Shown here piece by piece: positions 1-64,000 of a stretch of DNA of 64,000 bases. Position 1 is the stretch's first letter; each line of letters begins with the position of its first letter. The notes under the pieces were generated by a model, which worked only from the letters and a program-made list of their open reading frames with translations, did no database searches and was not told the DNA's origin. This DNA is from an uncultured Ruminococcus sp. (GTDB lineage: Bacteria > Bacillota > Clostridia > Oscillospirales > Ruminococcaceae). A program made the position numbers and the translations under genes. Where the stretch lies: NCBI GenBank assembly GCA_946413815.1, contig CAMKMD010000016.1:1-64000 (forward strand). The letters are read 5' to 3'.

Positions 1-29
1 TCACCCCTTGCTGAGCGCCCGAAGGCTAT

Positions 30-101
30 ATGCGGGGCTTTGCCCCACACCCCACAAGGGCTTTCAGCCCTTGACCTGACCAAAGGGGCGCGCCCCTTTG
101 G
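30..101. repeat. GC-rich modular palindromic intergenic repeat
   Basis: A run of short inverted repeats: a GGGGC/GCCCC hairpin near 33-47, an AAGGGC/GCCCTT hairpin near 56-72, and a 22-base perfect palindrome at 80-101 (CCAAAGGGGCG and its complement). It is related in style, though not base for base, to the elements at 24012-24169 and 30477-30570. It lies beyond the 3' end of the peptide operon. No coding potential was seen. Confidence 0.6.
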
Positions 102-151
102 AATCCCAAACGTTTGGTTTTATCGCTGAAACTACCTTTTTTGACAAGCTG

Positions 152-181
152 AGATCGCATAACCGTTTGGTTATGCGATCT
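152..181. terminator. Perfect 13-bp inverted repeat after the peptide operon
   Basis: Stem 152-164 pairs exactly with 169-181 around a GTTT loop, 34 bases beyond the stop codon of the last gene of the minus-strand operon. It is well placed to be the operon terminator or a 3' stabilising hairpin. There is no clear U-tract on the minus side (the strand reads A-rich there), so intrinsic termination is uncertain. A smaller palindrome, CCAAACGTTTGG, lies at 106-117. Confidence 0.5.
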
Positions 182-214
182 GATCTTATATATCAATATC
201 ACCTGATACAGTAA

Positions 215-1267
215 TTATCTTGCAACAGCCTGATCCAGCTTCAGGGCACAGCCCTTTGTTTCGACCGTCCTTACGCGCCTTGTGAAACTGAACACCTGAC
301 CTTCAAGGCCGCACTCACAGCCCTCTGTTATTCTTCCGATATCATCAGTGATCACGAAGGCAGGATAACTCTCTGCGCTTGAATCAAGAAAACAGAGAAC
401 TCCTTCCTCTCCGTCTTCAAGCTTTTCAAGAGTTACAGGATCCCGTGTAAATGCAAGGAATCCCGCGGGTATATGCTTCTTGTGACACCTGCATTCAAAG
501 AATGGAGTATTGGACTCCACCTGATTGAAGACATCAAAATACTGATCAGGGGTTATTCCGAAGAACCGGAAAAAGCAGGCGCAGAGCTCGTCTCTTGATA
601 CTGCGTTACCCTTCATGGATTTCCATCCTCCGGCTGTGAATACAACTGCATCATCAGGGAGGGTTACTGTCACAGCCTGCTCCTTCATATCATGGAATAC
701 CTTCATAAACAGAGCGGGTGCGCCAAGTATGACGATACGCTTGTCGGAGGGAATGTTCCTTATCCTCTCGATTAGCTTTTCTGTCTCCACATTTCCGGAA
801 TGCATGAAGTTGTATGACTCAACTGCGGTTTTCAGAAAGCCTGTAACATAGGCAAGCCAGATATCTCCTGCTTCTTCTGCATCGGGGCCTAAATTCAGGA
901 TAACGGTATTCTCAGCTTTAAGGCCGTGCATAATTCCTGCACCTGTCACAACTGACTCCACAAAGGACTTTATGGTCGCGCGGTCTCTGTATATCCTGCT
1001 GACAGCGCCTTTGGTACCGCTGCTGGTACAGCATTTGCAGAGAGACTTATCCACGGAGCAGACATCAATGGCCTTGAATATGGCTGTGGGTATCTGGGGG
1101 ATGGTGTAAAGGTCCTCAAGCTCGTTAAGGTCGGAGGGCTTCACATTATGGAGCTCACAAAACCTGCGGTAGGAATCGCAGTTGTTGTAATGTCTTTCAA
1201 AGCTCTTCTTTATTTCGTTGAATGTAAACTCTTTTCTTTCATTCCTGTCGTTTATAAAGCGTATCAT
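215..1267 (-). CDS. LuxE-like acyl-protein synthetase
   Basis: A 350-residue member of the LuxE acyl-protein synthetase family of adenylate-forming enzymes. Characterised LuxE activates a fatty acid with ATP, holds it on a C-terminal cysteine and passes it to LuxC for reduction to the aldehyde. The nucleotide-binding motif TSSGTKG is at residues 81-87. A cysteine at 340 (KGCAL), ten residues from the end, matches the place of the acylated Cys of luminous-bacterial LuxE. It overlaps the upstream LuxC-like gene by four bases (ATGA), so the two are translationally coupled. It is the last gene of the operon. There is no luciferase (LuxA/LuxB) in the window, so light production is not the role. 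The acyl substrate and the true acceptor are unknown; the carrier-like protein at 8284 and the peptides at 7474-8138 are candidate partners by inference. Confidence 0.88.
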   Translation of the reverse strand: MIRFINDRNERKEFTFNEIKKSFERHYNNCDSYRRFCELHNVKPSDLNELEDLYTIPQIPTAIFKAIDVCSVDKSLCKCCTSSGTKGAVSRIYRDRATIKSFVESVVTGAGIMHGLKAENTVILNLGPDAEEAGDIWLAYVTGFLKTAVESYNFMHSGNVETEKLIERIRNIPSDKRIVILGAPALFMKVFHDMKEQAVTVTLPDDAVVFTAGGWKSMKGNAVSRDELCACFFRFFGITPDQYFDVFNQVESNTPFFECRCHKKHIPAGFLAFTRDPVTLEKLEDGEEGVLCFLDSSAESYPAFVITDDIGRITEGCECGLEGQVFSFTRRVRTVETKGCALKLDQAVAR

Positions 1268-2718
1268 TTCTGGACTCCTTTCCCCTGTACTTTTATGGTG
1301 TAGATGAACTGATGGAAATAGCCCTCCGGTACATCATAGCGTTTTGCAAAATAGTCCGGCTCTTTATCCATTCCCACAAGGCGGACAAGCCTTGCCATGC
1401 TTATGCCCTCGTGTACAAGTCCTTCTCTGGGCATTTCAACTTCTCCGATATTGGATATTCTCGTCACACCGCATCTTGTAAGTCTGTCCCTTATCTCACG
1501 GGCAAGGGATTTCGGGGCGATGCCTACAGTCTGTACATACTTATCGATGTACCGGAAGCAATCATCTATCTCCTTTATCTCCTTGACGAATATCGTCCTT
1601 CCGAGAGGATGCTCGAATTTCAGGTCTGTCGTATCATCAAGAAGGACAACCATGTAATTCCTTTCATCGTCAGTAAGTGCGAGATTGCCGAGATATTCAT
1701 GTGATCTGAGAATATAGTTCATCTGTATATAATGATCGGAAGGATGACTGGAGCCCGGCCAGAGAAAATTATAATCTCTGAGTCCCTTGAAGAGCATAAA
1801 ACAGAACCTTCTTACGTCTCCGCCCTTTACCAGTATAAGCTGAGGTGAGAGACAGGCCTCCTGATCAAATACACTGACGTCTCTTGCCACATTATACGCC
1901 AGCTGCATATCATTTCCCTCTGAGTTGTCAATGATCTGAAGTCCCCTCTTCGGACCGTATTCTATGAATTCACATCCGATGGGACATTTCTGCTTGTATG
2001 TGATTATGGTATCATGTCCGCCCCATACCACCATACCGTTGGCTGCAGAGGTGAAATAATCGATGTTCTCCATATCATCCTTGTTCCAGTATACTGCCGA
2101 TACAGCCTTTGTTACAGGGTGCTCCGGATCAACATCATACATAGACTTTATGAAAAGATATGATGCAAGGAAATCCTTCTGAGAAAGCTTTACGATATTC
2201 ACGTTCTTTGTCATGAGGCCTCTGACTATGGAGTACAGGCCCACAAGTGCTACATTTCCTGAGATGATATGCAGTACCCTGCCGAGGGGCTCTGCGTGTA
2301 TCTCCGCATTTTCCTTTGATATCCATTCATCAAGTATCCTCTTGTCTCCCAGCTCGAACTCCACGGTATCCACCATGTAGTTCTTGAAGGAGATCATCTG
2401 TAGGAATACTCCGATATTATGCTTGTACATCTCGGATGTCTGTCCCGATATCCTCGGGCCGTAGCTGACAAGCATCTTTCTCAGCTCATACTCCGGATCA
2501 TGCCAGAGCTGCGATACCTTCTGCAGGAAAGCCACTATACTATTAAGTGTGATATCGTGTATGCTGTCCTGATCCATTGAGAGTATCCTTTCCCTTATGC
2601 TGTCATTGAGGACAGGATATTCGATTATCAGGTCATCGTATTCAAGACGCATCTTTTCTTCTGCGTATATTTCTTCTCCGCCCACAAGAAGCGGAAGAGC
2701 AAGTATCTCTTTTTCCAT
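1264..2718 (-). CDS. LuxC-like acyl-CoA/acyl-protein reductase
   Basis: A member of the LuxC reductase family, which takes a fatty acyl group from acyl-LuxE or acyl-CoA and reduces it with NADPH to a fatty aldehyde. The likely catalytic cysteine is in QEACLSP, about residue 289, preceded by a central aldehyde-dehydrogenase-like nucleotide-binding region (LGRVLHIISGN, about 145). I place the start at 2718: GGAGG at 2724-2728 sits five bases upstream, whereas an earlier ATG at 2730 would overlap that ribosome binding site. This gives 484 residues, near the normal family length. It lies 96 bases after the FtsX-type permease gene and overlaps the LuxE-like gene by four bases. In this anaerobe the pair would supply a fatty aldehyde, or a reduced acyl group, to the peptide pathway; that role is inference. 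Confidence 0.88.
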   Translation of the reverse strand: MEKEILALPLLVGGEEIYAEEKMRLEYDDLIIEYPVLNDSIRERILSMDQDSIHDITLNSIVAFLQKVSQLWHDPEYELRKMLVSYGPRISGQTSEMYKHNIGVFLQMISFKNYMVDTVEFELGDKRILDEWISKENAEIHAEPLGRVLHIISGNVALVGLYSIVRGLMTKNVNIVKLSQKDFLASYLFIKSMYDVDPEHPVTKAVSAVYWNKDDMENIDYFTSAANGMVVWGGHDTIITYKQKCPIGCEFIEYGPKRGLQIIDNSEGNDMQLAYNVARDVSVFDQEACLSPQLILVKGGDVRRFCFMLFKGLRDYNFLWPGSSHPSDHYIQMNYILRSHEYLGNLALTDDERNYMVVLLDDTTDLKFEHPLGRTIFVKEIKEIDDCFRYIDKYVQTVGIAPKSLAREIRDRLTRCGVTRISNIGEVEMPREGLVHEGISMARLVRLVGMDKEPDYFAKRYDVPEGYFHQFIYTIKVQGKGVQK

Positions 2719-2814
2719 TATTTCCTCCATTTAGTAGTGTGACTGTTGGTTGAATTGATACAGCCCCATGTCCCTGGAGCTGTGTTGTATATAATAGCAG
2801 AACAGAAAAATCAG

Positions 2815-4107
2815 TTATTCATCGCGCAGAGCATCTATAGGATTCATTCTTGCGGCTCTTGTAGCCGGATACAGACCGGAGCAAATGCCTACGAAACAGG
2901 CGAAGCCTATGGCAAGCAGTACTGTAGCAAGACTTGGTATAGTTACCACCTTTGCGATATATTTAGAATACTCCCCGAGTGATGAAGAATATCTTGAGAC
3001 CAGTTTTGAAAGAACATTGCAGTTTACGATGCCGAACAGAATGCCGAGAATCCCTCCGATGAGACACAGGGAGACCGCTTCAAGGGAGAATTGCAGGAGA
3101 ACATTTCCGTCAGTCGCGCCAAGGGCTTTTCTGATGCCTATCTCCTTTGTCCTCTCTGATATGCTTACAAGCATGATATTCATTACACCGATGCCTGCGA
3201 CTATGAGAGAGACAGCTGCAATGCCGGCAACCACAGCGATTATCATGGAAACTACCTTGTCGGTAGCTTCTGCGTCCTTCTGTATATCGTCGATCTCACC
3301 ATAGTAATACTTTCTTGCGATATACTTCTTCTCAAAGAACTCAGCAAGATGCTCTTTAAGCACCTCCCTGTCGATATCCTTATTACCGGCTATATCTACA
3401 ACAGAAAATACTGTTCTCAGATTGCCTGCAATTGATTCAAGCACCTCGTACGGGATATAGATATCGGTCTGTTTGTCCAGCAGAGACCTTGCACCCGGAA
3501 AATCATAGGCGTTAGTTTTATATACTCCCACAACAGTAAGCTTCACTATCCTGCTGCCTTTTATTTTTATCTCCACCGTTTTTCCCAGCGGATTGACACC
3601 GCTGCCGAAATACTGCCGCACAAATACATCCGCCACAACGGCGGTATACTTATTCCTTTCGCCGTCGGACTGAAGCAGCTCCCTGCCCATAGTTATTTCC
3701 TTTTTGTTGCACTGGAAAAATCCCTCGGTAACGCCGTATACATTGGTGGTGAACTTTTCACCGGATTCATTGCTGCTGTCTGCATAATCATAGAACACCG
3801 AAACAGCAGGCTTGAATTCGTCCTTGTATTCCCTTGAAAGCTCCTGAAGCCATTCATACTGTATCCTGTCAGCTGCCTCTGCTCTCGGCGGGTTCACATC
3901 CGGCCTTCCGCACATATATACCCTGAAAGTATTCAGCGACTGATAGTATATCATGTTCTGAACTGTATCCTTGATAGTGATGCCAAGGGTGAATATGGTC
4001 ACGATGGAGGATATGCCAACGATTATTCCTATCATGGTGAGTACAGACCGCATCCTGTTTGACCTGAGAGCCTGAAATGCCATCCTGATGTATTCAAGTA
4101 CATTCAT
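2815..4107 (-). CDS. FtsX/MacB-type ABC transporter permease
   Basis: A 430-residue MacB-like permease. An N-terminal membrane helix (about 20-42) is followed by a large extracytoplasmic domain (about 45-280) and three C-terminal helices (about 283-412). Family motifs are the IGIRKALGA coupling segment and a C-terminal GLYPATRAARMNPIDALR-like end. Such permeases work as dimers with a MacB/LolD-type ATPase and, here, a membrane-fusion adaptor, moving substrates outward. The adaptor gene ends 12 bases upstream, but no MacB-type ATPase gene is in this operon. The closest in-window relative is 39361-40665, which does have a neighbouring ATPase (40662-41510). Borrowing that ATPase, or cooperation with the ABC exporter at 5642, is inferred. 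Confidence 0.9.
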   Translation of the reverse strand: MNVLEYIRMAFQALRSNRMRSVLTMIGIIVGISSIVTIFTLGITIKDTVQNMIYYQSLNTFRVYMCGRPDVNPPRAEAADRIQYEWLQELSREYKDEFKPAVSVFYDYADSSNESGEKFTTNVYGVTEGFFQCNKKEITMGRELLQSDGERNKYTAVVADVFVRQYFGSGVNPLGKTVEIKIKGSRIVKLTVVGVYKTNAYDFPGARSLLDKQTDIYIPYEVLESIAGNLRTVFSVVDIAGNKDIDREVLKEHLAEFFEKKYIARKYYYGEIDDIQKDAEATDKVVSMIIAVVAGIAAVSLIVAGIGVMNIMLVSISERTKEIGIRKALGATDGNVLLQFSLEAVSLCLIGGILGILFGIVNCNVLSKLVSRYSSSLGEYSKYIAKVVTIPSLATVLLAIGFACFVGICSGLYPATRAARMNPIDALRDE

Positions 4108-4119
4108 ATCTGCTCACCG

Positions 4120-5538
4120 TTAATTGTTATAGTTGTCAGAGGAATAATAATCGCCGATGCTTACCACATCTCCGTCGGATAATCTTTCTGCGGGGAAGAG
4201 TATCTTTTCATCAGGCCCGATATCACCGGTTATCTCGGTAAGATAGGATGTCTCCATACCAGAGGTGATCTCCCTGCGGACAGCGGTGAATGAACCGTCG
4301 GCGTTCTCTTCGCCTACAAAAACGTATTCCCTGCCGTCCTCACCGTTTACGACAGCTTCATAGGGAACAGCGATAATGCCCTCTTTCTTCTCGGTAATTA
4401 TCGTGATCTGAGTGCTCATGCCTATGATAACGGATTCGTCAACGTTGTCTATACTTATCCTTACGGAGTATACTGTGGAATCAACTGATTTGTCATCACG
4501 TATCTTTATAACGCTGAGTATCTTTCCGGAATAGACCTTGTCATTATTGGCGATCATAGATATCTCACAGTTCTGTCCTTCAAATATTTTCAGGATATCT
4601 GTTTCATATACAGTAGCGTTTATGACAAGGGAACTGTCGTCTGCGATGGTCATTATCGAATCGGTCGTAGGTATTGAGCCTTCCTTTACTGAAAGGGATG
4701 TTACGATACCGCTTTCCGGTGCGACAACTGTACATTCGGAGAGCCTGGAGCTGAGCTCGTCAAGCTTCTGCTGAACGGAAAGATCTTTGAGGTAGGAATC
4801 GCTGTTCACTACGGCATTTGCAGCCTGTATCGCATGATCAGCCTCTATTGCTGTCCTGTTGTAATTATCCTGCGCATTGGCAACTGCGTTATCATATCCG
4901 ACCAACTCTCCACCAAGCTGAGAGAGCTGTTCGCTGACCGTGGCATAGGACTTCTCTGCGGAATCCCTAGCCATTATCAGTGCTGAGGGGTCTGCTGAGG
5001 ATGATATCTGCTGATTCAGGGAAGCGATGGTATTGTAAAGCTCCTGCTGTTTTGCAGCAAGCTCGTTGTAACGGCTGTAGGCATAGCTCTGCTTTGATAC
5101 CGCTTCGTCTATGGCTCTCTGCGCTATACGCAGTGATATATCCTTCTGATTCTGCGCAAGGGAAAGATCCCTCAGATGAGCTTCATGCTCGCTGTCCTGT
5201 TTCTTTGCGGCTATCTCCATTTCCTGTGTCAGCGAGTCAATCTGACGCTGGATATCGCTTGTGTCAAACTCACAGAGAACATCGCCTGCTTTTACTGTAC
5301 TGCCGACTGACACGCATAGCTTTGATACTCTGGCATTAAGGCTGCTGGTTATGCTCAATGCATCAGAACCCTCTACTGTTCCTGTGGCTGAAACTGTGTT
5401 CTCAAGATCTGTTTCCTCTGTAATATATGAATTGCACTGTATACCGGGCTGCACATCTGATTTACCGCATCCGGTACCTGATATCATAAGTACTGAAGCT
5501 AAAAAAGCACAGATAATCGTTTTTGTTCTGTATTTCAT
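4120..5538 (-). CDS. Membrane-fusion (HlyD/RND-type) periplasmic adaptor subunit
   Basis: A 472-residue adaptor: N-terminal hydrophobic segment ending at Cys24 (lipoprotein-like, though the lipobox is imperfect), a biotinyl-lipoyl-like half motif (GSTVKAGDVLCEFD, about 78-91), a long helical hairpin rich in Gln/Ala (about 95-265), then the second lipoyl half and a beta-barrel domain. In Gram-positive bacteria these proteins link FtsX/MacB-type permeases to extracellular handling of peptides or drugs. It is paralogous to the adaptor at 41507-42955 (shared TDLEN, GTVEG/GAVEG and VKAGDVLC motifs). It lies between the ABC exporter and the permease in the peptide operon, which suggests it helps secrete the mature product. 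Confidence 0.88.
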   Translation of the reverse strand: MKYRTKTIICAFLASVLMISGTGCGKSDVQPGIQCNSYITEETDLENTVSATGTVEGSDALSITSSLNARVSKLCVSVGSTVKAGDVLCEFDTSDIQRQIDSLTQEMEIAAKKQDSEHEAHLRDLSLAQNQKDISLRIAQRAIDEAVSKQSYAYSRYNELAAKQQELYNTIASLNQQISSSADPSALIMARDSAEKSYATVSEQLSQLGGELVGYDNAVANAQDNYNRTAIEADHAIQAANAVVNSDSYLKDLSVQQKLDELSSRLSECTVVAPESGIVTSLSVKEGSIPTTDSIMTIADDSSLVINATVYETDILKIFEGQNCEISMIANNDKVYSGKILSVIKIRDDKSVDSTVYSVRISIDNVDESVIIGMSTQITIITEKKEGIIAVPYEAVVNGEDGREYVFVGEENADGSFTAVRREITSGMETSYLTEITGDIGPDEKILFPAERLSDGDVVSIGDYYSSDNYNN

Positions 5539-5641
5539 TTTCTCACCTGCATCAAATAGATTCGTTGATTATGCAATAATCTCCAATAACAGCTTTAGGA
5601 GCACTTATGATGCTCCTGAAAAACTGTATTCCTCTGTAGTG

Positions 5642-7330
5642 CTATACTGCGTTCTTTTCCTTTGAAATGCTGCTTTGTATCGCTGCTTTCTCCATGACGG
5701 CATTTCCATCTGAAATAACGATCCTGTTGTCAAAGTGATCTATGATCTCGTCTGAATGAGATACACATATTACAGTAGTATCCTTCAGCTTTGTATCAAA
5801 AAGATCTATGAAGCTCTTTACACTTATCCTGTCAAGATTAGCTGTTGCTTCATCAAAAAGGAGTATTGGTCTTTTCATTACAAGTGCCCTTGCCAGAGCG
5901 ATTTTCTGCTTCTGACCGCCAGACAGATTTGAACCGCCCAGTTCGATCTGATGATCAAGGCCATGCTGCTGTACAAATTTTTCAAGGTTCACATTTCTTA
6001 TGATCTCCGCAAGATCCTCCTCGGGCACATCATTGCCGAGGCAGATATTGTCTCTGAGTGTATCATGGAACAGGAAAATATCCTGCGATACCACGCTGTA
6101 GAGCTTACGGTATTCTTCAAGGTTCACATCAGTTACAGGCTTACCGCCTATCCTTATTTCTCCCGATACCGGCTCTATAAGGGCAAGAAGAAGATTAAGG
6201 AAGGTGGTCTTTCCTGCGCCGTTTTCCCCTGCGACTACTGTCTTGCTTCCGTACGGGATGCTTATGTTGATATCACTGAATACCATTTCATCTTTTTCGT
6301 TGTAGGCAAATGATACATCATGGAATTCTATTGCGCCTTCACTGAATCTGATGCCTTCCTCTGCGGAATTCTCCTCCGGTTCATCAATAAAATCATAATA
6401 ACGTCTGATATGAGGAAGGAGGGAGATAAAGGAGAATACCAGTCCGATTACCATCGCCTCAGAACCGGATACCATGAGCATATAAGCCTGGAATGCCACA
6501 ACGCTTCCCACCGTGAGATCGCTCTTTATCATGAAATAGGCTGAAAGAAGATATATAAGAGCCTTGAGTACCTCGGTAAGAAATGCCTGTGTCTGTGTAT
6601 TATATGTGAGCAGCATACTGCATCTGGAGCTGGTATCTGTGATATCTTCGAGCATCTCCTCCATTCTGGCAGTCCTGCGGTCCTGTAAACCGAAAAGACG
6701 TATCTCCCTGACTCCGTTTATAGTCTCACCGTACCAGCTGCTGTAGCTGCGCCGGAGAGCGATCGCCTGGCGGATCTGATCGCGGTTCTTCCTTGAAAAG
6801 ATCTCGGAGCATATTATATTCAGCGGGGTGAACAGTATTACCGCCAGCCCGAGATGCCAGTCTATCCGGAAAAGTGCTACACCTCCCGCTATAGCGGAGA
6901 ACACAGCGGTGACCGCACTTATGGTGGAATCATTCACAAGAGAGCTTATGTTGTTTATATCCTCATCGATGCACTGGTAGGTGCTCGTTGCATTCTTGTC
7001 AGTGAAGTATGATATCCTGACACCGAGAAGATGACGGAATACCTCCTTCTGCATTTTTGCCTTGACGCTGAGATTCATCTTTACCGCTTCCCTGCGTCTG
7101 AGTATGCCTATAAATATTGATGCTGTATTTAACGCAAGTATACTGAGTGCTGAAACAATGATACAATCCCTGTCGGCTTTGATGAAGCCCTCATCGATCA
7201 GCTTCCTTGAAAAGAAAGGAAGGAAGTAATTGATGACCATGAGTATCATGATATATAGTATAATGAACGCTACTGACCTTTTGTAGTCAGAAAACAGTTT
7301 CAGTATTTTCTTTAGATAGATCCTATTCAT
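5642..7330 (-). CDS. ABC exporter (fused membrane and ATPase domains), probable peptide exporter
   Basis: A 562-residue half-transporter: six-helix membrane domain (about 15-315), then a nucleotide-binding domain with Walker A GENGAGKTT (368-376), signature LSGGQ (469-473), Walker B ending D493-E494 and switch His525. All catalytic residues are present, so a homodimer would be active. It lacks an N-terminal C39 peptidase domain, so leader cleavage must be done by another protein or may not occur. It follows the two precursor-peptide genes by 143 bases and precedes the adaptor gene by 103 bases; export of the modified peptide is the simplest role. The Shine-Dalgarno at its start is weak (GATTTGAAAATAT before ATG), so expression may depend on coupling or a secondary promoter. 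Confidence 0.9.
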   Translation of the reverse strand: MNRIYLKKILKLFSDYKRSVAFIILYIMILMVINYFLPFFSRKLIDEGFIKADRDCIIVSALSILALNTASIFIGILRRREAVKMNLSVKAKMQKEVFRHLLGVRISYFTDKNATSTYQCIDEDINNISSLVNDSTISAVTAVFSAIAGGVALFRIDWHLGLAVILFTPLNIICSEIFSRKNRDQIRQAIALRRSYSSWYGETINGVREIRLFGLQDRRTARMEEMLEDITDTSSRCSMLLTYNTQTQAFLTEVLKALIYLLSAYFMIKSDLTVGSVVAFQAYMLMVSGSEAMVIGLVFSFISLLPHIRRYYDFIDEPEENSAEEGIRFSEGAIEFHDVSFAYNEKDEMVFSDINISIPYGSKTVVAGENGAGKTTFLNLLLALIEPVSGEIRIGGKPVTDVNLEEYRKLYSVVSQDIFLFHDTLRDNICLGNDVPEEDLAEIIRNVNLEKFVQQHGLDHQIELGGSNLSGGQKQKIALARALVMKRPILLFDEATANLDRISVKSFIDLFDTKLKDTTVICVSHSDEIIDHFDNRIVISDGNAVMEKAAIQSSISKEKNAV

Positions 7331-7473
7331 ATATTTTCAAATCTGAAACAGGACAAAGCATCCGCGGCATATGATGTGGTCAGTATCATACGCTCACGAA
7401 TGCCGCCGTTTAACATTTCTTATTACAGTCTCTTGTAAAGACCTCCGGTATATCCTGTGTATTATTCCTGCGA

Positions 7474-7635
7474 TCAGATATCGTTCTCATTGAACTCCTG
7501 AGAATATCTGGTGCAGCTTCCGGCACAAGTACACTTAGGTGCGGGTGTAGGTGTAGGAGAATCTCCGCCTGAACCGCCTCCGCCGAGGCAGACAACCTTT
7601 TCTGTGTAGAGTGCAGATACCTTGTTGAATGTCAT
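7474..7635 (-). CDS. Cys/Gly-rich precursor peptide 1 (putative RiPP substrate)
   Basis: A 53-residue open frame starting ATG at 7635 behind an excellent GGAGGTGAAAC ribosome binding site. It starts MTFNKVSA, then an acidic/basic segment, Cys16, a glycine stretch, a Pro-Thr repeat (about 26-33) and a C-x-C-x3-C cluster (Cys35, 37, 41). The leader and ribosome binding site are nearly identical to those of the second peptide (7980-8138) while the rest differs, the usual pattern of paralogous ribosomal peptide precursors. The neighbouring radical SAM/SPASM maturase and carrier-like protein resemble the Clostridium Cys-rich peptide (CLI_3235/CcpM) systems; that assignment rests on memory of the families, not a search. 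Modification (for example a Cys thioether) is inference. Confidence 0.8.
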   Translation of the reverse strand: MTFNKVSALYTEKVVCLGGGGSGGDSPTPTPAPKCTCAGSCTRYSQEFNENDI

Positions 7636-7979
7636 GATATGTTTCACCTCCGTTCCTTGTGAATGACCGGTTCACAGTTTCTATCTTATCCGCTGAGAGC
7701 GGATATATAGCATAGAATATGACTGCCTTAGTGTGACCGTCCGTGCAGAGACAGTCTGCATGGAAAATAGTAAGAAAATGGAAAAAGGTGAAAAGTATAT
7801 CAAAAATTGTTTACTGTGATCTGACCGTGATCACATTATATGTATCGGAAAGCCATTTACTTTTCCGTAACTTATGCTTATATAATAACCGTTTTCCCGC
7901 ACCTGTCCGGAAGGTCAGCCCCTTTCAGGTACGGACGGTTATTCTGTTTAATGAACAGATGCCATTAGGGCATCAGTCA
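7636..7979 (-). other. Spacer between the precursor genes with two strong hairpins
   Basis: A 344-base non-coding stretch. A long hairpin has its outer stem at 7884-7891 with 7936-7943 (AATAACCG/CGGTTATT) and its inner stem at about 7897-7905 with 7926-7934. A second perfect hairpin pairs 7687-7694 with 7698-7705. On the minus strand these lie between peptide 2 and peptide 1 and could act as processing sites, RNA stabilisers or partial terminators that set the dose of peptide relative to downstream genes. No open frame with a ribosome binding site was seen. Confidence 0.55.
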
Positions 7980-8138
7980 TTAATAAATGCCGTGATCCCA
8001 GTTGTACTCATCGTTCTTGATTACGTATGCAGAACCGCCGCAGATGCAGGTTGAAGAGCTGCCGCCGGATGAACCGCCGTCGCCACCGCAAGCTACAAAC
8101 TTCTCGTCGAAGGGAGCAGATACCTTGTTGAATGTCAT
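7980..8138 (-). CDS. Cys/Gly-rich precursor peptide 2 (putative RiPP substrate)
   Basis: A 52-residue peptide starting ATG at 8138 with GGAGGTGAAAC upstream; the frame extends further upstream but the strong ribosome binding site fixes this start. It starts MTFNKVSA like peptide 1, has Cys17 followed by a Gly/Ser-rich linker, a C-x-C pair (Cys31, Cys33) followed by GGS, and an acidic aromatic tail. The shared layout is leader, lone Cys, Gly/Ser linker, C-x-C. It lies 145 bases downstream of the carrier-like protein gene. A TATAAT-like box at 8263-8268 on the minus strand could provide an extra promoter, but no good -35 was found. It is a likely substrate of the radical SAM maturase at 9616. 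Confidence 0.82.
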   Translation of the reverse strand: MTFNKVSAPFDEKFVACGGDGGSSGGSSSTCICGGSAYVIKNDEYNWDHGIY

Positions 8139-8283
8139 ATTGTGTTTCACCTCCGTTAATTTGAAAGACCAGTTCAAAGATTGTCTATTCAAGCCGCAGT
8201 TATACGGCCTGATAGCAGAGTAAGGTATATTGTAAAGTCAATTAGTAAGACTGGAGTTCGGTATTATATGCAGTAAGACCGGC

Positions 8284-8532
8284 TCATTTTCTGAGCGCTA
8301 TCTGCTCTGCAATGGAACGGATGGTATTGAAATTCTTATTATCGATGTCATCTGCTTCAAGTCTGATATTGAAGTGTGCCATCACCTCAAGGGCAAGATA
8401 GCACATCTCAACAACGGAAAAGCAGAGCTTGTCACCTGTGAGAGGAAGATCTTCAGCTCCCGGTTCTCTGACGGAGCTGTCTTTCTTTATGCTGTAAGCG
8501 ATCTCTGTAACTTCTGAAATAATGTTTTCCAC
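8284..8532 (-). CDS. Acyl-carrier-protein-related peptide maturation protein
   Basis: An 82-residue helical protein of ACP size. The segment after the first loop (GDKLCFSVVEM) aligns with the DSLDxVE motif of acyl carrier proteins, but the phosphopantetheine-bearing serine corresponds to Cys37; Ser39 is two residues later. It fits the 'peptide maturation system acyl carrier-related' family that accompanies radical SAM Cys-rich peptide systems (family recalled, not searched). The start is GTG at 8532 with AGGAGG upstream, 19 bases after the previous gene. Possible roles are a scaffold, or a carrier using a cysteine or another attachment site; both are inference. The LuxE-like gene in the same operon makes an acyl-transfer role attractive. 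Confidence 0.75.
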   Translation of the reverse strand: MENIISEVTEIAYSIKKDSSVREPGAEDLPLTGDKLCFSVVEMCYLALEVMAHFNIRLEADDIDNKNFNTIRSIAEQIALRK

Positions 8533-8551
8533 TTGTGATCCTCCTGATGAT

Positions 8552-9619
8552 TCATGTTAACTTGCTTATACAGCTTTCTGTGATCCTTTCGTATACAGTA
8601 CTGTCATCATAGACAGAGAAGACAACGTCCTTCATGGCCTCCTTCAGATCACCGAGCTGTTCATACGCCTTATCCACACCGTTTTTTGTGTAAAGTATTT
8701 TCTGAGCCTCAGGAGAGTACTCCCTGTCGATCTTTACAGGCTGTATCAGACAGGAGTCAAGTGAGAAGCCGAATCTGCCGGAGATCATTGATCTTATGCA
8801 CTCATAAGCCTCCGGTCTGAGTATTTCGAGGAGAGAGATGAGAACGAAATAATCGATGCCTATCGCTCTTGAAATCATAAATGTCTTGACTCCGTATGAA
8901 TCATAGACATCCGGTATGAACTTCATTATGCCGTCAGGGAACTGGATCAGCATTATATCGCATTTTGATCTTCTTTCTACGTCCTTGAAAAAAGCATTCA
9001 GCGCAGCGACCTGTCTTTCGATCTCCATGCCGCTTGTAAATATCTCCGAAGGGAAATGGTAGTAGCCGAGAAGAGAAAGAGTTGCATTGGTGGTGACCGA
9101 AGCTGTGCGGATATTCTTTTTTCTGAACTGAGAGGTTATGCCTGTGATCGCCGCAACATCATCAAGGCCTCTGTAGAGGCCGGAAATGCCTAATGCGGCA
9201 CAGTTGATATCCTCGTGTCTGTAACCGTATTCGCCCATTCCGTCAGGGTTGGCGTACTTCATTATGATGTTTCTTTCCGGATACTTCTCCCTGAGCCTTT
9301 CTTCGTCTGCGTTCTTGATCTTCGTGCAGAATATGACGTCTTTTCCTGATGAAAGGCTGAATTCGGCTTTTTCGATGATATCTCCGTACATAAACTTCCT
9401 GCGGGAGATATCAGCAAAAATAACACAGTCAGTATCTGCGGAAAGCTTTTCAAAATCCGATCCGGATCCCACAGAAGAGATCTCAGATGTATGTACGATG
9501 CTCTTTTTCCAGGCTATCGGATATATAACGGCTGTTATGCAGATATGATCAACAAGTTCCTCTGCATTTGAGATGAGAGGATACAGATCATCTGAGTATG
9601 GATAAACAGAGCATTTCAT
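8552..9619 (-). CDS. Peptide maturation system protein (TIGR04066-like)
   Basis: A 355-residue soluble protein with no recognised catalytic motif. It resembles the TIGR04066-type 'peptide maturation system protein' that is found with CcpM-type radical SAM maturases and Cys-rich peptides in Clostridia; this rests on size, sequence style and exact gene context. The N-terminal half looks like an alternating alpha/beta fold (segments such as DCVIFADIS and DVIFCTKI), and a second such segment is near CDIMLIQFPDGIM. Its start overlaps the stop of the radical SAM gene by four bases. Its activity is unknown; it may bind or present the precursor or the carrier-like protein encoded next. Confidence 0.7.
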   Translation of the reverse strand: MKCSVYPYSDDLYPLISNAEELVDHICITAVIYPIAWKKSIVHTSEISSVGSGSDFEKLSADTDCVIFADISRRKFMYGDIIEKAEFSLSSGKDVIFCTKIKNADEERLREKYPERNIIMKYANPDGMGEYGYRHEDINCAALGISGLYRGLDDVAAITGITSQFRKKNIRTASVTTNATLSLLGYYHFPSEIFTSGMEIERQVAALNAFFKDVERRSKCDIMLIQFPDGIMKFIPDVYDSYGVKTFMISRAIGIDYFVLISLLEILRPEAYECIRSMISGRFGFSLDSCLIQPVKIDREYSPEAQKILYTKNGVDKAYEQLGDLKEAMKDVVFSVYDDSTVYERITESCISKLT

Positions 9620-11064
9620 ATATTGATCTTCCTTTTATATACTGAATCTATTTCTCTGACAAGTGCTGCAAATCTGAGGTTGTTCCTGAAACTCTTTCTG
9701 ATGGCCGGACATTGTGCCAGCTTGCTCTCTGCGGTGATACTGTCTTCTCTGGCAGAATTGACTGCACAGGATGAACAGTGCCTGAAAGCATAGCATTCCT
9801 TACAGGCATCCGCGGTCAGCTGCGCAACATTCAGGACTCTTTCTGCCTTTGCAATATCAATACCGTAGTTTATATTGCCAATCATCGTATCTTCGGCAAG
9901 CTCGTTGACCTTCTCGCAGGGATAGAAATTTCCGTCAGCATTAACGAACAGTCTCCTCTGACCTGGGATACAGGGGCCGCCGGGAGCGGTAATATCCCCC
10001 AGTCTGCCGGATGCTTCTGTGATACCATCATTTTTCTCGATCTGTCTCAGAGCAAGAAAATCCGAAACAGGATCAAGAGAAATACCCTTAACGATACCTA
10101 ACCGGCTCATAAGAGCTCTGAAACGGTCATAGGCAAACTTCTCAACGAAATCGTCTTTGTTCTGTATTTCATTTTCAAGTTTGGTGGATGAAACAAGGCT
10201 CGGGTTTATGCCTATACCGCTTTCCCTGAAGAAGGGATCATCAAAAAGATGCGTGATCTCGTCAAAATCGTTCTCAGGATTGATAACTGTGTTTATGTGT
10301 ATCTTTTCCTTGGCACGCTTGCCGTATAAAGCATACAGCTTTTTCAGATTGTCCACTGCTTCCCTGAAGCTGCCGCTGCCGTCTGCCTTTCTGCGGTTGA
10401 TGTCATGTATAGATTCCGGACCGTCGATACTGAACATTACACGGAAGTCATGGTCTGAAAGATAGCTTATGATCTCGTCTGTCATAATTGTTCCGTTGGT
10501 GGTAAGTGAATAGGTGACATTCTTTCCCACAAACTGCTTATCGGCATATTCTACAGCCTGCCTGATAAGAGGGAAATTCATGAACGGCTCTCCGCCGTAA
10601 AAACCGATACAGACATTTTCTGTCTCGGAAGAATTCTCGAGCAGAAGATCTATACTTTTCCTTGCGGTTTCCCAGTCCATTTTCTTTGAACTGTGGTTCC
10701 TCTGGAAACTGTCGTCAGTCCTGTTCGCAAAAGGACAGTAGCTGCATACAAGATTACAGGACTGAGTGACCTGGAGTATGAGTTCGTTCATTCTGTTGGT
10801 TATCTGGAATTCAATATCATCTGAGTGATTGTGTCTTATGGTGCTTACACGATGATCGCTGAGATAGCCGCGGTTAATAAGTGAAAGCAGCATTTCACGG
10901 TCAGAGACACAAAGATCCTCTATGCTGCTCACATCTTCAGGGATGTCCTTGTTTTTACTGAGATAATTAAACAGGGATTCTGTAAGCTCGATTATCCCTT
11001 CGGTATTAACGTCATAAAAATAATAGCTGTTGTGTGTAGCAAAAAGATGTATGAAGGGTCTCAT
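9616..11064 (-). CDS. Radical SAM/SPASM peptide maturase
   Basis: A 482-residue radical SAM enzyme. An N-terminal region of about 85 residues resembles a peptide-recognition domain. It is followed by the cluster motif CNLVCSYC (Cys103, 107, 110), GGEP at 157-160 and a C-terminal SPASM domain with cysteines at 365, 383, 421, 424, 430, 433 and 452 that would bind auxiliary Fe-S clusters. Enzymes of this plan introduce thioether, C-C or similar links into ribosomal peptides. It is the first gene of the operon, with AAGGAG about ten bases before the ATG and a clear promoter at 11182-11210. The best guess is a CcpM-like maturase acting on the two Cys/Gly-rich peptides at 7474-8138. The exact chemistry cannot be read from sequence. 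Confidence 0.9.
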   Translation of the reverse strand: MRPFIHLFATHNSYYFYDVNTEGIIELTESLFNYLSKNKDIPEDVSSIEDLCVSDREMLLSLINRGYLSDHRVSTIRHNHSDDIEFQITNRMNELILQVTQSCNLVCSYCPFANRTDDSFQRNHSSKKMDWETARKSIDLLLENSSETENVCIGFYGGEPFMNFPLIRQAVEYADKQFVGKNVTYSLTTNGTIMTDEIISYLSDHDFRVMFSIDGPESIHDINRRKADGSGSFREAVDNLKKLYALYGKRAKEKIHINTVINPENDFDEITHLFDDPFFRESGIGINPSLVSSTKLENEIQNKDDFVEKFAYDRFRALMSRLGIVKGISLDPVSDFLALRQIEKNDGITEASGRLGDITAPGGPCIPGQRRLFVNADGNFYPCEKVNELAEDTMIGNINYGIDIAKAERVLNVAQLTADACKECYAFRHCSSCAVNSAREDSITAESKLAQCPAIRKSFRNNLRFAALVREIDSVYKRKINI

Positions 11065-11181
11065 TGTGGTGGATCTCCTTGGTGTGATGAGTAGTAAGAT
11101 AATGAAAATCGATGATGGAATATATAACGTTGACCTGAATCGCGTAAAGCAATAATGTTATAACCCGTTTGATTTAATTTT

Positions 11182-11210
11182 ATGATAGCATAATTTTTCT
11201 ACCTTGTCAA
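11182..11210 (-). promoter_or_regulatory. Sigma-A promoter of the peptide operon
   Basis: On the minus strand: TTGACA (11205-11210), 17-base spacer, TATCAT (11182-11187) preceded by an extended -10 TGC. It predicts transcription from about 11175 and a leader of about 110 bases before the radical SAM gene. No operator or riboswitch was recognised in that leader. Confidence 0.8.
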
Positions 11211-11456
11211 TGATACTACTTGCCGAAATCGATTGAACAAATCAGATATTTTTGTAGTGTTTCTACATTTTTCAGGCACGTAATTATCCTGATTTTGCCA
11301 GATTTCAGTAAAGCAGCCTTCCGCCATAAAACGACTTATATTGCCAACAAGCGGGCAATAAGCTCCCTCTTACACATGTACGAGATATCCTCCTGACATT
11401 TCCGGAAATCGGGGTAAAGTATAAGTACAAACGACTGTTAAAGCAAATATCACGAC
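11211..11456. other. Divergent intergenic region upstream of a leaderless amidase
   Basis: With 11065-11210 this forms a 392-base gap between divergent genes. Apart from the minus-strand promoter no convincing plus-strand promoter or ribosome binding site was found. Where a signal peptide for the amidase gene would be expected, the matching frame is closed by a stop at 11439-11441. The stretch may be the decayed 5' end of that gene. Confidence 0.4.
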
Positions 11457-12044
11457 TTGGTTTTAGTTGATCCGTCACATGGAGGAATCGACGGCGGCTG
11501 TACAAGTGCGGATGGTATACCTGAGAAAGGCATAAATCTCAGCATCATGCTACGGCTGCGGGATATCCTTGAACTCAGCGGATACCGTGTTGAGGTGACA
11601 CGTGACTCAGACCGCTCTGTTCATGATGCAGGTGTTGAAGGTATCGCCGCTCAGAAAAGCTCGGATATGGACAACAGACTTGCGCTCTTCAATTCCTCCC
11701 CTGATGCTGTATGTGTGTCCATTCATCAGAATCAGTTCACTGATCCTGTTTACTCCGGCGCTCAAATGTTCTATTCCTCCTCTCACCGGCGCAGTGAGGA
11801 GCTTGCTCAGGCTATGCAGAACCGGTTCCGTGAGCTGCTGCAGCCGGACAACGAACGTGAGATAAAGCACTGTGGAAAAGAGCTGTTTCTATGCTATTAC
11901 AGCGAGAATCCCACTGTAATGGCTGAATGCGGCTTTCTTTCAAATCCGGCTGAGGCAGCACTGCTCAATACAGAAGAATATCAGCAGAAGGTCGCTCTTA
12001 CGCTGTTTGCCGGCATCAATGACTATATCAGCCGTCGAAGGTGA
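11457..12044 (+). CDS. N-acetylmuramoyl-L-alanine amidase (CwlD/AmiC type), lacking a signal peptide
   Basis: A 195-residue amidase_3 catalytic domain that would cut the bond between muramic acid and the stem peptide of peptidoglycan. The zinc ligands and catalytic Glu appear present: DPSHGG (usual DPGHGG), PEKGIN, SIHQN and AECGFLSN. The frame opens only at 11442 and the first usable start is a TTG at 11457, directly at the beginning of the catalytic domain. There is therefore no signal peptide or membrane anchor and only a weak ribosome binding site. Family members that act on the wall are exported, so this is either a 5'-truncated gene or an enzyme with an unusual location. The cysE promoter begins immediately after its stop. 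Confidence 0.8.
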   Translation: MVLVDPSHGGIDGGCTSADGIPEKGINLSIMLRLRDILELSGYRVEVTRDSDRSVHDAGVEGIAAQKSSDMDNRLALFNSSPDAVCVSIHQNQFTDPVYSGAQMFYSSSHRRSEELAQAMQNRFRELLQPDNEREIKHCGKELFLCYYSENPTVMAECGFLSNPAEAALLNTEEYQQKVALTLFAGINDYISRRR

Positions 12045-12048
12045 GCCC

Positions 12049-12077
12049 TTGACATTTCATACCCTTCATGGTATACT
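12049..12077 (+). promoter_or_regulatory. Sigma-A promoter of cysE
   Basis: TTGACA (12049-12054), 17-base spacer, TATACT (12072-12077), 36 bases upstream of the cysE start codon. The -35 box follows the amidase stop codon by only a few bases. Confidence 0.85.
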
Positions 12078-12113
12078 ATTCTTACAAGAACAATAGGAAA
12101 AAGGAGGAGCAGT

Positions 12114-13070
12114 ATGCCGCACAGACTTGAGGATGGCATCAATCACGTCATCGACACGATGCTTTCCGATTACGGACAGGGAAGGACCATCGATGAGGTC
12201 CGCACATTCGATCATCCGGACCGTGAAGAGGTCATCAATATAATCTACCAGCTCAGGAACGTTATCTTTCCGGGCTATTTCAGGAACAATTCGTATAAGG
12301 TATATACCCTCAGGAACAATGTTACCATGCTGCTTGAGGATGTTACCTATAAGCTTATAAAGCAGATAACCAACGTGCTCAAATACCGTCCGGAATACCG
12401 TGACGAGGATACTGAGGTGCGTGAACTGCGCGCAGAGCAGCTGACTTTTGAGTTTCTTGACAAGCTGCCTGCCATCAGAGCGCTTATAGAGACTGACGTA
12501 CAGGCTGCATACGACGGAGACCCTGCTGCATTCAACAAGGAGGAGATAATCTTCTCCTATCCCGGTCTCTTTGCCATACTTGTCAACCGCATCGCCCATG
12601 AGCTCTTCCTTCTCGGAGTGCCTCTGATACCGCGTATCATGACGGAGTATGCCCACAGCATGACAGGTATAGATATACACCCAGGTGCCTCCATAGGCAA
12701 GTACTTCTTCATAGACCACGGTACCGGCATAGTTATCGGCGAGACCACTCAGATAGGCGACAATGTCAAGATATACCAGGGAGTTACCCTCGGTGCGCTC
12801 TCCACAAGGGGCGGTCAGTCACTCAGGAACAAGAAGCGTCATCCTACCATCGAGGACAATGTTACTATCTACTCCGGTGCCTCCATACTCGGCGGCGAGA
12901 CCGTTATCGGCAAGAATGTGGTTATCGGCGGTAACGCCTTCATCACTCATTCCGTCGGCCCCGGCGCAAAGGTCAGCATCAAGAATCAGGAGCTGCGCTT
13001 CAATTACGATTCAGGTGCGCCTGTTGAGAATGCCGAGGTCACAGACGATAACTGGTTCTACATCATATAG
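12114..13070 (+). CDS. cysE: Serine O-acetyltransferase (EpsC/CysE type)
   Basis: A 318-residue serine acetyltransferase that makes O-acetylserine from serine and acetyl-CoA, the first step of cysteine synthesis, in the cytoplasm. An N-terminal helical domain (about 1-185) is followed by a left-handed beta-helix of hexapeptide repeats (about 190-300) with the signature [11 protein letters not shown], the [11 protein letters not shown] segment carrying the catalytic His-Asp, and GNAFITHSV near the end. It has a strong GGAGG-type ribosome binding site, its own promoter and a hairpin terminator at 13078-13105, so it is a single-gene unit. Cysteine synthase is not in the window. Confidence 0.95.
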
Positions 13071-13077
13071 CATATGC

Positions 13078-13105
13078 GGCGTTCCTCTCCCGGGGAACGC
13101 CTTTT
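13078..13105 (+). terminator. Intrinsic terminator of cysE
   Basis: GGCGTTCC (13078-13085) pairs with GGAACGCC (13094-13101), followed by TTTT. It starts seven bases after the cysE stop. Confidence 0.85.
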
Positions 13106-13125
13106 CACTGCCGCTCCCCTGCCCC

Positions 13126-13154
13126 TTGATTTATGAGGCTTTAAGTGGTATAAT
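13126..13154 (+). promoter_or_regulatory. Sigma-A promoter of the DUF2461 operon
   Basis: TTGATT (13126-13131), 17-base spacer, TATAAT (13149-13154), 44 bases before the DUF2461 start codon. Confidence 0.85.
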
Positions 13155-13198
13155 AAACTATGACCGTTTGATAAACGGAATAAAATCCGGGAGGATAT

Positions 13199-13936
13199 AT
13201 GTTCAAGGGATTTACAAAGGAAGCGCTCGAATTCCTTATGGGTATAAGACTCAACAACAGCAAGGAATGGTTTGAGCCGAGAAAGCAGATATACATCGAA
13301 CACGTTTACGAGCCGATGAAGGCATTAGGCGAGGAGATATACAAGCCTTTCGAAGACACAGGCATGACTTCAAAGACCTGCAGGATATACAGGGATACTA
13401 CCTTCCCGCCGCACCTGCACTACCGCGACAGTATGTGGACCTGCATTCATTATCCGGCGCTATTCTGGAGCAAGGCGCCTGCCCTCTACTTCGAGCTCTC
13501 TCCTGAGGGCGCTGATTTCGGTTTCGGCATCGTTAAGCCCTCTGCAAAGGTAATGGAGAGATTCCGCGCTCAGATAGCGGAAACTCCGGATGAGCTGATG
13601 AAGCTTGTGAAGAAGCTGAGGAAGAAAGGCTTCATAATAGAGGGCGAGGAATACAAGAGGAAGAAGCCGTGTTCATTTCCGGAGACAGAGGAGCTCTGGC
13701 AGAAGAAATCCCTTTCGGCGCATATCAGGTTACAGACACCGGAGGAGATATTCTCCCCTGACCTGCCAAAAAGAGTAATTGAAGCCTTCAGGCAGGTTAT
13801 GCCGCTGAATGAACTCTTCCATGAGCTCGTTGAGATACAGGATGCGGTTGACATGCTTGAAAAGGCGGCTGCTGAGAGCGCTGCGGAGCCCGCTCCCGAA
13901 ATAGTAAAGGCTCCAGAGACAGAATTTATGTGGTGA
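13199..13936 (+). CDS. DUF2461 domain protein
   Basis: A 245-residue protein of the DUF2461 family (TIGR02453-like), whose function is unknown. Recognition rests on the N-terminal FLxxLxxNNxKEWFxxxK-type pattern (residues about 12-30) and the conserved RIYRDTTFPP segment near 60. The last 30 residues are Ala/Glu-rich and look disordered. It has a GGGAGG ribosome binding site just upstream. Its stop is followed nine bases later by the CPBP protease ATG, so the genes are probably co-transcribed with the methyltransferase that follows. Confidence 0.85.
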   Translation: MFKGFTKEALEFLMGIRLNNSKEWFEPRKQIYIEHVYEPMKALGEEIYKPFEDTGMTSKTCRIYRDTTFPPHLHYRDSMWTCIHYPALFWSKAPALYFELSPEGADFGFGIVKPSAKVMERFRAQIAETPDELMKLVKKLRKKGFIIEGEEYKRKKPCSFPETEELWQKKSLSAHIRLQTPEEIFSPDLPKRVIEAFRQVMPLNELFHELVEIQDAVDMLEKAAAESAAEPAPEIVKAPETEFMW

Positions 13937-13944
13937 GGTGCACT

Positions 13945-14604
13945 ATGGTCAAAAACAACAAGAAACTTACAACAGTCCTCGTATTCTATTCAGTAATATT
14001 CTATGCAGTATGGGCAGTATACGAACTGCTCATTGCACCAGTAATTAAGAAGGAGATAAACAACGATCTGTTTCAGGTCATCGATTCCGTGGGAGTAAAA
14101 TCCTTTGTCTGGGCTCTTCCCGCTTTCCTGCTGGTAAAGAAATGGGGCGGAGAGGTCTCGGTGCCGTTAAAGGAGATGTTCAGCCTGAAACGTGGCTGGA
14201 AGGTGCTTCTCGCGGTGCTCGTACCCATGACGGCTTATATAGTTTTCTCGGCATGGACAACTCAAGGTGCTCTGAAGATAAGCGGTTCGGTGCTGCTCAA
14301 TGTCCTTATATTCCTCTTTGTGGGACTTACTGAGGAATCCGTATTCAGAGGCTGGCTCTTCAATGCGGCTGTCAGTGAGGAAAACACCACTCCTGCTTAC
14401 GCCGTTAATGCGGCTATGTTCGTGATGATACATTTCCCGAAGTGGATAGCAGACGGCAGGTTCATTGCCAATATCCCGTTCGGCCTGATTATGATCGCAT
14501 TGCTGAGTGTACTGTTCAGCTGGTCTTTCAGAAAGACAAGGAACCTGCTTGTGCCTGTTATCCTCCATTTCTGGTGGGACCTGCTGGTGACGCTTCTGAA
14601 CTGA
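13945..14604 (+). CDS. CPBP-family intramembrane metalloprotease
   Basis: A 219-residue membrane protein with about seven hydrophobic segments and the CPBP/Abi signature: EESVFRGW (glutamates and Arg), a His in MIHFPKW and HFWWD near the C-terminus. The family includes CAAX-type endopeptidases and bacteriocin self-immunity proteins. I use the ATG at 13945 with GAGGTG four bases upstream rather than a GTG inside the previous gene. It is followed 25 bases later by an isoprenylcysteine methyltransferase-like gene. In eukaryotes CAAX proteolysis and carboxyl methylation act in sequence; whether this pairing reflects a shared pathway here is speculative. Confidence 0.88.
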   Translation: MVKNNKKLTTVLVFYSVIFYAVWAVYELLIAPVIKKEINNDLFQVIDSVGVKSFVWALPAFLLVKKWGGEVSVPLKEMFSLKRGWKVLLAVLVPMTAYIVFSAWTTQGALKISGSVLLNVLIFLFVGLTEESVFRGWLFNAAVSEENTTPAYAVNAAMFVMIHFPKWIADGRFIANIPFGLIMIALLSVLFSWSFRKTRNLLVPVILHFWWDLLVTLLN

Positions 14605-14629
14605 CATTTCTGTAAAGGAGGCTGACATA

Positions 14630-15304
14630 ATGGACAGAAAAAAACTGTTATCAAAAGGACTTACAAAATACATAGCCGGACTGATACTGGTGATGCTACT
14701 GCTCTTCATACCGGCAGGAACGCTCAGATACTCCGGCGCATGGCTTTTCATCGCCCTGCTCTTCATACCAATGCTGCTGATGGGTGCAGTGCTTATAAAG
14801 AAGGATCCGCAGCTCCTTGAAAAGAGACTCAATGCAAAGGAAACGCAATCCGAGCAGAAGGGAGTTGTGGCCATAAGCGGCATAATGTTCCTTGGGGGAT
14901 TCATAATTGCCGGACTGGACAGACGCTTCGGCTGGACACGCATCCCCGGCTGGGCTGTTGGTATATCTGCTGTGATATTCCTTGCAGGCTACATTATGTA
15001 CGCCGAGGTCATGAGAGAGAACAGCTACCTCTCCCGCACTGTTGAGGTGCAGAGCGGGCAGAAGGTCATAGACACAGGGCTTTACGGTATGGTAAGACAT
15101 CCCATGTACACAGCGACTATACTTATGTTCCTTGCCATGCCTGTCATACTGGGCTCCCTTATATCTCTTGCAGTCTTTCTTATATACCCGGTCGTCATTG
15201 TCAGAAGGATAGGAAATGAGGAAGAGGTCCTTGAGAAAGGGCTTGAGGGGTATACGGAGTACAAGAAGAAGGTAAGATTCAGGCTGCTGCCTTTCATATG
15301 GTAA
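14630..15304 (+). CDS. ICMT/phospholipid methyltransferase-like membrane protein
   Basis: A 224-residue integral membrane protein with about five helices and the C-terminal motif LYGMVRHPMYTA, typical of the isoprenylcysteine carboxyl methyltransferase/PEMT fold, where it binds S-adenosylmethionine at the membrane face. The bacterial substrate is unknown. A strong AAAGGAGG ribosome binding site precedes ATG 14630. It is the last gene of the transcript, with an intrinsic terminator at 15340-15380. Confidence 0.85.
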   Translation: MDRKKLLSKGLTKYIAGLILVMLLLFIPAGTLRYSGAWLFIALLFIPMLLMGAVLIKKDPQLLEKRLNAKETQSEQKGVVAISGIMFLGGFIIAGLDRRFGWTRIPGWAVGISAVIFLAGYIMYAEVMRENSYLSRTVEVQSGQKVIDTGLYGMVRHPMYTATILMFLAMPVILGSLISLAVFLIYPVVIVRRIGNEEEVLEKGLEGYTEYKKKVRFRLLPFIW

Positions 15305-15339
15305 GGCGGTCAGCCCTCCGGGCACATGAATAACAGAAA

Positions 15340-15380
15340 GGACCGCAGATACCTCATAAAGGTATCTGCGGTCCTTTTTT
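15340..15380 (+). terminator. Strong intrinsic terminator
   Basis: A perfect 15-bp stem (15340-15354 with 15360-15374) with a CATAA loop followed by six T. It closes the 13199-15304 operon and separates it from the converging tRNA gene. Confidence 0.93.
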
Positions 15381-15466
15381 GGTGCCGGCGGCGGGGGTCG
15401 AACCCGCACGGTGTTGCCACCAACGGATTTTGAGTCCGTCACGTCTGCCAATTCCATCACGCCGGC
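15380..15466 (-). tRNA. tRNA-Leu (anticodon CAA)
   Basis: On the minus strand it reads GCCGGCG at the 5' end and closes with CGCCGGC plus an encoded CCA (15380-15382). The acceptor stem, D-loop (TTGGCAGA), a long variable arm typical of class II tRNAs and the GGTTCGACCC T-arm are all present. The anticodon loop CTCAAAA gives anticodon CAA (plus-strand TTG at 15430-15432). It decodes UUG leucine codons. Confidence 0.96.
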
Positions 15467-15550
15467 ATTGATGGCGTACTGAACAAACAACTTAATAATT
15501 ATAGCACAGCGGACGTTATTTGTCAAGTATGCTTCTGCCCCCGGAAGCAA

Positions 15551-15587
15551 AGCCGCAGCAGACCTGCCACTCAGTTCTGCTGCGGCT
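15551..15587. terminator. Hairpin downstream of carB
   Basis: AGCCGCAGCAGA (15551-15562) pairs with TCTGCTGCGGCT (15576-15587), right after the carB stop. It is the likely 3' end of the pyrimidine operon, although the T-rich run lies on the plus-strand side rather than on the carB side. Confidence 0.55.
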
Positions 15588-15592
15588 CTTTT

Positions 15593-18500
15593 TTATATCT
15601 TGGTTATATCCACAAGCTCGACATCATTTATCGTTCTGCCGGATTCAAGCACCTTTACAAGTGCCTTGGCTGTATCGATAGCTGTAAGGCTGCATATGGA
15701 ACGCTCGATGGACTTGCGGCGCATCTTTACGCTGTCACGCTCGGGAAGTCTGCCCTTTGCGGATGTGGAGATGACATAGTGTATCTTGCCGCTCTCGAGA
15801 AGCGTTACTGCATTTGGCTCACCGTCTGATATCTTCCTTACAAGGTGGGCGGCTATCATATTCCTGTGGAGAACGCTCTGTGTGCCGGATGTTGCGTAGA
15901 GCTCAAAGCCCATACGCTCGAACTTGTCGGCAATTGGGAGTATCTCCTGCTTGTCAGTGTCGCGCACTGAGATCAGCACTCCGCCCTCACGCTTGAGGTC
16001 GAAGCCGGCTGCGGTAAGTCCCTTCAGGAGAGCGTCCTGGAGGTTTCGGCCGATACCGAGGCACTCGCCTGTTGACTTCATCTCAGGTCCGAGCATAGTA
16101 TCAACATCAGTCAGCTTCTCGAAGCTGAATACGGGTACCTTTACTGCTACATAGTCGCCTGCCGGGTAGAGTCCGCTGGGATAGCCCATATCTTTAAGCT
16201 TCTCGCCGAACATGATGCGTGTTGCGATATCTACCATGGGGATGCCCGTTACCTTGCTGATATAGGGCACTGTACGTGATGAACGAGGATTTACCTCGAT
16301 AACGTATACCTCATGGTTGTATACAACATACTGGATATTTACAAGGCCGATAACGTTGAGCTCCTTTGCGAGAAGGCGTGTGTACTCAACGATTATGCGC
16401 TTGATGCGGTCGGAGAGGTGCTGTGCAGGGTATATGGAGATGGAGTCGCCGGAGTGTACGCCTGCACGCTCGATATGCTCCATGATTCCCGGGATGAGGA
16501 AATCCTCGCCGTCACAGATAGCGTCTACCTCTACCTCAGTACCCATCATATACTTGTCGATAAGCACGGGGTTCTCTATCATGTGGCTGGTAATGATGCC
16601 CATATACTCTATAACGTCTGCCTTTGAATGGGCGATTATCATGTTCTGTCCGCCAAGCACGTAGGAGGGACGGAGGAGCACGGGATATCCGAGATCCTCT
16701 GCAGCTGCTATGGCTTCCTCTGTGGTCATTACTGTATGACCGGCAGGACGCGGGATGCCGCACTTCTCGAGCACTTCATCAAAGCGCTCTCTGTCCTCTG
16801 CTGCGTCTATCATATCAGCGGAGGTACCGAGGATGTTGACGCCCATATCAGAGAGGTATCGTGTCAGCTTGATAGCGGTCTGTCCGCCGAACTGTACAAC
16901 TACGCCGTAGGGCTTCTCGGTCTCGATGATGTCGGCTACGTCCTCCTTTGTCAGAGGATCGAAGTAAAGGCGGTCGCCTGTATCGAAGTCGGTGGATACG
17001 GTCTCGGGGTTGTTGTTGCAGATAACTGCTTCATAGCCGAGCTTCTTGAGGCTCCATACGCAGTGTACGGAACAGTAGTCAAACTCGATTCCCTGTCCGA
17101 TACGGATAGGTCCGCTTCCGAATACCAGTACCTTCTTCTTGCCCGTGTTCTGATGCTCGATGAACTCTGCCGCCTCGTTCTCCTCGTCATAGGTGGAGTA
17201 GAAGTAGGGAGTTTCAGCCTTGAACTCGCCGGCGCAGGTATCAACCATCTTGAATACGGCGCTCTGGTGCATGGGACACTTCTGGCCGGAAATACGCTCG
17301 ATGGTGGAGTCGAGATAGCCGTACTTCTTTGCTGTGCGGTACTTGTCCTCTGTCAGCTCGCCCTCTGCAAGCCAGCGCTCCAGCTCTACAAGGTTCAGAA
17401 GCTTGTACAGGAACCAGTTATCGATCATGGTGATCTCATGGATCTCCTCGGGTGTGACTCCGCGCTTGAGCGCCTCGAATACAACGAAGGAACGCTCGTC
17501 GTCAATGACGTGGAGCTTCTCTCTAATCTCTTCATCAGTGAGCTTAGCCAGCTTCTTCAGATTCATGGTGTCCATGCCGAGCTCTATGGAGCGGACAGCC
17601 TTCATCATGGCCTGCTCAAAGCTGGTGCCGATAGCCATGACCTCACCGGTTGCCTTCATCTGTGTGCCCAGGGTACGCTTTGCGTATACAAATTTATCGA
17701 AGGCCCATTTCGGGAACTTGATAACAACGTAGTCAAGAGCAGGCTCAAAGCAGGCGTAGGTCTTGCCTGTTACCTGGTTGATGATCTCGTCAAGGGTATA
17801 GCCGACTGCTATCTTGGCAGCTGTCTTGGCTATGGGGTAGCCTGTAGCTTTGGAGGCAAGAGCTGAGGAGCGTGATACTCTCGGGTTTACCTCGATTACC
17901 GCGTACTCAAAGCTGGTGGGGTGAAGTGCGAACTGGCAGTTGCAGCCGCCCTCGACCTTCAGCTCCTTGATTATATTGATAGCAGCGGTACGGAGCATCT
18001 GGTACTCACGGTCACTGAGTGTAACAGCGGGAGCGATAACGATACTGTCGCCGGTATGTACGCCGACGGGGTCGAAGTTCTCCATGGAGCATACGGTTAT
18101 TACGTTGCCCTTGGCGTCACGTATAACCTCGAACTCTATCTCCTTCCAGCCGCTGATGCACTTTTCAACAAGGATCTGTGTGATAGGTGAAAGACGGAGT
18201 CCGTTGGTAGCTATCTCATGGAGCTCCTCTTCGTTGTTTGCGATACCGCCGCCTGTGCCGCCGAGTGTGAATGCGGGACGGACGATAACGGGATAGTTTA
18301 TTACCTTGGCGAAGTCCATTGCGTCCTCAACGGTCTCAACGACCTTGGAGGGGATGCAGGGCTCGCCTATCTTTTCCATTGTGTCCTTGAAGGCCTGTCT
18401 GTCCTCGGCCTTATGGATTGTCAGGGGATCTGCACCAAGCAGCTTTACGTTGTGGGAATCGAGGAAGCCTTCCTCTGCAAGCTGCATTGAGAGCGTAAGT

Positions 18501-18793
18501 CCGGTCTGGCCTCCGAGAGTAGAGAGAAGACTGTCGGGCTTTTCCATTTCGATGATGCGCTTTACCACATCAAGTGTGAGCGGTTCGATATATACCTTGT
18601 CGGCCATGGCCTTGTCGGTCATGATTGTAGCAGGGTTGGAGTTCACGAGAACTACCTCGAGTCCCTCCTGCTTCAGAGCACGGCAGGCCTGTGTTCCGGC
18701 ATAGTCAAATTCGGCAGCCTGTCCGATAACGATAGGACCGGAGCCTATAACAAGTACTTTCTTAATATCCTTTCTCAGCGGCATATCACTCAT
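15593..18793 (-). CDS. carB: Carbamoyl-phosphate synthase large subunit
   Basis: A 1066-residue CarB, the normal full length. With CarA it makes carbamoyl phosphate from glutamine, bicarbonate and two ATP for pyrimidine and arginine synthesis. It shows the internal duplication of two ATP-grasp halves (about 1-400 and 550-935), each starting with a VxVxGSGPIxIGQ motif (near residues 15 and 560) and each with a GGQTxxxL segment, plus a C-terminal MGS-like allosteric domain (about 940-1066). Its start overlaps the carA stop by eight bases. It is the last gene of pyrR-pyrC-pyrF-carA-carB. Confidence 0.97.
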   Translation of the reverse strand: MSDMPLRKDIKKVLVIGSGPIVIGQAAEFDYAGTQACRALKQEGLEVVLVNSNPATIMTDKAMADKVYIEPLTLDVVKRIIEMEKPDSLLSTLGGQTGLTLSMQLAEEGFLDSHNVKLLGADPLTIHKAEDRQAFKDTMEKIGEPCIPSKVVETVEDAMDFAKVINYPVIVRPAFTLGGTGGGIANNEEELHEIATNGLRLSPITQILVEKCISGWKEIEFEVIRDAKGNVITVCSMENFDPVGVHTGDSIVIAPAVTLSDREYQMLRTAAINIIKELKVEGGCNCQFALHPTSFEYAVIEVNPRVSRSSALASKATGYPIAKTAAKIAVGYTLDEIINQVTGKTYACFEPALDYVVIKFPKWAFDKFVYAKRTLGTQMKATGEVMAIGTSFEQAMMKAVRSIELGMDTMNLKKLAKLTDEEIREKLHVIDDERSFVVFEALKRGVTPEEIHEITMIDNWFLYKLLNLVELERWLAEGELTEDKYRTAKKYGYLDSTIERISGQKCPMHQSAVFKMVDTCAGEFKAETPYFYSTYDEENEAAEFIEHQNTGKKKVLVFGSGPIRIGQGIEFDYCSVHCVWSLKKLGYEAVICNNNPETVSTDFDTGDRLYFDPLTKEDVADIIETEKPYGVVVQFGGQTAIKLTRYLSDMGVNILGTSADMIDAAEDRERFDEVLEKCGIPRPAGHTVMTTEEAIAAAEDLGYPVLLRPSYVLGGQNMIIAHSKADVIEYMGIITSHMIENPVLIDKYMMGTEVEVDAICDGEDFLIPGIMEHIERAGVHSGDSISIYPAQHLSDRIKRIIVEYTRLLAKELNVIGLVNIQYVVYNHEVYVIEVNPRSSRTVPYISKVTGIPMVDIATRIMFGEKLKDMGYPSGLYPAGDYVAVKVPVFSFEKLTDVDTMLGPEMKSTGECLGIGRNLQDALLKGLTAAGFDLKREGGVLISVRDTDKQEILPIADKFERMGFELYATSGTQSVLHRNMIAAHLVRKISDGEPNAVTLLESGKIHYVISTSAKGRLPERDSVKMRRKSIERSICSLTAIDTAKALVKVLESGRTINDVELVDITKI

Positions 18794-19892
18794 CCCCCTT
18801 TTTCATCCTGCTGATAAACTCATCAAACAGATACGACGTATCCAGCGGTCCGCCGTGGGCCTCCGGATGGAACTGCACCGTGAAGGCGTTGAAGGCGGTA
18901 TAGCGTATGCCCTCGCAGGTCTTGTCGTTGGCGTTGATATGAGAGACCTTTCCTGCCTCTGCGGGTATCGTATCGCCGATAACAGCATAGCCGTGATTCT
19001 GGCTGGTTACATAGGTAAGGCCGCTCTCCAGGTCGATGACGGGCTGGTTAGCACCTCTGTGGCCGTATTTCAGCTTTTCGGTCTTTGCGCCGTTGGCAAG
19101 TGCCATGAGCTGGTGACCGAGGCATATACCGAATATCGGGATGCCGAGCTTTTCTATCTCACGGATGTTTGCGATTATCTCTGTGTTCTCAGCCGGGTCT
19201 CCGGGGCCGTTTGAAAGCATGATGCCATCCGGTGCAAGAGCCTTTAACTGCTCTGCTGTAGTGTATGCGGGGACCACTATGACCTCACAGCCTCTCTTTA
19301 CGAGCTCCTGACGGATGTTGCGCTTGTAGCCGAAATCGAAGAGCACCACGCGGTACTTCTTCTGCCCGGGCTCATAGGCACGCTGCTCCGTGCAGGTAAC
19401 TGAGCTTACCGCATCCTTTACGGTATAGGCCTTTATCTGCTCCATGAGGGCTTCCCTGTTCTTTGCGGGATCCTCAGTGGTGATGACTCCGTTCATTACA
19501 CCGGTCTCACGGATTATACGTGTGAGGCGGCGGGTGTCGATATCGTAGAGGCCTATTACGTTATGCTCCCTGAGGAAATCATTGATATTTCCCTCGCAGC
19601 GGAAGTTTGACGGTATCTCGCACCACTCGCGGACTATGTAGCCGCCCACATAGGACCTGGCGGATTCGCTGTCCTGTGAGTTGACTCCGTAGTTGCCGAT
19701 GAGCGGGAAGGTCTGTGTTACGAGCTGTCCGTAATAGCTCGGGTCGGTGAGGGTCTCCTGATAGCCGGTAAGGCCGGTAGTAAATACTACCTCTCCTACT
19801 ACAGAGCCCTTTGCGCCGAAGCTCCTGCCCTCAAAGACAGTGCCGTCGGCAAGCAGCAACCATGCTTTTTCTGCGTTTCTGAAAAGTGACAT
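18786..19892 (-). CDS. carA: Carbamoyl-phosphate synthase small subunit
   Basis: A 368-residue glutamine amidotransferase subunit that supplies ammonia to CarB. The N-terminal CPSase_sm domain (WLLLADGTVFEG start, GYQETLTDPSY) is followed by a class I glutaminase domain with the nucleophile Cys in GICLGHQ and the His/Glu of QFHPEA. It has AAGGAGG upstream of ATG 19892. It lies 90 bases after pyrF; this spacer holds a small hairpin (CCGCAG/CTGCGG) and no clear promoter, so it is read from the pyrR promoter. Placement beside pyrR/pyrC/pyrF marks it as the pyrimidine-pathway enzyme. Confidence 0.97.
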   Translation of the reverse strand: MSLFRNAEKAWLLLADGTVFEGRSFGAKGSVVGEVVFTTGLTGYQETLTDPSYYGQLVTQTFPLIGNYGVNSQDSESARSYVGGYIVREWCEIPSNFRCEGNINDFLREHNVIGLYDIDTRRLTRIIRETGVMNGVITTEDPAKNREALMEQIKAYTVKDAVSSVTCTEQRAYEPGQKKYRVVLFDFGYKRNIRQELVKRGCEVIVVPAYTTAEQLKALAPDGIMLSNGPGDPAENTEIIANIREIEKLGIPIFGICLGHQLMALANGAKTEKLKYGHRGANQPVIDLESGLTYVTSQNHGYAVIGDTIPAEAGKVSHINANDKTCEGIRYTAFNAFTVQFHPEAHGGPLDTSYLFDEFISRMKKGDE

Positions 19893-19982
19893 TTCAATTC
19901 CTCCTTGGATGTGTCAGAGGTCGGATATATGATACTTGAGCCGCAGCCCCACGCCATTGTAGGACTGCGGTGGATTATGTAC

Positions 19983-20909
19983 TTACTTCAGGTTGATGTA
20001 CTGGCAGATGTCATCGCGCATACGTATAACCTCGCGGCGTGCTGCCTGTGCGAACTCGCGCTCGTCGCAGCCTTCCTTCTTGTATGCACACATTACTGCA
20101 CGGGATGAATTGACGATAGCTCCGAGGCCGTTCTCGTCGAAACCGCCCCTGAGGCCCTCAGCTCCGCCGCCCTGTGCGCCGTAGCCGGGAACAAGGAACA
20201 TGGTGTGGGGAAGTCTCTTTCTGAGCAGTGTGAGCATCTCGGGATAGGTAGCTCCGACTACTGCGCCTACTGCGGAATAGCCGTACTTTCCTACTGTATC
20301 AGCGCCCCACTTCTCACACATATCGCCCATGCACTCATAGATGGTGCGGCCGTCAGCAAGCTTCATATCCTGGAGCTCGCCGGATGAAGGATTGGAGGTC
20401 TTTACAAGTACGTAGATGCCTTTGTCATTCTTTCTGCACTCCTCAAGAAGAGGATCGATGCCGTCTGTACCGAGGTAGCCGTTTACGGTGAGAGCGTCTG
20501 CACCGAAGGGTGCGATCTCGTTCTCCTGTACATTCACGCTGCCGAGGTGAGCGCTTGCGTATGCCTGCATGGTAGCTCCGATATCGTTGCGCTTGGCGTC
20601 TGTGATAACGAACATACCGTTGAGCTGTGCGTACTGGATAGTTTTCTCCAGAGTCTTGATGCCGTGATGGCCGTACATCTCGTAGTATGCGGCCTGGGGC
20701 TTTATAGCGGGCACAAGATCATGGATCTCGTCGATGATAGCCTTATTGAAATCAAAGATAGCCTTTGCGGCAGCTTTGAGGGTACCGCCGTCCTTCTCCA
20801 TGTACCTCTCCTGTATGAATGCCGGTACATACTCCAGTTTCGGGTCAAGTCCTACTACTGTGGGGTTTTTTAACTCAATGATCCTGCTGATAAGTCTGTC
20901 AAATGACAT
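19983..20909 (-). CDS. pyrF: Orotidine 5'-phosphate decarboxylase
   Basis: A 308-residue type 2 OMP decarboxylase that makes UMP, the final step of the pathway. Key segments are VGLDPKLEYVP near the start, the catalytic DAKRNDIG (a Lys/Asp pair), and VPGYGAQGG near residue 235. The length matches the longer subfamily (about 270-310). Its ATG overlaps the pyrC stop by one base, so translation is coupled. Confidence 0.95.
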   Translation of the reverse strand: MSFDRLISRIIELKNPTVVGLDPKLEYVPAFIQERYMEKDGGTLKAAAKAIFDFNKAIIDEIHDLVPAIKPQAAYYEMYGHHGIKTLEKTIQYAQLNGMFVITDAKRNDIGATMQAYASAHLGSVNVQENEIAPFGADALTVNGYLGTDGIDPLLEECRKNDKGIYVLVKTSNPSSGELQDMKLADGRTIYECMGDMCEKWGADTVGKYGYSAVGAVVGATYPEMLTLLRKRLPHTMFLVPGYGAQGGGAEGLRGGFDENGLGAIVNSSRAVMCAYKKEGCDEREFAQAARREVIRMRDDICQYINLK

Positions 20910-22186
20910 TACTTCTCCATCCTTTCATCGTATCTTACGATACCCTTTGATATTGTTATTACAGGCTTGCCCTTTAAGGTCATGCCTTTGAACACTGTAT
21001 TATGTGACTTTGAATGCAGCTTTGCGGGATCAACTGTCCAGCTGCGGTCAAGGTCTGCTATAACAAGGTCTGCGATGCTTCCCTCTGCTACAGAGGGGAT
21101 CTCAAGGCCGAGTATCTTTCTCGGGTTCACGCACATCAGCTCTACAACCTTGGGGAGAGTTATCTCTCCGGTATGATAGAGTGCTGTGAGAGTTGCTGCA
21201 AGGGAGGTCTCAAGGCCGACAACTCCGTTGGGTGCCTTCTCGAATACAGCCTTCTGCTCGTCTGTATGAGGAGCATGATCGGTGATGATGCAGTCGATGG
21301 TGCCGTCCTTGATGCCGTCTATTATCGCCCTTACGTCCGCAGGAGTCCTGAGAGGGGGATTCATACGGTAGTAGGCGTCACGCTTTTCAAGCAGCTCGTC
21401 AGTGAGCATGAAGTAGTGAGGGGCGGTCTCACAGGTGACCTTCACTCCTCTTGATTTTGCAAACCTTATCATTGCTGTGCTGCCCTCGGTGGATACGTGG
21501 CAGATATGTACCCTTGCACCTACGGATGATGCAAGTATCATCTCGCGGGCGGTGATGTAATCCTCTGAGGCTCTGTCCATACCCTTGACCCCGAGCTTCT
21601 CTGAGGTCTCACCCTTGTTCATGATGCCGCCGTTTATTATGCTCAGATCCTCGCAGTGTGAGGCAACGAGCAGGCCGTTCTCCTTTGAGAGCTCCAGTGC
21701 ACGGCGCATATTCTCAGCATTCTCCACCGGACGTCCGTCATCAGAGATGCAGATGCAGCCGGCTTCTTTAAGGGCCTCGTAGTCGCAGAGACCATCACCC
21801 TTCATGCCGCCTGTGATGCAGCCCACCGGGTAGACGTCAACGCCTGTGCCCTCTGCCTTATTGCGGATATAGCGGATTATCTCCGGATCATCGCAGGGGG
21901 GGATGGTATTGGGCATGGCGAGCACGCCTGTGACTCCTCCTGCAAGCGCTGCGGCACAGCCGGTGAGGACGTCCTCCTTCTCGGTCTGGCCGGGATCGCG
22001 GAAATGAACGTGCATATCGAACAGGGAGGGCATCAGGACGAGCCCTGTTCCGTCGATAACCGTATCTGCTTCCCGGTCTATATTCTCTGCTACTTCCGTG
22101 ATACGCTCACCGGATATGTATACATCGGTGACGCTGTCCCTTTCGGTATCAACTGCGCGTATATTCTTGATCAGTACAGATGACAT
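20909..22186 (-). CDS. pyrC: Dihydroorotase
   Basis: A 425-residue class I dihydroorotase that interconverts carbamoyl aspartate and dihydroorotate. Metal ligands include HVHFRDPG (about 60-67), further His residues in ASHCED and ARVHICHVS, and the catalytic Asp in TDHAPH. AAGGAGGAG precedes the ATG at 22186, 17 bases after pyrR. pyrB, pyrD and pyrE are not in the window, so the pathway is split between loci. Confidence 0.96.
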   Translation of the reverse strand: MSSVLIKNIRAVDTERDSVTDVYISGERITEVAENIDREADTVIDGTGLVLMPSLFDMHVHFRDPGQTEKEDVLTGCAAALAGGVTGVLAMPNTIPPCDDPEIIRYIRNKAEGTGVDVYPVGCITGGMKGDGLCDYEALKEAGCICISDDGRPVENAENMRRALELSKENGLLVASHCEDLSIINGGIMNKGETSEKLGVKGMDRASEDYITAREMILASSVGARVHICHVSTEGSTAMIRFAKSRGVKVTCETAPHYFMLTDELLEKRDAYYRMNPPLRTPADVRAIIDGIKDGTIDCIITDHAPHTDEQKAVFEKAPNGVVGLETSLAATLTALYHTGEITLPKVVELMCVNPRKILGLEIPSVAEGSIADLVIADLDRSWTVDPAKLHSKSHNTVFKGMTLKGKPVITISKGIVRYDERMEK

Positions 22187-22203
22187 TGATCTCCTCCTTC
22201 ACC

Positions 22204-22752
22204 TTATCGTGTGCTGTGTCCCGGATCTCCGCTGTATATGCAGACCATATCAGCTCCGTCAAGATCCTTTACTGATACCTTTACTACCTCGCTGTGCGAT
22301 GTGGGAAGGTTCTTTCCCACGTAATCAGGGCGCACAGGGAGCTCGCGGTGTCCCCTGTCGACAAGCACTGCAAGCTGTATCGACTTCGGTCTTCCCCGCT
22401 TGATTATCGCCTCGATCGCTGCACGGACGCTTCTTCCTGTGAATATGACGTCGTCAACGAGTATGACCTTCTTGTCCTTGACCGGGAAGGGTATTTCGGT
22501 GCGGTCGCTGTGCCCCTCCGGTGAGCCGTCATCTCTGTAGGGGGTTATATCAAGCGCGCCGAAGGGTACGCTGCATTTCTCCAGTTCTGACAGCTTCTGT
22601 GCGATACGCCTGCCGAGGGTGACACCGCGGGAGAGGATGCCGATAACACAGATATCCTCCGTTCCTTTGTTGCGCTCGATTATCTCATAGGAGATACGTG
22701 CCGTTGCACGGGCTATCGCCTGTTCATCCATAATAATGCGTTTCTCTTCCAT
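22204..22752 (-). CDS. pyrR: PyrR bifunctional pyrimidine regulator / uracil phosphoribosyltransferase
   Basis: A 182-residue PyrR. It binds UMP and a conserved RNA loop in pyr leaders to promote termination, and also has uracil phosphoribosyltransferase activity. The PRPP-binding motif VILVDDVIFTGRSVRAA is at about residues 95-111. The start is ATG 22752 with GGAG seven bases upstream, directly after the attenuator terminator. It is the first gene of the operon that it regulates. Confidence 0.96.
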   Translation of the reverse strand: MEEKRIIMDEQAIARATARISYEIIERNKGTEDICVIGILSRGVTLGRRIAQKLSELEKCSVPFGALDITPYRDDGSPEGHSDRTEIPFPVKDKKVILVDDVIFTGRSVRAAIEAIIKRGRPKSIQLAVLVDRGHRELPVRPDYVGKNLPTSHSEVVKVSVKDLDGADMVCIYSGDPGHSTR

Positions 22753-22769
22753 AATCTGCTCCGGATACG

Positions 22770-22938
22770 AAAAAGCTCCCGGCTATAGAGCAGGGAGCAT
22801 AGTTACAGTTACATCTGTGCCCGCACTTAGGGGTACAGCTTCGCCTTGATCTGTATTGAATGCCGCCTTGCCAACCTCACAGGATTGAATTAAAGGACAG
22901 TAATTGCATGATGCAATATCATATAAGCAATGTTCGCT
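22770..22938 (-). promoter_or_regulatory. PyrR-responsive attenuator leader
   Basis: The RNA leader of the pyr operon. The segment at 22866-22886 (minus strand AATCCTGTGAGGTTGGCAAGG) matches the PyrR binding-loop consensus ARUCCNGNGAGGUUGNNAAG. Downstream, GCTCCC (22793-22798) pairs with GGGAGC (22775-22780) followed by five T (22770-22774), forming an intrinsic terminator just before pyrR. By analogy with the Bacillus pyr operon, PyrR-UMP binding should favour this terminator and its absence an antiterminator; the antiterminator pairing was not worked out. Confidence 0.93.
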
Positions 22939-22944
22939 TTGAAC

Positions 22945-22973
22945 ATTATACCACACCTGCAATCATTTGTCCA
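22945..22973 (-). promoter_or_regulatory. Sigma-A promoter of the pyr operon
   Basis: Minus strand TGGACA (22968-22973), 17-base spacer, TATAAT (22945-22950) with extended -10 TGG. It places the start of the PyrR leader at about 22938. Confidence 0.88.
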
Positions 22974-22995
22974 GTACTTTCTGAAAAATTGCAGG

Positions 22996-23214
22996 TCACT
23001 TTTTCTTTTTCTTCATTCTGTAGCCGATGTTAAGGACTGCTACAGTCGTCAGGAGCGCAGTTTTAACCGCTGTCAGCAGCAGTTCTTTACGGTCGTGCTT
23101 GTACTTCATAGATTTAGGTATCTCCCGGCTGCCGGACAGATCGCCCTTGCCTGCGGTCTTCATGGTACCGTAACCTATTGAAAACTTGTCGCCGAAATCC
23201 TTCTGATACTCCAT
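22996..23214 (-). CDS. Small membrane protein with a lysine-rich tail
   Basis: A 72-residue protein, unrecognised. The start at ATG 23214 has AGGAGG eight bases upstream, inside the end of trmB, so it is translated from the trmB transcript. Residues about 43-63 form one hydrophobic helix and the last five residues are all lysine, suggesting a single-pass membrane protein with a positive cytoplasmic tail. A longer frame upstream overlaps trmB and has no ribosome binding site. Confidence 0.7.
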   Translation of the reverse strand: MEYQKDFGDKFSIGYGTMKTAGKGDLSGSREIPKSMKYKHDRKELLLTAVKTALLTTVAVLNIGYRMKKKKK

Positions 23215-23218
23215 GCTC

Positions 23219-23875
23219 TCAGTCCTCCTGTACAGGCTCTGCGATAAGGAACTTGATCTTAAGCCCCATTTCCGTGAACATCTTCTCGTGCTCAGTTTCA
23301 AAATTCTCGATACCCGTCTCGCTGTGGAGATCACGGGTAATATACTTTATCCTGAATCCGGCCTCTGCGAAATACTCCAGTGATTCTTCAAAGAGCTCGT
23401 CATCATCGGTCTTGAACCAGATCTCGCCCTTCAGGAACTTCCTGTAGTTCACAAGCTGCCTTGTATGTGTAAGTCTGCGTTTCTTGTGCTTCTTCTTCGG
23501 CCAGGGATTGCAGAAGTTGATATATATCCTGTCTGCACGGTCGTTCTCGTCCCATGCAAGGTCAAGACGCTCTATATTCTGTATCGCTATACGCACGTTC
23601 TCGGGCTCGCTGCTGCCGTATGCCGCTTCGATCTTCCGCTTTGCAAGCACCAGCATCTCGTTCTTGATATCCATGGCTATGAAGTTTGCCTCGGGATGTG
23701 CAGGCGCTGCCTGTGAGATGAATCCGCCCTTGCCGCAGCCAAGCTCTACATACAGAGGCTTTGAAGGAACGGGGAAAAGCTCCGTCCAGTGTCCCTTCTG
23801 CTCCTGCGGATCGGGTATATAGAAAGGGCAGGCCTCAAGCTCGGGCTTTGCCCAGGGTTTATGTCTTATGCGCAT
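23219..23875 (-). CDS. trmB: tRNA (guanine-N7)-methyltransferase
   Basis: A 218-residue TrmB that methylates G46 in the variable loop of tRNAs with S-adenosylmethionine. Motifs are [10 protein letters not shown] (SAM-binding glycine loop, about 44-53), [15 protein letters not shown] (substrate site) and the C-terminal T-x-x-E motif (FETEHE). The start is ATG 23875 with GGAGG; the frame continues upstream into the repeat element but that part is not coding. The next gene starts within a few bases of its stop. Confidence 0.94.
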
Positions 23876-24011
23876 ATTAACCTCCGGTTGTTTTATCTTT
23901 AACTGGTACGCTATAGGTACATTATAACACATACCTCCAAAGATTGCAACCCCGGAGCACAAAAACCACCGGCTGTTTTTACTTCTATGTGGTGTTTCCG
24001 GTGGATCAATA

Positions 24012-24169
24012 GTGGGGGCGCTGCCCCCACACCCCTGCCAAAGAGGCAAAGCCTCTCTGGACTCTCATTACAAAACCAGTCCACCCCATTTTATGGGGTG
24101 GACTGGTTTTGCAGCGGGATCCCAAAGGGACTCGTCCCTTTGGCGGGAGTTTGAGGGCAGAGCCCTCAA
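24012..24169. repeat. Modular palindromic intergenic repeat, copy with insert
   Basis: A chain of inverted repeats: GTGGGGGCG..CGCCCCCAC-like, an AAGAGGC/GCCTCT hairpin, CCAAAGGGA..TCCCTTTGG and GAGGGC..GCCCTC. The reverse complement of 30477-30570 follows the same module order with high identity. Unlike that copy, this one carries an extra segment of about 50 bases that includes the hairpin at 24071-24111. No coding potential was seen. Confidence 0.8.
24071..24111. repeat. Perfect 19-bp hairpin nested in the palindromic repeat
   Basis: The left arm 24071-24089 is the exact reverse complement of 24093-24111 around a TTT loop. It is absent from the matching place in the 30477-30570 copy, so it looks like an inserted module, like a tiny palindromic element. 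Confidence 0.85.
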
Positions 24170-24215
24170 TACTGCTCTATCAGAGATACCACATGGAAGT
24201 AATACCAGCCCGCAT

Positions 24216-24244
24216 GAAAAAGGCCGTCCCTTCCGGGACGGCCT
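24216..24244 (-). terminator. Intrinsic terminator of pfkA
   Basis: AGGCCGTCCC (24221-24230) pairs perfectly with GGGACGGCCT (24235-24244), loop TTCC; on the minus strand it is followed by a T run. It lies six bases after the pfkA stop. Confidence 0.92.
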
Positions 24245-24250
24245 GTGTGA

Positions 24251-25213
24251 TCAGAATGCAATAGTTTCAGCGATACGGTGGAGCTGCTCGTCATAAGGCT
24301 TGCTCATGCTGAGAGCTTCCTGGATATCATAGTCAACGATCTTGCTGTCCTTGATGCCGACAACGCGGTTGCCGATACCCTGCTCGAGGAGCTCAACAGC
24401 ATAGTAGCCCATTCTTGTAGCCTCAACACGGTCTCTTACTGTCGGAGAGCCGCCGCGCTGAACGTGACCGAGGATAGTAGCACGGGCATCGATGCCTGTC
24501 TTCTCCTGGAGTGCTGTTGCGATCTCCTGTGAGTGGCCAACGCCCTCAGCAACGATAACAACGAAGTTCTGCTTGCCCTTAGCCTTCTTGGCCATCATGT
24601 TGTTTGCGATAGCATCGATATCATAGGGAACCTCTGTTGTGATGATATCTGTAGCACCGCAGGCAGCACCTGTGTTAACAGCGATGTGGCCGGCGCCTCT
24701 GCCCATTACCTCAACTACTGAGATACGGTCATGGGACTGGGATGTATCACGGAGCTTGTCTACGAGCTCCATTGCTGTGTTCATAGCTGTATCGAAACCG
24801 ATTGTGTAGTCTGTGCAGGCGATATCGTTGTCGATAGTGCCGGGCAGACCGATGCAAAGCATACCCTGTGCGGAAAGGTCAGCGGCACCTCTGAAGGAGC
24901 CGTCGCCGCCGATAACAACAAGGCCCTCGATGCCGAGCTCGTCACACTTGGCCTTAGCCTTTGCAACACCCTCTGCTGTTCTGAATTCGGGACATCTTGC
25001 TGTGTAGAGGATAGTACCTCCGTTATGGATTATATCAGTAACGCTCTTCTCGTCCATCTTTACGATGTCGCCGGTGATGAGACCCATGTAGCCTCTGCGG
25101 ATACCATAAACCTCCATACCCTTGCTGAGAGCTGTCCTTACTACTGCTCTGATAGCAGCATTCATTCCGGGAGCATCACCACCGCTGGTTAAAACGCCAA
25201 TCTTCTTGATCAT
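24251..25213 (-). CDS. pfkA: ATP-dependent 6-phosphofructokinase
   Basis: A 320-residue bacterial PfkA that phosphorylates fructose 6-phosphate in glycolysis. Motifs: GVLTSGGDAPGMN at the ATP-binding N-terminus, GGDGSFRGA (ATP contact, GGDGS as in ATP-using enzymes), TIDNDIACTDYTIG with the catalytic Asp, and MGRGAGHIA. The start at ATG 25213 has GGAGA eight bases upstream; an in-frame ATG 15 bases earlier overlaps that site. It is a single-gene unit with promoter 25298-25326 and terminator 24216-24244. Confidence 0.97.
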   Translation of the reverse strand: MIKKIGVLTSGGDAPGMNAAIRAVVRTALSKGMEVYGIRRGYMGLITGDIVKMDEKSVTDIIHNGGTILYTARCPEFRTAEGVAKAKAKCDELGIEGLVVIGGDGSFRGAADLSAQGMLCIGLPGTIDNDIACTDYTIGFDTAMNTAMELVDKLRDTSQSHDRISVVEVMGRGAGHIAVNTGAACGATDIITTEVPYDIDAIANNMMAKKAKGKQNFVVIVAEGVGHSQEIATALQEKTGIDARATILGHVQRGGSPTVRDRVEATRMGYYAVELLEQGIGNRVVGIKDSKIVDYDIQEALSMSKPYDEQLHRIAETIAF

Positions 25214-25297
25214 AAATAATTTCTCCATTCTGCTCGTTGCGAAAATTTATCACGCCCCCTGCGTCATTGCAGAAAGCTTTAGATTCCATACAAATCT

Positions 25298-25326
25298 ATT
25301 TTACTACTTTGCCGATTTATTGTCAA
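25298..25326 (-). promoter_or_regulatory. Sigma-A promoter of pfkA
   Basis: Minus strand TTGACA (25321-25326), 17-base spacer, TAAAAT (25298-25303). The region from 25327 to 25541 between this and the next promoter holds no recognised feature. Confidence 0.82.
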
Positions 25327-25541
25327 GCCCATTTCTATTATTTTTTAATACTTTTCAAATTTAATTTTTAATAAGCTGTTCTTCAGCTGTGCCCTGTACA
25401 GCAAATGAATGCTCTGCTGCCGCTTATCCTGCGGTATTTCACGGCTCCTGCATGGAACTGTGAATCATGGTGGTATGGAGGCTGTACTCTCCAGGAAGGT
25501 ATAATTGCGCATCTTCTGACCATTCTTTGTGATTTATTGCC

Positions 25542-25570
25542 TTGACTATTGTCTTCTATTGTGGTATAAT
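25542..25570 (+). promoter_or_regulatory. Sigma-A promoter of the UDP-sugar pyrophosphorylase gene
   Basis: TTGACT (25542-25547), 17-base spacer, TATAAT (25565-25570). The start codon follows 66 bases later with AAGGAG upstream. Confidence 0.87.
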
Positions 25571-25636
25571 ATACTCATTATCACAACTTTGTGTATCTTT
25601 TTCGGAGTTTTACACAAAAGGTAAAGGAGAGTTGAA

Positions 25637-26866
25637 ATGCTGGATTTCAATGAAGCAAAAAGCAGACTCGCTGAATACGGTCAGGAGCATCTGCTAAAAT
25701 TCTACAACGAACTCGGACCCGATGAACAGGCAAGCCTCCTCCGCCAGATCGAGGAGATCGATTTCTCGGTCGTTGAGGCAGTCAAGGATGCCGATTCACC
25801 CGCTCAGCGCGGCACCTTCGCTCCCCTCGGAGCAGTTACCATTGAAGACATCGCAGCAAACAGTGATACCTACAGAAAAACAGGTATCGAGGCGATACAG
25901 GCAGGCAAGGCTGCTGCCGTTCTTCTTGCAGGAGGTCAGGGAACACGTCTCGGCTTCGACAAGCCGAAGGGTATGTTCAATATAGGCGTAGAAAAAGACC
26001 TCTTCATTTTCGAGTGCCTCGTCAACAACCTTATGAAGGTAGTTGAAGAAGCGGGAAGCTGGGTACCCCTCTACATCATGACGAGCGAAAAGAACAACGA
26101 GGATACAGTTTCCTTCTTCGAGGAGAAGAACTACTTCGGTTACAACAGGGACTATGTAAAATTTTTCGTACAGAGCATGGCCCCTTCCGCTGACTTCAAC
26201 GGAAAGATCTATATGGAGAGCAAGTCACGCATCTCTTCCTCCCCCAACGGCAACGGCGGTTGGTTCTCCTCTCTCGTAAGAGCAGGACTTCTCGACGATA
26301 TCCGTGAGAGAGGCGTAGAATGGATAAACATATTCGCTGTTGACAACGTGCTCCAGCAGATAGCCGATCCCCTCTTCATCGGCGCTGTTATCAGCACAGG
26401 AAGTCAGTCCGGCAGCAAGGTCGTAAGAAAGGCCGGTCCGGAGGAAAAGGTCGGTGTGCTTTGTCTTGAAGACAATATGCCCTCTATCGTTGAATACTAC
26501 GAAATGACAGACGAGATGCTCAACCTCCGCAACGAGGACGGAAGCCTTGCATATAACTACGGTGTTATACTCAACTACCTCTTCAATGTGGATAAGCTTG
26601 TAGATATCGTGGACAGGAACCTTCCTCTCCATGTTGTAAAGAAGAAGATACCCTATATGGACGACAACGGCAACTTTATCAGCCCCACCGAGCCCAACGG
26701 CTACAAGTTCGAGACCCTCGTTCTCGACATGGTCCATATGCAGGACAGCTGCCTCCCCTATGAGGTAGTCCGCAGCAAGGAATTCGCCCCCGTCAAGAAC
26801 GCTAAAGGCGTGGATTCCGTTGACTCCGCAAGAGAACTGCTCAGACAGAACGGCGTGGAGCTTTAA
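25637..26866 (+). CDS. UTP-sugar-1-phosphate uridylyltransferase (UDPGP type 1 family)
   Basis: A 409-residue eukaryote-like UDPGP/UAP1 family nucleotidyltransferase that forms a UDP-sugar from UTP and a sugar 1-phosphate. The signature LAGGQGTRLGFDKPKGMF is at about residues 95-112, and conserved segments include SSPNGNGG and WINIFAVDN. This family includes UDP-N-acetylglucosamine and UDP-glucose/galactose pyrophosphorylases; which sugar is used here cannot be settled by eye, though UAP1-like N-acetylhexosamine enzymes look closest. It is transcribed alone from the promoter at 25542, with a hairpin 22 bases past its stop. Confidence 0.88.
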   Translation: MLDFNEAKSRLAEYGQEHLLKFYNELGPDEQASLLRQIEEIDFSVVEAVKDADSPAQRGTFAPLGAVTIEDIAANSDTYRKTGIEAIQAGKAAAVLLAGGQGTRLGFDKPKGMFNIGVEKDLFIFECLVNNLMKVVEEAGSWVPLYIMTSEKNNEDTVSFFEEKNYFGYNRDYVKFFVQSMAPSADFNGKIYMESKSRISSSPNGNGGWFSSLVRAGLLDDIRERGVEWINIFAVDNVLQQIADPLFIGAVISTGSQSGSKVVRKAGPEEKVGVLCLEDNMPSIVEYYEMTDEMLNLRNEDGSLAYNYGVILNYLFNVDKLVDIVDRNLPLHVVKKKIPYMDDNGNFISPTEPNGYKFETLVLDMVHMQDSCLPYEVVRSKEFAPVKNAKGVDSVDSARELLRQNGVEL

Positions 26867-26887
26867 ATCACACAATACGGCTAACAC

Positions 26888-26917
26888 GGGCAGCTGAACA
26901 AGCTGCCCATGCTTTTA
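26888..26917 (+). terminator. Hairpin terminator
   Basis: GGGCAGCT (26888-26895) pairs with AGCTGCCC (26901-26908), followed by ATGCTTTTA. The T run is short, so some read-through to the ABC exporter genes is likely. Confidence 0.65.
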
Positions 26918-26946
26918 TATCTCAGAATAAACGGTGAAAGAATAAT

Positions 26947-28677
26947 ATGAAACCACTTCTCAGATTTCTGAAAAACTATCGGAATGAACTCATCTTCGGT
27001 CCGTTTTTCAAGCTGCTCGAGGCTATATTCGAGCTGATAGTACCGATGATTATGGCAAGCATCATCGACAAGGGCATTGCCGCGGGAGATACCTCCTACA
27101 TATTCAGCAGGAGCGCACTCATCGTACTGCTCGGCATATGCGGGCTCTGCTTTGCCCTGACCTGTCAGTACCTTGCGGCAAGATGCGCCTACGGCTTCGG
27201 TACGGAGCTGCGTGAGGAGCTGTACAGGCATATCAACGCCCTCTCCTTCAAAAGCATAGACCGGATAGGTACCTCCTCCCTTGTGAACAGGCTGACCAAT
27301 GATACCATGACGGTGCAGAACGGTGTTAATATGTTCATACGCCTTGCGGTAAGGGCGCCCTTCCTTGTCATAGGCGCCGCTGTCATGGCAGTATCCATAG
27401 ATGCCAAGCTCTCGCTGGTATTCTTCGTGGCGGCTCCGCTCATATCTGCGGCTATCTTCCTCATCATGCGTAGGACTGTGCCCATGTACAGGAAGACTCA
27501 GCAGAAGCTTGACCGTGCCGCCCTGCTCACCCGCGAGAACCTTGAGGGTGTGCGTGTGGTGCGTGCTTTTTCGCGTCAGCAGGAGGAGATAAATGAGTTC
27601 GATGAGGCTGTGGACGAGCTTGCGGACTGCTCCGCGGCTGTTGGCAGGATATCGGCAGTACTGAATCCTTTTGCCTTCATGGTCATGAACCTCGGCATCG
27701 TGGCCATCCTCTGGTTCGGCGGCATACGCATAGACTCCGGCAGTCTCACTCAGGGCGAGCTGACTGCCTTTACCAACTATATGACACAGATACTCCTTGC
27801 GCTCGTTGTGCTTGCAAACCTCATAATCACCTTCACAAAGGCCTTCGCTTCCGCAAACAGAGTGAGCGAGGTTTTCGCACTCGAGGAAGAGGAGAACGGT
27901 GAGGAAGTACCCTCCGCTGAGGCTGAAACCATGGTAGAGTTCAGAGATGTTTCCTACGCCTATGAGGGCGCCGGAGACCACTCCGTAAAGGGGCTCAGCC
28001 TTGCTGTCCGCAGAGGCGGTATGCTCGGTCTTATAGGCGGTACGGGAAGCGGTAAGTCAACCGCCGCTGCACTGATACCCGGTTTCTACAGGGCGACCTC
28101 CGGTGAGGTCATTGTCGCAGGAGCCGATGTCAGCCGCTGCGATACGGCTGCTCTCAGACGTATCATCGGATGGGTGCCGCAGAAGGCAGTGCTCTTCTCC
28201 GGTACTGTGCGGGATAATATGCGGTGGAGAAAAGAGGAGGCGACCGACGAGGAGATAATCGCAGCGCTTAAAACAGCTCAGGCATGGGATTTCGTAAGCC
28301 GCATGCCGGACGGGCTGAATACCCATATCACTCAGGGCGGACGCAACCTATCCGGCGGTCAGCGGCAGCGTATCGCCATCGCACGGGCACTTGTCGGAAA
28401 GCCTGAGATACTCATACTCGATGACTCCACAAGCGCTCTTGACTATGCTACGGACCTGAAGCTGCGTCAGGCATTGAAAACGGATATGGCGGGTACTACG
28501 GTAATCATGATATCACAGCGCACTACCTCACTGAAGGATGCGGATATCATAGTTGTACTCGATGACGGAGAGACTGCCGGCACAGGAACTCACGAGGAGC
28601 TGCTCGGCAGCTGCGATATCTACCGTGAGATATACCGCTCGCAGATGAATGAAAGGGAGGGCAGAAAGGATGCTTAA
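26947..28677 (+). CDS. Heterodimeric ABC exporter, subunit with degenerate ATP site
   Basis: A 576-residue half-transporter: six helices (about 15-300), then a nucleotide-binding domain. Walker A GGTGSGKST (364-372) and signature LSGGQ (468-472) are normal, but the Walker B catalytic glutamate is Asp493 (LDDS) and the switch histidine is Gln524 (ISQRTTS). The partner encoded next (overlap eight bases) has the opposite pattern. Together they form one consensus and one degenerate ATP site, as in BmrCD, LmrCD and TM287/288 multidrug or peptide exporters. It acts in the cytoplasmic membrane; the substrate is unknown. Confidence 0.92.
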   Translation: MKPLLRFLKNYRNELIFGPFFKLLEAIFELIVPMIMASIIDKGIAAGDTSYIFSRSALIVLLGICGLCFALTCQYLAARCAYGFGTELREELYRHINALSFKSIDRIGTSSLVNRLTNDTMTVQNGVNMFIRLAVRAPFLVIGAAVMAVSIDAKLSLVFFVAAPLISAAIFLIMRRTVPMYRKTQQKLDRAALLTRENLEGVRVVRAFSRQQEEINEFDEAVDELADCSAAVGRISAVLNPFAFMVMNLGIVAILWFGGIRIDSGSLTQGELTAFTNYMTQILLALVVLANLIITFTKAFASANRVSEVFALEEEENGEEVPSAEAETMVEFRDVSYAYEGAGDHSVKGLSLAVRRGGMLGLIGGTGSGKSTAAALIPGFYRATSGEVIVAGADVSRCDTAALRRIIGWVPQKAVLFSGTVRDNMRWRKEEATDEEIIAALKTAQAWDFVSRMPDGLNTHITQGGRNLSGGQRQRIAIARALVGKPEILILDDSTSALDYATDLKLRQALKTDMAGTTVIMISQRTTSLKDADIIVVLDDGETAGTGTHEELLGSCDIYREIYRSQMNEREGRKDA

Positions 28678-30409
28678 AACACTCAGAAGGGTATTCTCCT
28701 ACGCCCGCCCCTACATGATATACTTCATACTCACAGTGTTATTTGCTGCTGCAGGCATATCCCTCTCCCTTGCCGTTCCGGTATTCATCGGAAATGCCGT
28801 TGACCTCTGCGCCGGCAAGGGAAAGGTAGATTTCGGGAACCTGAAACCGCTTGTCGTAAAGCTCGGCATAATGGTGGGCGCAAGCGCTCTCTTCCAGTGG
28901 CTTATGAGTTTATCCACAAACAAACTGGCATTCCTGACCGTCAGGAACCTGCGTGCTGATGTGTTCGCCAAATTGCAGCGTGTACCGATACGGTATATCG
29001 ACAGGCATACAAAGGGCGAGCTTTCGAGCCGTGTCATAAATGACATCGAGATCATATCCGACGGTCTGCTGCAGGGCTTTACCCAGTTCTTCACCGGAGT
29101 CATAACCATACTCGGTACCCTTATCTTCATGCTCACAATCAATGTGAGGATAACCATAGTTGTCGTTCTCCTTACTCCTCTTTCCTTCATAGTTGCTTCA
29201 AAGGTGACAAAAGCAACTCATGATCAGTACATACAGCAGTCAAAGCTGAGAGGAAAGATGGTAGGCTTTGCCGAGGAATACGCAGGAAATCAGAAGCTTG
29301 TGAACGCCTTTGTATACGGCTCGCGGGCAGAGAAGAGCTTTGCGGAGGTAAACCTCGAATACGGCAGAGTAGGAACTAAGGCGACCTTTTTCAGCTCGGT
29401 CACCAATCCTTCCACACGCTTCGTAAACGGTCTTATCTATGCGGCAGTCGGCCTCATGGGCGCCCTCGGCGCTCTCGGTTCCTTCCCGTTCATAGGGGCT
29501 ATGTCTGTCGGAAAACTTTCCAGCTTCCTTGCCTACTCCAATCAGTACACCAAGCCGTTCAACGAGATATCCGGTGTATTTGCGGAGCTGCAGAATGCAG
29601 TTGCTTCTGCTGAGAGAGTATTCGCAGTGCTCGATGAGGATGAGGTGCCGGACGATTCCGGCAAGGAGGAGCTTGACAAGTGCAGCGGCGCTCTCAGCTT
29701 CAGTGATGTATTCTTCTCCTACACCAAGGATATGAAGCTGATAGAGAACTTCAGACTCGATGTCAGACCCGGTCAGCGGATCGCTATCGTAGGACCTACA
29801 GGCTGCGGAAAGTCCACCATCATCAATCTCCTGCTGCGTTTCTACGATCCCGACAGCGGCAGCATAAGCGTTGACGGACGGAATATAGGCGAATACACCC
29901 GTGACAGCCTGCGAAGCCGGTTCGGTATGGTATTGCAGGAGACCTGGGTATTCACCGGAACAGTTGCGGAGAACATAAGCTACGGCGCTCCGGATGCCAC
30001 CCGCGAAGAGATAATCGCTGCGGCAAAGGCTGTCCATGCACACGGTTTCATCAAGAGACTGCCGGATGGCTATGATACCGTTATATCCGAGGACAGCGGC
30101 CTTTCGCAGGGTCAGAAGCAGCTGATCTGTATCGCAAGGATCATGCTCATGGATCCGCCTATGCTGATTCTCGACGAGGCTACAAGCTCCATCGACCTGC
30201 GCACGGAACAGCGGATACAGCGTGCCTTCGTCAAGCTCATGGAGGGCAGGACAAGCTTCGTTATCGCCCACCGCCTTTCCACTATCCGTAATTCAGATGT
30301 GATACTCGTAATGAAACAGGGCAATATCATCGAACAGGGCAGCCACGACCAGCTCATGGAACTGGGCGGCTTCTACGCCGAGCTCTATAACAGCCAGTTC
30401 GCATCATAG
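28670..30409 (+). CDS. Heterodimeric ABC exporter, catalytic subunit
   Basis: A 579-residue partner of the preceding gene. Six helices (about 12-300), Walker A GPTGCGKST (375-383), Walker B with Glu503 (LDEA) and switch His534 are all intact, but the signature is LSQGQ (478-482) instead of LSGGQ. Its signature faces the degenerate Walker site of the partner, while its own intact Walker site faces the partner's normal LSGGQ, so the defects are paired in one site as expected for asymmetric exporters. I chose ATG 28670 with GGGAGG nine bases upstream; an earlier in-frame ATG (28649) lies within that region. Confidence 0.92.
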   Translation: MLKTLRRVFSYARPYMIYFILTVLFAAAGISLSLAVPVFIGNAVDLCAGKGKVDFGNLKPLVVKLGIMVGASALFQWLMSLSTNKLAFLTVRNLRADVFAKLQRVPIRYIDRHTKGELSSRVINDIEIISDGLLQGFTQFFTGVITILGTLIFMLTINVRITIVVVLLTPLSFIVASKVTKATHDQYIQQSKLRGKMVGFAEEYAGNQKLVNAFVYGSRAEKSFAEVNLEYGRVGTKATFFSSVTNPSTRFVNGLIYAAVGLMGALGALGSFPFIGAMSVGKLSSFLAYSNQYTKPFNEISGVFAELQNAVASAERVFAVLDEDEVPDDSGKEELDKCSGALSFSDVFFSYTKDMKLIENFRLDVRPGQRIAIVGPTGCGKSTIINLLLRFYDPDSGSISVDGRNIGEYTRDSLRSRFGMVLQETWVFTGTVAENISYGAPDATREEIIAAAKAVHAHGFIKRLPDGYDTVISEDSGLSQGQKQLICIARIMLMDPPMLILDEATSSIDLRTEQRIQRAFVKLMEGRTSFVIAHRLSTIRNSDVILVMKQGNIIEQGSHDQLMELGGFYAELYNSQFAS

Positions 30410-30476
30410 CCAGCCGTCACTGTGACGGTCTTATCCTTTATATAATATCTCTGACAGACCGATATTGATGGCGCTG

Positions 30477-30570
30477 CCCTCAAACTCCCGCCAAGGGGAC
30501 TCATCCCTTTGAAATGAGCGTCCAGAGAGGCGATACCTCTTTGGCAGGGGCGTGGGGGCAGCGCCCCCAC
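30477..30570. repeat. Modular palindromic intergenic repeat, second copy
   Basis: The reverse complement matches the module order of 24012-24169 (GTGGGGGCG palindrome, ACCCCTGCC/GCCCCTGCC, AAGAGG/CCTCT, AAAGGGA/TCCC palindrome, GGCGGGAGTTTGAGGG end) without the nested hairpin. It sits between the ABC exporter and the ComEA-like gene. The rest of 30410-30678 shows only a short CCGTCA/TGACGG hairpin after the exporter stop and no gene. Confidence 0.82.
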
Positions 30571-30678
30571 AATATATTCATCGGAGGTATTATACAGAAG
30601 ACAGGACCGTCACGGAGGGGTTGACTGAATCTTACAGGTATGATATAATACAATAAACTGCACTTGGTGGTGAACGGG

Positions 30679-31467
30679 ATGAAAAAAGGCGACAAACTCG
30701 GAAGGGCTGAGGTCATAATGATAGGACTTGCGGCAGCAGCTGCGGCGGCTGTCTCTGTTGGTCTGTCCATGCCCGGAAGAGATGCAGGCAGACGCACTGT
30801 CGTCTCTTTCCCTGAGGAAACTACTGTTTACAGGACCACAGCTACTGTTCCTGCGAGCACTGATGCCGGCGCAGCTGAAACTGCCACTGCCACTGCAGCT
30901 TCAGAAACAACAGAAACTATCCCTGTCTCCGCGCCTGCGGAGACTTTTCTTTATCTCGACCTCAACAGCGCATCTGCTGAGGAGCTTGCTGAGCTGCCCG
31001 GCATAGGAGAGGTGCTTGCAGGCGCAGTAATACGCTACAGAGAGGAGCATGGCAGGTTCATGAACCCTGAGGAGATCATGAAGGTCAGCGGTATCGGTGA
31101 GGGGATATTCTCAGGCATTAAGGAGCATATCTTTGTAACTGATCCTGTATACCCGGCGGAGCCTGAGCCTCAGGAGGACCCGCCTCAGCCGGAGGAGAGA
31201 GTGGAAGAGATACAGGAGGAAACTCAGCCGGGATTCCCTGTGAACATCAACACGGCTGATACGTCCTCTCTTATGACTCTGCCCGGAGTAGATGAGGAGC
31301 TTGCGGTCAGGATTATAAAGCTGCGTGAGGATATAGGCGGATTTACGAATACCTATGAGCTTCTGCTCGTCGAGGGCATGACCGAAAAACACGCCGCCGA
31401 GCTTATCCCCCTTACGGTTACAGGCACTGAGGATACATCGTCCGGAAGTATTGAGCAATGGCAATAA
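30679..31467 (+). CDS. ComEA-like protein with two helix-hairpin-helix domains
   Basis: About 262 residues: a short basic N-terminus, one membrane helix (about 12-32), a Thr/Ala/Glu-rich linker (about 40-95), a ComEA-type HhH pair (DLNSASAEELAELPGIG.. and VSGIGEGIFSGI, about 96-152), a Pro/Glu-rich linker and a second HhH pair (VNINTADTSSLMTLPGV.., about 185-245). ComEA binds incoming DNA at the outside of the membrane during transformation. No other competence gene (comEC, comF) is next to it, so a DNA-uptake role is only suggested. I use ATG 30679; a TTG 15 bases earlier is possible. Confidence 0.82.
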   Translation: MKKGDKLGRAEVIMIGLAAAAAAAVSVGLSMPGRDAGRRTVVSFPEETTVYRTTATVPASTDAGAAETATATAASETTETIPVSAPAETFLYLDLNSASAEELAELPGIGEVLAGAVIRYREEHGRFMNPEEIMKVSGIGEGIFSGIKEHIFVTDPVYPAEPEPQEDPPQPEERVEEIQEETQPGFPVNINTADTSSLMTLPGVDEELAVRIIKLREDIGGFTNTYELLLVEGMTEKHAAELIPLTVTGTEDTSSGSIEQWQ

Positions 31468-31489
31468 ATGTGAACTTTCTGTATAATCG

Positions 31490-31518
31490 TTGCTTTTTCC
31501 GATAAAAGAGTGTATAAT
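31490..31518 (+). promoter_or_regulatory. Sigma-A promoter of cca
   Basis: TTGCTT (31490-31495), 17-base spacer, TATAAT (31513-31518), 30 bases before the cca start. Confidence 0.8.
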
Positions 31519-31548
31519 AAGAATGTACATACAGAGGACGGTGATATA

Positions 31549-32874
31549 ATGGAAAATGCCGCCGGTCATATCAAAGCTCTTCAGAGAATGGAAAAAGCCG
31601 GATATGAAGCATACCTTGTGGGAGGCTGCGTCAGGGATCAGCTGATGGGAAGGCCTGTCCACGACCACGATATAACTACTTCCGCCATGCCGGAACAGGT
31701 CATGGCGGTGTTCAGCGACTGCACTGTCGTACCGACAGGCATAAAGCACGGCACTGTGACTGTCCTTTTTGAGGGAGAGCCGCTTGAGATAACCACATTC
31801 CGTGTGGACGGCAGCTACTCCGATTCAAGGAGGCCGGATGAGGTCAGCTTTACCACGGACATCCGTGATGATCTCTCCCGCCGTGACTTCACCATGAATG
31901 CTATAGCTATGAGCGCAGACGGACGCATCATAGATCCCTTCGGCGGACGTGAGGATATAGAAAAAGGCGTTATACGCTGCGTAGGTGAGCCCAGGAAGCG
32001 CTTTGCCGAGGATGCTCTGCGTATCCTCCGTGCGGTGCGCTTTGCATCCCAGCTCGGTTTTGGGATCGATGACGGGACATCAGCCGCAGTCCGCGGGATG
32101 AAGGGCAGACTCTCCCTTATATCAGAGGAGCGTATACGCGACGAGATAGACAAGCTGATATGCGGCAGGGACTGTATAAGAGTCATGCTCGGATACTCTG
32201 ACGTCATCACTGAGGTCATACCGGAGCTTGCGCCCTGTGTCGGATTTGATCAGCATTCACCCTACCATAAATACGATGTATGGGAACATACAGTCCGCGC
32301 TGTGGGTGCTGCTCCGCAGGATGACCTGCTTCTGCGCCGGACTATGCTGTTCCATGATGTCGCCAAGCCTGCCTGTGCGCGTTTTGACGAGAACGGCAGA
32401 GGCCACTTCAAGCGCCATGCACCTGTCGGTGCGGACATGGCCGGAGGGATCATGAAGCGGCTGCGCTATGACAACAAGTCCATAGCCGGGATATGCACAC
32501 TTATACGTCACCACGCCGATAAGTTCTTCACAAAGGCAGGTGTCCGGAGAATGATATCCGAGATAGGCGCGGATCAGCTGTTCCGTCTTCTGGAGGTCAT
32601 GAAGCTGGACAACCTTGCAAAGAACGAATTCGTGCTGAAGGAGAACCTCATGTTCGATGAACTGGCTCAGACGGCAAGAGATCTTCTTGCTGCGGGCGAA
32701 TGCTGTACTCTCAGGGAGCTTGCCGTCAACGGCAGTGACCTGAAAGAAGCCGGATTCTCAGGCGCAGAGGTCGGAGCCATGCTCCATGAGCTGCTTGAAC
32801 AGGTGATCGATGAGAAACTGCCCAACAGCCGTGAGGAGCTTCTTGCCTACGCCGGAAGAAGGTGCAGGGATTGA
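31549..32874 (+). CDS. cca: CCA tRNA nucleotidyltransferase
   Basis: A 441-residue class II poly(A) polymerase/CCA-adding enzyme that builds or repairs the 3' CCA of tRNAs. The N-terminal catalytic motif LVGGCVRDQLMGR followed by HDHDITTSA carries the metal-binding Asp pair (written here as DHD). RRDFTMNAIA and the RNA-binding neck follow, and an HD-type domain with HDVAKP and H-H-A-D residues fills the middle. The start is ATG 31549 with a GGTGAT ribosome binding site; a longer frame upstream overlaps the promoter. Its stop overlaps the pflA start region. Confidence 0.93.
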   Translation: MENAAGHIKALQRMEKAGYEAYLVGGCVRDQLMGRPVHDHDITTSAMPEQVMAVFSDCTVVPTGIKHGTVTVLFEGEPLEITTFRVDGSYSDSRRPDEVSFTTDIRDDLSRRDFTMNAIAMSADGRIIDPFGGREDIEKGVIRCVGEPRKRFAEDALRILRAVRFASQLGFGIDDGTSAAVRGMKGRLSLISEERIRDEIDKLICGRDCIRVMLGYSDVITEVIPELAPCVGFDQHSPYHKYDVWEHTVRAVGAAPQDDLLLRRTMLFHDVAKPACARFDENGRGHFKRHAPVGADMAGGIMKRLRYDNKSIAGICTLIRHHADKFFTKAGVRRMISEIGADQLFRLLEVMKLDNLAKNEFVLKENLMFDELAQTARDLLAAGECCTLRELAVNGSDLKEAGFSGAEVGAMLHELLEQVIDEKLPNSREELLAYAGRRCRD

Positions 32875-33611
32875 CAGGAAGGATACACTCCACTGAGAGC
32901 TTCGGCACGGTAGACGGACCCGGGATACGTTTTGTAGTCTTCTTTCAGGGCTGCCCGCTGCGTTGTCAGTACTGCCATAACCCGGATACCTGGGAATTCG
33001 GCAAAGGGCGCGAGGTCACGGCTGAGGAGCTTATGAAGGAATATGATTCCTACAAGGAGTTCCTGAGATCGGGAGGCATCACGGCTACCGGAGGAGAACC
33101 CCTCGCACAGCCGGAGTTCCTTGAGGAGCTATTCGCGCTTGCAAAGAAAAAGGGCGTACATACCTGCCTTGACACCTCAGGCATCGTTTTTGCCCCTGAG
33201 GAGCACAGCGCAGTTGACAGAGTGCTCAGATACACAGACCTTGTCATGCTCGATATCAAGCATATCGATACAGAGAAGCACAGGATACTGACAGGCGCAG
33301 GAAATGAGAACGTGCTCGCATTTGCGGAGCATATCTGTGCTCTCGGAATACCCGTATGGATCCGGCACGTTGTAGTTCCCGGCATCACAGACGGACACGA
33401 TGATCTTTTCAGGCTGGGTGAGTACCTTGCAGGACTCAGGAACCTGAAAGCCCTCGATGTCCTGCCGTATCACGATATGGCAAAGCCTAAATACCAAGAG
33501 CTGGGCATAAGCTATCCCCTGCCGGATACGCCGCCTCTGTCAAAGGAGGAGGCTATAGCAGCACGGGAAGTGATACTGAGCGGTATAAAGCACGCACTGA
33601 GGAGAAAATGA
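32862..33611 (+). CDS. pflA: Pyruvate formate-lyase activating enzyme
   Basis: A radical SAM activase of about 249 residues that puts the glycyl radical on pyruvate formate-lyase under anaerobic conditions. Motif C-P-L-R-C-Q-Y-C-H (CxxxCxxC) at about 32-39 is followed by the GGEPLAQPEF segment and VWIRHVVVPGITD. The N-terminal SFGTVDGPGIRFVVF is typical. The start is either GTG 32862, overlapping cca, or TTG 32871, overlapping the cca stop; neither has a clearly better ribosome binding site. The pflB gene is not in the window. Confidence 0.93.
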   Translation: MQGLTGRIHSTESFGTVDGPGIRFVVFFQGCPLRCQYCHNPDTWEFGKGREVTAEELMKEYDSYKEFLRSGGITATGGEPLAQPEFLEELFALAKKKGVHTCLDTSGIVFAPEEHSAVDRVLRYTDLVMLDIKHIDTEKHRILTGAGNENVLAFAEHICALGIPVWIRHVVVPGITDGHDDLFRLGEYLAGLRNLKALDVLPYHDMAKPKYQELGISYPLPDTPPLSKEEAIAAREVILSGIKHALRRK

Positions 33612-33646
33612 TCCCCTCTGCAAATATACACACAAAGGAGAAATTC

Positions 33647-34324
33647 ATGAAAACAATCGCCATCATCGGAGCAATGCCCTCCGAGCTGAAAGACATCAGG
33701 GAAATGCTCGGGGAAGCAGAGATACGCCGTATCTCAGGCTTCGACTTCTACATCAACAGCTACAAGGGAAACACCATCGTCAATGCCTGCTGCGGTATAG
33801 CAAAGGTCAATGCAGCTGTCTGCACTCAGGTAATGACTGACAACTTCCACCCTGACTGCATCATCAATGCAGGCATAGCAGGCGGTATGAACGCATCCGT
33901 AAAGGTTTGCGACATCGTTGTATCAAGTGAGGTCCTCCCTCATGACCTTGATCTCCACTTCCTTCAGGACTACCCCCCCTACTGCGGCATCTTCAAGGCC
34001 GACAGCGCTCTTATTGAGGCTGCCGAGAAGGTATGCGCCGAGGAGGGCGTCAACTGCTTCCGCGGACGCATCGTATCCGGTGAACAGTTCATAACCAGCA
34101 CGGAAGTGAAGAATATGATACTCGACAAGTTCAGCCCCTTCGCCGTGGACATGGAGAGCGCCGCTGTAGGCCAGTGCTGCTTCCTCAATGAGATGCCCTT
34201 CGTGAGCGTGAGATGTATCTCCGACAATGCTGACGACGAAGGCGCGATGTCCTTCGACGAGTTTGAAAAAATTGCTGCTAAAAAAGTCGCTGAGCTCGTG
34301 CTCAGAATGACTGAAATTATATAA
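33647..34324 (+). CDS. mtnN: 5'-methylthioadenosine/S-adenosylhomocysteine nucleosidase
   Basis: A 225-residue MTA/SAH nucleosidase that cleaves adenine from methylthioadenosine, S-adenosylhomocysteine and 5'-deoxyadenosine, the by-product of radical SAM reactions. It has the N-terminal IAIIGAMPSEL, the substrate-binding VDMESAAV and the catalytic Asp in SDNAD near the end. AAAGGAG lies ahead of ATG 33647. It follows pflA by 35 bases; disposal of 5'-deoxyadenosine next to a radical SAM activase is a sensible pairing, though inferred. Confidence 0.95.
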   Translation: MKTIAIIGAMPSELKDIREMLGEAEIRRISGFDFYINSYKGNTIVNACCGIAKVNAAVCTQVMTDNFHPDCIINAGIAGGMNASVKVCDIVVSSEVLPHDLDLHFLQDYPPYCGIFKADSALIEAAEKVCAEEGVNCFRGRIVSGEQFITSTEVKNMILDKFSPFAVDMESAAVGQCCFLNEMPFVSVRCISDNADDEGAMSFDEFEKIAAKKVAELVLRMTEII

Positions 34325-34340
34325 AAGCGAGGTAATAAAG

Positions 34341-35303
34341 ATGAAAATGAAAAAAATGATCTCAGCTGTCTGCGCCGCAGTAATGGCCGCATCCGCAGTA
34401 ACAATGATCCCTGCATCCGCTGATGATGCCGCAACACTCAGCTTCAGACCCGGCAAGAATGTTCCTGAGGGCGTCTCTGCTTCAGAGGCCCTGACCAGGA
34501 TCAATCTGCGTCTTGCAAGAAAGAACGGCGATACAAAGATAAAGGTACCTGTAGATGTATTCTACACCGAGCCCACAGCAGGCGCATGGTTCGTAAGAGC
34601 AAACTGGAAGTGCACTGCTCCCGCTGATACCGTAGCTCTTACAGATCTTACAGATCCCTTCTCTGATCCTGTAAACCTTGTACTGGTACAGCTCGATGAT
34701 CCTTTTGCATTCGCTGTAAAGATGTCGAACGGCGGCTACAAGTTCGCTGACGAGAGCGGTTCAAGAACTATCGCTGTAAACAGGGCAATAAACACAGAGT
34801 TAAACACTATGGGCTTTACTGTACGCTCAGGCGGTTCCATGGAAGGTCCTCTCGTTCCCCTCGGAGAGAAGACTGATTCCTATCCCTTCGCTTCCTTCAA
34901 CCTTACAATCAACACAAGTACAGCAAAGGCCGGAGAGTATGATATCCACTTCCTCGAAAAGGCTGAGGACGATCCCGATCAGAAGTTCTGCGAAGTAAAC
35001 ATCAACCATGCTATCTCCGTTCCTGCTTCAAAGAATATGAAGATCGAAGTTATCGATTATCTCCTCGGCGATGTCAACAATGACGGTCTTATCGACTCCA
35101 ACGACGCTTCCCTCATCCTTGCTGAGTACGCAACTACTTCAACAGGCGGCGAGAAGAGCTTCGACGATCTGACATTCAAGGTTGCTGATACCAACTTCGA
35201 TAACCTTGCTGATTCCAACGATGCATCCAATATCCTTTCCTACTACGCATACGCTGCTACAGCTTCCGATCCCAAGACTATCGAGGAATTCCTCGGTGTC
35301 TGA
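34341..35303 (+). CDS. Secreted dockerin-bearing protein of unknown function
   Basis: 320 residues: a signal peptide (about 1-27, ending ASA-DD), a beta-rich domain of unknown type (about 30-235) with no recognised catalytic motif, and a C-terminal type I dockerin (about 241-305). The dockerin has two calcium loops, GDVNNDGLIDSNDA (243-256) and ADTNFDNLADSNDA (282-295), both ending in the same SNDAS. Dockerins plug into cohesins of cellulosome-type scaffolds, so this is a secreted complex component. The first domain could be a cohesin-like or carbohydrate-binding fold; I could not identify it. It follows mtnN by 16 bases and has a strong terminator. Confidence 0.85.
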   Translation: MKMKKMISAVCAAVMAASAVTMIPASADDAATLSFRPGKNVPEGVSASEALTRINLRLARKNGDTKIKVPVDVFYTEPTAGAWFVRANWKCTAPADTVALTDLTDPFSDPVNLVLVQLDDPFAFAVKMSNGGYKFADESGSRTIAVNRAINTELNTMGFTVRSGGSMEGPLVPLGEKTDSYPFASFNLTINTSTAKAGEYDIHFLEKAEDDPDQKFCEVNINHAISVPASKNMKIEVIDYLLGDVNNDGLIDSNDASLILAEYATTSTGGEKSFDDLTFKVADTNFDNLADSNDASNILSYYAYAATASDPKTIEEFLGV

Positions 35304-35325
35304 TCACATCAGCATATAACAGAAT

Positions 35326-35361
35326 GCCCGGAGGCGGATATTCCGCTTCCGGGCTCTTTTT
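35326..35361 (+). terminator. Strong intrinsic terminator
   Basis: A stem of about 13 bp (35326-35338 with 35342-35354) closing on TAT, followed by TCTTTTT. It ends the dockerin gene transcript and separates it from converging pheT. Confidence 0.92.
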
Positions 35362-35373
35362 ATGCTCTTTTGA

Positions 35374-37722
35374 TCATACCTTGAGGGCTATTCCCTTTGC
35401 GGAAAGCTCTTCTATGATCTTGTCTGTTACCTCTGTTACCTCTTCACGGGTAAGAGTCTTGGAATTGTCTGCGAATACAAGACGCATTGTGATTGCTCTT
35501 CCGTTCTCGTCATCGTAGATATCAGCCTGTGATACACGGCGTACAAGTGCGGACTTCGCATTCTTCACAGCCTCTGCAAGAGGTGCGAATACTGAGGAGC
35601 GGAACGTGAGGTCTACCTCGATCTCGGGGTACTTTGAGGGCTCCTCGTAGCTGATGCCCAGTGCCTCGACTGCTGTGAATGCCTCTATCTCGATCTCTGC
35701 GTATACGATGGAGGCCTTCTTGTCGATCTTTACAGCGATGGAGGGATAAGGAAGTCCCATCTCGCCTATCTTCTTTCCGTCACAAACGATGGAGTTGAGG
35801 TTTCTCGGATGCTGCCATGAGTGTGAGGGTGCGATGCTCTCGAAGGATACGCTCTGATGCTTGATATCATCTGCAAGAACTGCGATGATGTCACGGAGCC
35901 TGAGATAGAGCTTCTCTGTTGAGTCAACCTTGCTGAAGAGAGTGATCGCAAGGATCTTCTTCTCGTTGCAGAGACCGTCCTCCTTCAGACCGTCAACTAC
36001 ACGGCCGATCTCGAAGATGCCGAAATCAGGAGCGTAAGCGGAGTTCAGCTTTATCTGGCAGAGCTGAGTGGGAGCGATGTTCTTACGGATAGCCATAGGT
36101 GCGCTAACAAGGCGGATATTGTCCTCAGCCTCGATGCCGAGAGCCTTGAATTCATCATAGTAAGGCCATACATAAGAATGTACCTCGTGGAGAGAGAAAC
36201 GCTTTACGAGCATATCCTTGATCTGCTCCTCTACGTTCTTCTCTGCTGATATGCGTACAGGATAGAGCGGGGACTCTGCGGTATGTACATCGAAGTTGTC
36301 ATAGCCGTAGATACGGGTGATCTCCTCGATGATATCAGCCTTTATGGTAACGTCCTTTGTTGCTCTCCATGAAGGGATATCAACTGTGAAATCGTCACCT
36401 GTGTTCTTTACGCCGAAACCGAGAGACTCGAGAGTCTTTACGATAGTTGCGTTGTCTATCTCTATACCTGTATAGCGGTCAACATACTTCTTGTCGAAGC
36501 CGAAGGAGATCTGCGGGTAGCGATATGCGTACTCGTCCGTGAGAGAGGATACGATCTTTGTGCCGGGATCAGACTCGTTCATAAGATAGAGGAAACGGCC
36601 TACGGCTGTTACTACCATCTCGGGATCAAGGCTCTTCTCGTAGCGCTGTGAAGCCTCTGTACGGTGTGAGAGGCGTACTGTTGACTTTCTGATGGATACC
36701 GGATCGAAGGTAGCAGACTCAAGAGTCAGCCTTGTGGTATCGTCAACTATCTCGGAATCAAGTCCGCCCATGATGCCTGCGATAGCTACGGGAGTATCGC
36801 CGTTGCAGATCATGAGAGTGTTCTCGTCGATGTTCCTGTCCTCACCGTCAAGGGTGCGGAATACGAAGGGCTTGTCGAAGCGCTTGATGCGGATCTTCTC
36901 CACCTTGCGTGAATCGAAAGCGTGCATGGGCTGTCCCATTTCAAGCATGATGTAGTTTGTGATATCAGCAAGGAAGTTGATAGCACGCATACCGCAGTAG
37001 AACAGACGGATGCGCATATTCACCGGGCTCACCCTTCGTGTTACGTTCTCTACCTGTATGCAGGCATAACGGTAGCAGAGGGGATCCTCTATCTTCATAT
37101 CAACAGACGGAAGTCCGCTGTACTGTGTGAGGTCTGCGGTATCTATAGCCTTGAGCGGTCTGCCGCAGAGAGCAGCAAACTCACGGGCGATACCGTAGTG
37201 TCCCCAGAGGTCGGGGCGGTTAGTGAGTGACTTGTTGTCTACCTCGAATACGATATCATCTATCTCATATACGCTCTTGAGCTCTGTACCCGGAGCGATA
37301 TCATCTGTGATCTCCATGATGCCGCTGTTGTCGTCGCTTATGCCGATCTCAGCCTCTGAGCAGCACATACCGTTTGAGGTATATCCTGCCAGCTTGCGGG
37401 GAGCGATGGTTATCTCGCCTATCTTTGCGCCGAGAGGAGCAAAGGCTGTCTTCATGCCTACTCTTACGTTAGGAGCGCCGCATACTACGTCAACGGGCTC
37501 GCCCTTGCCGCAGTCCACTTTGAGAAGATGGAGCTTCTGTGACTCGGGATGAGGCTCTACGGAGAGTATCTCAGCACATACGATGCCGCTTATATCAGCA
37601 CCCTTCATGAATATCTCGTTCTCTACTTCTGCTGTTGAGAGTGAGAACTGCTGTATCAGCTTAAGCTTGTCAAGACCGCTGAGATCAACGAAATCAGAGA
37701 TCCAGTTCATTGATAAAAACAT
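35374..37722 (-). CDS. pheT: Phenylalanine-tRNA ligase beta subunit
   Basis: A 782-residue PheT of normal length; with PheS it forms the alpha2-beta2 enzyme charging tRNA-Phe. The N-terminal EMAP/OB tRNA-binding region (about 40-150), the B3/B4 editing domain (about 210-380), B5, and a C-terminal ferredoxin-like anticodon-binding domain (about 690-782) can be followed by conserved segments such as MGQPMHAFD and RTEASQRYEKSLDP. It starts 17 bases after pheS in the T-box operon. Confidence 0.97.
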   Translation of the reverse strand: MFLSMNWISDFVDLSGLDKLKLIQQFSLSTAEVENEIFMKGADISGIVCAEILSVEPHPESQKLHLLKVDCGKGEPVDVVCGAPNVRVGMKTAFAPLGAKIGEITIAPRKLAGYTSNGMCCSEAEIGISDDNSGIMEITDDIAPGTELKSVYEIDDIVFEVDNKSLTNRPDLWGHYGIAREFAALCGRPLKAIDTADLTQYSGLPSVDMKIEDPLCYRYACIQVENVTRRVSPVNMRIRLFYCGMRAINFLADITNYIMLEMGQPMHAFDSRKVEKIRIKRFDKPFVFRTLDGEDRNIDENTLMICNGDTPVAIAGIMGGLDSEIVDDTTRLTLESATFDPVSIRKSTVRLSHRTEASQRYEKSLDPEMVVTAVGRFLYLMNESDPGTKIVSSLTDEYAYRYPQISFGFDKKYVDRYTGIEIDNATIVKTLESLGFGVKNTGDDFTVDIPSWRATKDVTIKADIIEEITRIYGYDNFDVHTAESPLYPVRISAEKNVEEQIKDMLVKRFSLHEVHSYVWPYYDEFKALGIEAEDNIRLVSAPMAIRKNIAPTQLCQIKLNSAYAPDFGIFEIGRVVDGLKEDGLCNEKKILAITLFSKVDSTEKLYLRLRDIIAVLADDIKHQSVSFESIAPSHSWQHPRNLNSIVCDGKKIGEMGLPYPSIAVKIDKKASIVYAEIEIEAFTAVEALGISYEEPSKYPEIEVDLTFRSSVFAPLAEAVKNAKSALVRRVSQADIYDDENGRAITMRLVFADNSKTLTREEVTEVTDKIIEELSAKGIALKV

Positions 37723-37739
37723 GATCCATTACCTCCTTA

Positions 37740-38792
37740 TCAGCAATCCTGTGTGAACTGCGACAGTGCTTTGAGGTTGCCGCTGTTCAGGTCACGGATA
37801 TCCTTGATGCCGTACTTCATCATTGCAAGACGGGTCATGCCAAGGCCGAATGCGAAACCGGTGTACTCCTCGGGATCGATACCGCCTGCCTTGAGTACCT
37901 CGGGGTGTATCATGCCGCAGGGGCAGAGCTCGAGCCAGCCGCTGTGCTTGCATGAGGGGCAGCCTGTTCCACCGCATATAAGGCAGCTTATATCAAGCTC
38001 GAAGCCGGGCTCCACGAAGGGGAAGAAGCCGGGACGGAGCCTTACCTTGATGTCCTTGCGGAATACCTCGGAAAGCATGGTCTTCATGAAGAAGATGAGG
38101 TTGGATATGGATATATTCTTGTCTACCATTACGCCTTCCATCTGGAAGAAGGTGTTCTCATGGCAGTTGTCTGTAGCTTCGTTGCGGAAGCAGCGTCCGG
38201 GGAAGATAGCCTTGATGGGCTTACCCTCCTCCATGAGAGCCTTGCGGTACTTCTTGTAGATCGCATTCTGGGCTGCGGAGGTCTGGGATTTGAGGAGCTG
38301 TCCGTTGGTGAGATAGTAGGTATCCTGCATATCTCTTGCGGGGTGGTGCTTGGGGATATTGAGGGACTCGAAGCACTCATAGTCTGTTACGATCTCGCTG
38401 TAGTCCTCAACGGTGAAGCCCATGGAACGGAATACGTTCTCGCATTCACGCTGTACAAGGGTAATGGGGTGATAGGATCCTCTGTCAAGCACGGGGGGCG
38501 CACTGAGATCGAACTCGGGCATGAGGTTTATCTCTCTTTCGAGAGCCTCCTGTCTGAGCTGCTCGCTCTTTGAAGCGATAGCCTCAGCTATCTCGTTCTT
38601 GAGGATATTGACCTGCTGGCCGAACTCCTTCTTCTCCTCACCGGCAAGATCCTTCATACTCTTGAGCAGGTCTGTGACGCTGCCCTTCTTGCCGAGATAC
38701 TCAACACGCAGGGCTTCCAGTACCTGTGGATCTGCCGCTGCACCGAGCTTCTCGCTGAATTTTTCTCTCAGCTCTTTAACTTTTTCTAACAT
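37740..38792 (-). CDS. pheS: Phenylalanine-tRNA ligase alpha subunit
   Basis: A class II synthetase catalytic subunit of about 350 residues: an N-terminal coiled coil (about 1-85), motif 2 region FPGRCFRNEATDNCHENTFFQMEG and motif 3 GFAFGLGMTRLAMMKYGI near the end. The Ala of GFAFGLG is the site known to set amino-acid size selectivity. I prefer ATG 38792, spaced about ten bases from AAAGGA, over an ATG nine bases earlier that abuts it. First gene after the T-box leader. Confidence 0.97.
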   Translation of the reverse strand: MLEKVKELREKFSEKLGAAADPQVLEALRVEYLGKKGSVTDLLKSMKDLAGEEKKEFGQQVNILKNEIAEAIASKSEQLRQEALEREINLMPEFDLSAPPVLDRGSYHPITLVQRECENVFRSMGFTVEDYSEIVTDYECFESLNIPKHHPARDMQDTYYLTNGQLLKSQTSAAQNAIYKKYRKALMEEGKPIKAIFPGRCFRNEATDNCHENTFFQMEGVMVDKNISISNLIFFMKTMLSEVFRKDIKVRLRPGFFPFVEPGFELDISCLICGGTGCPSCKHSGWLELCPCGMIHPEVLKAGGIDPEEYTGFAFGLGMTRLAMMKYGIKDIRDLNSGNLKALSQFTQDC

Positions 38793-38833
38793 ACTCAGCA
38801 TTTCCTTTCGTGATTATTTGCGATGGGAGAAAC

Positions 38834-39080
38834 AAAAAAGCCCGCCCATGCATCATGGGACGAGCATTACCCGCGGTACCACCCAAATTCAGGATAAACC
38901 TGCACTCAGTAAGCGTCATGGCGTGGACACTTTGCACTCCTGCTTAGTCCGCAAACGGTTTTCGCAGGAATACTCCTATGCTGAAATTCACCATACATCT
39001 CTGCCGTCCGTACTTTCAGCCAGTGATACAGACTCTCTGATGCAGCTGCAATGCAGGCTACTTACACATATTCACAGTAT
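38834..39080 (-). promoter_or_regulatory. T-box riboswitch (Phe) controlling pheST
   Basis: A tRNA-sensing leader. On the minus strand the T-box GGGTGGTACCGCGGGT is at 38869-38884, preceded by Stem I elements including an AGAGAG-type start and a specifier-like loop TGAATTTCAG (38981-38990) that offers TTC for Phe at 38983-38985. The competing terminator pairs 38840-38850 with 38854-38865, followed by six T (38834-38839). Uncharged tRNA-Phe should stabilise the antiterminator and raise pheST expression, as in other T-box systems. Confidence 0.95.
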
Positions 39081-39086
39081 GGTGCT

Positions 39087-39115
39087 ATTATAGCACATTG
39101 TTTTGGATTTGTCAA
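39087..39115 (-). promoter_or_regulatory. Sigma-A promoter of pheST
   Basis: Minus strand TTGACA (39110-39115), 17-base spacer, TATAAT (39087-39092) with an extended -10 TGC: a perfect consensus. Confidence 0.93.
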
Positions 39116-39360
39116 GGGGGACATTGGCAATTCATGATTCTTAATTCTTAATTCATTATTATATGGGTGATTTGATGCGGAATTTCCGGTATCGCCTGAA
39201 CGTTGATTCTGTAGGGGCTGCCTCCGGCCGCCCGCCTTTCTTTCAATGGAACTATCCGCTGTTTCCCATTATACGTATAAAACAGCCGCCCCGGATAATC
39301 GGAGCGGCCTAAACTATATCATGTATTATGTGTATCCTGCTTATGCACGTTATACGATCA
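39116..39360. other. Non-coding gap with terminator hairpin and GC-rich element remnant
   Basis: A hairpin at 39285-39308 (minus strand GCCGCTCCG..CGGGGCGGC with one mismatch, followed by TGTTTTATA) is the likely terminator of the efflux operon that ends at 39361. A short segment near 39211-39236 (TAGGGGCTGCCTCCGGCCGCCC) resembles fragments of dispersed GC-rich repeats. Two similar AATTCTTAATTC-type stretches lie near 39128-39152. No gene was seen. Confidence 0.6.
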
Positions 39361-40665
39361 TCAGTCGTAGCGGAGTGCGTCGATAGGATTCATCTTTGCT
39401 GCCTTGCTTGCAGGATAGAGTCCGAAGAACACACCTGTGAGCGTTGAGAAGATGAGTGAGATGATGATTCCGCCGACAGGAGGTGATACCTTTACATTAC
39501 CGAGAAGGTCGGCATAGTCCGGATTGGAGGAAACTATATTGTTTGCGATCATTGCCACGATCTCACCGTTCAGGAGTCCGACGATGATGCCTATGATGCC
39601 GCCTATAATACAGATTATTATTGCCTCTGTAACGAACTGCGACTTGATTGTCCTCTTCTTTGCTCCGAGGGCCTTTCGGATACCGATCTCACGGGTACGC
39701 TCTGTAACGCTTACGAGCATGATGTTCATAACGCCAACACCGCCTACGATGAGGGAGAGTGCAGCGATAACTGAGATGATGACTGTAATGATATTGATAG
39801 CTGATGACATTACATTCATGAGCTGCTCGTTGGTTACAACCCTTACTCCCCAGTTCTTGTTATATTCATACTTCTCAGCGAAGAATTCTTCAATGGTCTC
39901 AGTAGCTTCTGAAGGAGTCAGAGACTTGTCGAAGGAGAACATAACAGAATAGAAGAGGTCGTCACGATATCTGTTGTTGACTTCCAGAGCAACAGAGTAA
40001 GGAATGATCAGATTTGTCTTCAGGTCTTCCCTCTTTACGCCGCTGCTGTTGCCCATTATCATCTCGTTGTACTTGTATACACCGATGATAGTGAAATCAA
40101 CGGGGAGCGACTCATTTACGGTAACGCTTATCTGCTGTCCGAGAGGCTCTTCCTTGTTCTTGAAATACTGCTCAACGAATACATCGGATACAACGCAGGT
40201 ATGACGGGATTCAAGGCTGTCGCGGAATGTTACCTTTCTTCCGTAGAGCATCTTGATGGCGTAGGAATCGAATGTTCCTTCCGCACCACCTAAGAGGGAT
40301 ACATTTACTGTATTCTTCTTTGAATTGACAAGGGTGCCTTCACCGGCGGATGTATCTGAACCGAAATAGAATTTATCCGGATACTTTTTCATGAATTCCT
40401 CGACCATATCCATCGTGATATAATCACTGATGTCGATATCGATGTCATAATCGCCGTCATTCGGGAATAGCTGAGCCATGATAAGGTTCGAGGATCCTGT
40501 GAGGGACATCGCATTGTTGAAGGTGGATTTCAGGGTGTTTCCGAGTGTGGTTATGGTGATAACGGCGCTGATACCGATGATGATACCGAGCATGGTGAGG
40601 AGTGAACGCATCTTGTTTGACTTGATCGCTCCCAGCGCCATTTTTATGTTTTCCATGAAGCTCAT
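39361..40665 (-). CDS. MacB/FtsX-type efflux permease
   Basis: A 434-residue permease: N-terminal helix (about 20-42), large outer domain (about 45-285) and three C-terminal helices. It carries REIGIRKALGAK and a GLYPASKAAKMNPIDALR-like end. It overlaps the ATPase gene by four bases. With the ATPase and adaptor upstream it forms a complete tripartite-like MacB system, as used in Gram-positives for antimicrobial peptide export or resistance. It is paralogous to 2815-4107. Confidence 0.92.
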   Translation of the reverse strand: MSFMENIKMALGAIKSNKMRSLLTMLGIIIGISAVITITTLGNTLKSTFNNAMSLTGSSNLIMAQLFPNDGDYDIDIDISDYITMDMVEEFMKKYPDKFYFGSDTSAGEGTLVNSKKNTVNVSLLGGAEGTFDSYAIKMLYGRKVTFRDSLESRHTCVVSDVFVEQYFKNKEEPLGQQISVTVNESLPVDFTIIGVYKYNEMIMGNSSGVKREDLKTNLIIPYSVALEVNNRYRDDLFYSVMFSFDKSLTPSEATETIEEFFAEKYEYNKNWGVRVVTNEQLMNVMSSAINIITVIISVIAALSLIVGGVGVMNIMLVSVTERTREIGIRKALGAKKRTIKSQFVTEAIIICIIGGIIGIIVGLLNGEIVAMIANNIVSSNPDYADLLGNVKVSPPVGGIIISLIFSTLTGVFFGLYPASKAAKMNPIDALRYD

Positions 40666-41510
40666 CTGCGGTCCTCCTCTCCGGTGACCCTGATGCCGCC
40701 TTTCATAAGGACCTGCATATTCTTCATGGGGTCATCACCGACGGGAAGGATCTGCATTCCGTTCTCATCTGTCTCGTAATCATCGATATCGCTGAGATCC
40801 ACACCCTTCCCCGCTTCCGGATTGGCTGAATCCGAAACTATCATGCCGTCGCTGATGGTGATGATACGCTCAGTCTCTGCGGCAAGCTCGGGGCTGTGGG
40901 TGATGAGTACGATGGTCTTGCCCTCCTGCTTATGGAGCTTATGGAATATATCCATTACAAGATGGCCGGTCTTGGAGTCAAGCGCTCCGGTAGGCTCATC
41001 CGCAAGAATTATGGAAGGATCGTTGGCCATTGCTCTTGCTATGGCAACCCTCTGCTTCTGTCCGCCGGAGAGCTCGTTGGGCTTGTGGGTATATCTGTCA
41101 TCCATCTCGACCAGCTTCAGGAGCTCCATAGCTCTCTTGGAACGCTCGCGCTTTGATTTGCCGCCGTAGAGCATGGGGAGCTCTACGTTCTTCAGTGCGT
41201 TCTGTCTCGGGATGAGGTTGAAGGTCTGGAATACGAAGCCTATCTTCTTGTTTCGTATCTCACTCAGCTGCTTGTCGTTGAGCTTGCTGATATCCACATC
41301 ATCAAGGTAGTAAAAACCCTCTGTTGGTTTGTCGAGTGCGCCGATAATATTCATCAGGGTACTCTTACCGGAACCGGATGCGCCGACGATAGCTACAAAT
41401 TCTCCATCATGGATATCTATATCCATGCCGTGAAGTATCTCAAGCTCATTTGGCTGACCGATATAATACCGCTTGACGATATTACGCATTTTAATTATCG
41501 TTCTGCTCAT
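40662..41510 (-). CDS. MacB/LolD-type ABC ATPase
   Basis: A 282-residue ATPase with Walker A GASGSGKST (about 42-50), signature LSGGQKQRVAIARAM, Walker B IILADEPTGALD and switch His in ITHSPE. An extra acidic tail of about 50 residues follows the core. It powers the permease encoded next. It is the only MacB-class ATPase in the window and could in principle also serve the orphan permease/adaptor pair of the peptide operon; that is inference. Confidence 0.93.
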   Translation of the reverse strand: MSRTIIKMRNIVKRYYIGQPNELEILHGMDIDIHDGEFVAIVGASGSGKSTLMNIIGALDKPTEGFYYLDDVDISKLNDKQLSEIRNKKIGFVFQTFNLIPRQNALKNVELPMLYGGKSKRERSKRAMELLKLVEMDDRYTHKPNELSGGQKQRVAIARAMANDPSIILADEPTGALDSKTGHLVMDIFHKLHKQEGKTIVLITHSPELAAETERIITISDGMIVSDSANPEAGKGVDLSDIDDYETDENGMQILPVGDDPMKNMQVLMKGGIRVTGEEDRR

Positions 41511-42955
41511 TTGCTCACACCTTCAGTCTGTGTCTCGTAGTAGCTTTCTGAAATGTTGAGCGTATCTCCGTCAGAAACGTAGTTCGGGCTTGTGAGGACG
41601 AGTATATCCTCCTTGAGCTCGGGAGACTTTATCTCTGTGAGATAACTGGACTCCATACCCTTTTCAACAGGAATATGCTTTGCAGTATAGCTTCCGGGAG
41701 CGCCCTCTGCAATTACTACGCTGAAGGTGCCGTCCTTGTTCTCGATGATAGAATCGTAGGGTACTGCCAGTACATCCTTCTTCTCTTCGATGATGATCTT
41801 GACCTTGGCATTCATGCCGATGAGAAGGTCTGTATCGGAATCATCGATGGTGATCTCTGCTGAGTAGCCTCCGTTCTTCTCGCCTGTGTAGGGATTGACG
41901 GAATCGGACATTACGTTGAGAACACGGTCAACTGTACCTGTAAACTCCTCGTCGCCTGTAGCGTTTGTAGTGATTACAGCCTTCTGGCCTTTCTCGATGC
42001 TCAGGATATCTGTCTCCTTGATGTCAACCTTGATGCGGAGCTGTGAGGTATCCTCGATAGTCATGATAGCATCAGTTGTGGGGATGGAACCCTCTGCAAC
42101 GTTGATAGCTGTGATAACTCCGTCCTTCGGAGCAACGACTGTACACTTGTGGATCTTCTCGCGGATCTTGTCCAGCTGTGTCTGTGAGCTGTCGTCTGAA
42201 TCGAACTTCTCGGCATTTACTATATCCTGTGCTGCCTGGATAGCTGCATCTGCTGACCTCTCGGTCTGGGTGTAAGCATCTCTTGCCTCCTGTACTGCTG
42301 TATCAAGTGCAGGGAGCTGCTCGGCAAGTGCCTTGGTCTGGGCATCTGCTGCCTGGTACATCTGGAGGAATGACTCACACTGAGCTACTGCTGCTGCGTC
42401 GCCTTCGCCGGAATATGCACGGTTGTATGCATCGATGTACTGGTTGTAGTAATCTGTGCAGCTCTGGAGTGTCTGATTATACTTGTTGTATGCATCATCA
42501 CGGGCTGAAACTGCTCTGTCGATGACCTTCTGAGCCTGTGCAAGGGCATTGGTCTTGTCGCTCTTTGCATTGTTGAGGTTACGCTGGTTAATCTGGTGAG
42601 TGGATTCAACTCTCTCGCCGTTCTTGTCCATGCTGTTCTTGAGTGCATCGTACTCGCTCTGGAGGTCGGTGCTGTCAAATACGCAGAGAACATCACCTGC
42701 CTTGACATTGGAGCCAAGCTCAACATTGAGCTGTGATACCTTTGCTGCAAGGTCGGTAGTTACCTTTACTATATTAGAGCCCTCAACTGCGCCTGATACA
42801 CTTATGTAGTTCTCAAGGTCAGTCTTCTCTAATTTGTAGGCGTCATGCTTGTATCCTGTCTCGGTGCTTGTACTGCCGCAGGATGTCGCACCTGAAAGTG
42901 CAAGTGCAGAGACGCATAATCCTGCGATGACCCTTCTGATATTTTTTGTTTTCAT
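41507..42955 (-). CDS. Membrane-fusion periplasmic adaptor subunit
   Basis: A 482-residue adaptor with an N-terminal signal ending near Cys26 (lipoprotein-like ATSC), lipoyl half GSNVKAGDVLCVFD (about 80-93), a long Ala/Gln/Asp-rich helical hairpin (about 98-270) and C-terminal beta domains. It is clearly paralogous to the adaptor at 4120-5538. First gene of the efflux operon, with the stop overlapping the ATPase start by four bases. The upstream region has two promoters and repeated TAATACA motifs, which suggests regulated induction. Confidence 0.9.
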   Translation of the reverse strand: MKTKNIRRVIAGLCVSALALSGATSCGSTSTETGYKHDAYKLEKTDLENYISVSGAVEGSNIVKVTTDLAAKVSQLNVELGSNVKAGDVLCVFDSTDLQSEYDALKNSMDKNGERVESTHQINQRNLNNAKSDKTNALAQAQKVIDRAVSARDDAYNKYNQTLQSCTDYYNQYIDAYNRAYSGEGDAAAVAQCESFLQMYQAADAQTKALAEQLPALDTAVQEARDAYTQTERSADAAIQAAQDIVNAEKFDSDDSSQTQLDKIREKIHKCTVVAPKDGVITAINVAEGSIPTTDAIMTIEDTSQLRIKVDIKETDILSIEKGQKAVITTNATGDEEFTGTVDRVLNVMSDSVNPYTGEKNGGYSAEITIDDSDTDLLIGMNAKVKIIIEEKKDVLAVPYDSIIENKDGTFSVVIAEGAPGSYTAKHIPVEKGMESSYLTEIKSPELKEDILVLTSPNYVSDGDTLNISESYYETQTEGVSK

Positions 42956-42999
42956 GTTAATACTTCCCCTTTCAGATAATCAAAATTGAACACCCGATA

Positions 43000-43028
43000 A
43001 TTATAACATATTATTAACAATTTGTCAA
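43000..43028 (-). promoter_or_regulatory. Proximal promoter of the efflux operon
   Basis: Minus strand TTGACA (43023-43028), 17-base spacer, TATAAT (43000-43005), extended -10 TGT, 44 bases before the adaptor ATG. Confidence 0.87.
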
Positions 43029-43110
43029 TTCTACAGGCGTTAAAACTTATCGTAAAATTGTGCCGCATTTTTGACGGCATATACTGCCATACCTAATGTA
43101 CTAATGGTGT

Positions 43111-43135
43111 TAATACAATGCACGACTAATACAAT
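43111..43135. promoter_or_regulatory. TAATACAAT direct repeats, candidate operator
   Basis: TAATACAAT at 43111-43119 and again at 43127-43135 (16-base period, roughly one and a half helical turns). They sit just downstream of the distal -10 box and upstream of the proximal promoter. The same core returns inside the inverted repeat at 43341-43362. The binding protein is unknown and no repressor gene is nearby. Confidence 0.55.
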
Positions 43136-43138
43136 AGT

Positions 43139-43167
43139 ATATTAGCACAATCAGAACCATTTGTCAA
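43139..43167 (-). promoter_or_regulatory. Distal promoter of the efflux operon
   Basis: Minus strand TTGACA (43162-43167), 17-base spacer, TAATAT (43139-43144). Its start would fall in or next to the TAATACAAT repeats. Confidence 0.72.
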
Positions 43168-43340
43168 GCGAATTAAGAATTATTTAATGATTTTTTTGCA
43201 AAGACGCTGTTTTTTCTTGTGAACGGCATATTTTCCCTTTTCAGGAACAAGTCCTCATATATATGACGACTATGAAAGACATTTCGTTACAGGATTACAG
43301 AAATTATTATACACCCTCTGTATTACTTCTTCATTAAAAC

Positions 43341-43362
43341 TGTATTACTGTTCTGTAATACA
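43341..43362. promoter_or_regulatory. TGTATTAC-N6-GTAATACA inverted repeat
   Basis: A perfect 8-bp inverted repeat, operator-like, with another TGTATTA at 43319-43325. It is upstream of the efflux operon and downstream of the DUF1015 gene's terminator. The stretch between 43168 and 43318 is AT-rich and otherwise blank. Confidence 0.5.
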
Positions 43363-43382
43363 AGCTCTGTACTGATGAAATG

Positions 43383-43407
43383 AAAAGGACGCCCTGCGGA
43401 CGTCCTT
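43383..43407 (-). terminator. Intrinsic terminator after the DUF1015 gene
   Basis: AAGGACG (43385-43391) pairs with CGTCCTT (43401-43407); on the minus strand it is followed by TTCATTT. It lies eight bases past the stop. Confidence 0.75.
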
Positions 43408-43414
43408 GCATTCA

Positions 43415-44677
43415 TTATTCTGTTATCTTTCTTGCCTCGATATAGAAGCGCTTGTCATCTGCGTGTCCCATGGAGAAGGTCTTTCTCGGGAGAGCGCCGT
43501 CCTTTATTACTGTGGGGAAGAGCTGTGACTTGTCCATATCCGGAAGAACGAATGCTATGCCGTTATGCTTCTGTGCAAGTGCCTTTACATTCTCGATGCC
43601 GTGGATATAGTCTATCTTGCCGCCGTTTGCCTTTATATAGGAATCGAGGAAGTTCTGGAGAGAGCCTACTGTGAGATTTGAGCTCTTGTTTCCTATAAAC
43701 ATCTTGTTCTCCTTGCCGCAGCAGTACCATGTGAAGTACTGGTCTGTCTCCTTGTCTGAGAGAGCGAGTGCTGTCTTCATCTCAGAGACCAGCTTCTCAC
43801 AGTCAACATCGTATACAAGACGGTGGATAGCCTCGAACTTGAGCGCTTCGCTGTGGAGGTTTACTATCTCAGCAAGAGCATAGCGTGCAGGGTGGCTGCT
43901 GAGATCCTTTCCGGGATTCTCACGCTTTAACTGCTCATAGAACTCCTTAGCTGTTGCGAGGGAGTGGTTGCCGTCGCCCATAGCATAGAGAAGGACAGGT
44001 GTATCTGTAAGGCCGTACTTCTTGTTGAATGCTGCGGGATCAGCAAGTGCGCTGAGAGCAGAGTCGATCTTCTCCTGAGCCTCTGCGCCAACAAGCCAGC
44101 CCTTTATGCTGCCGCCGTTCTGCATAAGCTCCGTCTCGTAGAGCTTTGTCATAGCGGATGTATCAGCAAGGCTGAACACTGTATCCTCGGGATCGTCGAT
44201 GAGTATCATTATATGAGGGAGTTCAAGGGGTGCGCCCTGTCTTACCTTTATTCTCGGGGGAATACGCTCGATAACTGTTGCCTCTGTAGCTCTTACCTGT
44301 GAGGTGCTGCCCTTGGAGAAGTCATACTGTTCAAGATCGATGGCGCCGATGAGGCCCTTGCGAACTATGCCGTTGGACTGTACACGCTCTACGTATACAA
44401 CTGCATCCTTGTGCTCCTCGAAGAGACCCTCTGCAATGTACTTGTCCATAGCCTTGTGGATGTTGTCTATTCTCTGTGCGGAGTCAGCCTCCTCGAGGTA
44501 GATCTCGGGGAGTATAAGGCTGAGTGTGGAGGGGGCATCGCCTACTGTTGAGTATACTGCATTCCAGTACTCAGGCTCGCTGGTGTACTGATCGCAGGCG
44601 ATAACTGCCCATTTTGAAAGATCTGCGGAAGCTCCGGGAATAAGGATATCCGCACTGTGGAAAGCTGTCTTGTTCAT
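43415..44677 (-). CDS. DUF1015 family protein
   Basis: About 420 residues of the DUF1015 family, common in anaerobes and often found beside serine or phosphoglycerate metabolism genes; its biochemical role is not established here. Typical features are the N-terminal WAVIACDQYTSEPEYW segment and a central YAMGDGNHSLATAKEFYE motif, which resembles ParB-like nucleotide-binding chemistry. Three ATG codons are in a row; the third (44677) is best spaced, eight bases from AGGAG. It overlaps the end of the maf gene, so both share the promoter at 45284. Confidence 0.85.
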   Translation of the reverse strand: MNKTAFHSADILIPGASADLSKWAVIACDQYTSEPEYWNAVYSTVGDAPSTLSLILPEIYLEEADSAQRIDNIHKAMDKYIAEGLFEEHKDAVVYVERVQSNGIVRKGLIGAIDLEQYDFSKGSTSQVRATEATVIERIPPRIKVRQGAPLELPHIMILIDDPEDTVFSLADTSAMTKLYETELMQNGGSIKGWLVGAEAQEKIDSALSALADPAAFNKKYGLTDTPVLLYAMGDGNHSLATAKEFYEQLKRENPGKDLSSHPARYALAEIVNLHSEALKFEAIHRLVYDVDCEKLVSEMKTALALSDKETDQYFTWYCCGKENKMFIGNKSSNLTVGSLQNFLDSYIKANGGKIDYIHGIENVKALAQKHNGIAFVLPDMDKSQLFPTVIKDGALPRKTFSMGHADDKRFYIEARKITE

Positions 44678-44679
44678 CA

Positions 44680-45243
44680 TCATATCTCCTTAATATAGTT
44701 TTTCAATACCTGATAGAGTGCTGAGACAGGGAGTCCGACTACGTTGAAGTAATCGCCGCTGATGCCGCTTATGAGAAGCGCTCCCCTGCCCTGTATGCCG
44801 TAGCCGCCTGCCTTGTCGTAGGGCTCGTCAGATGCGGCATAATTCTGTATCTCCTCCTCCGAGAGCTCACGGAAGGTGACGTCCGTACACTGTGAGAAGG
44901 ACTCCGTCCTGCCGCAGCAGGCTACCGCACAGCCGGTTATGACCTGATGTGTCCTGCCTGAGAGGAGGTGCATGAAGTCAAGGCACTCCTGCTTATCCGA
45001 AGGCTTGCCGAGTATCCTTCCGTCGCATATCACTGTGGTATCGCAGCCGATAACGAGTGCATCGGGGTATTCCTCTGCCGCTGCGGAGGCTTTGAGACCT
45101 GCAAGATACTCAGAAGCCTTTTCCGGGGCGATATCCGCCGGAAGAGTCTCGTCTGTATCCGTCGATACTGCCTCGAAGTCCGGTGTTATGAGCTTCAGCA
45201 GTTCTCTCCTGCGGGGTGATGCCGAAGCAAGTATGATCTTCAT
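44680..45243 (-). CDS. maf: Maf family nucleotide pyrophosphatase
   Basis: A 187-residue Maf/HAM1-like nucleoside triphosphate pyrophosphatase that hydrolyses non-canonical or excess nucleotides to monophosphates. Motifs are ILASASPRRRELL at the N-terminus, DTDETLP, VIGCDTTV (active-site Asp) and GGYGIQG near residue 150. Two adjacent ATGs exist; 45243 is six bases from GGAAGG. First gene of a two-gene unit with the DUF1015 gene. Confidence 0.93.
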   Translation of the reverse strand: MKIILASASPRRRELLKLITPDFEAVSTDTDETLPADIAPEKASEYLAGLKASAAAEEYPDALVIGCDTTVICDGRILGKPSDKQECLDFMHLLSGRTHQVITGCAVACCGRTESFSQCTDVTFRELSEEEIQNYAASDEPYDKAGGYGIQGRGALLISGISGDYFNVVGLPVSALYQVLKNYIKEI

Positions 45244-45283
45244 CATGATCCTTCCTTTTCTGGTCAATGACCGTGATGTTATT

Positions 45284-45312
45284 ATTTTATCACATTGAAG
45301 ATACTATGTCAA
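45284..45312 (-). promoter_or_regulatory. Sigma-A promoter of maf
   Basis: Minus strand TTGACA (45307-45312), 17-base spacer, TAAAAT (45284-45289). Confidence 0.82.
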
Positions 45313-45375
45313 CTGCGTTATTGATATAACTCGTATTGTCAAAGGGCAGCGCCTACATTTCACATCTTGCTGACA

Positions 45376-46314
45376 TCAGTTTTTATAATACTTGTATTCG
45401 GACTGTTCTATTAAACGTGAAGCTCCATCATATCCATAAGAGATATATTCAGTTTTAAAGCCATTTGAAATATGTGTCTCAGACGTCTTATTTCCGTTTT
45501 TATCGTATGTGTAACAGGTCTCATAAATATAATCGTTTTCGTTTTCACTGTAGACAGTCTTTATTTCGGAAATTACTTCAGCCCTGTCATTATACTTGTA
45601 TTCTGTTTCAGAAGACGCTTCATTATCGGGATTATAGTGTACTGTTCTCAGCAACAATCCGTTTTCATTATAATCATATTCTTCTTTGTTTGACCAACCG
45701 TATCTCGAATCTTCTGTCATCGCCCTGAGCAATCCGTTTTCATCATACTCATAGTAACGATTATCAGACTGAGTATTCTTTTCTGAGATAAGCCTGTCAT
45801 TTTCATCATAATAATACTCACAGATATTATGTGAATCAACTTTAAGATCGTGAATCTCTGTCTCTTGTCTTATCATCATGTTTTTTTCGTTGTAATCAGT
45901 CTTACTGATCCAATAACCATCATCATCCTCTCTTTTACGGAAAATACAGTTACCTTTCCTGTCATACTTAAATACTTCTTTGCTCTCTGTATCACCTTGC
46001 CGATCTTTCATTATACATAGCTTTTTATTGCCTGCTTTATCATATTTGTAATAGTAATAATCAATGTCAGACCAGCCGGACCAAGCTGCATTGTCCGAAT
46101 AGAAAACATCACGTGTTGAAACAAGCGTATCATTATATTCATTCATTACTCTTGTTATCCTTACAACAAGTTCATCATTCTTATAGCTATAATTGGTAAA
46201 GGTATATTCTTCTCCCGTTTTTGTAAATCTGTTCCGATAACAATAAACGGCTGTCAGCACAGCAATCAGAACAAGTAAATACGATACCAGTTTCTTACGT
46301 CGTGTCCTGATCAT
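45376..46314 (-). CDS. Membrane-anchored YD-repeat-like protein
   Basis: 312 residues, function unknown. A basic N-terminus and one membrane helix (about 9-25) are followed by an outer domain made of degenerate repeats of about 20 residues with YxYDxxGN/YDENGLL cores (YYKYDKAGNKK, FKYDRKGNC, YEYDENGLL, YDYNENGLL, CYTYDKNGNK). These resemble the YD repeats of Rhs and teneurin shells, but this protein has no toxin or core domain. It is visibly more A/T-rich at third positions than its neighbours, hinting at transfer or relaxed selection. It lies 35 bases downstream of the GH43-like gene and may be read through from it. Confidence 0.78.
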   Translation of the reverse strand: MIRTRRKKLVSYLLVLIAVLTAVYCYRNRFTKTGEEYTFTNYSYKNDELVVRITRVMNEYNDTLVSTRDVFYSDNAAWSGWSDIDYYYYKYDKAGNKKLCIMKDRQGDTESKEVFKYDRKGNCIFRKREDDDGYWISKTDYNEKNMMIRQETEIHDLKVDSHNICEYYYDENDRLISEKNTQSDNRYYEYDENGLLRAMTEDSRYGWSNKEEYDYNENGLLLRTVHYNPDNEASSETEYKYNDRAEVISEIKTVYSENENDYIYETCYTYDKNGNKTSETHISNGFKTEYISYGYDGASRLIEQSEYKYYKN

Positions 46315-46349
46315 ACTTTCTCCTTTCCTAATCTGCTCCGACTATTCTG

Positions 46350-48944
46350 TTACTGTATGATCAGTTTTCTCATTGCCACAAGATCAAAGGTGTCTGTCAC
46401 GCCGTCTGCGTTGAGGTCTCCGGCCTTCGGGGCAATGAGGTCTCCTGCGCCGAGGAGGAATCGCTCCATAGTCACAAGGTCTGCGGCATTGAAGCTGCCG
46501 TCTGCGTTGACGTCGCCCTTTACTTCTGCGGGCTGCACCTGCTGAGGCTGGCCGAGGGCTGATACCTCCGCCGGTGTTAGTGCATGGCGGTAGAGGCTGA
46601 AGTTATCGACAGAACCTGTGAAGCCGATATCGTCCGGATAGTAGGAAAGGCCGATATAGCAGCTCTGTGAGGTGCCAAGGTCGGCGGCATGAGTGGTCAG
46701 GGTGGAATCCTGGAGAACCTTCTGTCCGTCCACATAGAGAGTACCGGTGGAACCGTTCACCACAAGGACGTATCTGTGCCACTTAGTACCGTCAAGGTCA
46801 TGCCGGAAGCCTGTCTCTCCGCGCCATGTATCTGTGGTGGTCTGGAAGCGGAAATGATCCTTTGCCACCTTGAAGAAGATATACTTCTCCTTGTCCTGAC
46901 CGGCTGCGAAGGTGAAGAAATCGCCCTCTGAATCGGAACGTGCGTCCATGACAACAGTATAGTCATGGCAGCCGTCAAGAAGACCTGAGGGGAGCTGTGC
47001 GTAATCGTCAGCAGAGCCGTAGAGCCTGAGTACACTGCCCTTCTCGGAGTCGTTTGAAAGAGCTGCTGTGCCGTGAAGAGTCAGATCTCCGCCGCTGCCG
47101 CTCACATCCGGCACCTTTCCGCCGGAGGATGTCTCAAAGTCGTAGCTTACAACGGGTTTCGGAGCTGTGCCCTTTTCACTGCGGCTGCCGTAGATCTTGA
47201 CCTCATACACTCTCGGGGTATACCAGTTATTGTCGGGGTTGTTATGGGGTACTGCGCTCCTTACATTCAGGCGCACATATCTTGCCTTACCCTTTATCAT
47301 ATCGCTGTTGAAGCCGTAGGTGCTGTTTACCACATCGCTGGTCTTGTCCGTGCGGTCGAGGAGCTTTGTCCAGTTGACGCCGTCCGTGCTGCCCTCTACG
47401 GTATAGGTGTAGTAGGCCTCGGAGCCCTTTACTATCTCCCATGAGGTCTGGATATTGGCAAGGTCGCAGACGTCCTCAAGGTCTATCTGTATATAGAAAG
47501 GCCATTTCTTGTGGTCCTCGTCGGCAATGAAGGAGTTGTTGTAGTTTCCGTCCACTACTCTTCCGGGGGGATACTTGGGGTCGGAGGCTATGGAAGCAGC
47601 CGTGGGTCTGTCCTGTGAGAGAAGCTCGCCCTCCTGTACCGGATAGAGGTCGCCCGTGGATGTATTGTAGCGGAAGGAGGGGCAGTAGTCGTAGAAGGCA
47701 AAACCGTTGTCAAAGTAGAGGGGGCAGAGCGTAGTGCCGCTTGTGGAGGATGCCCTCAGCCAGCGGTAGGCGTGCATGAGGTAGTTTCTGCCCTTGAGGT
47801 CTACTATCCAGCCGGACTGTGAGGAGAAGGTGGAGGAGTTTCCTATATTACGGAGTCCGCTCCAGTTTCCGGCAAGGTTATCCGTCACGCTGTAGGCGCC
47901 CTTTGAGGGGTACCATCCGGCCGCCTGTGAGGTGAAGAGGAAGTAATGGCCGTCATGCTTGACAAGGTTCGGGAACTCACGGTACTGGTCCTCGAAGAGA
48001 GTCTTGACCACCTCGGTTACTCCGCTGTAGTCGTCAGTCATGCGGAAGATGTACATGGTGGCATTGGCGCCCTGTCCCTCCTTGTTGGCGGCGGCTATGA
48101 GGTAGCCTGTACCGTCGTCATCAAAGAATATGGCCATATCACGCACCTGTATCCCAAGGGGGTTGTATACATGATGTACCTTGAACTCGCCGCCGGGAGT
48201 ACCCGTGATAACAAGTGCCTTGCCGTCTGCATAGCCGTCCGGCTTCTCCCAGTGTGCCCATACTACAACCTTGTTCTTCTCCGGTACGTAGTCGATATGC
48301 ACTGACTCTATCTTACAGCTGGCAAGGTCGGAATTCTGTGAGGAATCCGCTACGTTGCGCTCACTTCCGAAGCGCTTGCCGTCCTGTGAGGTGGTCTCGG
48401 CAAGGTAGATATCATTCTTGCCGCTGTGTTTCTTGAGTGAGTAGCTGTAGTAGGTGTCGCCTACCTTGTAGCCGTTTGTTTCATAGTAAAGGCTGCTGCC
48501 CTTCTGGTTGTCGTAGGTGCTGAGTCCCTGCGGCACAGTTACGGGCTCGAGGGACTTGACGGAGGAATAATACTCCTTACCCTCCGACTTCACGCCGAGC
48601 TGGTAGTAGTAGGTCTGGCCGAGCTGCATGGAGTTGTCCTCCCATGAAGCGCCCTCTCCGCTGTAGACTGCCTCGAAGCCGTTGTCAGGCGAGGTGGAGC
48701 GGTAGAGTGTGAATCCCTCCGATTTCAGGGTTGTCGCCCACTGAAGCTCTGCATGGTCGGCGTTGTCGCTGCCGGAGATGCAGAAGAGATTTCCCACAAG
48801 GCCGATGTCCTTTGATACGTCTGTGTGTACCGCCTGTGCAGCCTCCGCCTGTGCGGGGACTGCCGGAGCAGCTGACAGTGCAAGCACCGCACCGCAGACT
48901 GCTGCTGCCGCACGTCTCAGTGCGGCTTTGATTGATGTGTTCAT
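46350..48944 (-). CDS. Secreted multidomain GH43-like glycoside hydrolase with dockerin
   Basis: 864 residues. Order: signal peptide (about 1-35), FnIII-like domain (about 55-140), GH43-like five-blade propeller (about 145-435) with VRDMAIFFDDDGTGYL and REFPNLVKHDGHYFLFTS motifs, an F5/8 type C sugar-binding domain (about 445-590), a LamG-like jelly-roll domain (about 600-790) and a type I dockerin (about 808-864; loops GDVNADGSFNAADL and GDLNADGVTDTFDL). The RDM..DDDG and E-F-P-N motifs are most like the exo-beta-1,3-galactanase branch (GH43_24-like), a guess by pattern. It would be docked on a scaffold and act on plant galactan side chains. The start is ATG 48944 with GGGAGG. Confidence 0.85.
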   Translation of the reverse strand: MNTSIKAALRRAAAAVCGAVLALSAAPAVPAQAEAAQAVHTDVSKDIGLVGNLFCISGSDNADHAELQWATTLKSEGFTLYRSTSPDNGFEAVYSGEGASWEDNSMQLGQTYYYQLGVKSEGKEYYSSVKSLEPVTVPQGLSTYDNQKGSSLYYETNGYKVGDTYYSYSLKKHSGKNDIYLAETTSQDGKRFGSERNVADSSQNSDLASCKIESVHIDYVPEKNKVVVWAHWEKPDGYADGKALVITGTPGGEFKVHHVYNPLGIQVRDMAIFFDDDGTGYLIAAANKEGQGANATMYIFRMTDDYSGVTEVVKTLFEDQYREFPNLVKHDGHYFLFTSQAAGWYPSKGAYSVTDNLAGNWSGLRNIGNSSTFSSQSGWIVDLKGRNYLMHAYRWLRASSTSGTTLCPLYFDNGFAFYDYCPSFRYNTSTGDLYPVQEGELLSQDRPTAASIASDPKYPPGRVVDGNYNNSFIADEDHKKWPFYIQIDLEDVCDLANIQTSWEIVKGSEAYYTYTVEGSTDGVNWTKLLDRTDKTSDVVNSTYGFNSDMIKGKARYVRLNVRSAVPHNNPDNNWYTPRVYEVKIYGSRSEKGTAPKPVVSYDFETSSGGKVPDVSGSGGDLTLHGTAALSNDSEKGSVLRLYGSADDYAQLPSGLLDGCHDYTVVMDARSDSEGDFFTFAAGQDKEKYIFFKVAKDHFRFQTTTDTWRGETGFRHDLDGTKWHRYVLVVNGSTGTLYVDGQKVLQDSTLTTHAADLGTSQSCYIGLSYYPDDIGFTGSVDNFSLYRHALTPAEVSALGQPQQVQPAEVKGDVNADGSFNAADLVTMERFLLGAGDLIAPKAGDLNADGVTDTFDLVAMRKLIIQ

Positions 48945-48980
48945 TGTTATTCCCTCCCGAAATAAACTTATCACCTCATG

Positions 48981-51900
48981 CTACGAAATTACCCAGCGTA
49001 CATGGCTGCCGTCGGAGTCCTTCTCCACCACCAGCTTGTCCTCTATCTGCTGCTTCAGCTCCGTAACATGGGATATGATCCCTATGAGCTTCGAGCCGCC
49101 CGCCATGGTACGGAGCACCTTTATGGCCTGTGCCCTCGCATGGTCACTGAGCGAGCCGAAGCCCTCATCGATGAACATTATGTCAAGATTCACTGCTGCC
49201 GAGCTTTCCTGTATCTGGTCTGCCATACCGAGTGCAAGGGCAAGCGCTGCCATGAAGGCTTCACCGCCGGAAAGGGTCTTTATCTCCCGCTCGCTGCCGT
49301 TGACGTTGGAGTATACCATAAGGTCAAGGCCGGTATTGCTGCCCTTTGCCGCTGCCTCCTCTGAGGTCATCCGCAGTTCGAACTTACCGTCGGACATCTC
49401 GCTGAAACGGCGGTTCGCTGCATCGAGTATCCTTGCAAGATAGAAGCGCTGCACCCTGGTCTCGATATCCATCCTGCCGTCTGTCATCTTGCCTGAAAGG
49501 CGCTTGTAAAGATTCTCGATGCGGGAGAAGTTCTCCGCTACGGTCTTCCTCTCCTCCTGCGTTGAAGTGAGGGATGCCAGCACTTCTCTGTTCCTTGTAC
49601 TCACATTCCTGCATTCGTTATAGTCCTTCTGTGCTGCGGCGCAGGCCTCCTCGGCCTTTTCTCTCGCCTGTGCAAGAGCCTCCATATCCGGCTTCTCCCG
49701 GTCTCCCACCGTTGCCCTGGCTGCTCTGAGAGCGGCCTCTGCTGCGACCGTTCTCCGTTTATGGCTCTCTGTCTTTTCTGTCAGTGCCTTAGCTGTCTCT
49801 AAGGTATGCTTATCTGTGATGTCCTTCCACTCGAACTCTGCGAGGTCTCTCTCCTTCATCTCCTGCTCGTACTCAGCACGGAGGGCGTCACGCCTGCGTT
49901 CAAGTCCGGGGAGCTGCTCCTGATACTGCGCTGCCTGAGCGGCGGCCTTGTCAGACCTCGTCCTGTCCTGTGCGGCTTTGATCTGAGCCGCTTTCTTTGT
50001 CTCTTCCTTTGCACGCAGCTTCGTTTCAGCTTCTGCAAGAGCCTTCTGAGCTTCTTCCTCGGAACTGAAGTCGATATGGCCTTCGCGTTCCTTCACTGCT
50101 GCTTCGGCAGCGGTGCAGGCATTACGTGCAGCATTGACCTTTTCGGAAGCCTCATGGGATCTCTCCCGGAGCTCCTGACCCCTGTCAGCGGCATTTTTCA
50201 AGTTATCTCTGACCTCTGCAAGCAGGCGGGCGTTCTCTTTGGCTGCGGTATAATCTGCCTCTGCCGTTCCTGACATGGTCTCAAGCTCTCTTCCTGCCTC
50301 CTCTGCGGTCATGCCGGAAGTCTCAGTGCCTGAGAGTCCCGCAATGATTTCAAGAAAGGCATCGAGCTGGACCGCTGCCTGTGAGCGCTTCTCCTCAAGG
50401 AGCTCAGCGGCCGCGCTGGATTCTTTCGCGCGTTCGTTCTGAGCAGCATCGAGAGCCTGTACCTCTGCGGCCTTCTGCTCGACCATATCCCTTGTGAGTT
50501 CACGGTGTTCGTCCTTCAGATTGCAGGGCTCGGGGTGTACCCTCGAACCGCATACAGGGCATTTCTCCCCGTCACGAAGGTCTTTCGCAAGCAGTCCCGC
50601 CTGTGCATCAAGGAAACGGCTGCGGATAAGGAGGTATTCTTCATTCGCATCGTCATGAGCCTTCCTTGCGCTGAGGTAAGTATCCCTCGCTGTGCCGGCT
50701 TTTTTCTCCTGCTGCTCTGCGGACTTCTGAGCCTCTGCAGCGGCTGTATATGCCGACTTTGCATCCTTCAGCTTCTCCCTCCTGTGCTCGCATTCAAGAA
50801 GGCGCACGTCTGCGTTGTTAAGGGCGATCTCCCGTTCCTTCCATTCCTTCTCCTGGTGCTCATGGTCCTTGACAGACTTCTCAGCCTCGGCCATAATGGC
50901 TGCGCATTTTCTCAGTTCTGATGCATTCTCGTCAAGCTGCTTCTGCGCCTCCCTGAGGTCTCTTATGGCCTTAACAGCCTTTTCTGTACGCTCTCTGACC
51001 TTGGTGCAGGTCTCCAGCTCCCTGTCATACTCTGCTGCGGCATTCTTTTCCTCAGCCTCAGATACTGCGGCGGCTTCGGTCAGTACTGGAATCTCCCTGC
51101 GCAGTCCGGCAAGCTTCTGCTTTGTTTCCTCCGCATCCCTTGCTGCCCTGTCGTAAACAGTGAACTTGTCCTTTACGGCATAGGAATCGGTTATGCTCCT
51201 GCACTGCTTCTCGTACTCCTTTATCAGAGGAGCGGCAGCACTGCATTCCTTCAGCTCCTTCTCAGCATTCTCCGCTGATACAAAAGCCCTGGCAAGTTCC
51301 TCCCCCTTTGCGCAGCGTTCGCGGATAAGGTCTCTTTCCTTCTCCTTCGCTGCTGCCGTCTTTTCAAGCTCTTCAAGCTTTGCGGAGAGGTCACCGCAGT
51401 AGTCCTCCATAGCAGCTATGAGTTCTTCAAGGTCAGTGACACTAAGATGCTTTGAACCGGTTATGCTCTCACGCAGCTGCTCTATTCTGCTCTCCTGTTC
51501 CGGCTCTGCCGGCGGGGGGACTATCTGAGAGACATAAGTGATGCAGACTGCCTTTATCCTTTCCATATCAGCTTCAAGGAGCTTCCTGCGGGAATCAAGC
51601 TCAGTAACGATACGGTCAAATATCTCCGTACCGAAGAGCTTGCGGAAGATGGATTTGCGCCTCGGTGTGTCTGAGCTTATCAGCTCCCTGAATTCGCCCT
51701 GTGCTATCATGGCGACCTGCATGAACTGCTCTCTTGTAAGGCCGACAATCTCCGTTATCTTTTCCTGCGTCTCCTTCTGGGGATACTCTGTGCCGTCGGG
51801 CATGATAAGGCTAAGTGTCTCGGAAACGTCCTTAAAGCCCTCGCCCCTCTTCTTTTTTACCCTGTGTCTCGGAGTGCGGCGGACGGTATATGTAAGCTCC

Positions 51901-52172
51901 TCGCCGCCCGTCAGCTCTGTAAAAGTCAGTTCCGCATAGGGTTCTGCACCTTCACGGACGAACCTGCTCTGGAAATCAAGTCCGGATTTGAGTCTTTTGT
52001 CCCTGTCCGGGGCTCCGTAGAGGGCGAATACTATGGCTTCAAATATGGTGGATTTGCCCGAACCGGTATCGCCGGTTATCAGGAAGAGCTCCTGAGACGG
52101 GCGGGTAAAGTCGATGACGGTCTCCCTGCCGTAGGAGCCGAAGGCCTCCATTTTCAGCCTGATCGGTCTCAT
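48981..52172 (-). CDS. sbcC: SbcC-type DNA repair ATPase
   Basis: A 1063-residue SMC-like ATPase of the SbcCD (Rad50-Mre11) nuclease that processes hairpins and protein-blocked DNA ends. Walker A GDTGSGKST at 34-42, long coiled-coil arms, a CPVCG zinc hook near residue 537, then LSGGEAF near 965 and Walker B IMFIDEGFGSL. It overlaps sbcD by four bases (ATGA). Confidence 0.95.
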   Translation of the reverse strand: MRPIRLKMEAFGSYGRETVIDFTRPSQELFLITGDTGSGKSTIFEAIVFALYGAPDRDKRLKSGLDFQSRFVREGAEPYAELTFTELTGGEELTYTVRRTPRHRVKKKRGEGFKDVSETLSLIMPDGTEYPQKETQEKITEIVGLTREQFMQVAMIAQGEFRELISSDTPRRKSIFRKLFGTEIFDRIVTELDSRRKLLEADMERIKAVCITYVSQIVPPPAEPEQESRIEQLRESITGSKHLSVTDLEELIAAMEDYCGDLSAKLEELEKTAAAKEKERDLIRERCAKGEELARAFVSAENAEKELKECSAAAPLIKEYEKQCRSITDSYAVKDKFTVYDRAARDAEETKQKLAGLRREIPVLTEAAAVSEAEEKNAAAEYDRELETCTKVRERTEKAVKAIRDLREAQKQLDENASELRKCAAIMAEAEKSVKDHEHQEKEWKEREIALNNADVRLLECEHRREKLKDAKSAYTAAAEAQKSAEQQEKKAGTARDTYLSARKAHDDANEEYLLIRSRFLDAQAGLLAKDLRDGEKCPVCGSRVHPEPCNLKDEHRELTRDMVEQKAAEVQALDAAQNERAKESSAAAELLEEKRSQAAVQLDAFLEIIAGLSGTETSGMTAEEAGRELETMSGTAEADYTAAKENARLLAEVRDNLKNAADRGQELRERSHEASEKVNAARNACTAAEAAVKEREGHIDFSSEEEAQKALAEAETKLRAKEETKKAAQIKAAQDRTRSDKAAAQAAQYQEQLPGLERRRDALRAEYEQEMKERDLAEFEWKDITDKHTLETAKALTEKTESHKRRTVAAEAALRAARATVGDREKPDMEALAQAREKAEEACAAAQKDYNECRNVSTRNREVLASLTSTQEERKTVAENFSRIENLYKRLSGKMTDGRMDIETRVQRFYLARILDAANRRFSEMSDGKFELRMTSEEAAAKGSNTGLDLMVYSNVNGSEREIKTLSGGEAFMAALALALGMADQIQESSAAVNLDIMFIDEGFGSLSDHARAQAIKVLRTMAGGSKLIGIISHVTELKQQIEDKLVVEKDSDGSHVRWVIS

Positions 52173-53323
52173 TCCTCTCCCTCCTTTACAGCGTTGACTA
52201 CCTCACGGAGGAGAGCCTCCTCCTTGTCGTCAAGGTCTCCGAGCATCTGACAGCATATCGTGAACGGGTCGGTATCCGGTGCCGGAGAAGAGCCTGCATA
52301 CACTGTGCCGGTCATACCCTGCCATTCTCGCCTTATCTCAAGGAGATTCGGGAATGCACAGCGGAGACGGTCCTGTATATCGAAGGCGTCTGCACCGGGC
52401 CTTCCCCTGAGCACTGCCCTTACGTAGTCGTCACAGGCCTGCGGCAGTATCTCTTCTATAGTTCCTGCGATCTCACGCACATTGTGCAGCGGTTCAAAAA
52501 GCAGCACTGTGAGTTTTACCTCTGTTCCCTTCTCCCCGAGCTCTGCCATTATTATGCCCTTCTGCTGACCGGCCTCGCTGACCGAATACGCAAGCGGCGT
52601 GCCGCAGTAGCGGAACCGGTTCTTTCCGACAGTCATGGGCTTATGTATATGGCCGAGAGCGGCGTAGTCATAGGGTTCAAGCACTTCAGCGCTGATACTG
52701 TCGATATTGCCGGCAGTCTTTATCTCAGAGTCAGCTCGTTCAAGGGTATCGGGGTCTGTGCCGGAGGGAAGATAGAACTGATGGCTGACGAGAACATTGC
52801 GGCGCTGCGGGTCGGGAACGTCTCTTGCAAGGAGGCGGCGCACTGCTTCGTCGTAGGAGAGCGTTGTCTCCTCCTCTGCTCCGACTGCCTTTCGCACCAT
52901 AGAAGGCTTCACGAAGGGGAGCAGCCAGAAATCCACCTCGCCGTACTCATCGGAAAGAGTTACCTTCTCGATGTGCTCCCCAGGATTCTGCGGCGGAAGT
53001 CCGATCATATGTATGTGCTGACGGCTGAGTATGCTGCGGTAGACGTTCACTCTCGGGGCGCTGTCATGATTTCCGCTTATCATCATTATCTCGGCACCGG
53101 GGAGAGTCTCTGTCAGAGAGGATATGAAACTGTCAAAAAGGCTCACGGCTTCCGCTGAGGGTATGGCCTTGTCATATATGTCACCGGCAATGATGACTGC
53201 ATCCGGCCGCTGCTCTGCTGCTGCCTTCACGATCCGGCCGAGTATATGCTCCTGATCCTGACGCAGGTCACGGTCATAGAGCCTGAGGCCGATATGAAGG
53301 TCTGATAGATGGAAAAGCTTCAT
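52169..53323 (-). CDS. sbcD: SbcD-type exonuclease subunit
   Basis: A 384-residue Mre11-like metallophosphoesterase nuclease. Active-site motifs are SDLHIG (start), AGDIYDK, SGNHDS and ALGHIHKP. The start is ATG 53323 behind an ideal AAGGAGG; a longer upstream frame runs through the promoter and is not used. It is transcribed with sbcC from the promoter at 53354. Confidence 0.95.
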   Translation of the reverse strand: MKLFHLSDLHIGLRLYDRDLRQDQEHILGRIVKAAAEQRPDAVIIAGDIYDKAIPSAEAVSLFDSFISSLTETLPGAEIMMISGNHDSAPRVNVYRSILSRQHIHMIGLPPQNPGEHIEKVTLSDEYGEVDFWLLPFVKPSMVRKAVGAEEETTLSYDEAVRRLLARDVPDPQRRNVLVSHQFYLPSGTDPDTLERADSEIKTAGNIDSISAEVLEPYDYAALGHIHKPMTVGKNRFRYCGTPLAYSVSEAGQQKGIIMAELGEKGTEVKLTVLLFEPLHNVREIAGTIEEILPQACDDYVRAVLRGRPGADAFDIQDRLRCAFPNLLEIRREWQGMTGTVYAGSSPAPDTDPFTICCQMLGDLDDKEEALLREVVNAVKEGEE

Positions 53324-53353
53324 AGTTTCCTCCTTAATGGTTTCTTTATTACC

Positions 53354-53382
53354 ATTATACCACGTAACCGCCGCCGATTCAA
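53354..53382 (-). promoter_or_regulatory. Sigma-A promoter of sbcDC
   Basis: Minus strand TTGAAT (53377-53382), 17-base spacer, TATAAT (53354-53359). It lies just downstream of the terminator of the kinase operon, so the two units are separately controlled. Confidence 0.82.
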
Positions 53383-53402
53383 TCACTTTTTTCATACCGG
53401 AC

Positions 53403-53439
53403 AAAAAGATATCCCGGAGGATGTGATGATCCTCCGGGA
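53403..53439 (-). terminator. Intrinsic terminator of the kinase/FHA operon
   Basis: A perfect 11-bp stem (53412-53422 with 53429-53439), followed on the minus strand by TATC and five T. It ends the seven-gene operon. Confidence 0.92.
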
Positions 53440-53460
53440 CGGATGCGCCTGAACAAGTCT

Positions 53461-54882
53461 TTATACAAAGAAATGCATGAATGCAAAGAGCTCTGTGATG
53501 TCATTTACAGCCTTTATGACAATACCGAAAATCATGTATGCCACAAGTGAGATACCGAAAATGATAAGCTCATTTAAGCTTATATTGCCGTACAGACGCA
53601 GGAAGTGCATGATCAGAACGGCAAAGCTCATAAGCTCCATGCTGATGGACTTTCCGCGTCCGAAGAAGTCATAGATGACTGAGCCGAAGGGCTTGAAGAG
53701 AGGCATTGCCCTCCACCATACATATACGAAGACGGCGATGGAAATGCCGGCTTTAACTTGTGTGCCTACCACCCAGGATAAGATGACCCACATGGATGAC
53801 CAGAGCATACGGCGTATCACCGAACCTCTTGTCCTTTCCCTGCCGCTTCCGCCGTACTGCAAGGTAACTACGAAGGATTTCTCCCATTTTTCCTTCATGC
53901 CGAGATAATCGCCTGAAAGGATACCAGCTGCCATTGCGATGAACTGAAGAAGCACCACCACATATGAAGCCTTGAGCTGCGGCAGAAGAACTTCTGCGCT
54001 GTTATTGGTAAGTACGGAGTTGCCGAAGAGACCGCCGTCAATGCCGGTTACGAGGTACCAGAGGAAGCCTGCATATCCCGCTGCCAGAAGACAGCCGAAG
54101 GGACGCATGAACTTTCCGAGATAGCCGCCGATGCTGCACAGAACAACGTCGATGGCGAAATAGGTATATGTCCCGAAGAGGGTAAGCCATACATAGGTGA
54201 AGAAGCTGTCAGCCGCAAGCTTATCCTTCAGCAGCCACATAATGACAAATCCGAAGAGATAGTATACCGCTGAGAAAACAGGGGAAATGACCGCCTTCAT
54301 TATTCTTGCACGGCGGTTGGATTTTTCCATATCGTCCCTTATACTGCTTATCCTGTTTCCGAGATCGTTCTTATGATCGGCTGAGAAATCTCCTTTTCCT
54401 TCCTCAACGGCCGTTATAACAGCCGAAGTGAATGAAGGCATATCCTTTGCTGCTGCACGCTTTTCCGCAGTCTTGCGGCAGGATTTTATCCTGGTGGTGC
54501 GTCTGGCGAGCATGGCGTTGTATATCATCCTCAGCAGATTTGAACCGCATATTATCACTATGAGCAGAAGGAGAACTCCTGTAATCAGCTCAAGGTTCGG
54601 GATCAGCGCATCCCTGTCCCTTGCAGACATTCCAGCGTCCATGAGCCTTTCTGTGACTGTCTCCCTGACGATATCTCTTTTGATGAAGAGGAGCATCGAA
54701 CCCGCAAGGAAGATGAGGGTCCATACGACTTCAAAGAATCCGTAACTTCTGTGAAAAGCATTGCTGCTGCGCTTCATGCTGTCCTCTTCGGCAAGTCTCG
54801 TGAAGAGGGCATCTATCCTATCTTTATGCTCGTTACTGGCCAGGTTGAGCCTGTTTATATTGACCGCATTATTCTGTACCAT
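53461..54882 (-). CDS. Polytopic membrane protein of the kinase operon
   Basis: 473 residues, unrecognised. The first 40 residues are polar, then about eight to ten hydrophobic segments fill the chain (for example about 48-66, 94-118, 188-215, 228-250, 262-285, 305-330, 360-395 and 410-460), with a basic cytoplasmic loop around 125-185. It is the last gene of the operon, 12 bases after the kinase. It may be the membrane component or target that the kinase, phosphatase and FHA protein control; this is inference from context. Confidence 0.82.
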   Translation of the reverse strand: MVQNNAVNINRLNLASNEHKDRIDALFTRLAEEDSMKRSSNAFHRSYGFFEVVWTLIFLAGSMLLFIKRDIVRETVTERLMDAGMSARDRDALIPNLELITGVLLLLIVIICGSNLLRMIYNAMLARRTTRIKSCRKTAEKRAAAKDMPSFTSAVITAVEEGKGDFSADHKNDLGNRISSIRDDMEKSNRRARIMKAVISPVFSAVYYLFGFVIMWLLKDKLAADSFFTYVWLTLFGTYTYFAIDVVLCSIGGYLGKFMRPFGCLLAAGYAGFLWYLVTGIDGGLFGNSVLTNNSAEVLLPQLKASYVVVLLQFIAMAAGILSGDYLGMKEKWEKSFVVTLQYGGSGRERTRGSVIRRMLWSSMWVILSWVVGTQVKAGISIAVFVYVWWRAMPLFKPFGSVIYDFFGRGKSISMELMSFAVLIMHFLRLYGNISLNELIIFGISLVAYMIFGIVIKAVNDITELFAFMHFFV

Positions 54883-54894
54883 TGTTCCGCCTCC

Positions 54895-57372
54895 TTATAT
54901 TCCTGAATCGAATTTGAATCCGAGGGGACAAGCCTGTCCGAGAAATTCAAAATAAGGCATTGCACTGAGCTTGTCGGAGGTGAAGCAATCTCCGCTGTGT
55001 GTCTGCATGATGCCTATCTTCGCCATGAAGATATCTGCTTCGCAGTACTCCATAAGCTCCTTATAGGCGTTGTAGGTCTGGGCAAAGGCACTGCACTGCA
55101 CGGTCACCTCTTCTGTCGGTGAGGGGATGCCGTCCTTTATGGATTCCGCAAGCTCTGTGCAGCGGCTTCCGGATATGGTATACAGCTCAAAATTCCTGCT
55201 GAGCCATGTGATATAGCCGCTCGGGCCGTATTCGCTGTAGAAACTGCGGACCTTTGCCTGTGCTTCACCGGTGGTATTAAAGTCGAGGAACTGGAAGAGT
55301 ACCTCGTAGCGCAGATAGTCAGATTCATTGAAAGAGTTGAGCATTACCCTGACTGCTCCCCAGTAGCCCCACATACAGAGAGCACCGAGGAAATCATAGC
55401 GGTCAATGAGAAGATAGGGCAGTCTGCTCCTGTCAACACCTGCTATGTCCTCTGTTCCGTATACAAGAGACGGCTTTTCAAGGAGCTTCAGCGTAAGGCT
55501 GTCAAGATCCGAAGCTCCGGCATAGTATGATTCCCTGCCAAGGTCGGAGAAGCGTCCGAGCCACTCCCTGCCTGTCCTGTGGTAAGCTTCCTCGCCGCAG
55601 TAGAACTCCGTTGCCTGCTGTATCATCTCCATAACGGTATCATTGCAGTTTCTCTGTGCCTGATACCACTCGGGGATGAGGCGTGAACGGATAAGGGTAT
55701 CGGCGTCGGAGCCCGGAGTAGCGCTGCCGATGCTTCCCACATCAGTGATATCAGCTATGACTATATCATGCCAGCAGAGACGCCTGCTCTTTTCAAGATG
55801 CATGATGAGCCTGCAGAGCCCCTCGTCATGCCAGTAGGGAGCCTTATTCTCGTCGGAGGTATAGGCATACTTCTTGACGAGATTCTTGATGTAGGTCGCA
55901 AGTTCAAAGCTCTCCATGGCAATGAAATCACGTATCGTTCCGTCATAGAGGTACTGCTTGGATTCCTCCCAATGAGTCCTGAGTTCTTCCGCAAGCTCCG
56001 CATCATTCCATGCCTCGCTGCCGAAAAGCTTGAAGGGGCGGGAATAGGTGGTCTTCGAGGCTGCAAGCCCCTTCACCTCGTTTATGAGTGACTTGTCCTC
56101 ACTGAGCCAGCGGTTCACCTTTTCGTAGTCAAAGCGCTCCGTGGGGTCGTACTGGAGAAGTCCGCGTATCAGCACCTCGAAGAAGGACTGACTTTCCGGT
56201 ATCTCGTCAAGGCCGTAATAGGTGTTGTTCATCATGGCGAAGTTGACCTGGTTGCGCTGCTCCTCTATGCCGTAATTCTTATAGATACGCAGCAGATTAC
56301 GGTACATCATCTCGCCGCTGTAGAGAGTCCACAGGGTCTGGCCGAAGGAATAGTAGTCGGAGGCCTTGATAGCCGCCTGAGACATAAGCTCGGGTGCATA
56401 GTAGCCAAGAGTGCCTGTCTTCCTGCGGTCTGTGGCAAATCCGTCCTCACGGAGATCGCAGGTGATGCCGAAATCGCCGAGGACCACCCTGCCCTTGTAG
56501 TAGTAGAGGTTATCGGGCTTTACGTCCCTGTGTACGAAGCCCGCCTCGTGGAATTGACGGAGGGCTGAGTTTATCGAGGGGATGACATCCTTGCAGAGGG
56601 TATGGTAGTCTATGGTGCCGGCGCGTCTGCCCAGGTCGCCGCCCTCACAGAAGGGGTATATCTCGGCGTAGTAGTCCTTGTCGCCTATCTTCACAGTACC
56701 GTGGTCCGTAAGAGGAAGGATGCCGGAATCCTTTTTACGGCTCTCGCTGTCAAGGAAGCCTATGACCTTGTCGCGCACCTGCCTTCGCTCTATGCTGTCA
56801 GCAGGAGTTATAGTCGTTAGTATCCTTGCAACATACTTCTCCCCGCTGCCTTTCATGGAAGCGCTGAATATCTGGGATTCGCCGCTGTCATTGCTGATTA
56901 TGCTGCTGCCGTCTATCTCAAACTCCCCGCCTTTTTCGCCCCTGAAGCTGAGCCTGCCGGTAAAGAGCGACTTTCTCACATCCGTCTGAGGTTCGGCGGC
57001 TGCACCTCCCTGAGGTACAGTTGCTATACGGCCGTCTGCGCCGCCCTGGGGCACCGTCGGGATTCGGCCGTCTGCACCGCCCTGCGGTACTGTAGGGATA
57101 CGTCCTCCGTCCTGAGGTATAGTCGGTATGCGTTCTTCACTGCCCTGCGGCATGGTGGGTATACGCTCTTCACCGCCCTGCGGCATGGTGGGTATGCGCT
57201 CTTCACTGCCCTGCGGCATTGTGGGTATGCGCTCTTCACCGCCATGCGGCATGGTGGGTATACGCTCTTCACTGCCCTGAGGCATGGTGGGGATGCGCTC
57301 TTCGCTGCCCTGCGGCATGGTGGGTATACGCTCTTCACCGCCCTGCGGCACTGTCGGGATCCTTTCTGCCAT
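54895..57372 (-). CDS. Ser/Thr protein kinase with N-terminal Thr-Pro-Gln-like repeat array
   Basis: 825 residues. Residues 3-123 are eleven tandem copies of ERIPTMPQG(S/G)E or GRIPTVPQGGAD-like units, each with one Thr (7, 18, 29, 40, 51, 62, 73, 84, 94, 106, 118). A linker leads to a eukaryote-like kinase domain (about 150-440): catalytic loop HRDVKPDN (281-288), DFG (300-302) and a GTLGYYAPE activation segment. The ATP-anchoring Lys of the usual VAxK motif appears to be Arg183 (VARIL) and the glycine loop is poor, so activity may be unusual. About 385 C-terminal residues have no recognised domain. There is no transmembrane helix. Its ATG overlaps the PP2C stop by one base. The repeats look like autophosphorylation sites for the FHA protein of the same operon. 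Confidence 0.88.
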   Translation of the reverse strand: MAERIPTVPQGGEERIPTMPQGSEERIPTMPQGSEERIPTMPHGGEERIPTMPQGSEERIPTMPQGGEERIPTMPQGSEERIPTIPQDGGRIPTVPQGGADGRIPTVPQGGADGRIATVPQGGAAAEPQTDVRKSLFTGRLSFRGEKGGEFEIDGSSIISNDSGESQIFSASMKGSGEKYVARILTTITPADSIERRQVRDKVIGFLDSESRKKDSGILPLTDHGTVKIGDKDYYAEIYPFCEGGDLGRRAGTIDYHTLCKDVIPSINSALRQFHEAGFVHRDVKPDNLYYYKGRVVLGDFGITCDLREDGFATDRRKTGTLGYYAPELMSQAAIKASDYYSFGQTLWTLYSGEMMYRNLLRIYKNYGIEEQRNQVNFAMMNNTYYGLDEIPESQSFFEVLIRGLLQYDPTERFDYEKVNRWLSEDKSLINEVKGLAASKTTYSRPFKLFGSEAWNDAELAEELRTHWEESKQYLYDGTIRDFIAMESFELATYIKNLVKKYAYTSDENKAPYWHDEGLCRLIMHLEKSRRLCWHDIVIADITDVGSIGSATPGSDADTLIRSRLIPEWYQAQRNCNDTVMEMIQQATEFYCGEEAYHRTGREWLGRFSDLGRESYYAGASDLDSLTLKLLEKPSLVYGTEDIAGVDRSRLPYLLIDRYDFLGALCMWGYWGAVRVMLNSFNESDYLRYEVLFQFLDFNTTGEAQAKVRSFYSEYGPSGYITWLSRNFELYTISGSRCTELAESIKDGIPSPTEEVTVQCSAFAQTYNAYKELMEYCEADIFMAKIGIMQTHSGDCFTSDKLSAMPYFEFLGQACPLGFKFDSGI
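57004..57366 (-). repeat. In-frame tandem repeat (33- and 36-base units) in the kinase gene
   Basis: Eleven units: eight of about 33 bases (copy 8 shortened) then three of 36 bases, all inside the reading frame. Units differ by a few substitutions, some silent, so the array is old enough to diverge but young enough to change copy number by slippage. Confidence 0.93.
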
Positions 57373-58145
57373 TATTCCTCCGTCCCTTCCTTTCTTATAA
57401 GAAGTACAGTCATATTATCGAGGGAGCCCGCCCTGACTGCTGCGTCACGTATGGCAGAGCAGCCTCTGTCCAGCTTCGGGTCATGGCTGTGACTGTACAG
57501 TATCTCGCTTATCTCCGCATCTGACAGCACATCGGTTATGCCGTCTGAGCAGATCATGAATATGTCCCCTTCGATCAGATCCTCGGTGAACTCCCTGATA
57601 CGGGGGCTGACCGGCTGCTCGATACCTATATACTTGTTTATTATGTTTTTCTTCGGGTGGAGACGTGCTTCGTCGGGGGTTATCCTGCCGATATCCACAA
57701 GATCCTGCACATAGGAGTGATCCTTGGAAAGCTGGCGGATATACTTTCCTCTGAGGCGGTAGACCCTGCTGTCTCCGGCGTTGAATACCGTAACATTCTC
57801 GCCGCTCGCAAAGATACCGGCGATGGTAGTCATAAGCTCGCTCCTTGCGCCCTCGGCCTCACCGGCCGCTATTATTCCGGCGTTGATATCCTCTATGGCT
57901 GTGCGGATATCAGCAGGCGAAAGCTCCTCACCGGTATATCCGCAGATTCCGCGGACTGCCATATCTGCCGCTCTGCCGCCCTGCTTTACGCCGCCTGCAC
58001 CGTCGCAAACCGCTGCAAGGAAACTATCCTTGTCCGAGGTGCCGAGAAGCCATCCGCTGTCAACGATATTTCCGTCAACGCAGGCGCGGTCATCGTTGTG
58101 ATCCTCATGAACACCTGTGTCGACAAGTACTGCATATCTGAACAT
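57372..58145 (-). CDS. PP2C-family protein phosphatase
   Basis: A 257-residue metal-dependent Ser/Thr phosphatase. Motifs: EDHNDDR (about 14-20), VCDGAGG (46-52, usual DGMGG), NAGDSRVYR (about 121), CSDGITDVL (about 202) and DNMTVLL near the end, giving the Asp residues that hold the metal pair. It has no membrane segment. It lies three bases after the AAA+ gene and overlaps the kinase start by one base, so phosphatase and kinase are made together; it probably reverses the kinase's marks. Confidence 0.93.
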   Translation of the reverse strand: MFRYAVLVDTGVHEDHNDDRACVDGNIVDSGWLLGTSDKDSFLAAVCDGAGGVKQGGRAADMAVRGICGYTGEELSPADIRTAIEDINAGIIAAGEAEGARSELMTTIAGIFASGENVTVFNAGDSRVYRLRGKYIRQLSKDHSYVQDLVDIGRITPDEARLHPKKNIINKYIGIEQPVSPRIREFTEDLIEGDIFMICSDGITDVLSDAEISEILYSHSHDPKLDRGCSAIRDAAVRAGSLDNMTVLLIRKEGTEE

Positions 58146-58148
58146 AAC

Positions 58149-60011
58149 TTACTCTCCCCTGGTGAATACGACCCTGCCGTCTGCGGCGTCTGCTGTGATG
58201 GTATCGCCTGCGTCACAGGCTGCCTCGAAGATGAACTCGGCAAGAGGATTGATGAACTGCTCCTCCATAAGGTTTCCGATACCGCGTCCGCCCATTTCAA
58301 GCACCTCGTCACGGGAGGCAAGCTCATAGAAGAGTTCAAGGAAGCTGTCGGTCACATTGACGGTTATCTTGTTCTGCTTCAGGATGCGGGCGTTTATCTT
58401 CTTCACCTGTCCCCTTACGATAGCCTTTGCAGCTTCGGGGCGTATGAAGTCGTATACTATGACGTTGTTGCCTATACGGTTGAGCACCTCAGGCTTGAAG
58501 TGGTCCTTGATGGCATTGAGTACCTTGGGCTTTATCTCCTCATAGGTCTCGGCGGGAGTGACGAGCTGCTCACGGTACTCACGGCCGCTGGAATCTGTAT
58601 ACTGCCTTGTGATACCGAGGTTGCTGGTGAAGATGATGAGTGTCTCGGAGAAGTAAACAGTATTTCCCTGTCCGTCTGTCATGCGGCCGTCCTCGAGTAT
58701 CTGAAGGAATTTGTCCATTATGGAGGGATGCGCCTTCTCTATCTCGTCAAAGAGGAGGATGGAGAAGGGGCGCTCCTTGATGGCGTTGGTGAGCTGTCCG
58801 CCGGCTTCATAGCCCACATATCCGGGAGGTGCTCCGAAGAGCTTCTGTGCAGCGTGAGATTCGGAAAACTCACTCATATCGAAGCGGATGCAGTTATTCT
58901 CGTCGCCGAAGAGCTGCTCGGAAAGAGCCTTTGTCAGTTCGGTCTTACCGGTACCGGTAGGACCCGCGAAGAAGAGCACGCCGCGGGGCTTGTTCTGGCC
59001 GGAGGAATGCTGAAGGCCGGAAAGTCCTGATGCCGCACGCTTTACGATATTCACGGTCTTGCTGACTGCCTCGTCCTGTCCCATTACACGCTGCTTCAGG
59101 AGGTCTTCAAGTCCTGCTATCTTCTCCTTGTCGATGGAATGCCACATATTCTCGATGATGCCGTACTTGTATATGGATACGGCGTCAAGGAGCTCGGTCT
59201 CCGGATTCTTTGCGATAAGTCTCTGGTAGAGGTTGCGGAGCTCCTTCAGCTCACGGTGCTTGAGTCCCTCTGTTATGTCTATGAACTTGTCCCTGACCTT
59301 TTCAAGGGCAGGATTTTCACGGAATTCAAGATACTCCTTGTCGATGAATATGGTCCTGAGTTCCTTGTCAGGGTCGGGAATGGAAATGGTGCGGACATTC
59401 GGGTTGTTGTAGAAGAACCATGCGGGAAGGTCGTTGAACTTTTCAACTATCATTATGAGGGTGTTGAAATCGTTGTTTATCCTTGCCGAGTTGAGGGATG
59501 CGAACAGGAGGTTCAGGAACATCTTGTTCTCTGTCGGGTCAAGGTTTGAAGGGCTGGAGATATAGCGGGAAACGAAGTTCATGACAACGACTGCCGGCTT
59601 CTGCCTGTCCGTATCTACCATGGCATTCCTGATGACTGATGAAAGCTGTTCGATGTCATCGAGCTTGCAGGACTTCTTGAAAAGCCTGTCTATGCCGAAG
59701 GGAAGAGGGTCGCCGTCAGTGCCGGCGGAGTACTTGTTCAGCATCTCCTCGATATTGCCGTATCTGTCGCCGAATTTATTGTAGATTCCCGTTGCAGGAT
59801 CGCAGAACAGGAACTCATAGTCCACATCCTCCTTGCGCTCGTTGAAGAGCCTGAGCAGGGTCATGTTCAGGTCAACAAAGGCGATGGGGGTCTCCCTGCC
59901 GTCGTAGAGGGGGTAGAAATCGTTGATATTGCCTTCTATAATAAAGGTGCTCTTGATACCCTTGAAGCTCGATATCTCCTGCTGCCATTTCGGCACACTG
60001 TGCTTCTTCAT
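58149..60011 (-). CDS. Clp/Hsp100-type AAA+ ATPase with degenerate first domain
   Basis: 620 residues. The C-terminal half is a ClpB D2-like AAA+ module: Walker A GPTGTGKT (350-357), pore loop GYVGYE (397-402), Walker B LLFDEIEK (419-426), sensor 1 FTSNLG, Arg in VLNRIG, sensor 2 GGRGIGN (Arg576) and a Clp small domain. The first 300 residues look like a AAA-related domain without Walker motifs (FIIEGNINDFYPLYD at 23-37 is a marker). There is no ClpP-binding IGF/IGL loop that I can see, so unfolding or remodelling without proteolysis is likely. It lies 13 bases after the radical SAM gene. The partner may be the phosphorylated complex or the membrane protein of the operon. Confidence 0.9.
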   Translation of the reverse strand: MKKHSVPKWQQEISSFKGIKSTFIIEGNINDFYPLYDGRETPIAFVDLNMTLLRLFNERKEDVDYEFLFCDPATGIYNKFGDRYGNIEEMLNKYSAGTDGDPLPFGIDRLFKKSCKLDDIEQLSSVIRNAMVDTDRQKPAVVVMNFVSRYISSPSNLDPTENKMFLNLLFASLNSARINNDFNTLIMIVEKFNDLPAWFFYNNPNVRTISIPDPDKELRTIFIDKEYLEFRENPALEKVRDKFIDITEGLKHRELKELRNLYQRLIAKNPETELLDAVSIYKYGIIENMWHSIDKEKIAGLEDLLKQRVMGQDEAVSKTVNIVKRAASGLSGLQHSSGQNKPRGVLFFAGPTGTGKTELTKALSEQLFGDENNCIRFDMSEFSESHAAQKLFGAPPGYVGYEAGGQLTNAIKERPFSILLFDEIEKAHPSIMDKFLQILEDGRMTDGQGNTVYFSETLIIFTSNLGITRQYTDSSGREYREQLVTPAETYEEIKPKVLNAIKDHFKPEVLNRIGNNVIVYDFIRPEAAKAIVRGQVKKINARILKQNKITVNVTDSFLELFYELASRDEVLEMGGRGIGNLMEEQFINPLAEFIFEAACDAGDTITADAADGRVVFTRGE

Positions 60012-60024
60012 AAATAACTCCTTT

Positions 60025-60591
60025 TCATCTGTTGTGTATACCTACGGAAACGAGCCTGCTGCCCATATACACGTTCTGTATCTTTCTGCCCTCCGAGAGA
60101 TAGCTGCTGTAGCGCTCACGCATATCCTCCCTGAAATACACAAGGCTCTGGTTGGACGAACCAAGCAGGACGGTATCCGGGGTGTTAAGTTCCTCTTTGT
60201 AGGGACCCTCCGCAAGCACTGCAACGTACTCCCTGAGCCCGTCGTACTGTTCCTGTGTAAGAACACCGGAGAGCTGGCCGAGGGTATATCCGGTATAGAC
60301 AAGGACATCATCTGTAACACAGGATACAAGGCGCAGAAGCTCCAGAAGTTCATCCGGCTGCTCAAGAGGGTCACCGCCGGTCACGGTTATGCCGTCTATG
60401 CTGTTTTCTGCGGCTATATTATTGATGATACGCGCTATCTCGAGGGGGGGGCGGGAACGTCTGCCATCAGTGCTCCACAGCTCGGGATTTGCGCATCCCA
60501 TGCAGTGCTTGGAGCACCCCGCCGTCCAAATCACAAGACGGTCCCCGGGGCCGAGAGCCTGTATCGGACAGAGGATGCGGTCTATATACAT
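60025..60591 (-). CDS. NrdG-like radical SAM protein of the kinase operon
   Basis: A 188-residue compact radical SAM protein with CSKHCMGC (Cys26, 30, 33), then a TVTGGDPLEQP segment at about 70-80. The size and motif resemble the anaerobic ribonucleotide reductase activase, but no NrdD is in the window and the gene is locked into a signalling operon: its ATG overlaps the FHA stop by one base. It may modify or activate an operon partner, or be a moonlighting paralogue. I leave the symbol blank for that reason. Confidence 0.82.
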   Translation of the reverse strand: MYIDRILCPIQALGPGDRLVIWTAGCSKHCMGCANPELWSTDGRRSRPPLEIARIINNIAAENSIDGITVTGGDPLEQPDELLELLRLVSCVTDDVLVYTGYTLGQLSGVLTQEQYDGLREYVAVLAEGPYKEELNTPDTVLLGSSNQSLVYFREDMRERYSSYLSEGRKIQNVYMGSRLVSVGIHNR

Positions 60592-61277
60592 CAGCCTATA
60601 TGTACACGCAGAGTAACGGTATTCGCAAGGACAAGCAGCTTGCCGTCTTCAAGGAAGTTGGGCTCATCGTGACCGAGAGCTATGCCGTTATAATGCGTGC
60701 TGTTGGTGCGGCTTATATGTCTGAGCACCCATGAGCCGTACTCATAGGTGATGCGGCAGTGCTCACCGGATACAGTGTGCATATTACGGGAGAGGAAGAA
60801 GTCTCCGCCGAAGTTGCCGTATCTGCCGAGGGTGCCGCCGGTCTTTGCGATATCTATTCGGTAGCCCGTGTTTATCTCCTCAAGCCACAGGTCGTCCCCC
60901 TTAGGAGCGGCAGCCTGCGGCGCAGTCGCTGCGGGAGAGGAAGGGGCGGGATCGGTGAACTCGACCTGCCACAGGAAGCCGTCAATATCATGCTCGATGC
61001 GGCAGCCGTTGCAGAAATACCTCGTTACCCTATCGTCGCTTACTACAGTCTTGGTCTGTGATTCGGGACAGAATACAAAGTATTCCCTGCCGGGGTGATC
61101 CGAGGTCTCCGGTGCCTGAGGGGCGGGTGCTGCCTGTGGCTGAGGTGCGGGTATCCTTTCAGGTGCAGGAGCTGCAGCTGTGATATCCGTACCGAGAGGT
61201 TCTGCACAGATATCGCAGACAAGAGTCCCCGGAGCATTTTCATATCCGCACTGCGGACAGCGTAAACTTGATCCCAT
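60591..61277 (-). CDS. Zinc-ribbon and FHA domain protein
   Basis: 228 residues. An N-terminal zinc ribbon (Cys7, 10, 21, 24), a Pro/Ala-rich linker (about 32-58), a second Cys group (Cys70, 89, 92), another Ala/Pro linker, and a C-terminal FHA domain (about 135-228) with phosphothreonine-binding residues Arg152, Ser170, His173 and Asn197-Gly198. FHA domains bind pThr peptides; the eleven Thr repeats in the kinase are the obvious ligand. Starts and stops overlap the flanking genes by one base. Confidence 0.92.
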   Translation of the reverse strand: MGSSLRCPQCGYENAPGTLVCDICAEPLGTDITAAAPAPERIPAPQPQAAPAPQAPETSDHPGREYFVFCPESQTKTVVSDDRVTRYFCNGCRIEHDIDGFLWQVEFTDPAPSSPAATAPQAAAPKGDDLWLEEINTGYRIDIAKTGGTLGRYGNFGGDFFLSRNMHTVSGEHCRITYEYGSWVLRHISRTNSTHYNGIALGHDEPNFLEDGKLLVLANTVTLRVHIG

Positions 61278-62815
61278 CAGTCTATCTCCTTATACATAGT
61301 CCGGAGCTCCTGCCGCTGCTGTGTTCTTGCATTGCGGTCAGACTGGCGCTCGTTCTTTCTTGTTCTTACCTTTATCTTCTTGTTGAATTTCTTATCCGGC
61401 GGATTGTGCTTTCTTGTGGTCAGTATCACGCCGCGCATTTCCAGCTCCGCGGTTATCTGAGGATGGAGAGAGCAGAATGCACACTGCTGCTGGTAGAGTT
61501 TCTCGCTCTCGGCATCGGAAATATCGGAATCGAAGCCGACTCCCACAACGCGCATGGTGACCTGATTGTCGCCGGAAACAAATACGTTGATGGCGGAGTC
61601 CTCGTCCACTCCGTAGAGCACCTGTCCGGAAGTCTCCTCCAGGAGGTCGGAACGGATGATATTGTAGCCGTGCTTTGCCATAACATCGTCGATCTGTCTT
61701 CTGATATACTCCTGTGACAGCTTGTTCTCCGCATTCTCACGCGCCTCTCCTGTCGCCTTCCTGATATCGTTCACGGTGGAGAAATCTGCAAGGGCTGCCG
61801 GAGCTGAACCGGAATCAAAACACTCGGCACAGTACTCCTCATAAGCTGCGCGCATTACCTCCATCTCGCTGCGGATAAGACTGCCGACCTTTTCATACTG
61901 CGCATAGAGGCGGCGGATGCGCTTGCTCTTTGTCTCAGCGGGGAGTGAGCTTTCAAGAAGCTCGTGGAGATCCTGACTGATGAGAAGGATGGAATTCTTG
62001 TGGGTACCCGTCATCTCTGTCTCCTTCATCTGAAGCTGTATCTCCTCCTCGAAGGCTTCGGCCTGCTGGCTTATCTCGGCTTCGGTAATGCCTGCCTCCG
62101 GCTCCGGTGCGGAGGAGGCAAGGCTGCTGATGATACGGTGCCTGGTGTTCCTTACTGCCTCTGTCTCCTGCTTCCGCTTCATGAGTATCTCGTTGTTTTC
62201 GACGACGATCCTGCTTCTCTGGAACTCCTTGTCCGTTCCGATATCACGGCGTATCTCCTGAAGCTCGTCTTCTGCTGATTTGACATCGAACAGCTCGTTG
62301 CCTTTCTGCACCTTGTTCATGAGCTTATTCAGCCTCTTTATATAAAGCTCCTGCTGTTTGCGCACATTGCCGGATTCTCCGGAGAACCCGCTTTCCATGT
62401 CAAAGAGTCCGCACATCTTGTCGCAGCTTTCACCGAGAGTGCCTGTCGTTCTTATGATATCGGCAGCAATCCTGATCCTCCGGAGCTCCTTGTCCGTTCC
62501 GATACCACGGCGTATCTCCTGAAGCTCGTCTTCTGCTGCTTTTACGTCGAACAGCTCATTGCCTTTCTGCACCTTGTTCAGGAGCTTTTCCAGCCTCTTT
62601 ATATAACGCTCCTGCTGTTTGCGCACATTGCCGGATTCTCCGGAGACGCTGCTGTCCATGTCAAAGTGTCCGCACATCTCGTCGCAGCTTTCGCTGAAAG
62701 TGCCTATCGTTCTTGTGATATCGGCTGCAAGTATCTGACGCTTGCGTCTCGCCTCTTCAAGTCTCTCCTGCTGCTGACGACGGAGCGTAGCTGTATCCAC
62801 CTTTGGTCCGCTCAT
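61277..62815 (-). CDS. Coiled-coil protein with a tandem internal duplication
   Basis: 512 residues, function unknown. It starts MSGPKVDTA, followed by an Arg/Gln/Glu-rich helix. Residues about 31-117 and 118-204 are two near-identical units (I-R-T-T/I-G-T, C-D-x-M-C-G, F-D-M, VRKQQE, KVQKGNELFD, AEDELQEIRR). A second helical region (about 205-395) and a C-terminal alpha/beta domain (about 395-480) with a basic tail follow. It is the first gene of the operon, 71 bases after a consensus promoter. Proteins beginning with MSGPK recur in bacterial FHA/kinase/AAA clusters as I recall, so it may be the scaffold or effector. Confidence 0.82.
   Translation of the reverse strand: MSGPKVDTATLRRQQQERLEEARRKRQILAADITRTIGTFSESCDEMCGHFDMDSSVSGESGNVRKQQERYIKRLEKLLNKVQKGNELFDVKAAEDELQEIRRGIGTDKELRRIRIAADIIRTTGTLGESCDKMCGLFDMESGFSGESGNVRKQQELYIKRLNKLMNKVQKGNELFDVKSAEDELQEIRRDIGTDKEFQRSRIVVENNEILMKRKQETEAVRNTRHRIISSLASSAPEPEAGITEAEISQQAEAFEEEIQLQMKETEMTGTHKNSILLISQDLHELLESSLPAETKSKRIRRLYAQYEKVGSLIRSEMEVMRAAYEEYCAECFDSGSAPAALADFSTVNDIRKATGEARENAENKLSQEYIRRQIDDVMAKHGYNIIRSDLLEETSGQVLYGVDEDSAINVFVSGDNQVTMRVVGVGFDSDISDAESEKLYQQQCAFCSLHPQITAELEMRGVILTTRKHNPPDKKFNKKIKVRTRKNERQSDRNARTQQRQELRTMYKEID
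62204..62725 (-). repeat. 261-base tandem duplication inside the coiled-coil gene
   Basis: Two adjacent in-frame copies of 87 codons that differ at only scattered positions at DNA level, including long identical stretches (for example around CGCACATTGCCGGATTCTCC in both). It is a recent duplication or one kept by gene conversion. Confidence 0.9.
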
Positions 62816-62885
62816 TCCATACCCTGCTTTCTGTTATTTTTCATCAGGCAGTATAATGCCTGAAACAATTACACATACATAAAAA

Positions 62886-62914
62886 ATTATAACATACCTC
62901 TATTTATATGTCAA
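62886..62914 (-). promoter_or_regulatory. Perfect consensus promoter of the kinase/FHA operon
   Basis: Minus strand TTGACA (62909-62914), 17-base spacer, TATAAT (62886-62891) with an extended -10 TGT. The leader contains a 7-bp hairpin (62844-62850 with 62857-62863) shortly before the ribosome binding site, which could modulate translation. Confidence 0.93.
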
Positions 62915-63019
62915 GTTAAGAGAGGTTTCGGAACAGGCTGCCAGCAATAAATGAACAGCCGTATTTCTGCTGTTATCTGCCACTGATGCAAAAAGTCTCC
63001 TTGTCCGGTCATTTTCAGA

Positions 63020-63048
63020 TTGACACCGCATCTCCTCTGTGTTATAAT
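63020..63048 (+). promoter_or_regulatory. Perfect consensus promoter of uppP
   Basis: TTGACA (63020-63025), 17-base spacer, TATAAT (63043-63048), 47 bases before the uppP start. Confidence 0.92.
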
Positions 63049-63095
63049 AGTACCTGTATCTACTTATTGTCATAAGACACAGAAAGGAAGAGAAC

Positions 63096-63953
63096 ATGAG
63101 TTTTATCGAGATCATCAAGGCCATTATCCTCGGCATCGTAGAGGGTATCACAGAATGGCTGCCGATAAGCAGCACCGGACACCTCATCCTTGTCGATGAG
63201 TTCCTGAAGCTCAACGAGACAGACGACTTCAAGGAGATGTTCGATGTTGTCATACAGCTCGGCGCTATACTTGCAGTAGTAGTCATCTTCTTCAAGAAGC
63301 TCTGGCCCTTCGGCAAAAAGGACAACAATGCCCCCCTCTCCAGGGACGGCTTCGGCGCACTGGTTAAGAAGGATGTCTTCGTTATGTGGTTCAAGGTGCT
63401 TGTCGCCTGCATACCCGCCGCTGTAATCGGTCTCGCCCTCGATGACTGGATCGACGAACATCTCTACAATCCGTGGGTGGTAGCCATAGCGCTTATCGTA
63501 TTCGGTATCGCATTCATCGTAGTCGAGAACTGGAACAAGGGCCGCACCTCAAGAGTCGCCGAGATCGCAAAGCTCACCTATAAGGATGCCTTCATCATCG
63601 GTATGTTCCAGCTGCTTGCCGCTATCTTCCCAGGAACCTCACGTTCCGGCGCAACTATCGTTGGTGCGCTCCTTATCGGAGTTTCCCGTGCAGTTGCAGC
63701 TGAGTTCACCTTCTTCCTTGCGATACCCGTAATGTTCGGCGCAAGCCTCCTGAAGCTTATAAAGTACGACGGCGGATTCACAACTCAGCAGACCGCTATC
63801 CTTGCAGTCGGAATGATAGTTGCCTTTGCCGTATCCATCTTCGTTATCAAGTTCCTTATGGACTACATAAAGAAGCACGATTTCAAGGTATTCGGCTGGT
63901 ACCGAATCATACTCGGCGCCCTGGTGCTAGGATATTTCGCACTCGTCAAATAA
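63096..63953 (+). CDS. uppP: Undecaprenyl-diphosphatase
   Basis: A 285-residue integral membrane UppP/BacA that dephosphorylates undecaprenyl pyrophosphate to recycle the lipid carrier of wall synthesis; it also confers bacitracin resistance. Motif 1 [15 protein letters not shown] (about 16-30, with catalytic Glu and a Ser/His pair) and motif 2 [10 protein letters not shown] (about 178-187) are intact, with about eight membrane segments. AAGGAAGAG precedes the ATG. Single-gene unit. Confidence 0.96.
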
Positions 63954-63967
63954 AACAGATATGAAAA

Positions 63968-64000
63968 GAGCCATGTTTTCCTCCCCGGGAAACATGGCTC
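63968..64000. terminator. Hairpin after uppP, cut by the window end
   Basis: GAGCCATGTTT (63968-63978) pairs with AAACATGGCTC (63990-64000), with further CC/GG pairing inside. The T run that would complete an intrinsic terminator is beyond the window. Confidence 0.75.

Follow-up and report, generated by a model that had tools for sequence, protein, structure and literature searches.

Ten co-directional genes on the minus strand of the analysed stretch of DNA (the window, 64,000 nucleotides from an uncultured Ruminococcus sp.) combine a radical SAM (rSAM) peptide maturation pathway with LuxC- and LuxE-type enzymes, and the same genes occur in the same order in a second genus. We give about an even chance to the explanation that this operon is a rare variant of the CcpM/TIGR04066/TIGR04069 RiPP clusters, in which a built-in acid reductase yields an aldehyde that modifies the cross-linked peptide before export. 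The radical SAM/SPASM enzyme would bind the common leader of the precursors and cross-link their C...CxC cores. The acid that LuxE would adenylate and hold as a thioester on Cys340 is probably a fatty acid; LuxC would take over the acyl group on Cys293 and reduce it, giving an aldehyde. This aldehyde, or something derived from it, would then modify the peptide, with subsequent export via the ABC exporter, adaptor and permease set. A machine for turning carboxylic acids into aldehydes, best known from glowing bacteria, lies inside a ribosomal peptide pathway and is kept together with it in two genera. To our knowledge, no characterised RiPP carries a fatty-aldehyde finishing or a carboxylate-to-aldehyde reduction by a lux-type reductase. 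The product class predicted here has practical interest, since aldehydes are reactive groups of an inhibitor-like kind and the activity of antimicrobial peptides often depends on their lipid tails.

Organization of the operon

The description in an earlier note of one ten-gene minus-strand unit behind a good promoter holds: all ten open reading frames (window positions 11064-215) were found at the place and on the strand given there, and families were assigned with Pfam and NCBIfam models. The features are as follows.

11182..11210, minus strand: promoter-like site of sigma-70 type, TTGACA-17-TATCAT with TG before the -10 box (11/12)
9616..11064, minus strand: radical SAM/SPASM peptide maturase, CcpM (TIGR04068)-like, with CxxxCxxC at C103/C107/C110
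8552..9619, minus strand: TIGR04066-family peptide maturation protein, function unassigned (TIGR04066, 125.7 bits)
8284..8532, minus strand: TIGR04069 acyl-carrier-related protein without the phosphopantetheine serine (profile match and alignment)
8160..8206, minus strand: two-hairpin leader element before precursor A (hairpins at about 8190-8206 and 8160-8178)
7980..8138, minus strand: precursor peptide A, 52 aa, MTFNKVSAPFDEKFVAC...CIC..., no family match
7658..7704, minus strand: two-hairpin leader element before precursor B (hairpins at about 7688-7704 and 7658-7676)
7474..7635, minus strand: precursor peptide B, 53 aa, MTFNKVSALYTEKVVCLGGGG...CTC..., no family match
5642..7330, minus strand: ABC exporter with membrane and ATPase domains (PF00664 and PF00005)
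4120..5538, minus strand: HlyD/MacA-type membrane fusion protein (adaptor; Pfam/NCBIfam), with a lipoprotein-like N-terminus as judged by eye
2815..4107, minus strand: MacB-like permease (MacB_PCD and FtsX, no ATPase domain match)
1264..2730, minus strand: LuxC-type acyl-protein/acyl-CoA reductase (PF05893; Cys293 conserved)
215..1267, minus strand: LuxE-type acyl-protein synthetase (PF04443; C-terminal Cys340 conserved)

Overlaps of 4 bases join the rSAM gene to the TIGR04066 gene and the LuxC gene to the LuxE gene. In the second genome, the rSAM gene is likewise preceded by a promoter-like site, TTGACA-18-TATACT with TG (11/12). As to a separate strong promoter for the last two genes, an eventuality raised in the earlier note, a simple promoter scan gave no own-strand match in the 84-base gap between the permease and LuxC genes. 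The scan also returned 10/12 matches within the window operon, such as that at 7663-7634 upstream of precursor B, and 33 matches in total versus 23.4 in shuffles, so that internal starts are possible. Behind the LuxE gene, a 13-bp inverted repeat (152-181) is terminator-like on the plus strand only.

Maturation proteins and precursor peptides

The maturase scored 62.4 bits against the radical SAM family PF04055 and 460.8 bits against TIGR04068 (CcpM), the latter below the curated cut-off of 500 while covering nearly the full length and being the best among 68 families. The SPASM match (PF13186) was 20.6 bits, slightly below its cut-off of 21.5. The initial identification as a SPASM radical SAM maturase is supported, and the enzyme can be further described as CcpM-like. 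The TIGR04066 protein falls below the family cut-off of 200 bits and still has this family as its top match. Its predicted structure, from an alignment of two rows only, had a mean pLDDT of 47.6, too low for comparing folds, and a profile of 16 TIGR04066 proteins run against the PDB returned a single weak match to a reductase (E 0.004, about 100 positions), to which we give no weight.

For the TIGR04069 protein, this family was again the top match at 29.4 bits, below the cut-off of 70. Even though the family is related to acyl carrier proteins (ACPs; profile E 4e-7), the earlier designation of this protein as carrier-like does not extend to a role as acyl carrier, which was rejected: the serine of the phosphopantetheine site is missing in 13 of 13 aligned members, being replaced by V in the window and by H in the second genome. 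A serine one place before the site is present in the window protein and absent in that of the second genome; in a looser set of 17, serine was found in two weak matches (L043 and L044).

Both window precursors share the leader MTFNKVSA, as reported earlier, together with a C...CxC pattern. A CLI_3235 precursor model exists; neither peptide matched any NCBIfam or Pfam model at E up to 0.01. Across the nine precursors of the two genomes, two in the window and seven in the second operon, there are 2-4 cysteines each, often in a Gly-rich sequence. All nine are preceded by a hairpin-forming element that has no exact match elsewhere in either genome. A known RNA family was ruled out for this leader element, as Rfam gave no match in window positions 1-12000 at E up to 1.

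LuxC and LuxE

Both enzymes are assigned to their Pfam families over nearly their full length, LuxC with 257 bits against PF05893 (cut-off 21) and LuxE with 218.7 bits against PF04443 (cut-off 24.9), while missing the NCBIfam equivalog cut-offs (264.6 versus 750 and 228.4 versus 550 bits, respectively). They scored 214 (LuxC) and 192 bits (LuxE) against the Photorhabdus lux enzymes and 201 and 196 bits against the chains of PDB 7XC6; along almost their whole length they are 30% and 33% identical to the Photorhabdus enzymes. Among the other LuxC proteins tried, one from a Niallia plasmid scored highest, at 141 bits. The top LuxC match in a plasmid search was an F-type plasmid record of E. coli K-12 with Photorhabdus-like lux genes, which we take to be Photorhabdus genes. 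Like the bioluminescent pair (Photorhabdus L080 and 7XC6), the window has LuxC before LuxE and both cysteines: C293 of LuxC, presumably the catalytic residue, and C340 of LuxE, presumably the acyl-accepting one, align with the Photorhabdus cysteines. As the cysteine is kept in 20 of 20 LuxC rows and 17 of 18 LuxE rows, it is not lux-specific.

Ordinary LuxE-LuxC pairs, collected from ten stretches of the same class, belong to the same two Pfam families and have the cysteines in nearly all rows. However, their order is LuxE-LuxC, their scores are lower (LuxC 30-114 bits, paired LuxE 44-120 bits) and no peptide maturase match lies nearby; in two annotated plasmid records an SDR gene then follows. 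Trees were built from these rows, 20 for LuxC and 18 for LuxE, with a single true lux sequence included. The LuxC tree grouped the other Bacillota-type and Pantoea pairs in a clade with 87% support that leaves out both operon copies, Photorhabdus and three further sequences (L098-L100), and the corresponding LuxE support was 65%; a sister relation of the operon enzymes to lux is therefore not established.

Unlike the bioluminescent systems, the ten genes include no luxD, luxA or luxB, and a RiPP operon surrounds LuxC and LuxE. A luciferase family gene (PF00296, E up to 1e-5) was found in neither operon genome and in 10 of 14 control genomes, so the aldehyde does not serve light production, and a bioluminescence remnant was rejected.

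Conservation and distribution

The whole operon is colinear, gene for gene, in a metagenome-assembled genome of another genus (MSGZ01000009.1), with 48-66% identity: 57% for the rSAM protein, 55% for the TIGR04066 protein, 63% for both the ABC exporter and the adaptor, 66% for the MacB-like permease and 66% for LuxC and LuxE, which are thus on par with the transport genes. Several intergenic gaps are equal or nearly so in both operons (-4, 19, about 103 and 12 bases). Because the same genes stand in the same order in a second genus, the pairing of LuxC/LuxE with the maturase is not accidental, a chance neighbourhood is rejected, and the view of one unit taken in the earlier note gains support. 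A lack of co-occurrence in relatives, named there as a refuting outcome, was not seen for the orthologues and was seen for all that is more distant.

The combination is rare: it is confined to two of the 396 sampled genomes of the family, one of these being the genome of the window, and this counts against the aldehyde-modified peptide. The operon LuxC protein was matched in one of 125 sampled members of the window's genus (E up to 1e-10) and one of 30 of the other genus (E up to 1e-40), with no other member of either matching. The operon has a GC content of 44.9% versus 51.4% for its surroundings, and the second copy 49.2% versus 54-57%. Low GC and the absence of this LuxC from other sampled genus members are as expected if the cluster moved whole, and the unit apparently moves between genera. 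A single-query LuxC scan of GTDB contigs gave no relative, and a two-sequence scan, which used two short peptide patterns and may miss others, gave only the known second operon. Neither LuxC nor LuxE was matched in 20 stretches that carry other genes for TIGR04066 or related rSAM proteins, which also counts against the aldehyde-modified peptide, nor a maturase or TIGR04066 protein in ten stretches surrounding other LuxC genes of the same class, the shortest of which spans 3.8 kb. Among 23 genomes chosen because they encode a TIGR04066 or related rSAM protein, three have a LuxC-family gene, each time on a contig other than that of the cassette; for G157, neither contig reaches 6 kb and the distance cannot be judged. 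No report of LuxC/LuxE with a radical SAM RiPP or bacteriocin, nor of a radical SAM RiPP with an acyl carrier and a fatty acid reductase, was found in the open-licence literature, where the papers on LuxC/LuxE gene clusters, judging by title and opening of the abstract, do not concern RiPPs.

The two genes stand last in the operon, where a separate pair could hitch-hike, and it might be supposed that they merely moved along with the cluster. The 46-base gap before LuxC in the second genome holds a weak 9/12 promoter-like match, and no other fetched CcpM-like cluster has the pair. This is nevertheless very improbable: gene order and 66% identity are kept where the maturase is only 57% identical, the corresponding window gap is free of such a match, and both places with an operon-type LuxC have the full operon.

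A fatty aldehyde or alcohol could instead be made by the operon and never joined to the peptide, serving in membrane-lipid self-protection, as a co-exported lipid or as the source of an aldehyde-derived ether lipid. Among the ten genes there is no obvious transferase for putting an aldehyde or acyl group onto the peptide, a point against the aldehyde-modified peptide as well. Three genes are devoted to transport; the ABC exporter has no Pfam peptidase domain match, and the adaptor and MacB-like permease are separate from it and adjoin LuxC. The linkage to precursors and maturase seen in each genome, and the lack of this LuxC in the rest of the two sampled genera, however, fit a peptide-specific role, even though an immunity role would give equal linkage. 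We regard an unjoined lipid as rather unlikely.

Comparison with sister clusters

According to PMC10731318 and PMC4573289, the SacP23 cluster of Paenibacillus polymyxa #23 and other TIGR04068/TIGR04066/TIGR04069 clusters share with the window a radical SAM maturase, TIGR04066 and TIGR04069 proteins, an ABC exporter and small Cys-containing precursors, in the order rSAM - TIGR04066 - TIGR04069. The SacP23 cluster has its Cys-rich CLI_3235 precursor in first place and includes a subtilisin-like protease, whereas no S8 protease was found for the window operon, its precursors are Cys-poorer, often Gly-rich and unmatched by models, and it adds the adaptor, MacB-like permease, LuxC and LuxE. A profile of five S8-like proteins, three above and two below the Pfam S8 cut-off, gave no match in the window, and the five sequences gave none around the second operon; an S8 protease is common and not universal among the fetched relatives (7 of 13). 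The order rSAM - TIGR04066 - TIGR04069 - precursor was read in the window, in L091 and in ten of the 13 relatives; the exceptions have a candidate precursor (L042, L046) or a small gene, with no precursor found (L045), before the rSAM gene.

None of the 13 other fetched CcpM/TIGR04066 stretches has LuxC or LuxE. Six contain a PaaK-like AMP ligase and six a true phosphopantetheine-binding ACP, with at least one of the two in seven and neither in six; one ACP-bearing stretch also has a FabF-like synthase. The ACP adjoins the ligase in five of the six ligase stretches. Sampling was uneven: of these six, four belong to the genus of the window, including two of a single genome. The ligases score below every curated cut-off, and one (L041) has RAYEFGGK in place of the RTSGSTGK read in the others, the usual motif being lost. 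The recurrence of acid-activating genes in sister clusters speaks for the aldehyde-modified peptide; their uneven sampling, the stretches with neither gene, the low ligase scores and the lost motif speak against it, as do the serine-less small protein and the position of LuxC/LuxE at the operon end. No report of sactipeptide clusters with an AMP-binding ligase and an acyl carrier protein was found in the open-licence literature. These modules resemble the window in having, within a RiPP cluster of like type, an adenylate-forming-type enzyme distantly related to LuxE (31-49 bits against a LuxE profile in four of six ligases tested), and differ in having a separate true ACP and no LuxC match. 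LuxE has its own acyl-accepting cysteine, and the thioester formed there would be reduced by LuxC. The best reading of the LuxE/LuxC pair is that of a reductive variant of this acid-activating module.

The acid activated by LuxE might also be the C-terminal or an Asp/Glu carboxylate of the matured peptide itself, in which case reduction by LuxC would give a ribosomal peptide aldehyde or alcohol. Such a product would parallel the peptide aldehydes that gut nonribosomal synthetases make. The placement of LuxC and LuxE in one operon with the precursors agrees with such a substrate, as does the lack of both a LuxD-kind fatty-acid-releasing gene and a recognised transferase, and the sister ligases are likewise without a known acid substrate. 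However, the last residue differs among the nine precursors (I in 3, Y in 4, D in 1, S in 1), so that there is no conserved carboxylate at their end, and LuxC and LuxE are nearest, among those tried, to enzymes of long-chain fatty acids. A peptide carboxylate is thus an unlikely substrate, and another acid, probably fatty, is preferred here.

More broadly, it may tentatively be proposed, at less than even confidence, that a lux-type reductase acts as a RiPP tailoring enzyme, placing a fatty aldehyde on a cross-linked peptide or converting the peptide's own carboxylate to an aldehyde, and that the CcpM family largely makes acylated peptides with an exchangeable acid-activating module (PaaK-like ligase and ACP, ACP and KS, or LuxE and LuxC). 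This would offer a general, testable concept for a RiPP family that is still poorly characterised, in which a PaaK-like ligase and/or a true ACP lies beside the maturase in seven of the 13 stretches.

Operon organization

The ten genes that the earlier note had joined into one minus-strand unit were all recovered, in the order radical SAM/SPASM maturase, TIGR04066, TIGR04069, two small precursors, ABC exporter, membrane fusion protein, MacB-like permease, LuxC and LuxE, together with an upstream promoter-like site:

11064 to 215, minus strand: ten-gene operon (gene identities from family models)
11210-11182, minus strand: promoter-like site, 11 of 12 (promoter scan)

As to a separate strong promoter for LuxC and LuxE, the scan matched nothing on the operon strand in the 84-base gap before LuxC, in favour of a single unit, although weaker promoter-like matches are present within the operon. 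The maturase, TIGR04066 and TIGR04069 proteins scored 460.8, 125.7 and 29.4 bits against curated cut-offs of 500 (TIGR04068), 200 and 70, respectively, yet each of these models is the best match of its protein, and the operon is therefore a divergent branch. By the cut-offs the cluster falls outside the three families, but its layout is like that of a member. The MacA-like adaptor and MacB-like permease (window 2815-5538; 11362-14088 in L091, the stretch holding the second operon described below) have no separate MacB-type ATPase gene beside them in either operon, and the window permease is without an ATPase domain. Beyond the end of LuxE 214 bases remain before the contig start, and window positions 1-150 abound in short inverted repeats, GGGGCGCGCCCC among them; three such strings were tried and found nowhere else in the window.

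Conservation and distribution

The pairing of peptide maturation genes with LuxC and LuxE, as earlier proposed, is real and conserved and more than chance: L091, from a MAG of another genus (MSGZ01000009.1), carries the same genes in identical order, with seven precursors, at 48-66% identity (maturase 57%, TIGR04066 55%, TIGR04069 48%, ABC exporter and adaptor 63%, permease, LuxC and LuxE 66%). Intergenic gaps of -4, 19, about 103 and 12 bases agree between the two operons, whereas the gap before LuxC (84 versus 46 bases) and the LuxC/LuxE overlap (4 versus 23 bases) differ.

The unit appears to be rare and to move as a whole, since the entire operon occurs in a second genus, its GC content is below that of its surroundings in both genomes, and its LuxC is absent from the other sampled congeners. 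This LuxC protein was found in one of 125 genomes of the window's genus and one of 30 of the second genus, in each case the operon-bearing genome itself; the congener G023 carries two distant LuxC-family genes. In a family sample, window LuxC was matched (E up to 1e-15) in 10 of 347 genomes, namely its own, the second-operon genome (G1189; 66% identity) and eight further ones with 24-32% identity, and a two-row LuxC profile retrieved just the two operon-bearing genomes among 396 in a second family sample. The class sample gave matches in 12 of 391 genomes (E up to 1e-20), all except the window's own at 25-28% identity.

Co-occurrence of LuxC/LuxE with the maturase in relatives thus holds for the orthologous second operon and fails in the distant controls. 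LuxC-family genes (E up to 1e-15) occur in three of 23 control genomes (19 chosen by a TIGR04066 match, four by a related radical SAM protein), each on a contig other than that of the cassette (LuxC versus cassette: G498, C6 versus C31; G023, C128 versus C94; G157, C62 versus C168, the G157 contigs being only 3.8 and 5.7 kb), and none of ten stretches around other same-class LuxC genes (L070-L079) has a maturase or TIGR04066 match. Because the pairing is unseen outside orthologues, the LuxC/LuxE-RiPP combination is a variant, and neither family has it as a regular component. In L070 the LuxC-family match lies within an 883-residue open frame (9737-12385) behind a LuxE gene, which implies a long extension.

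LuxC, LuxE and the predicted product

Window LuxC and LuxE scored 214 and 192 bits against their Photorhabdus counterparts, and 201 and 196 bits against chains of the solved structure 7XC6. For the ten same-class stretches the corresponding figures were 30-114 bits (LuxC) and 44-120 bits (paired LuxE), and among the further LuxC rows compared the highest score was 141 bits, from a Niallia plasmid. LuxC C293 and LuxE C340, the catalytic residues, align with the Photorhabdus cysteines. As equivalent cysteines are kept in 20 of 20 LuxC and 17 of 18 LuxE rows, they mark competence and not kinship with lux. In both trees the two operon copies group together at 100%, apart from the remaining Bacillota-type pairs; support for that separation is moderate (87% for LuxC, 65% for LuxE). 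None of the ten genes was recognisable as luxD, and a luciferase family gene was found in neither operon-bearing genome.

The most probable reading is that CcpM-like RiPP maturation here would include conversion of a carboxylic acid to an aldehyde via LuxE and LuxC. A fatty acid would be the favoured substrate because both proteins resemble lux enzymes; Photorhabdus luxC, luxE and luxD with a decarbonylase are described as converting free fatty acids to aldehydes and then alkanes in E. coli (PMC5270751, PMC10318755). Alternatively, LuxE and LuxC could reduce a peptide carboxylate, or the aldehyde could yield a lipid for self-protection. The closest studied relative is the cluster of SacP23 from Paenibacillus polymyxa #23, whose heterologously expressed antimicrobial peptide is described as blocked at the N-terminus, with a mass of 3404 versus 4455 predicted from the 42-residue core, for which its authors proposed further trimming (PMC10731318). 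The blocked N-terminus, as described there, is compatible with acylation and does not demonstrate it. Judged from its genes, the operon would be a variant of the known CcpM-type RiPP layout with a conserved LuxC/LuxE pairing and a predicted product.

The TIGR04069 protein, called carrier-like in the earlier note, is indeed related to acyl carrier proteins (a 13-member profile matches ACP structures, E 4e-7), but none of the 13 aligned members has serine at the phosphopantetheine site, which makes acyl-group carriage very unlikely. That residue is V in the window protein and H in the second; a Ser one position earlier in the former is absent from the latter, and in a looser set Ser occurs in 2 of 17, both weak matches. 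A scaffold or docking role may be considered.

Sister clusters

Twenty stretches were fetched, covering 21 of the 30 places outside the window from TIGR04066 and radical SAM searches. Thirteen with a radical SAM gene and a separate TIGR04066 gene were kept (L034-L038, L040-L047; 11 genomes; two cassettes in L042); L039, whose contig stops short of the radical SAM gene, and L048-L053, with TIGR04066 matches mostly within long frames, were dropped. Six of the 13 carry a PaaK-like AMP ligase, all of a single family (L035-L038, L040, L041; four from the window's genus, two of these sharing a genome, and the other two from outside the window's family), a PP-binding ACP with serine likewise occurs in six (L034-L038, L040), and both are missing in six (L042-L047). 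In five stretches a true ACP gene immediately precedes that of the ligase:

L035 5599-7129
L036 13667-15203
L037 13599-15114
L038 5138-6674
L040 7313-8852

In L034, whose maturase is the nearest found outside the two operons (42%), the ACP is followed by a FabF-like synthase. Four ligases had PaaK and related CoA ligases as top family models, all under cut-offs, and these four sequences gave 31-49 bits with a LuxE profile; the RTSGSTGK motif is lost in the L041 ligase. Such neighbourhoods suggest that an acid-activating module may be exchangeable among clusters, with LuxE plus LuxC as its reductive version.

Four of the six stretches L048-L053, those whose long ORF matched the S8 profile, have a subtilase-like domain (about the first 230 residues) fused to the TIGR04066 domain:

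L048 8389-10230
L049 8592-10442
L051 5796-7604
L053 9920-11722

These fusions suggest that TIGR04066 proteins partner a leader protease; the window operon has no S8 match despite its TIGR04066 gene.

Precursors and leader element

All nine precursors (two in the window, seven in L091) have a leader containing EK[YFV]V; in eight a C...CxC follows, often with glycines between, and the tail at the end is short and variable in every one. Upstream of each stands TGTGAACCGGTCATTCACA or a variant with up to four changes, forming a predicted element of two hairpins immediately before the ribosome binding site (nine-row alignment fold):

window 8160-8206 and 7658-7704, L091 7222-9300: two-hairpin leader element upstream of precursors

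A 16-base pattern, KTGAACYGGTCWTTCA, derived from the nine copies themselves, matches the two genomes without mismatch at nine places, all upstream of the nine precursors, and with one mismatch at three places away from them; the reversed pattern has no match in either genome. No Rfam family matched the element. Double changes occur at least once in 7 of 12 hairpin pairs, and pair 47-63 is retained in all nine rows as GC, GU or UA. The presence of GU pairs favours RNA over a DNA operator. The upper part of the fold is weaker, as its pairs are broken in up to three of nine rows; the outermost lower pair is broken in two. The element may set the level of precursor mRNA.
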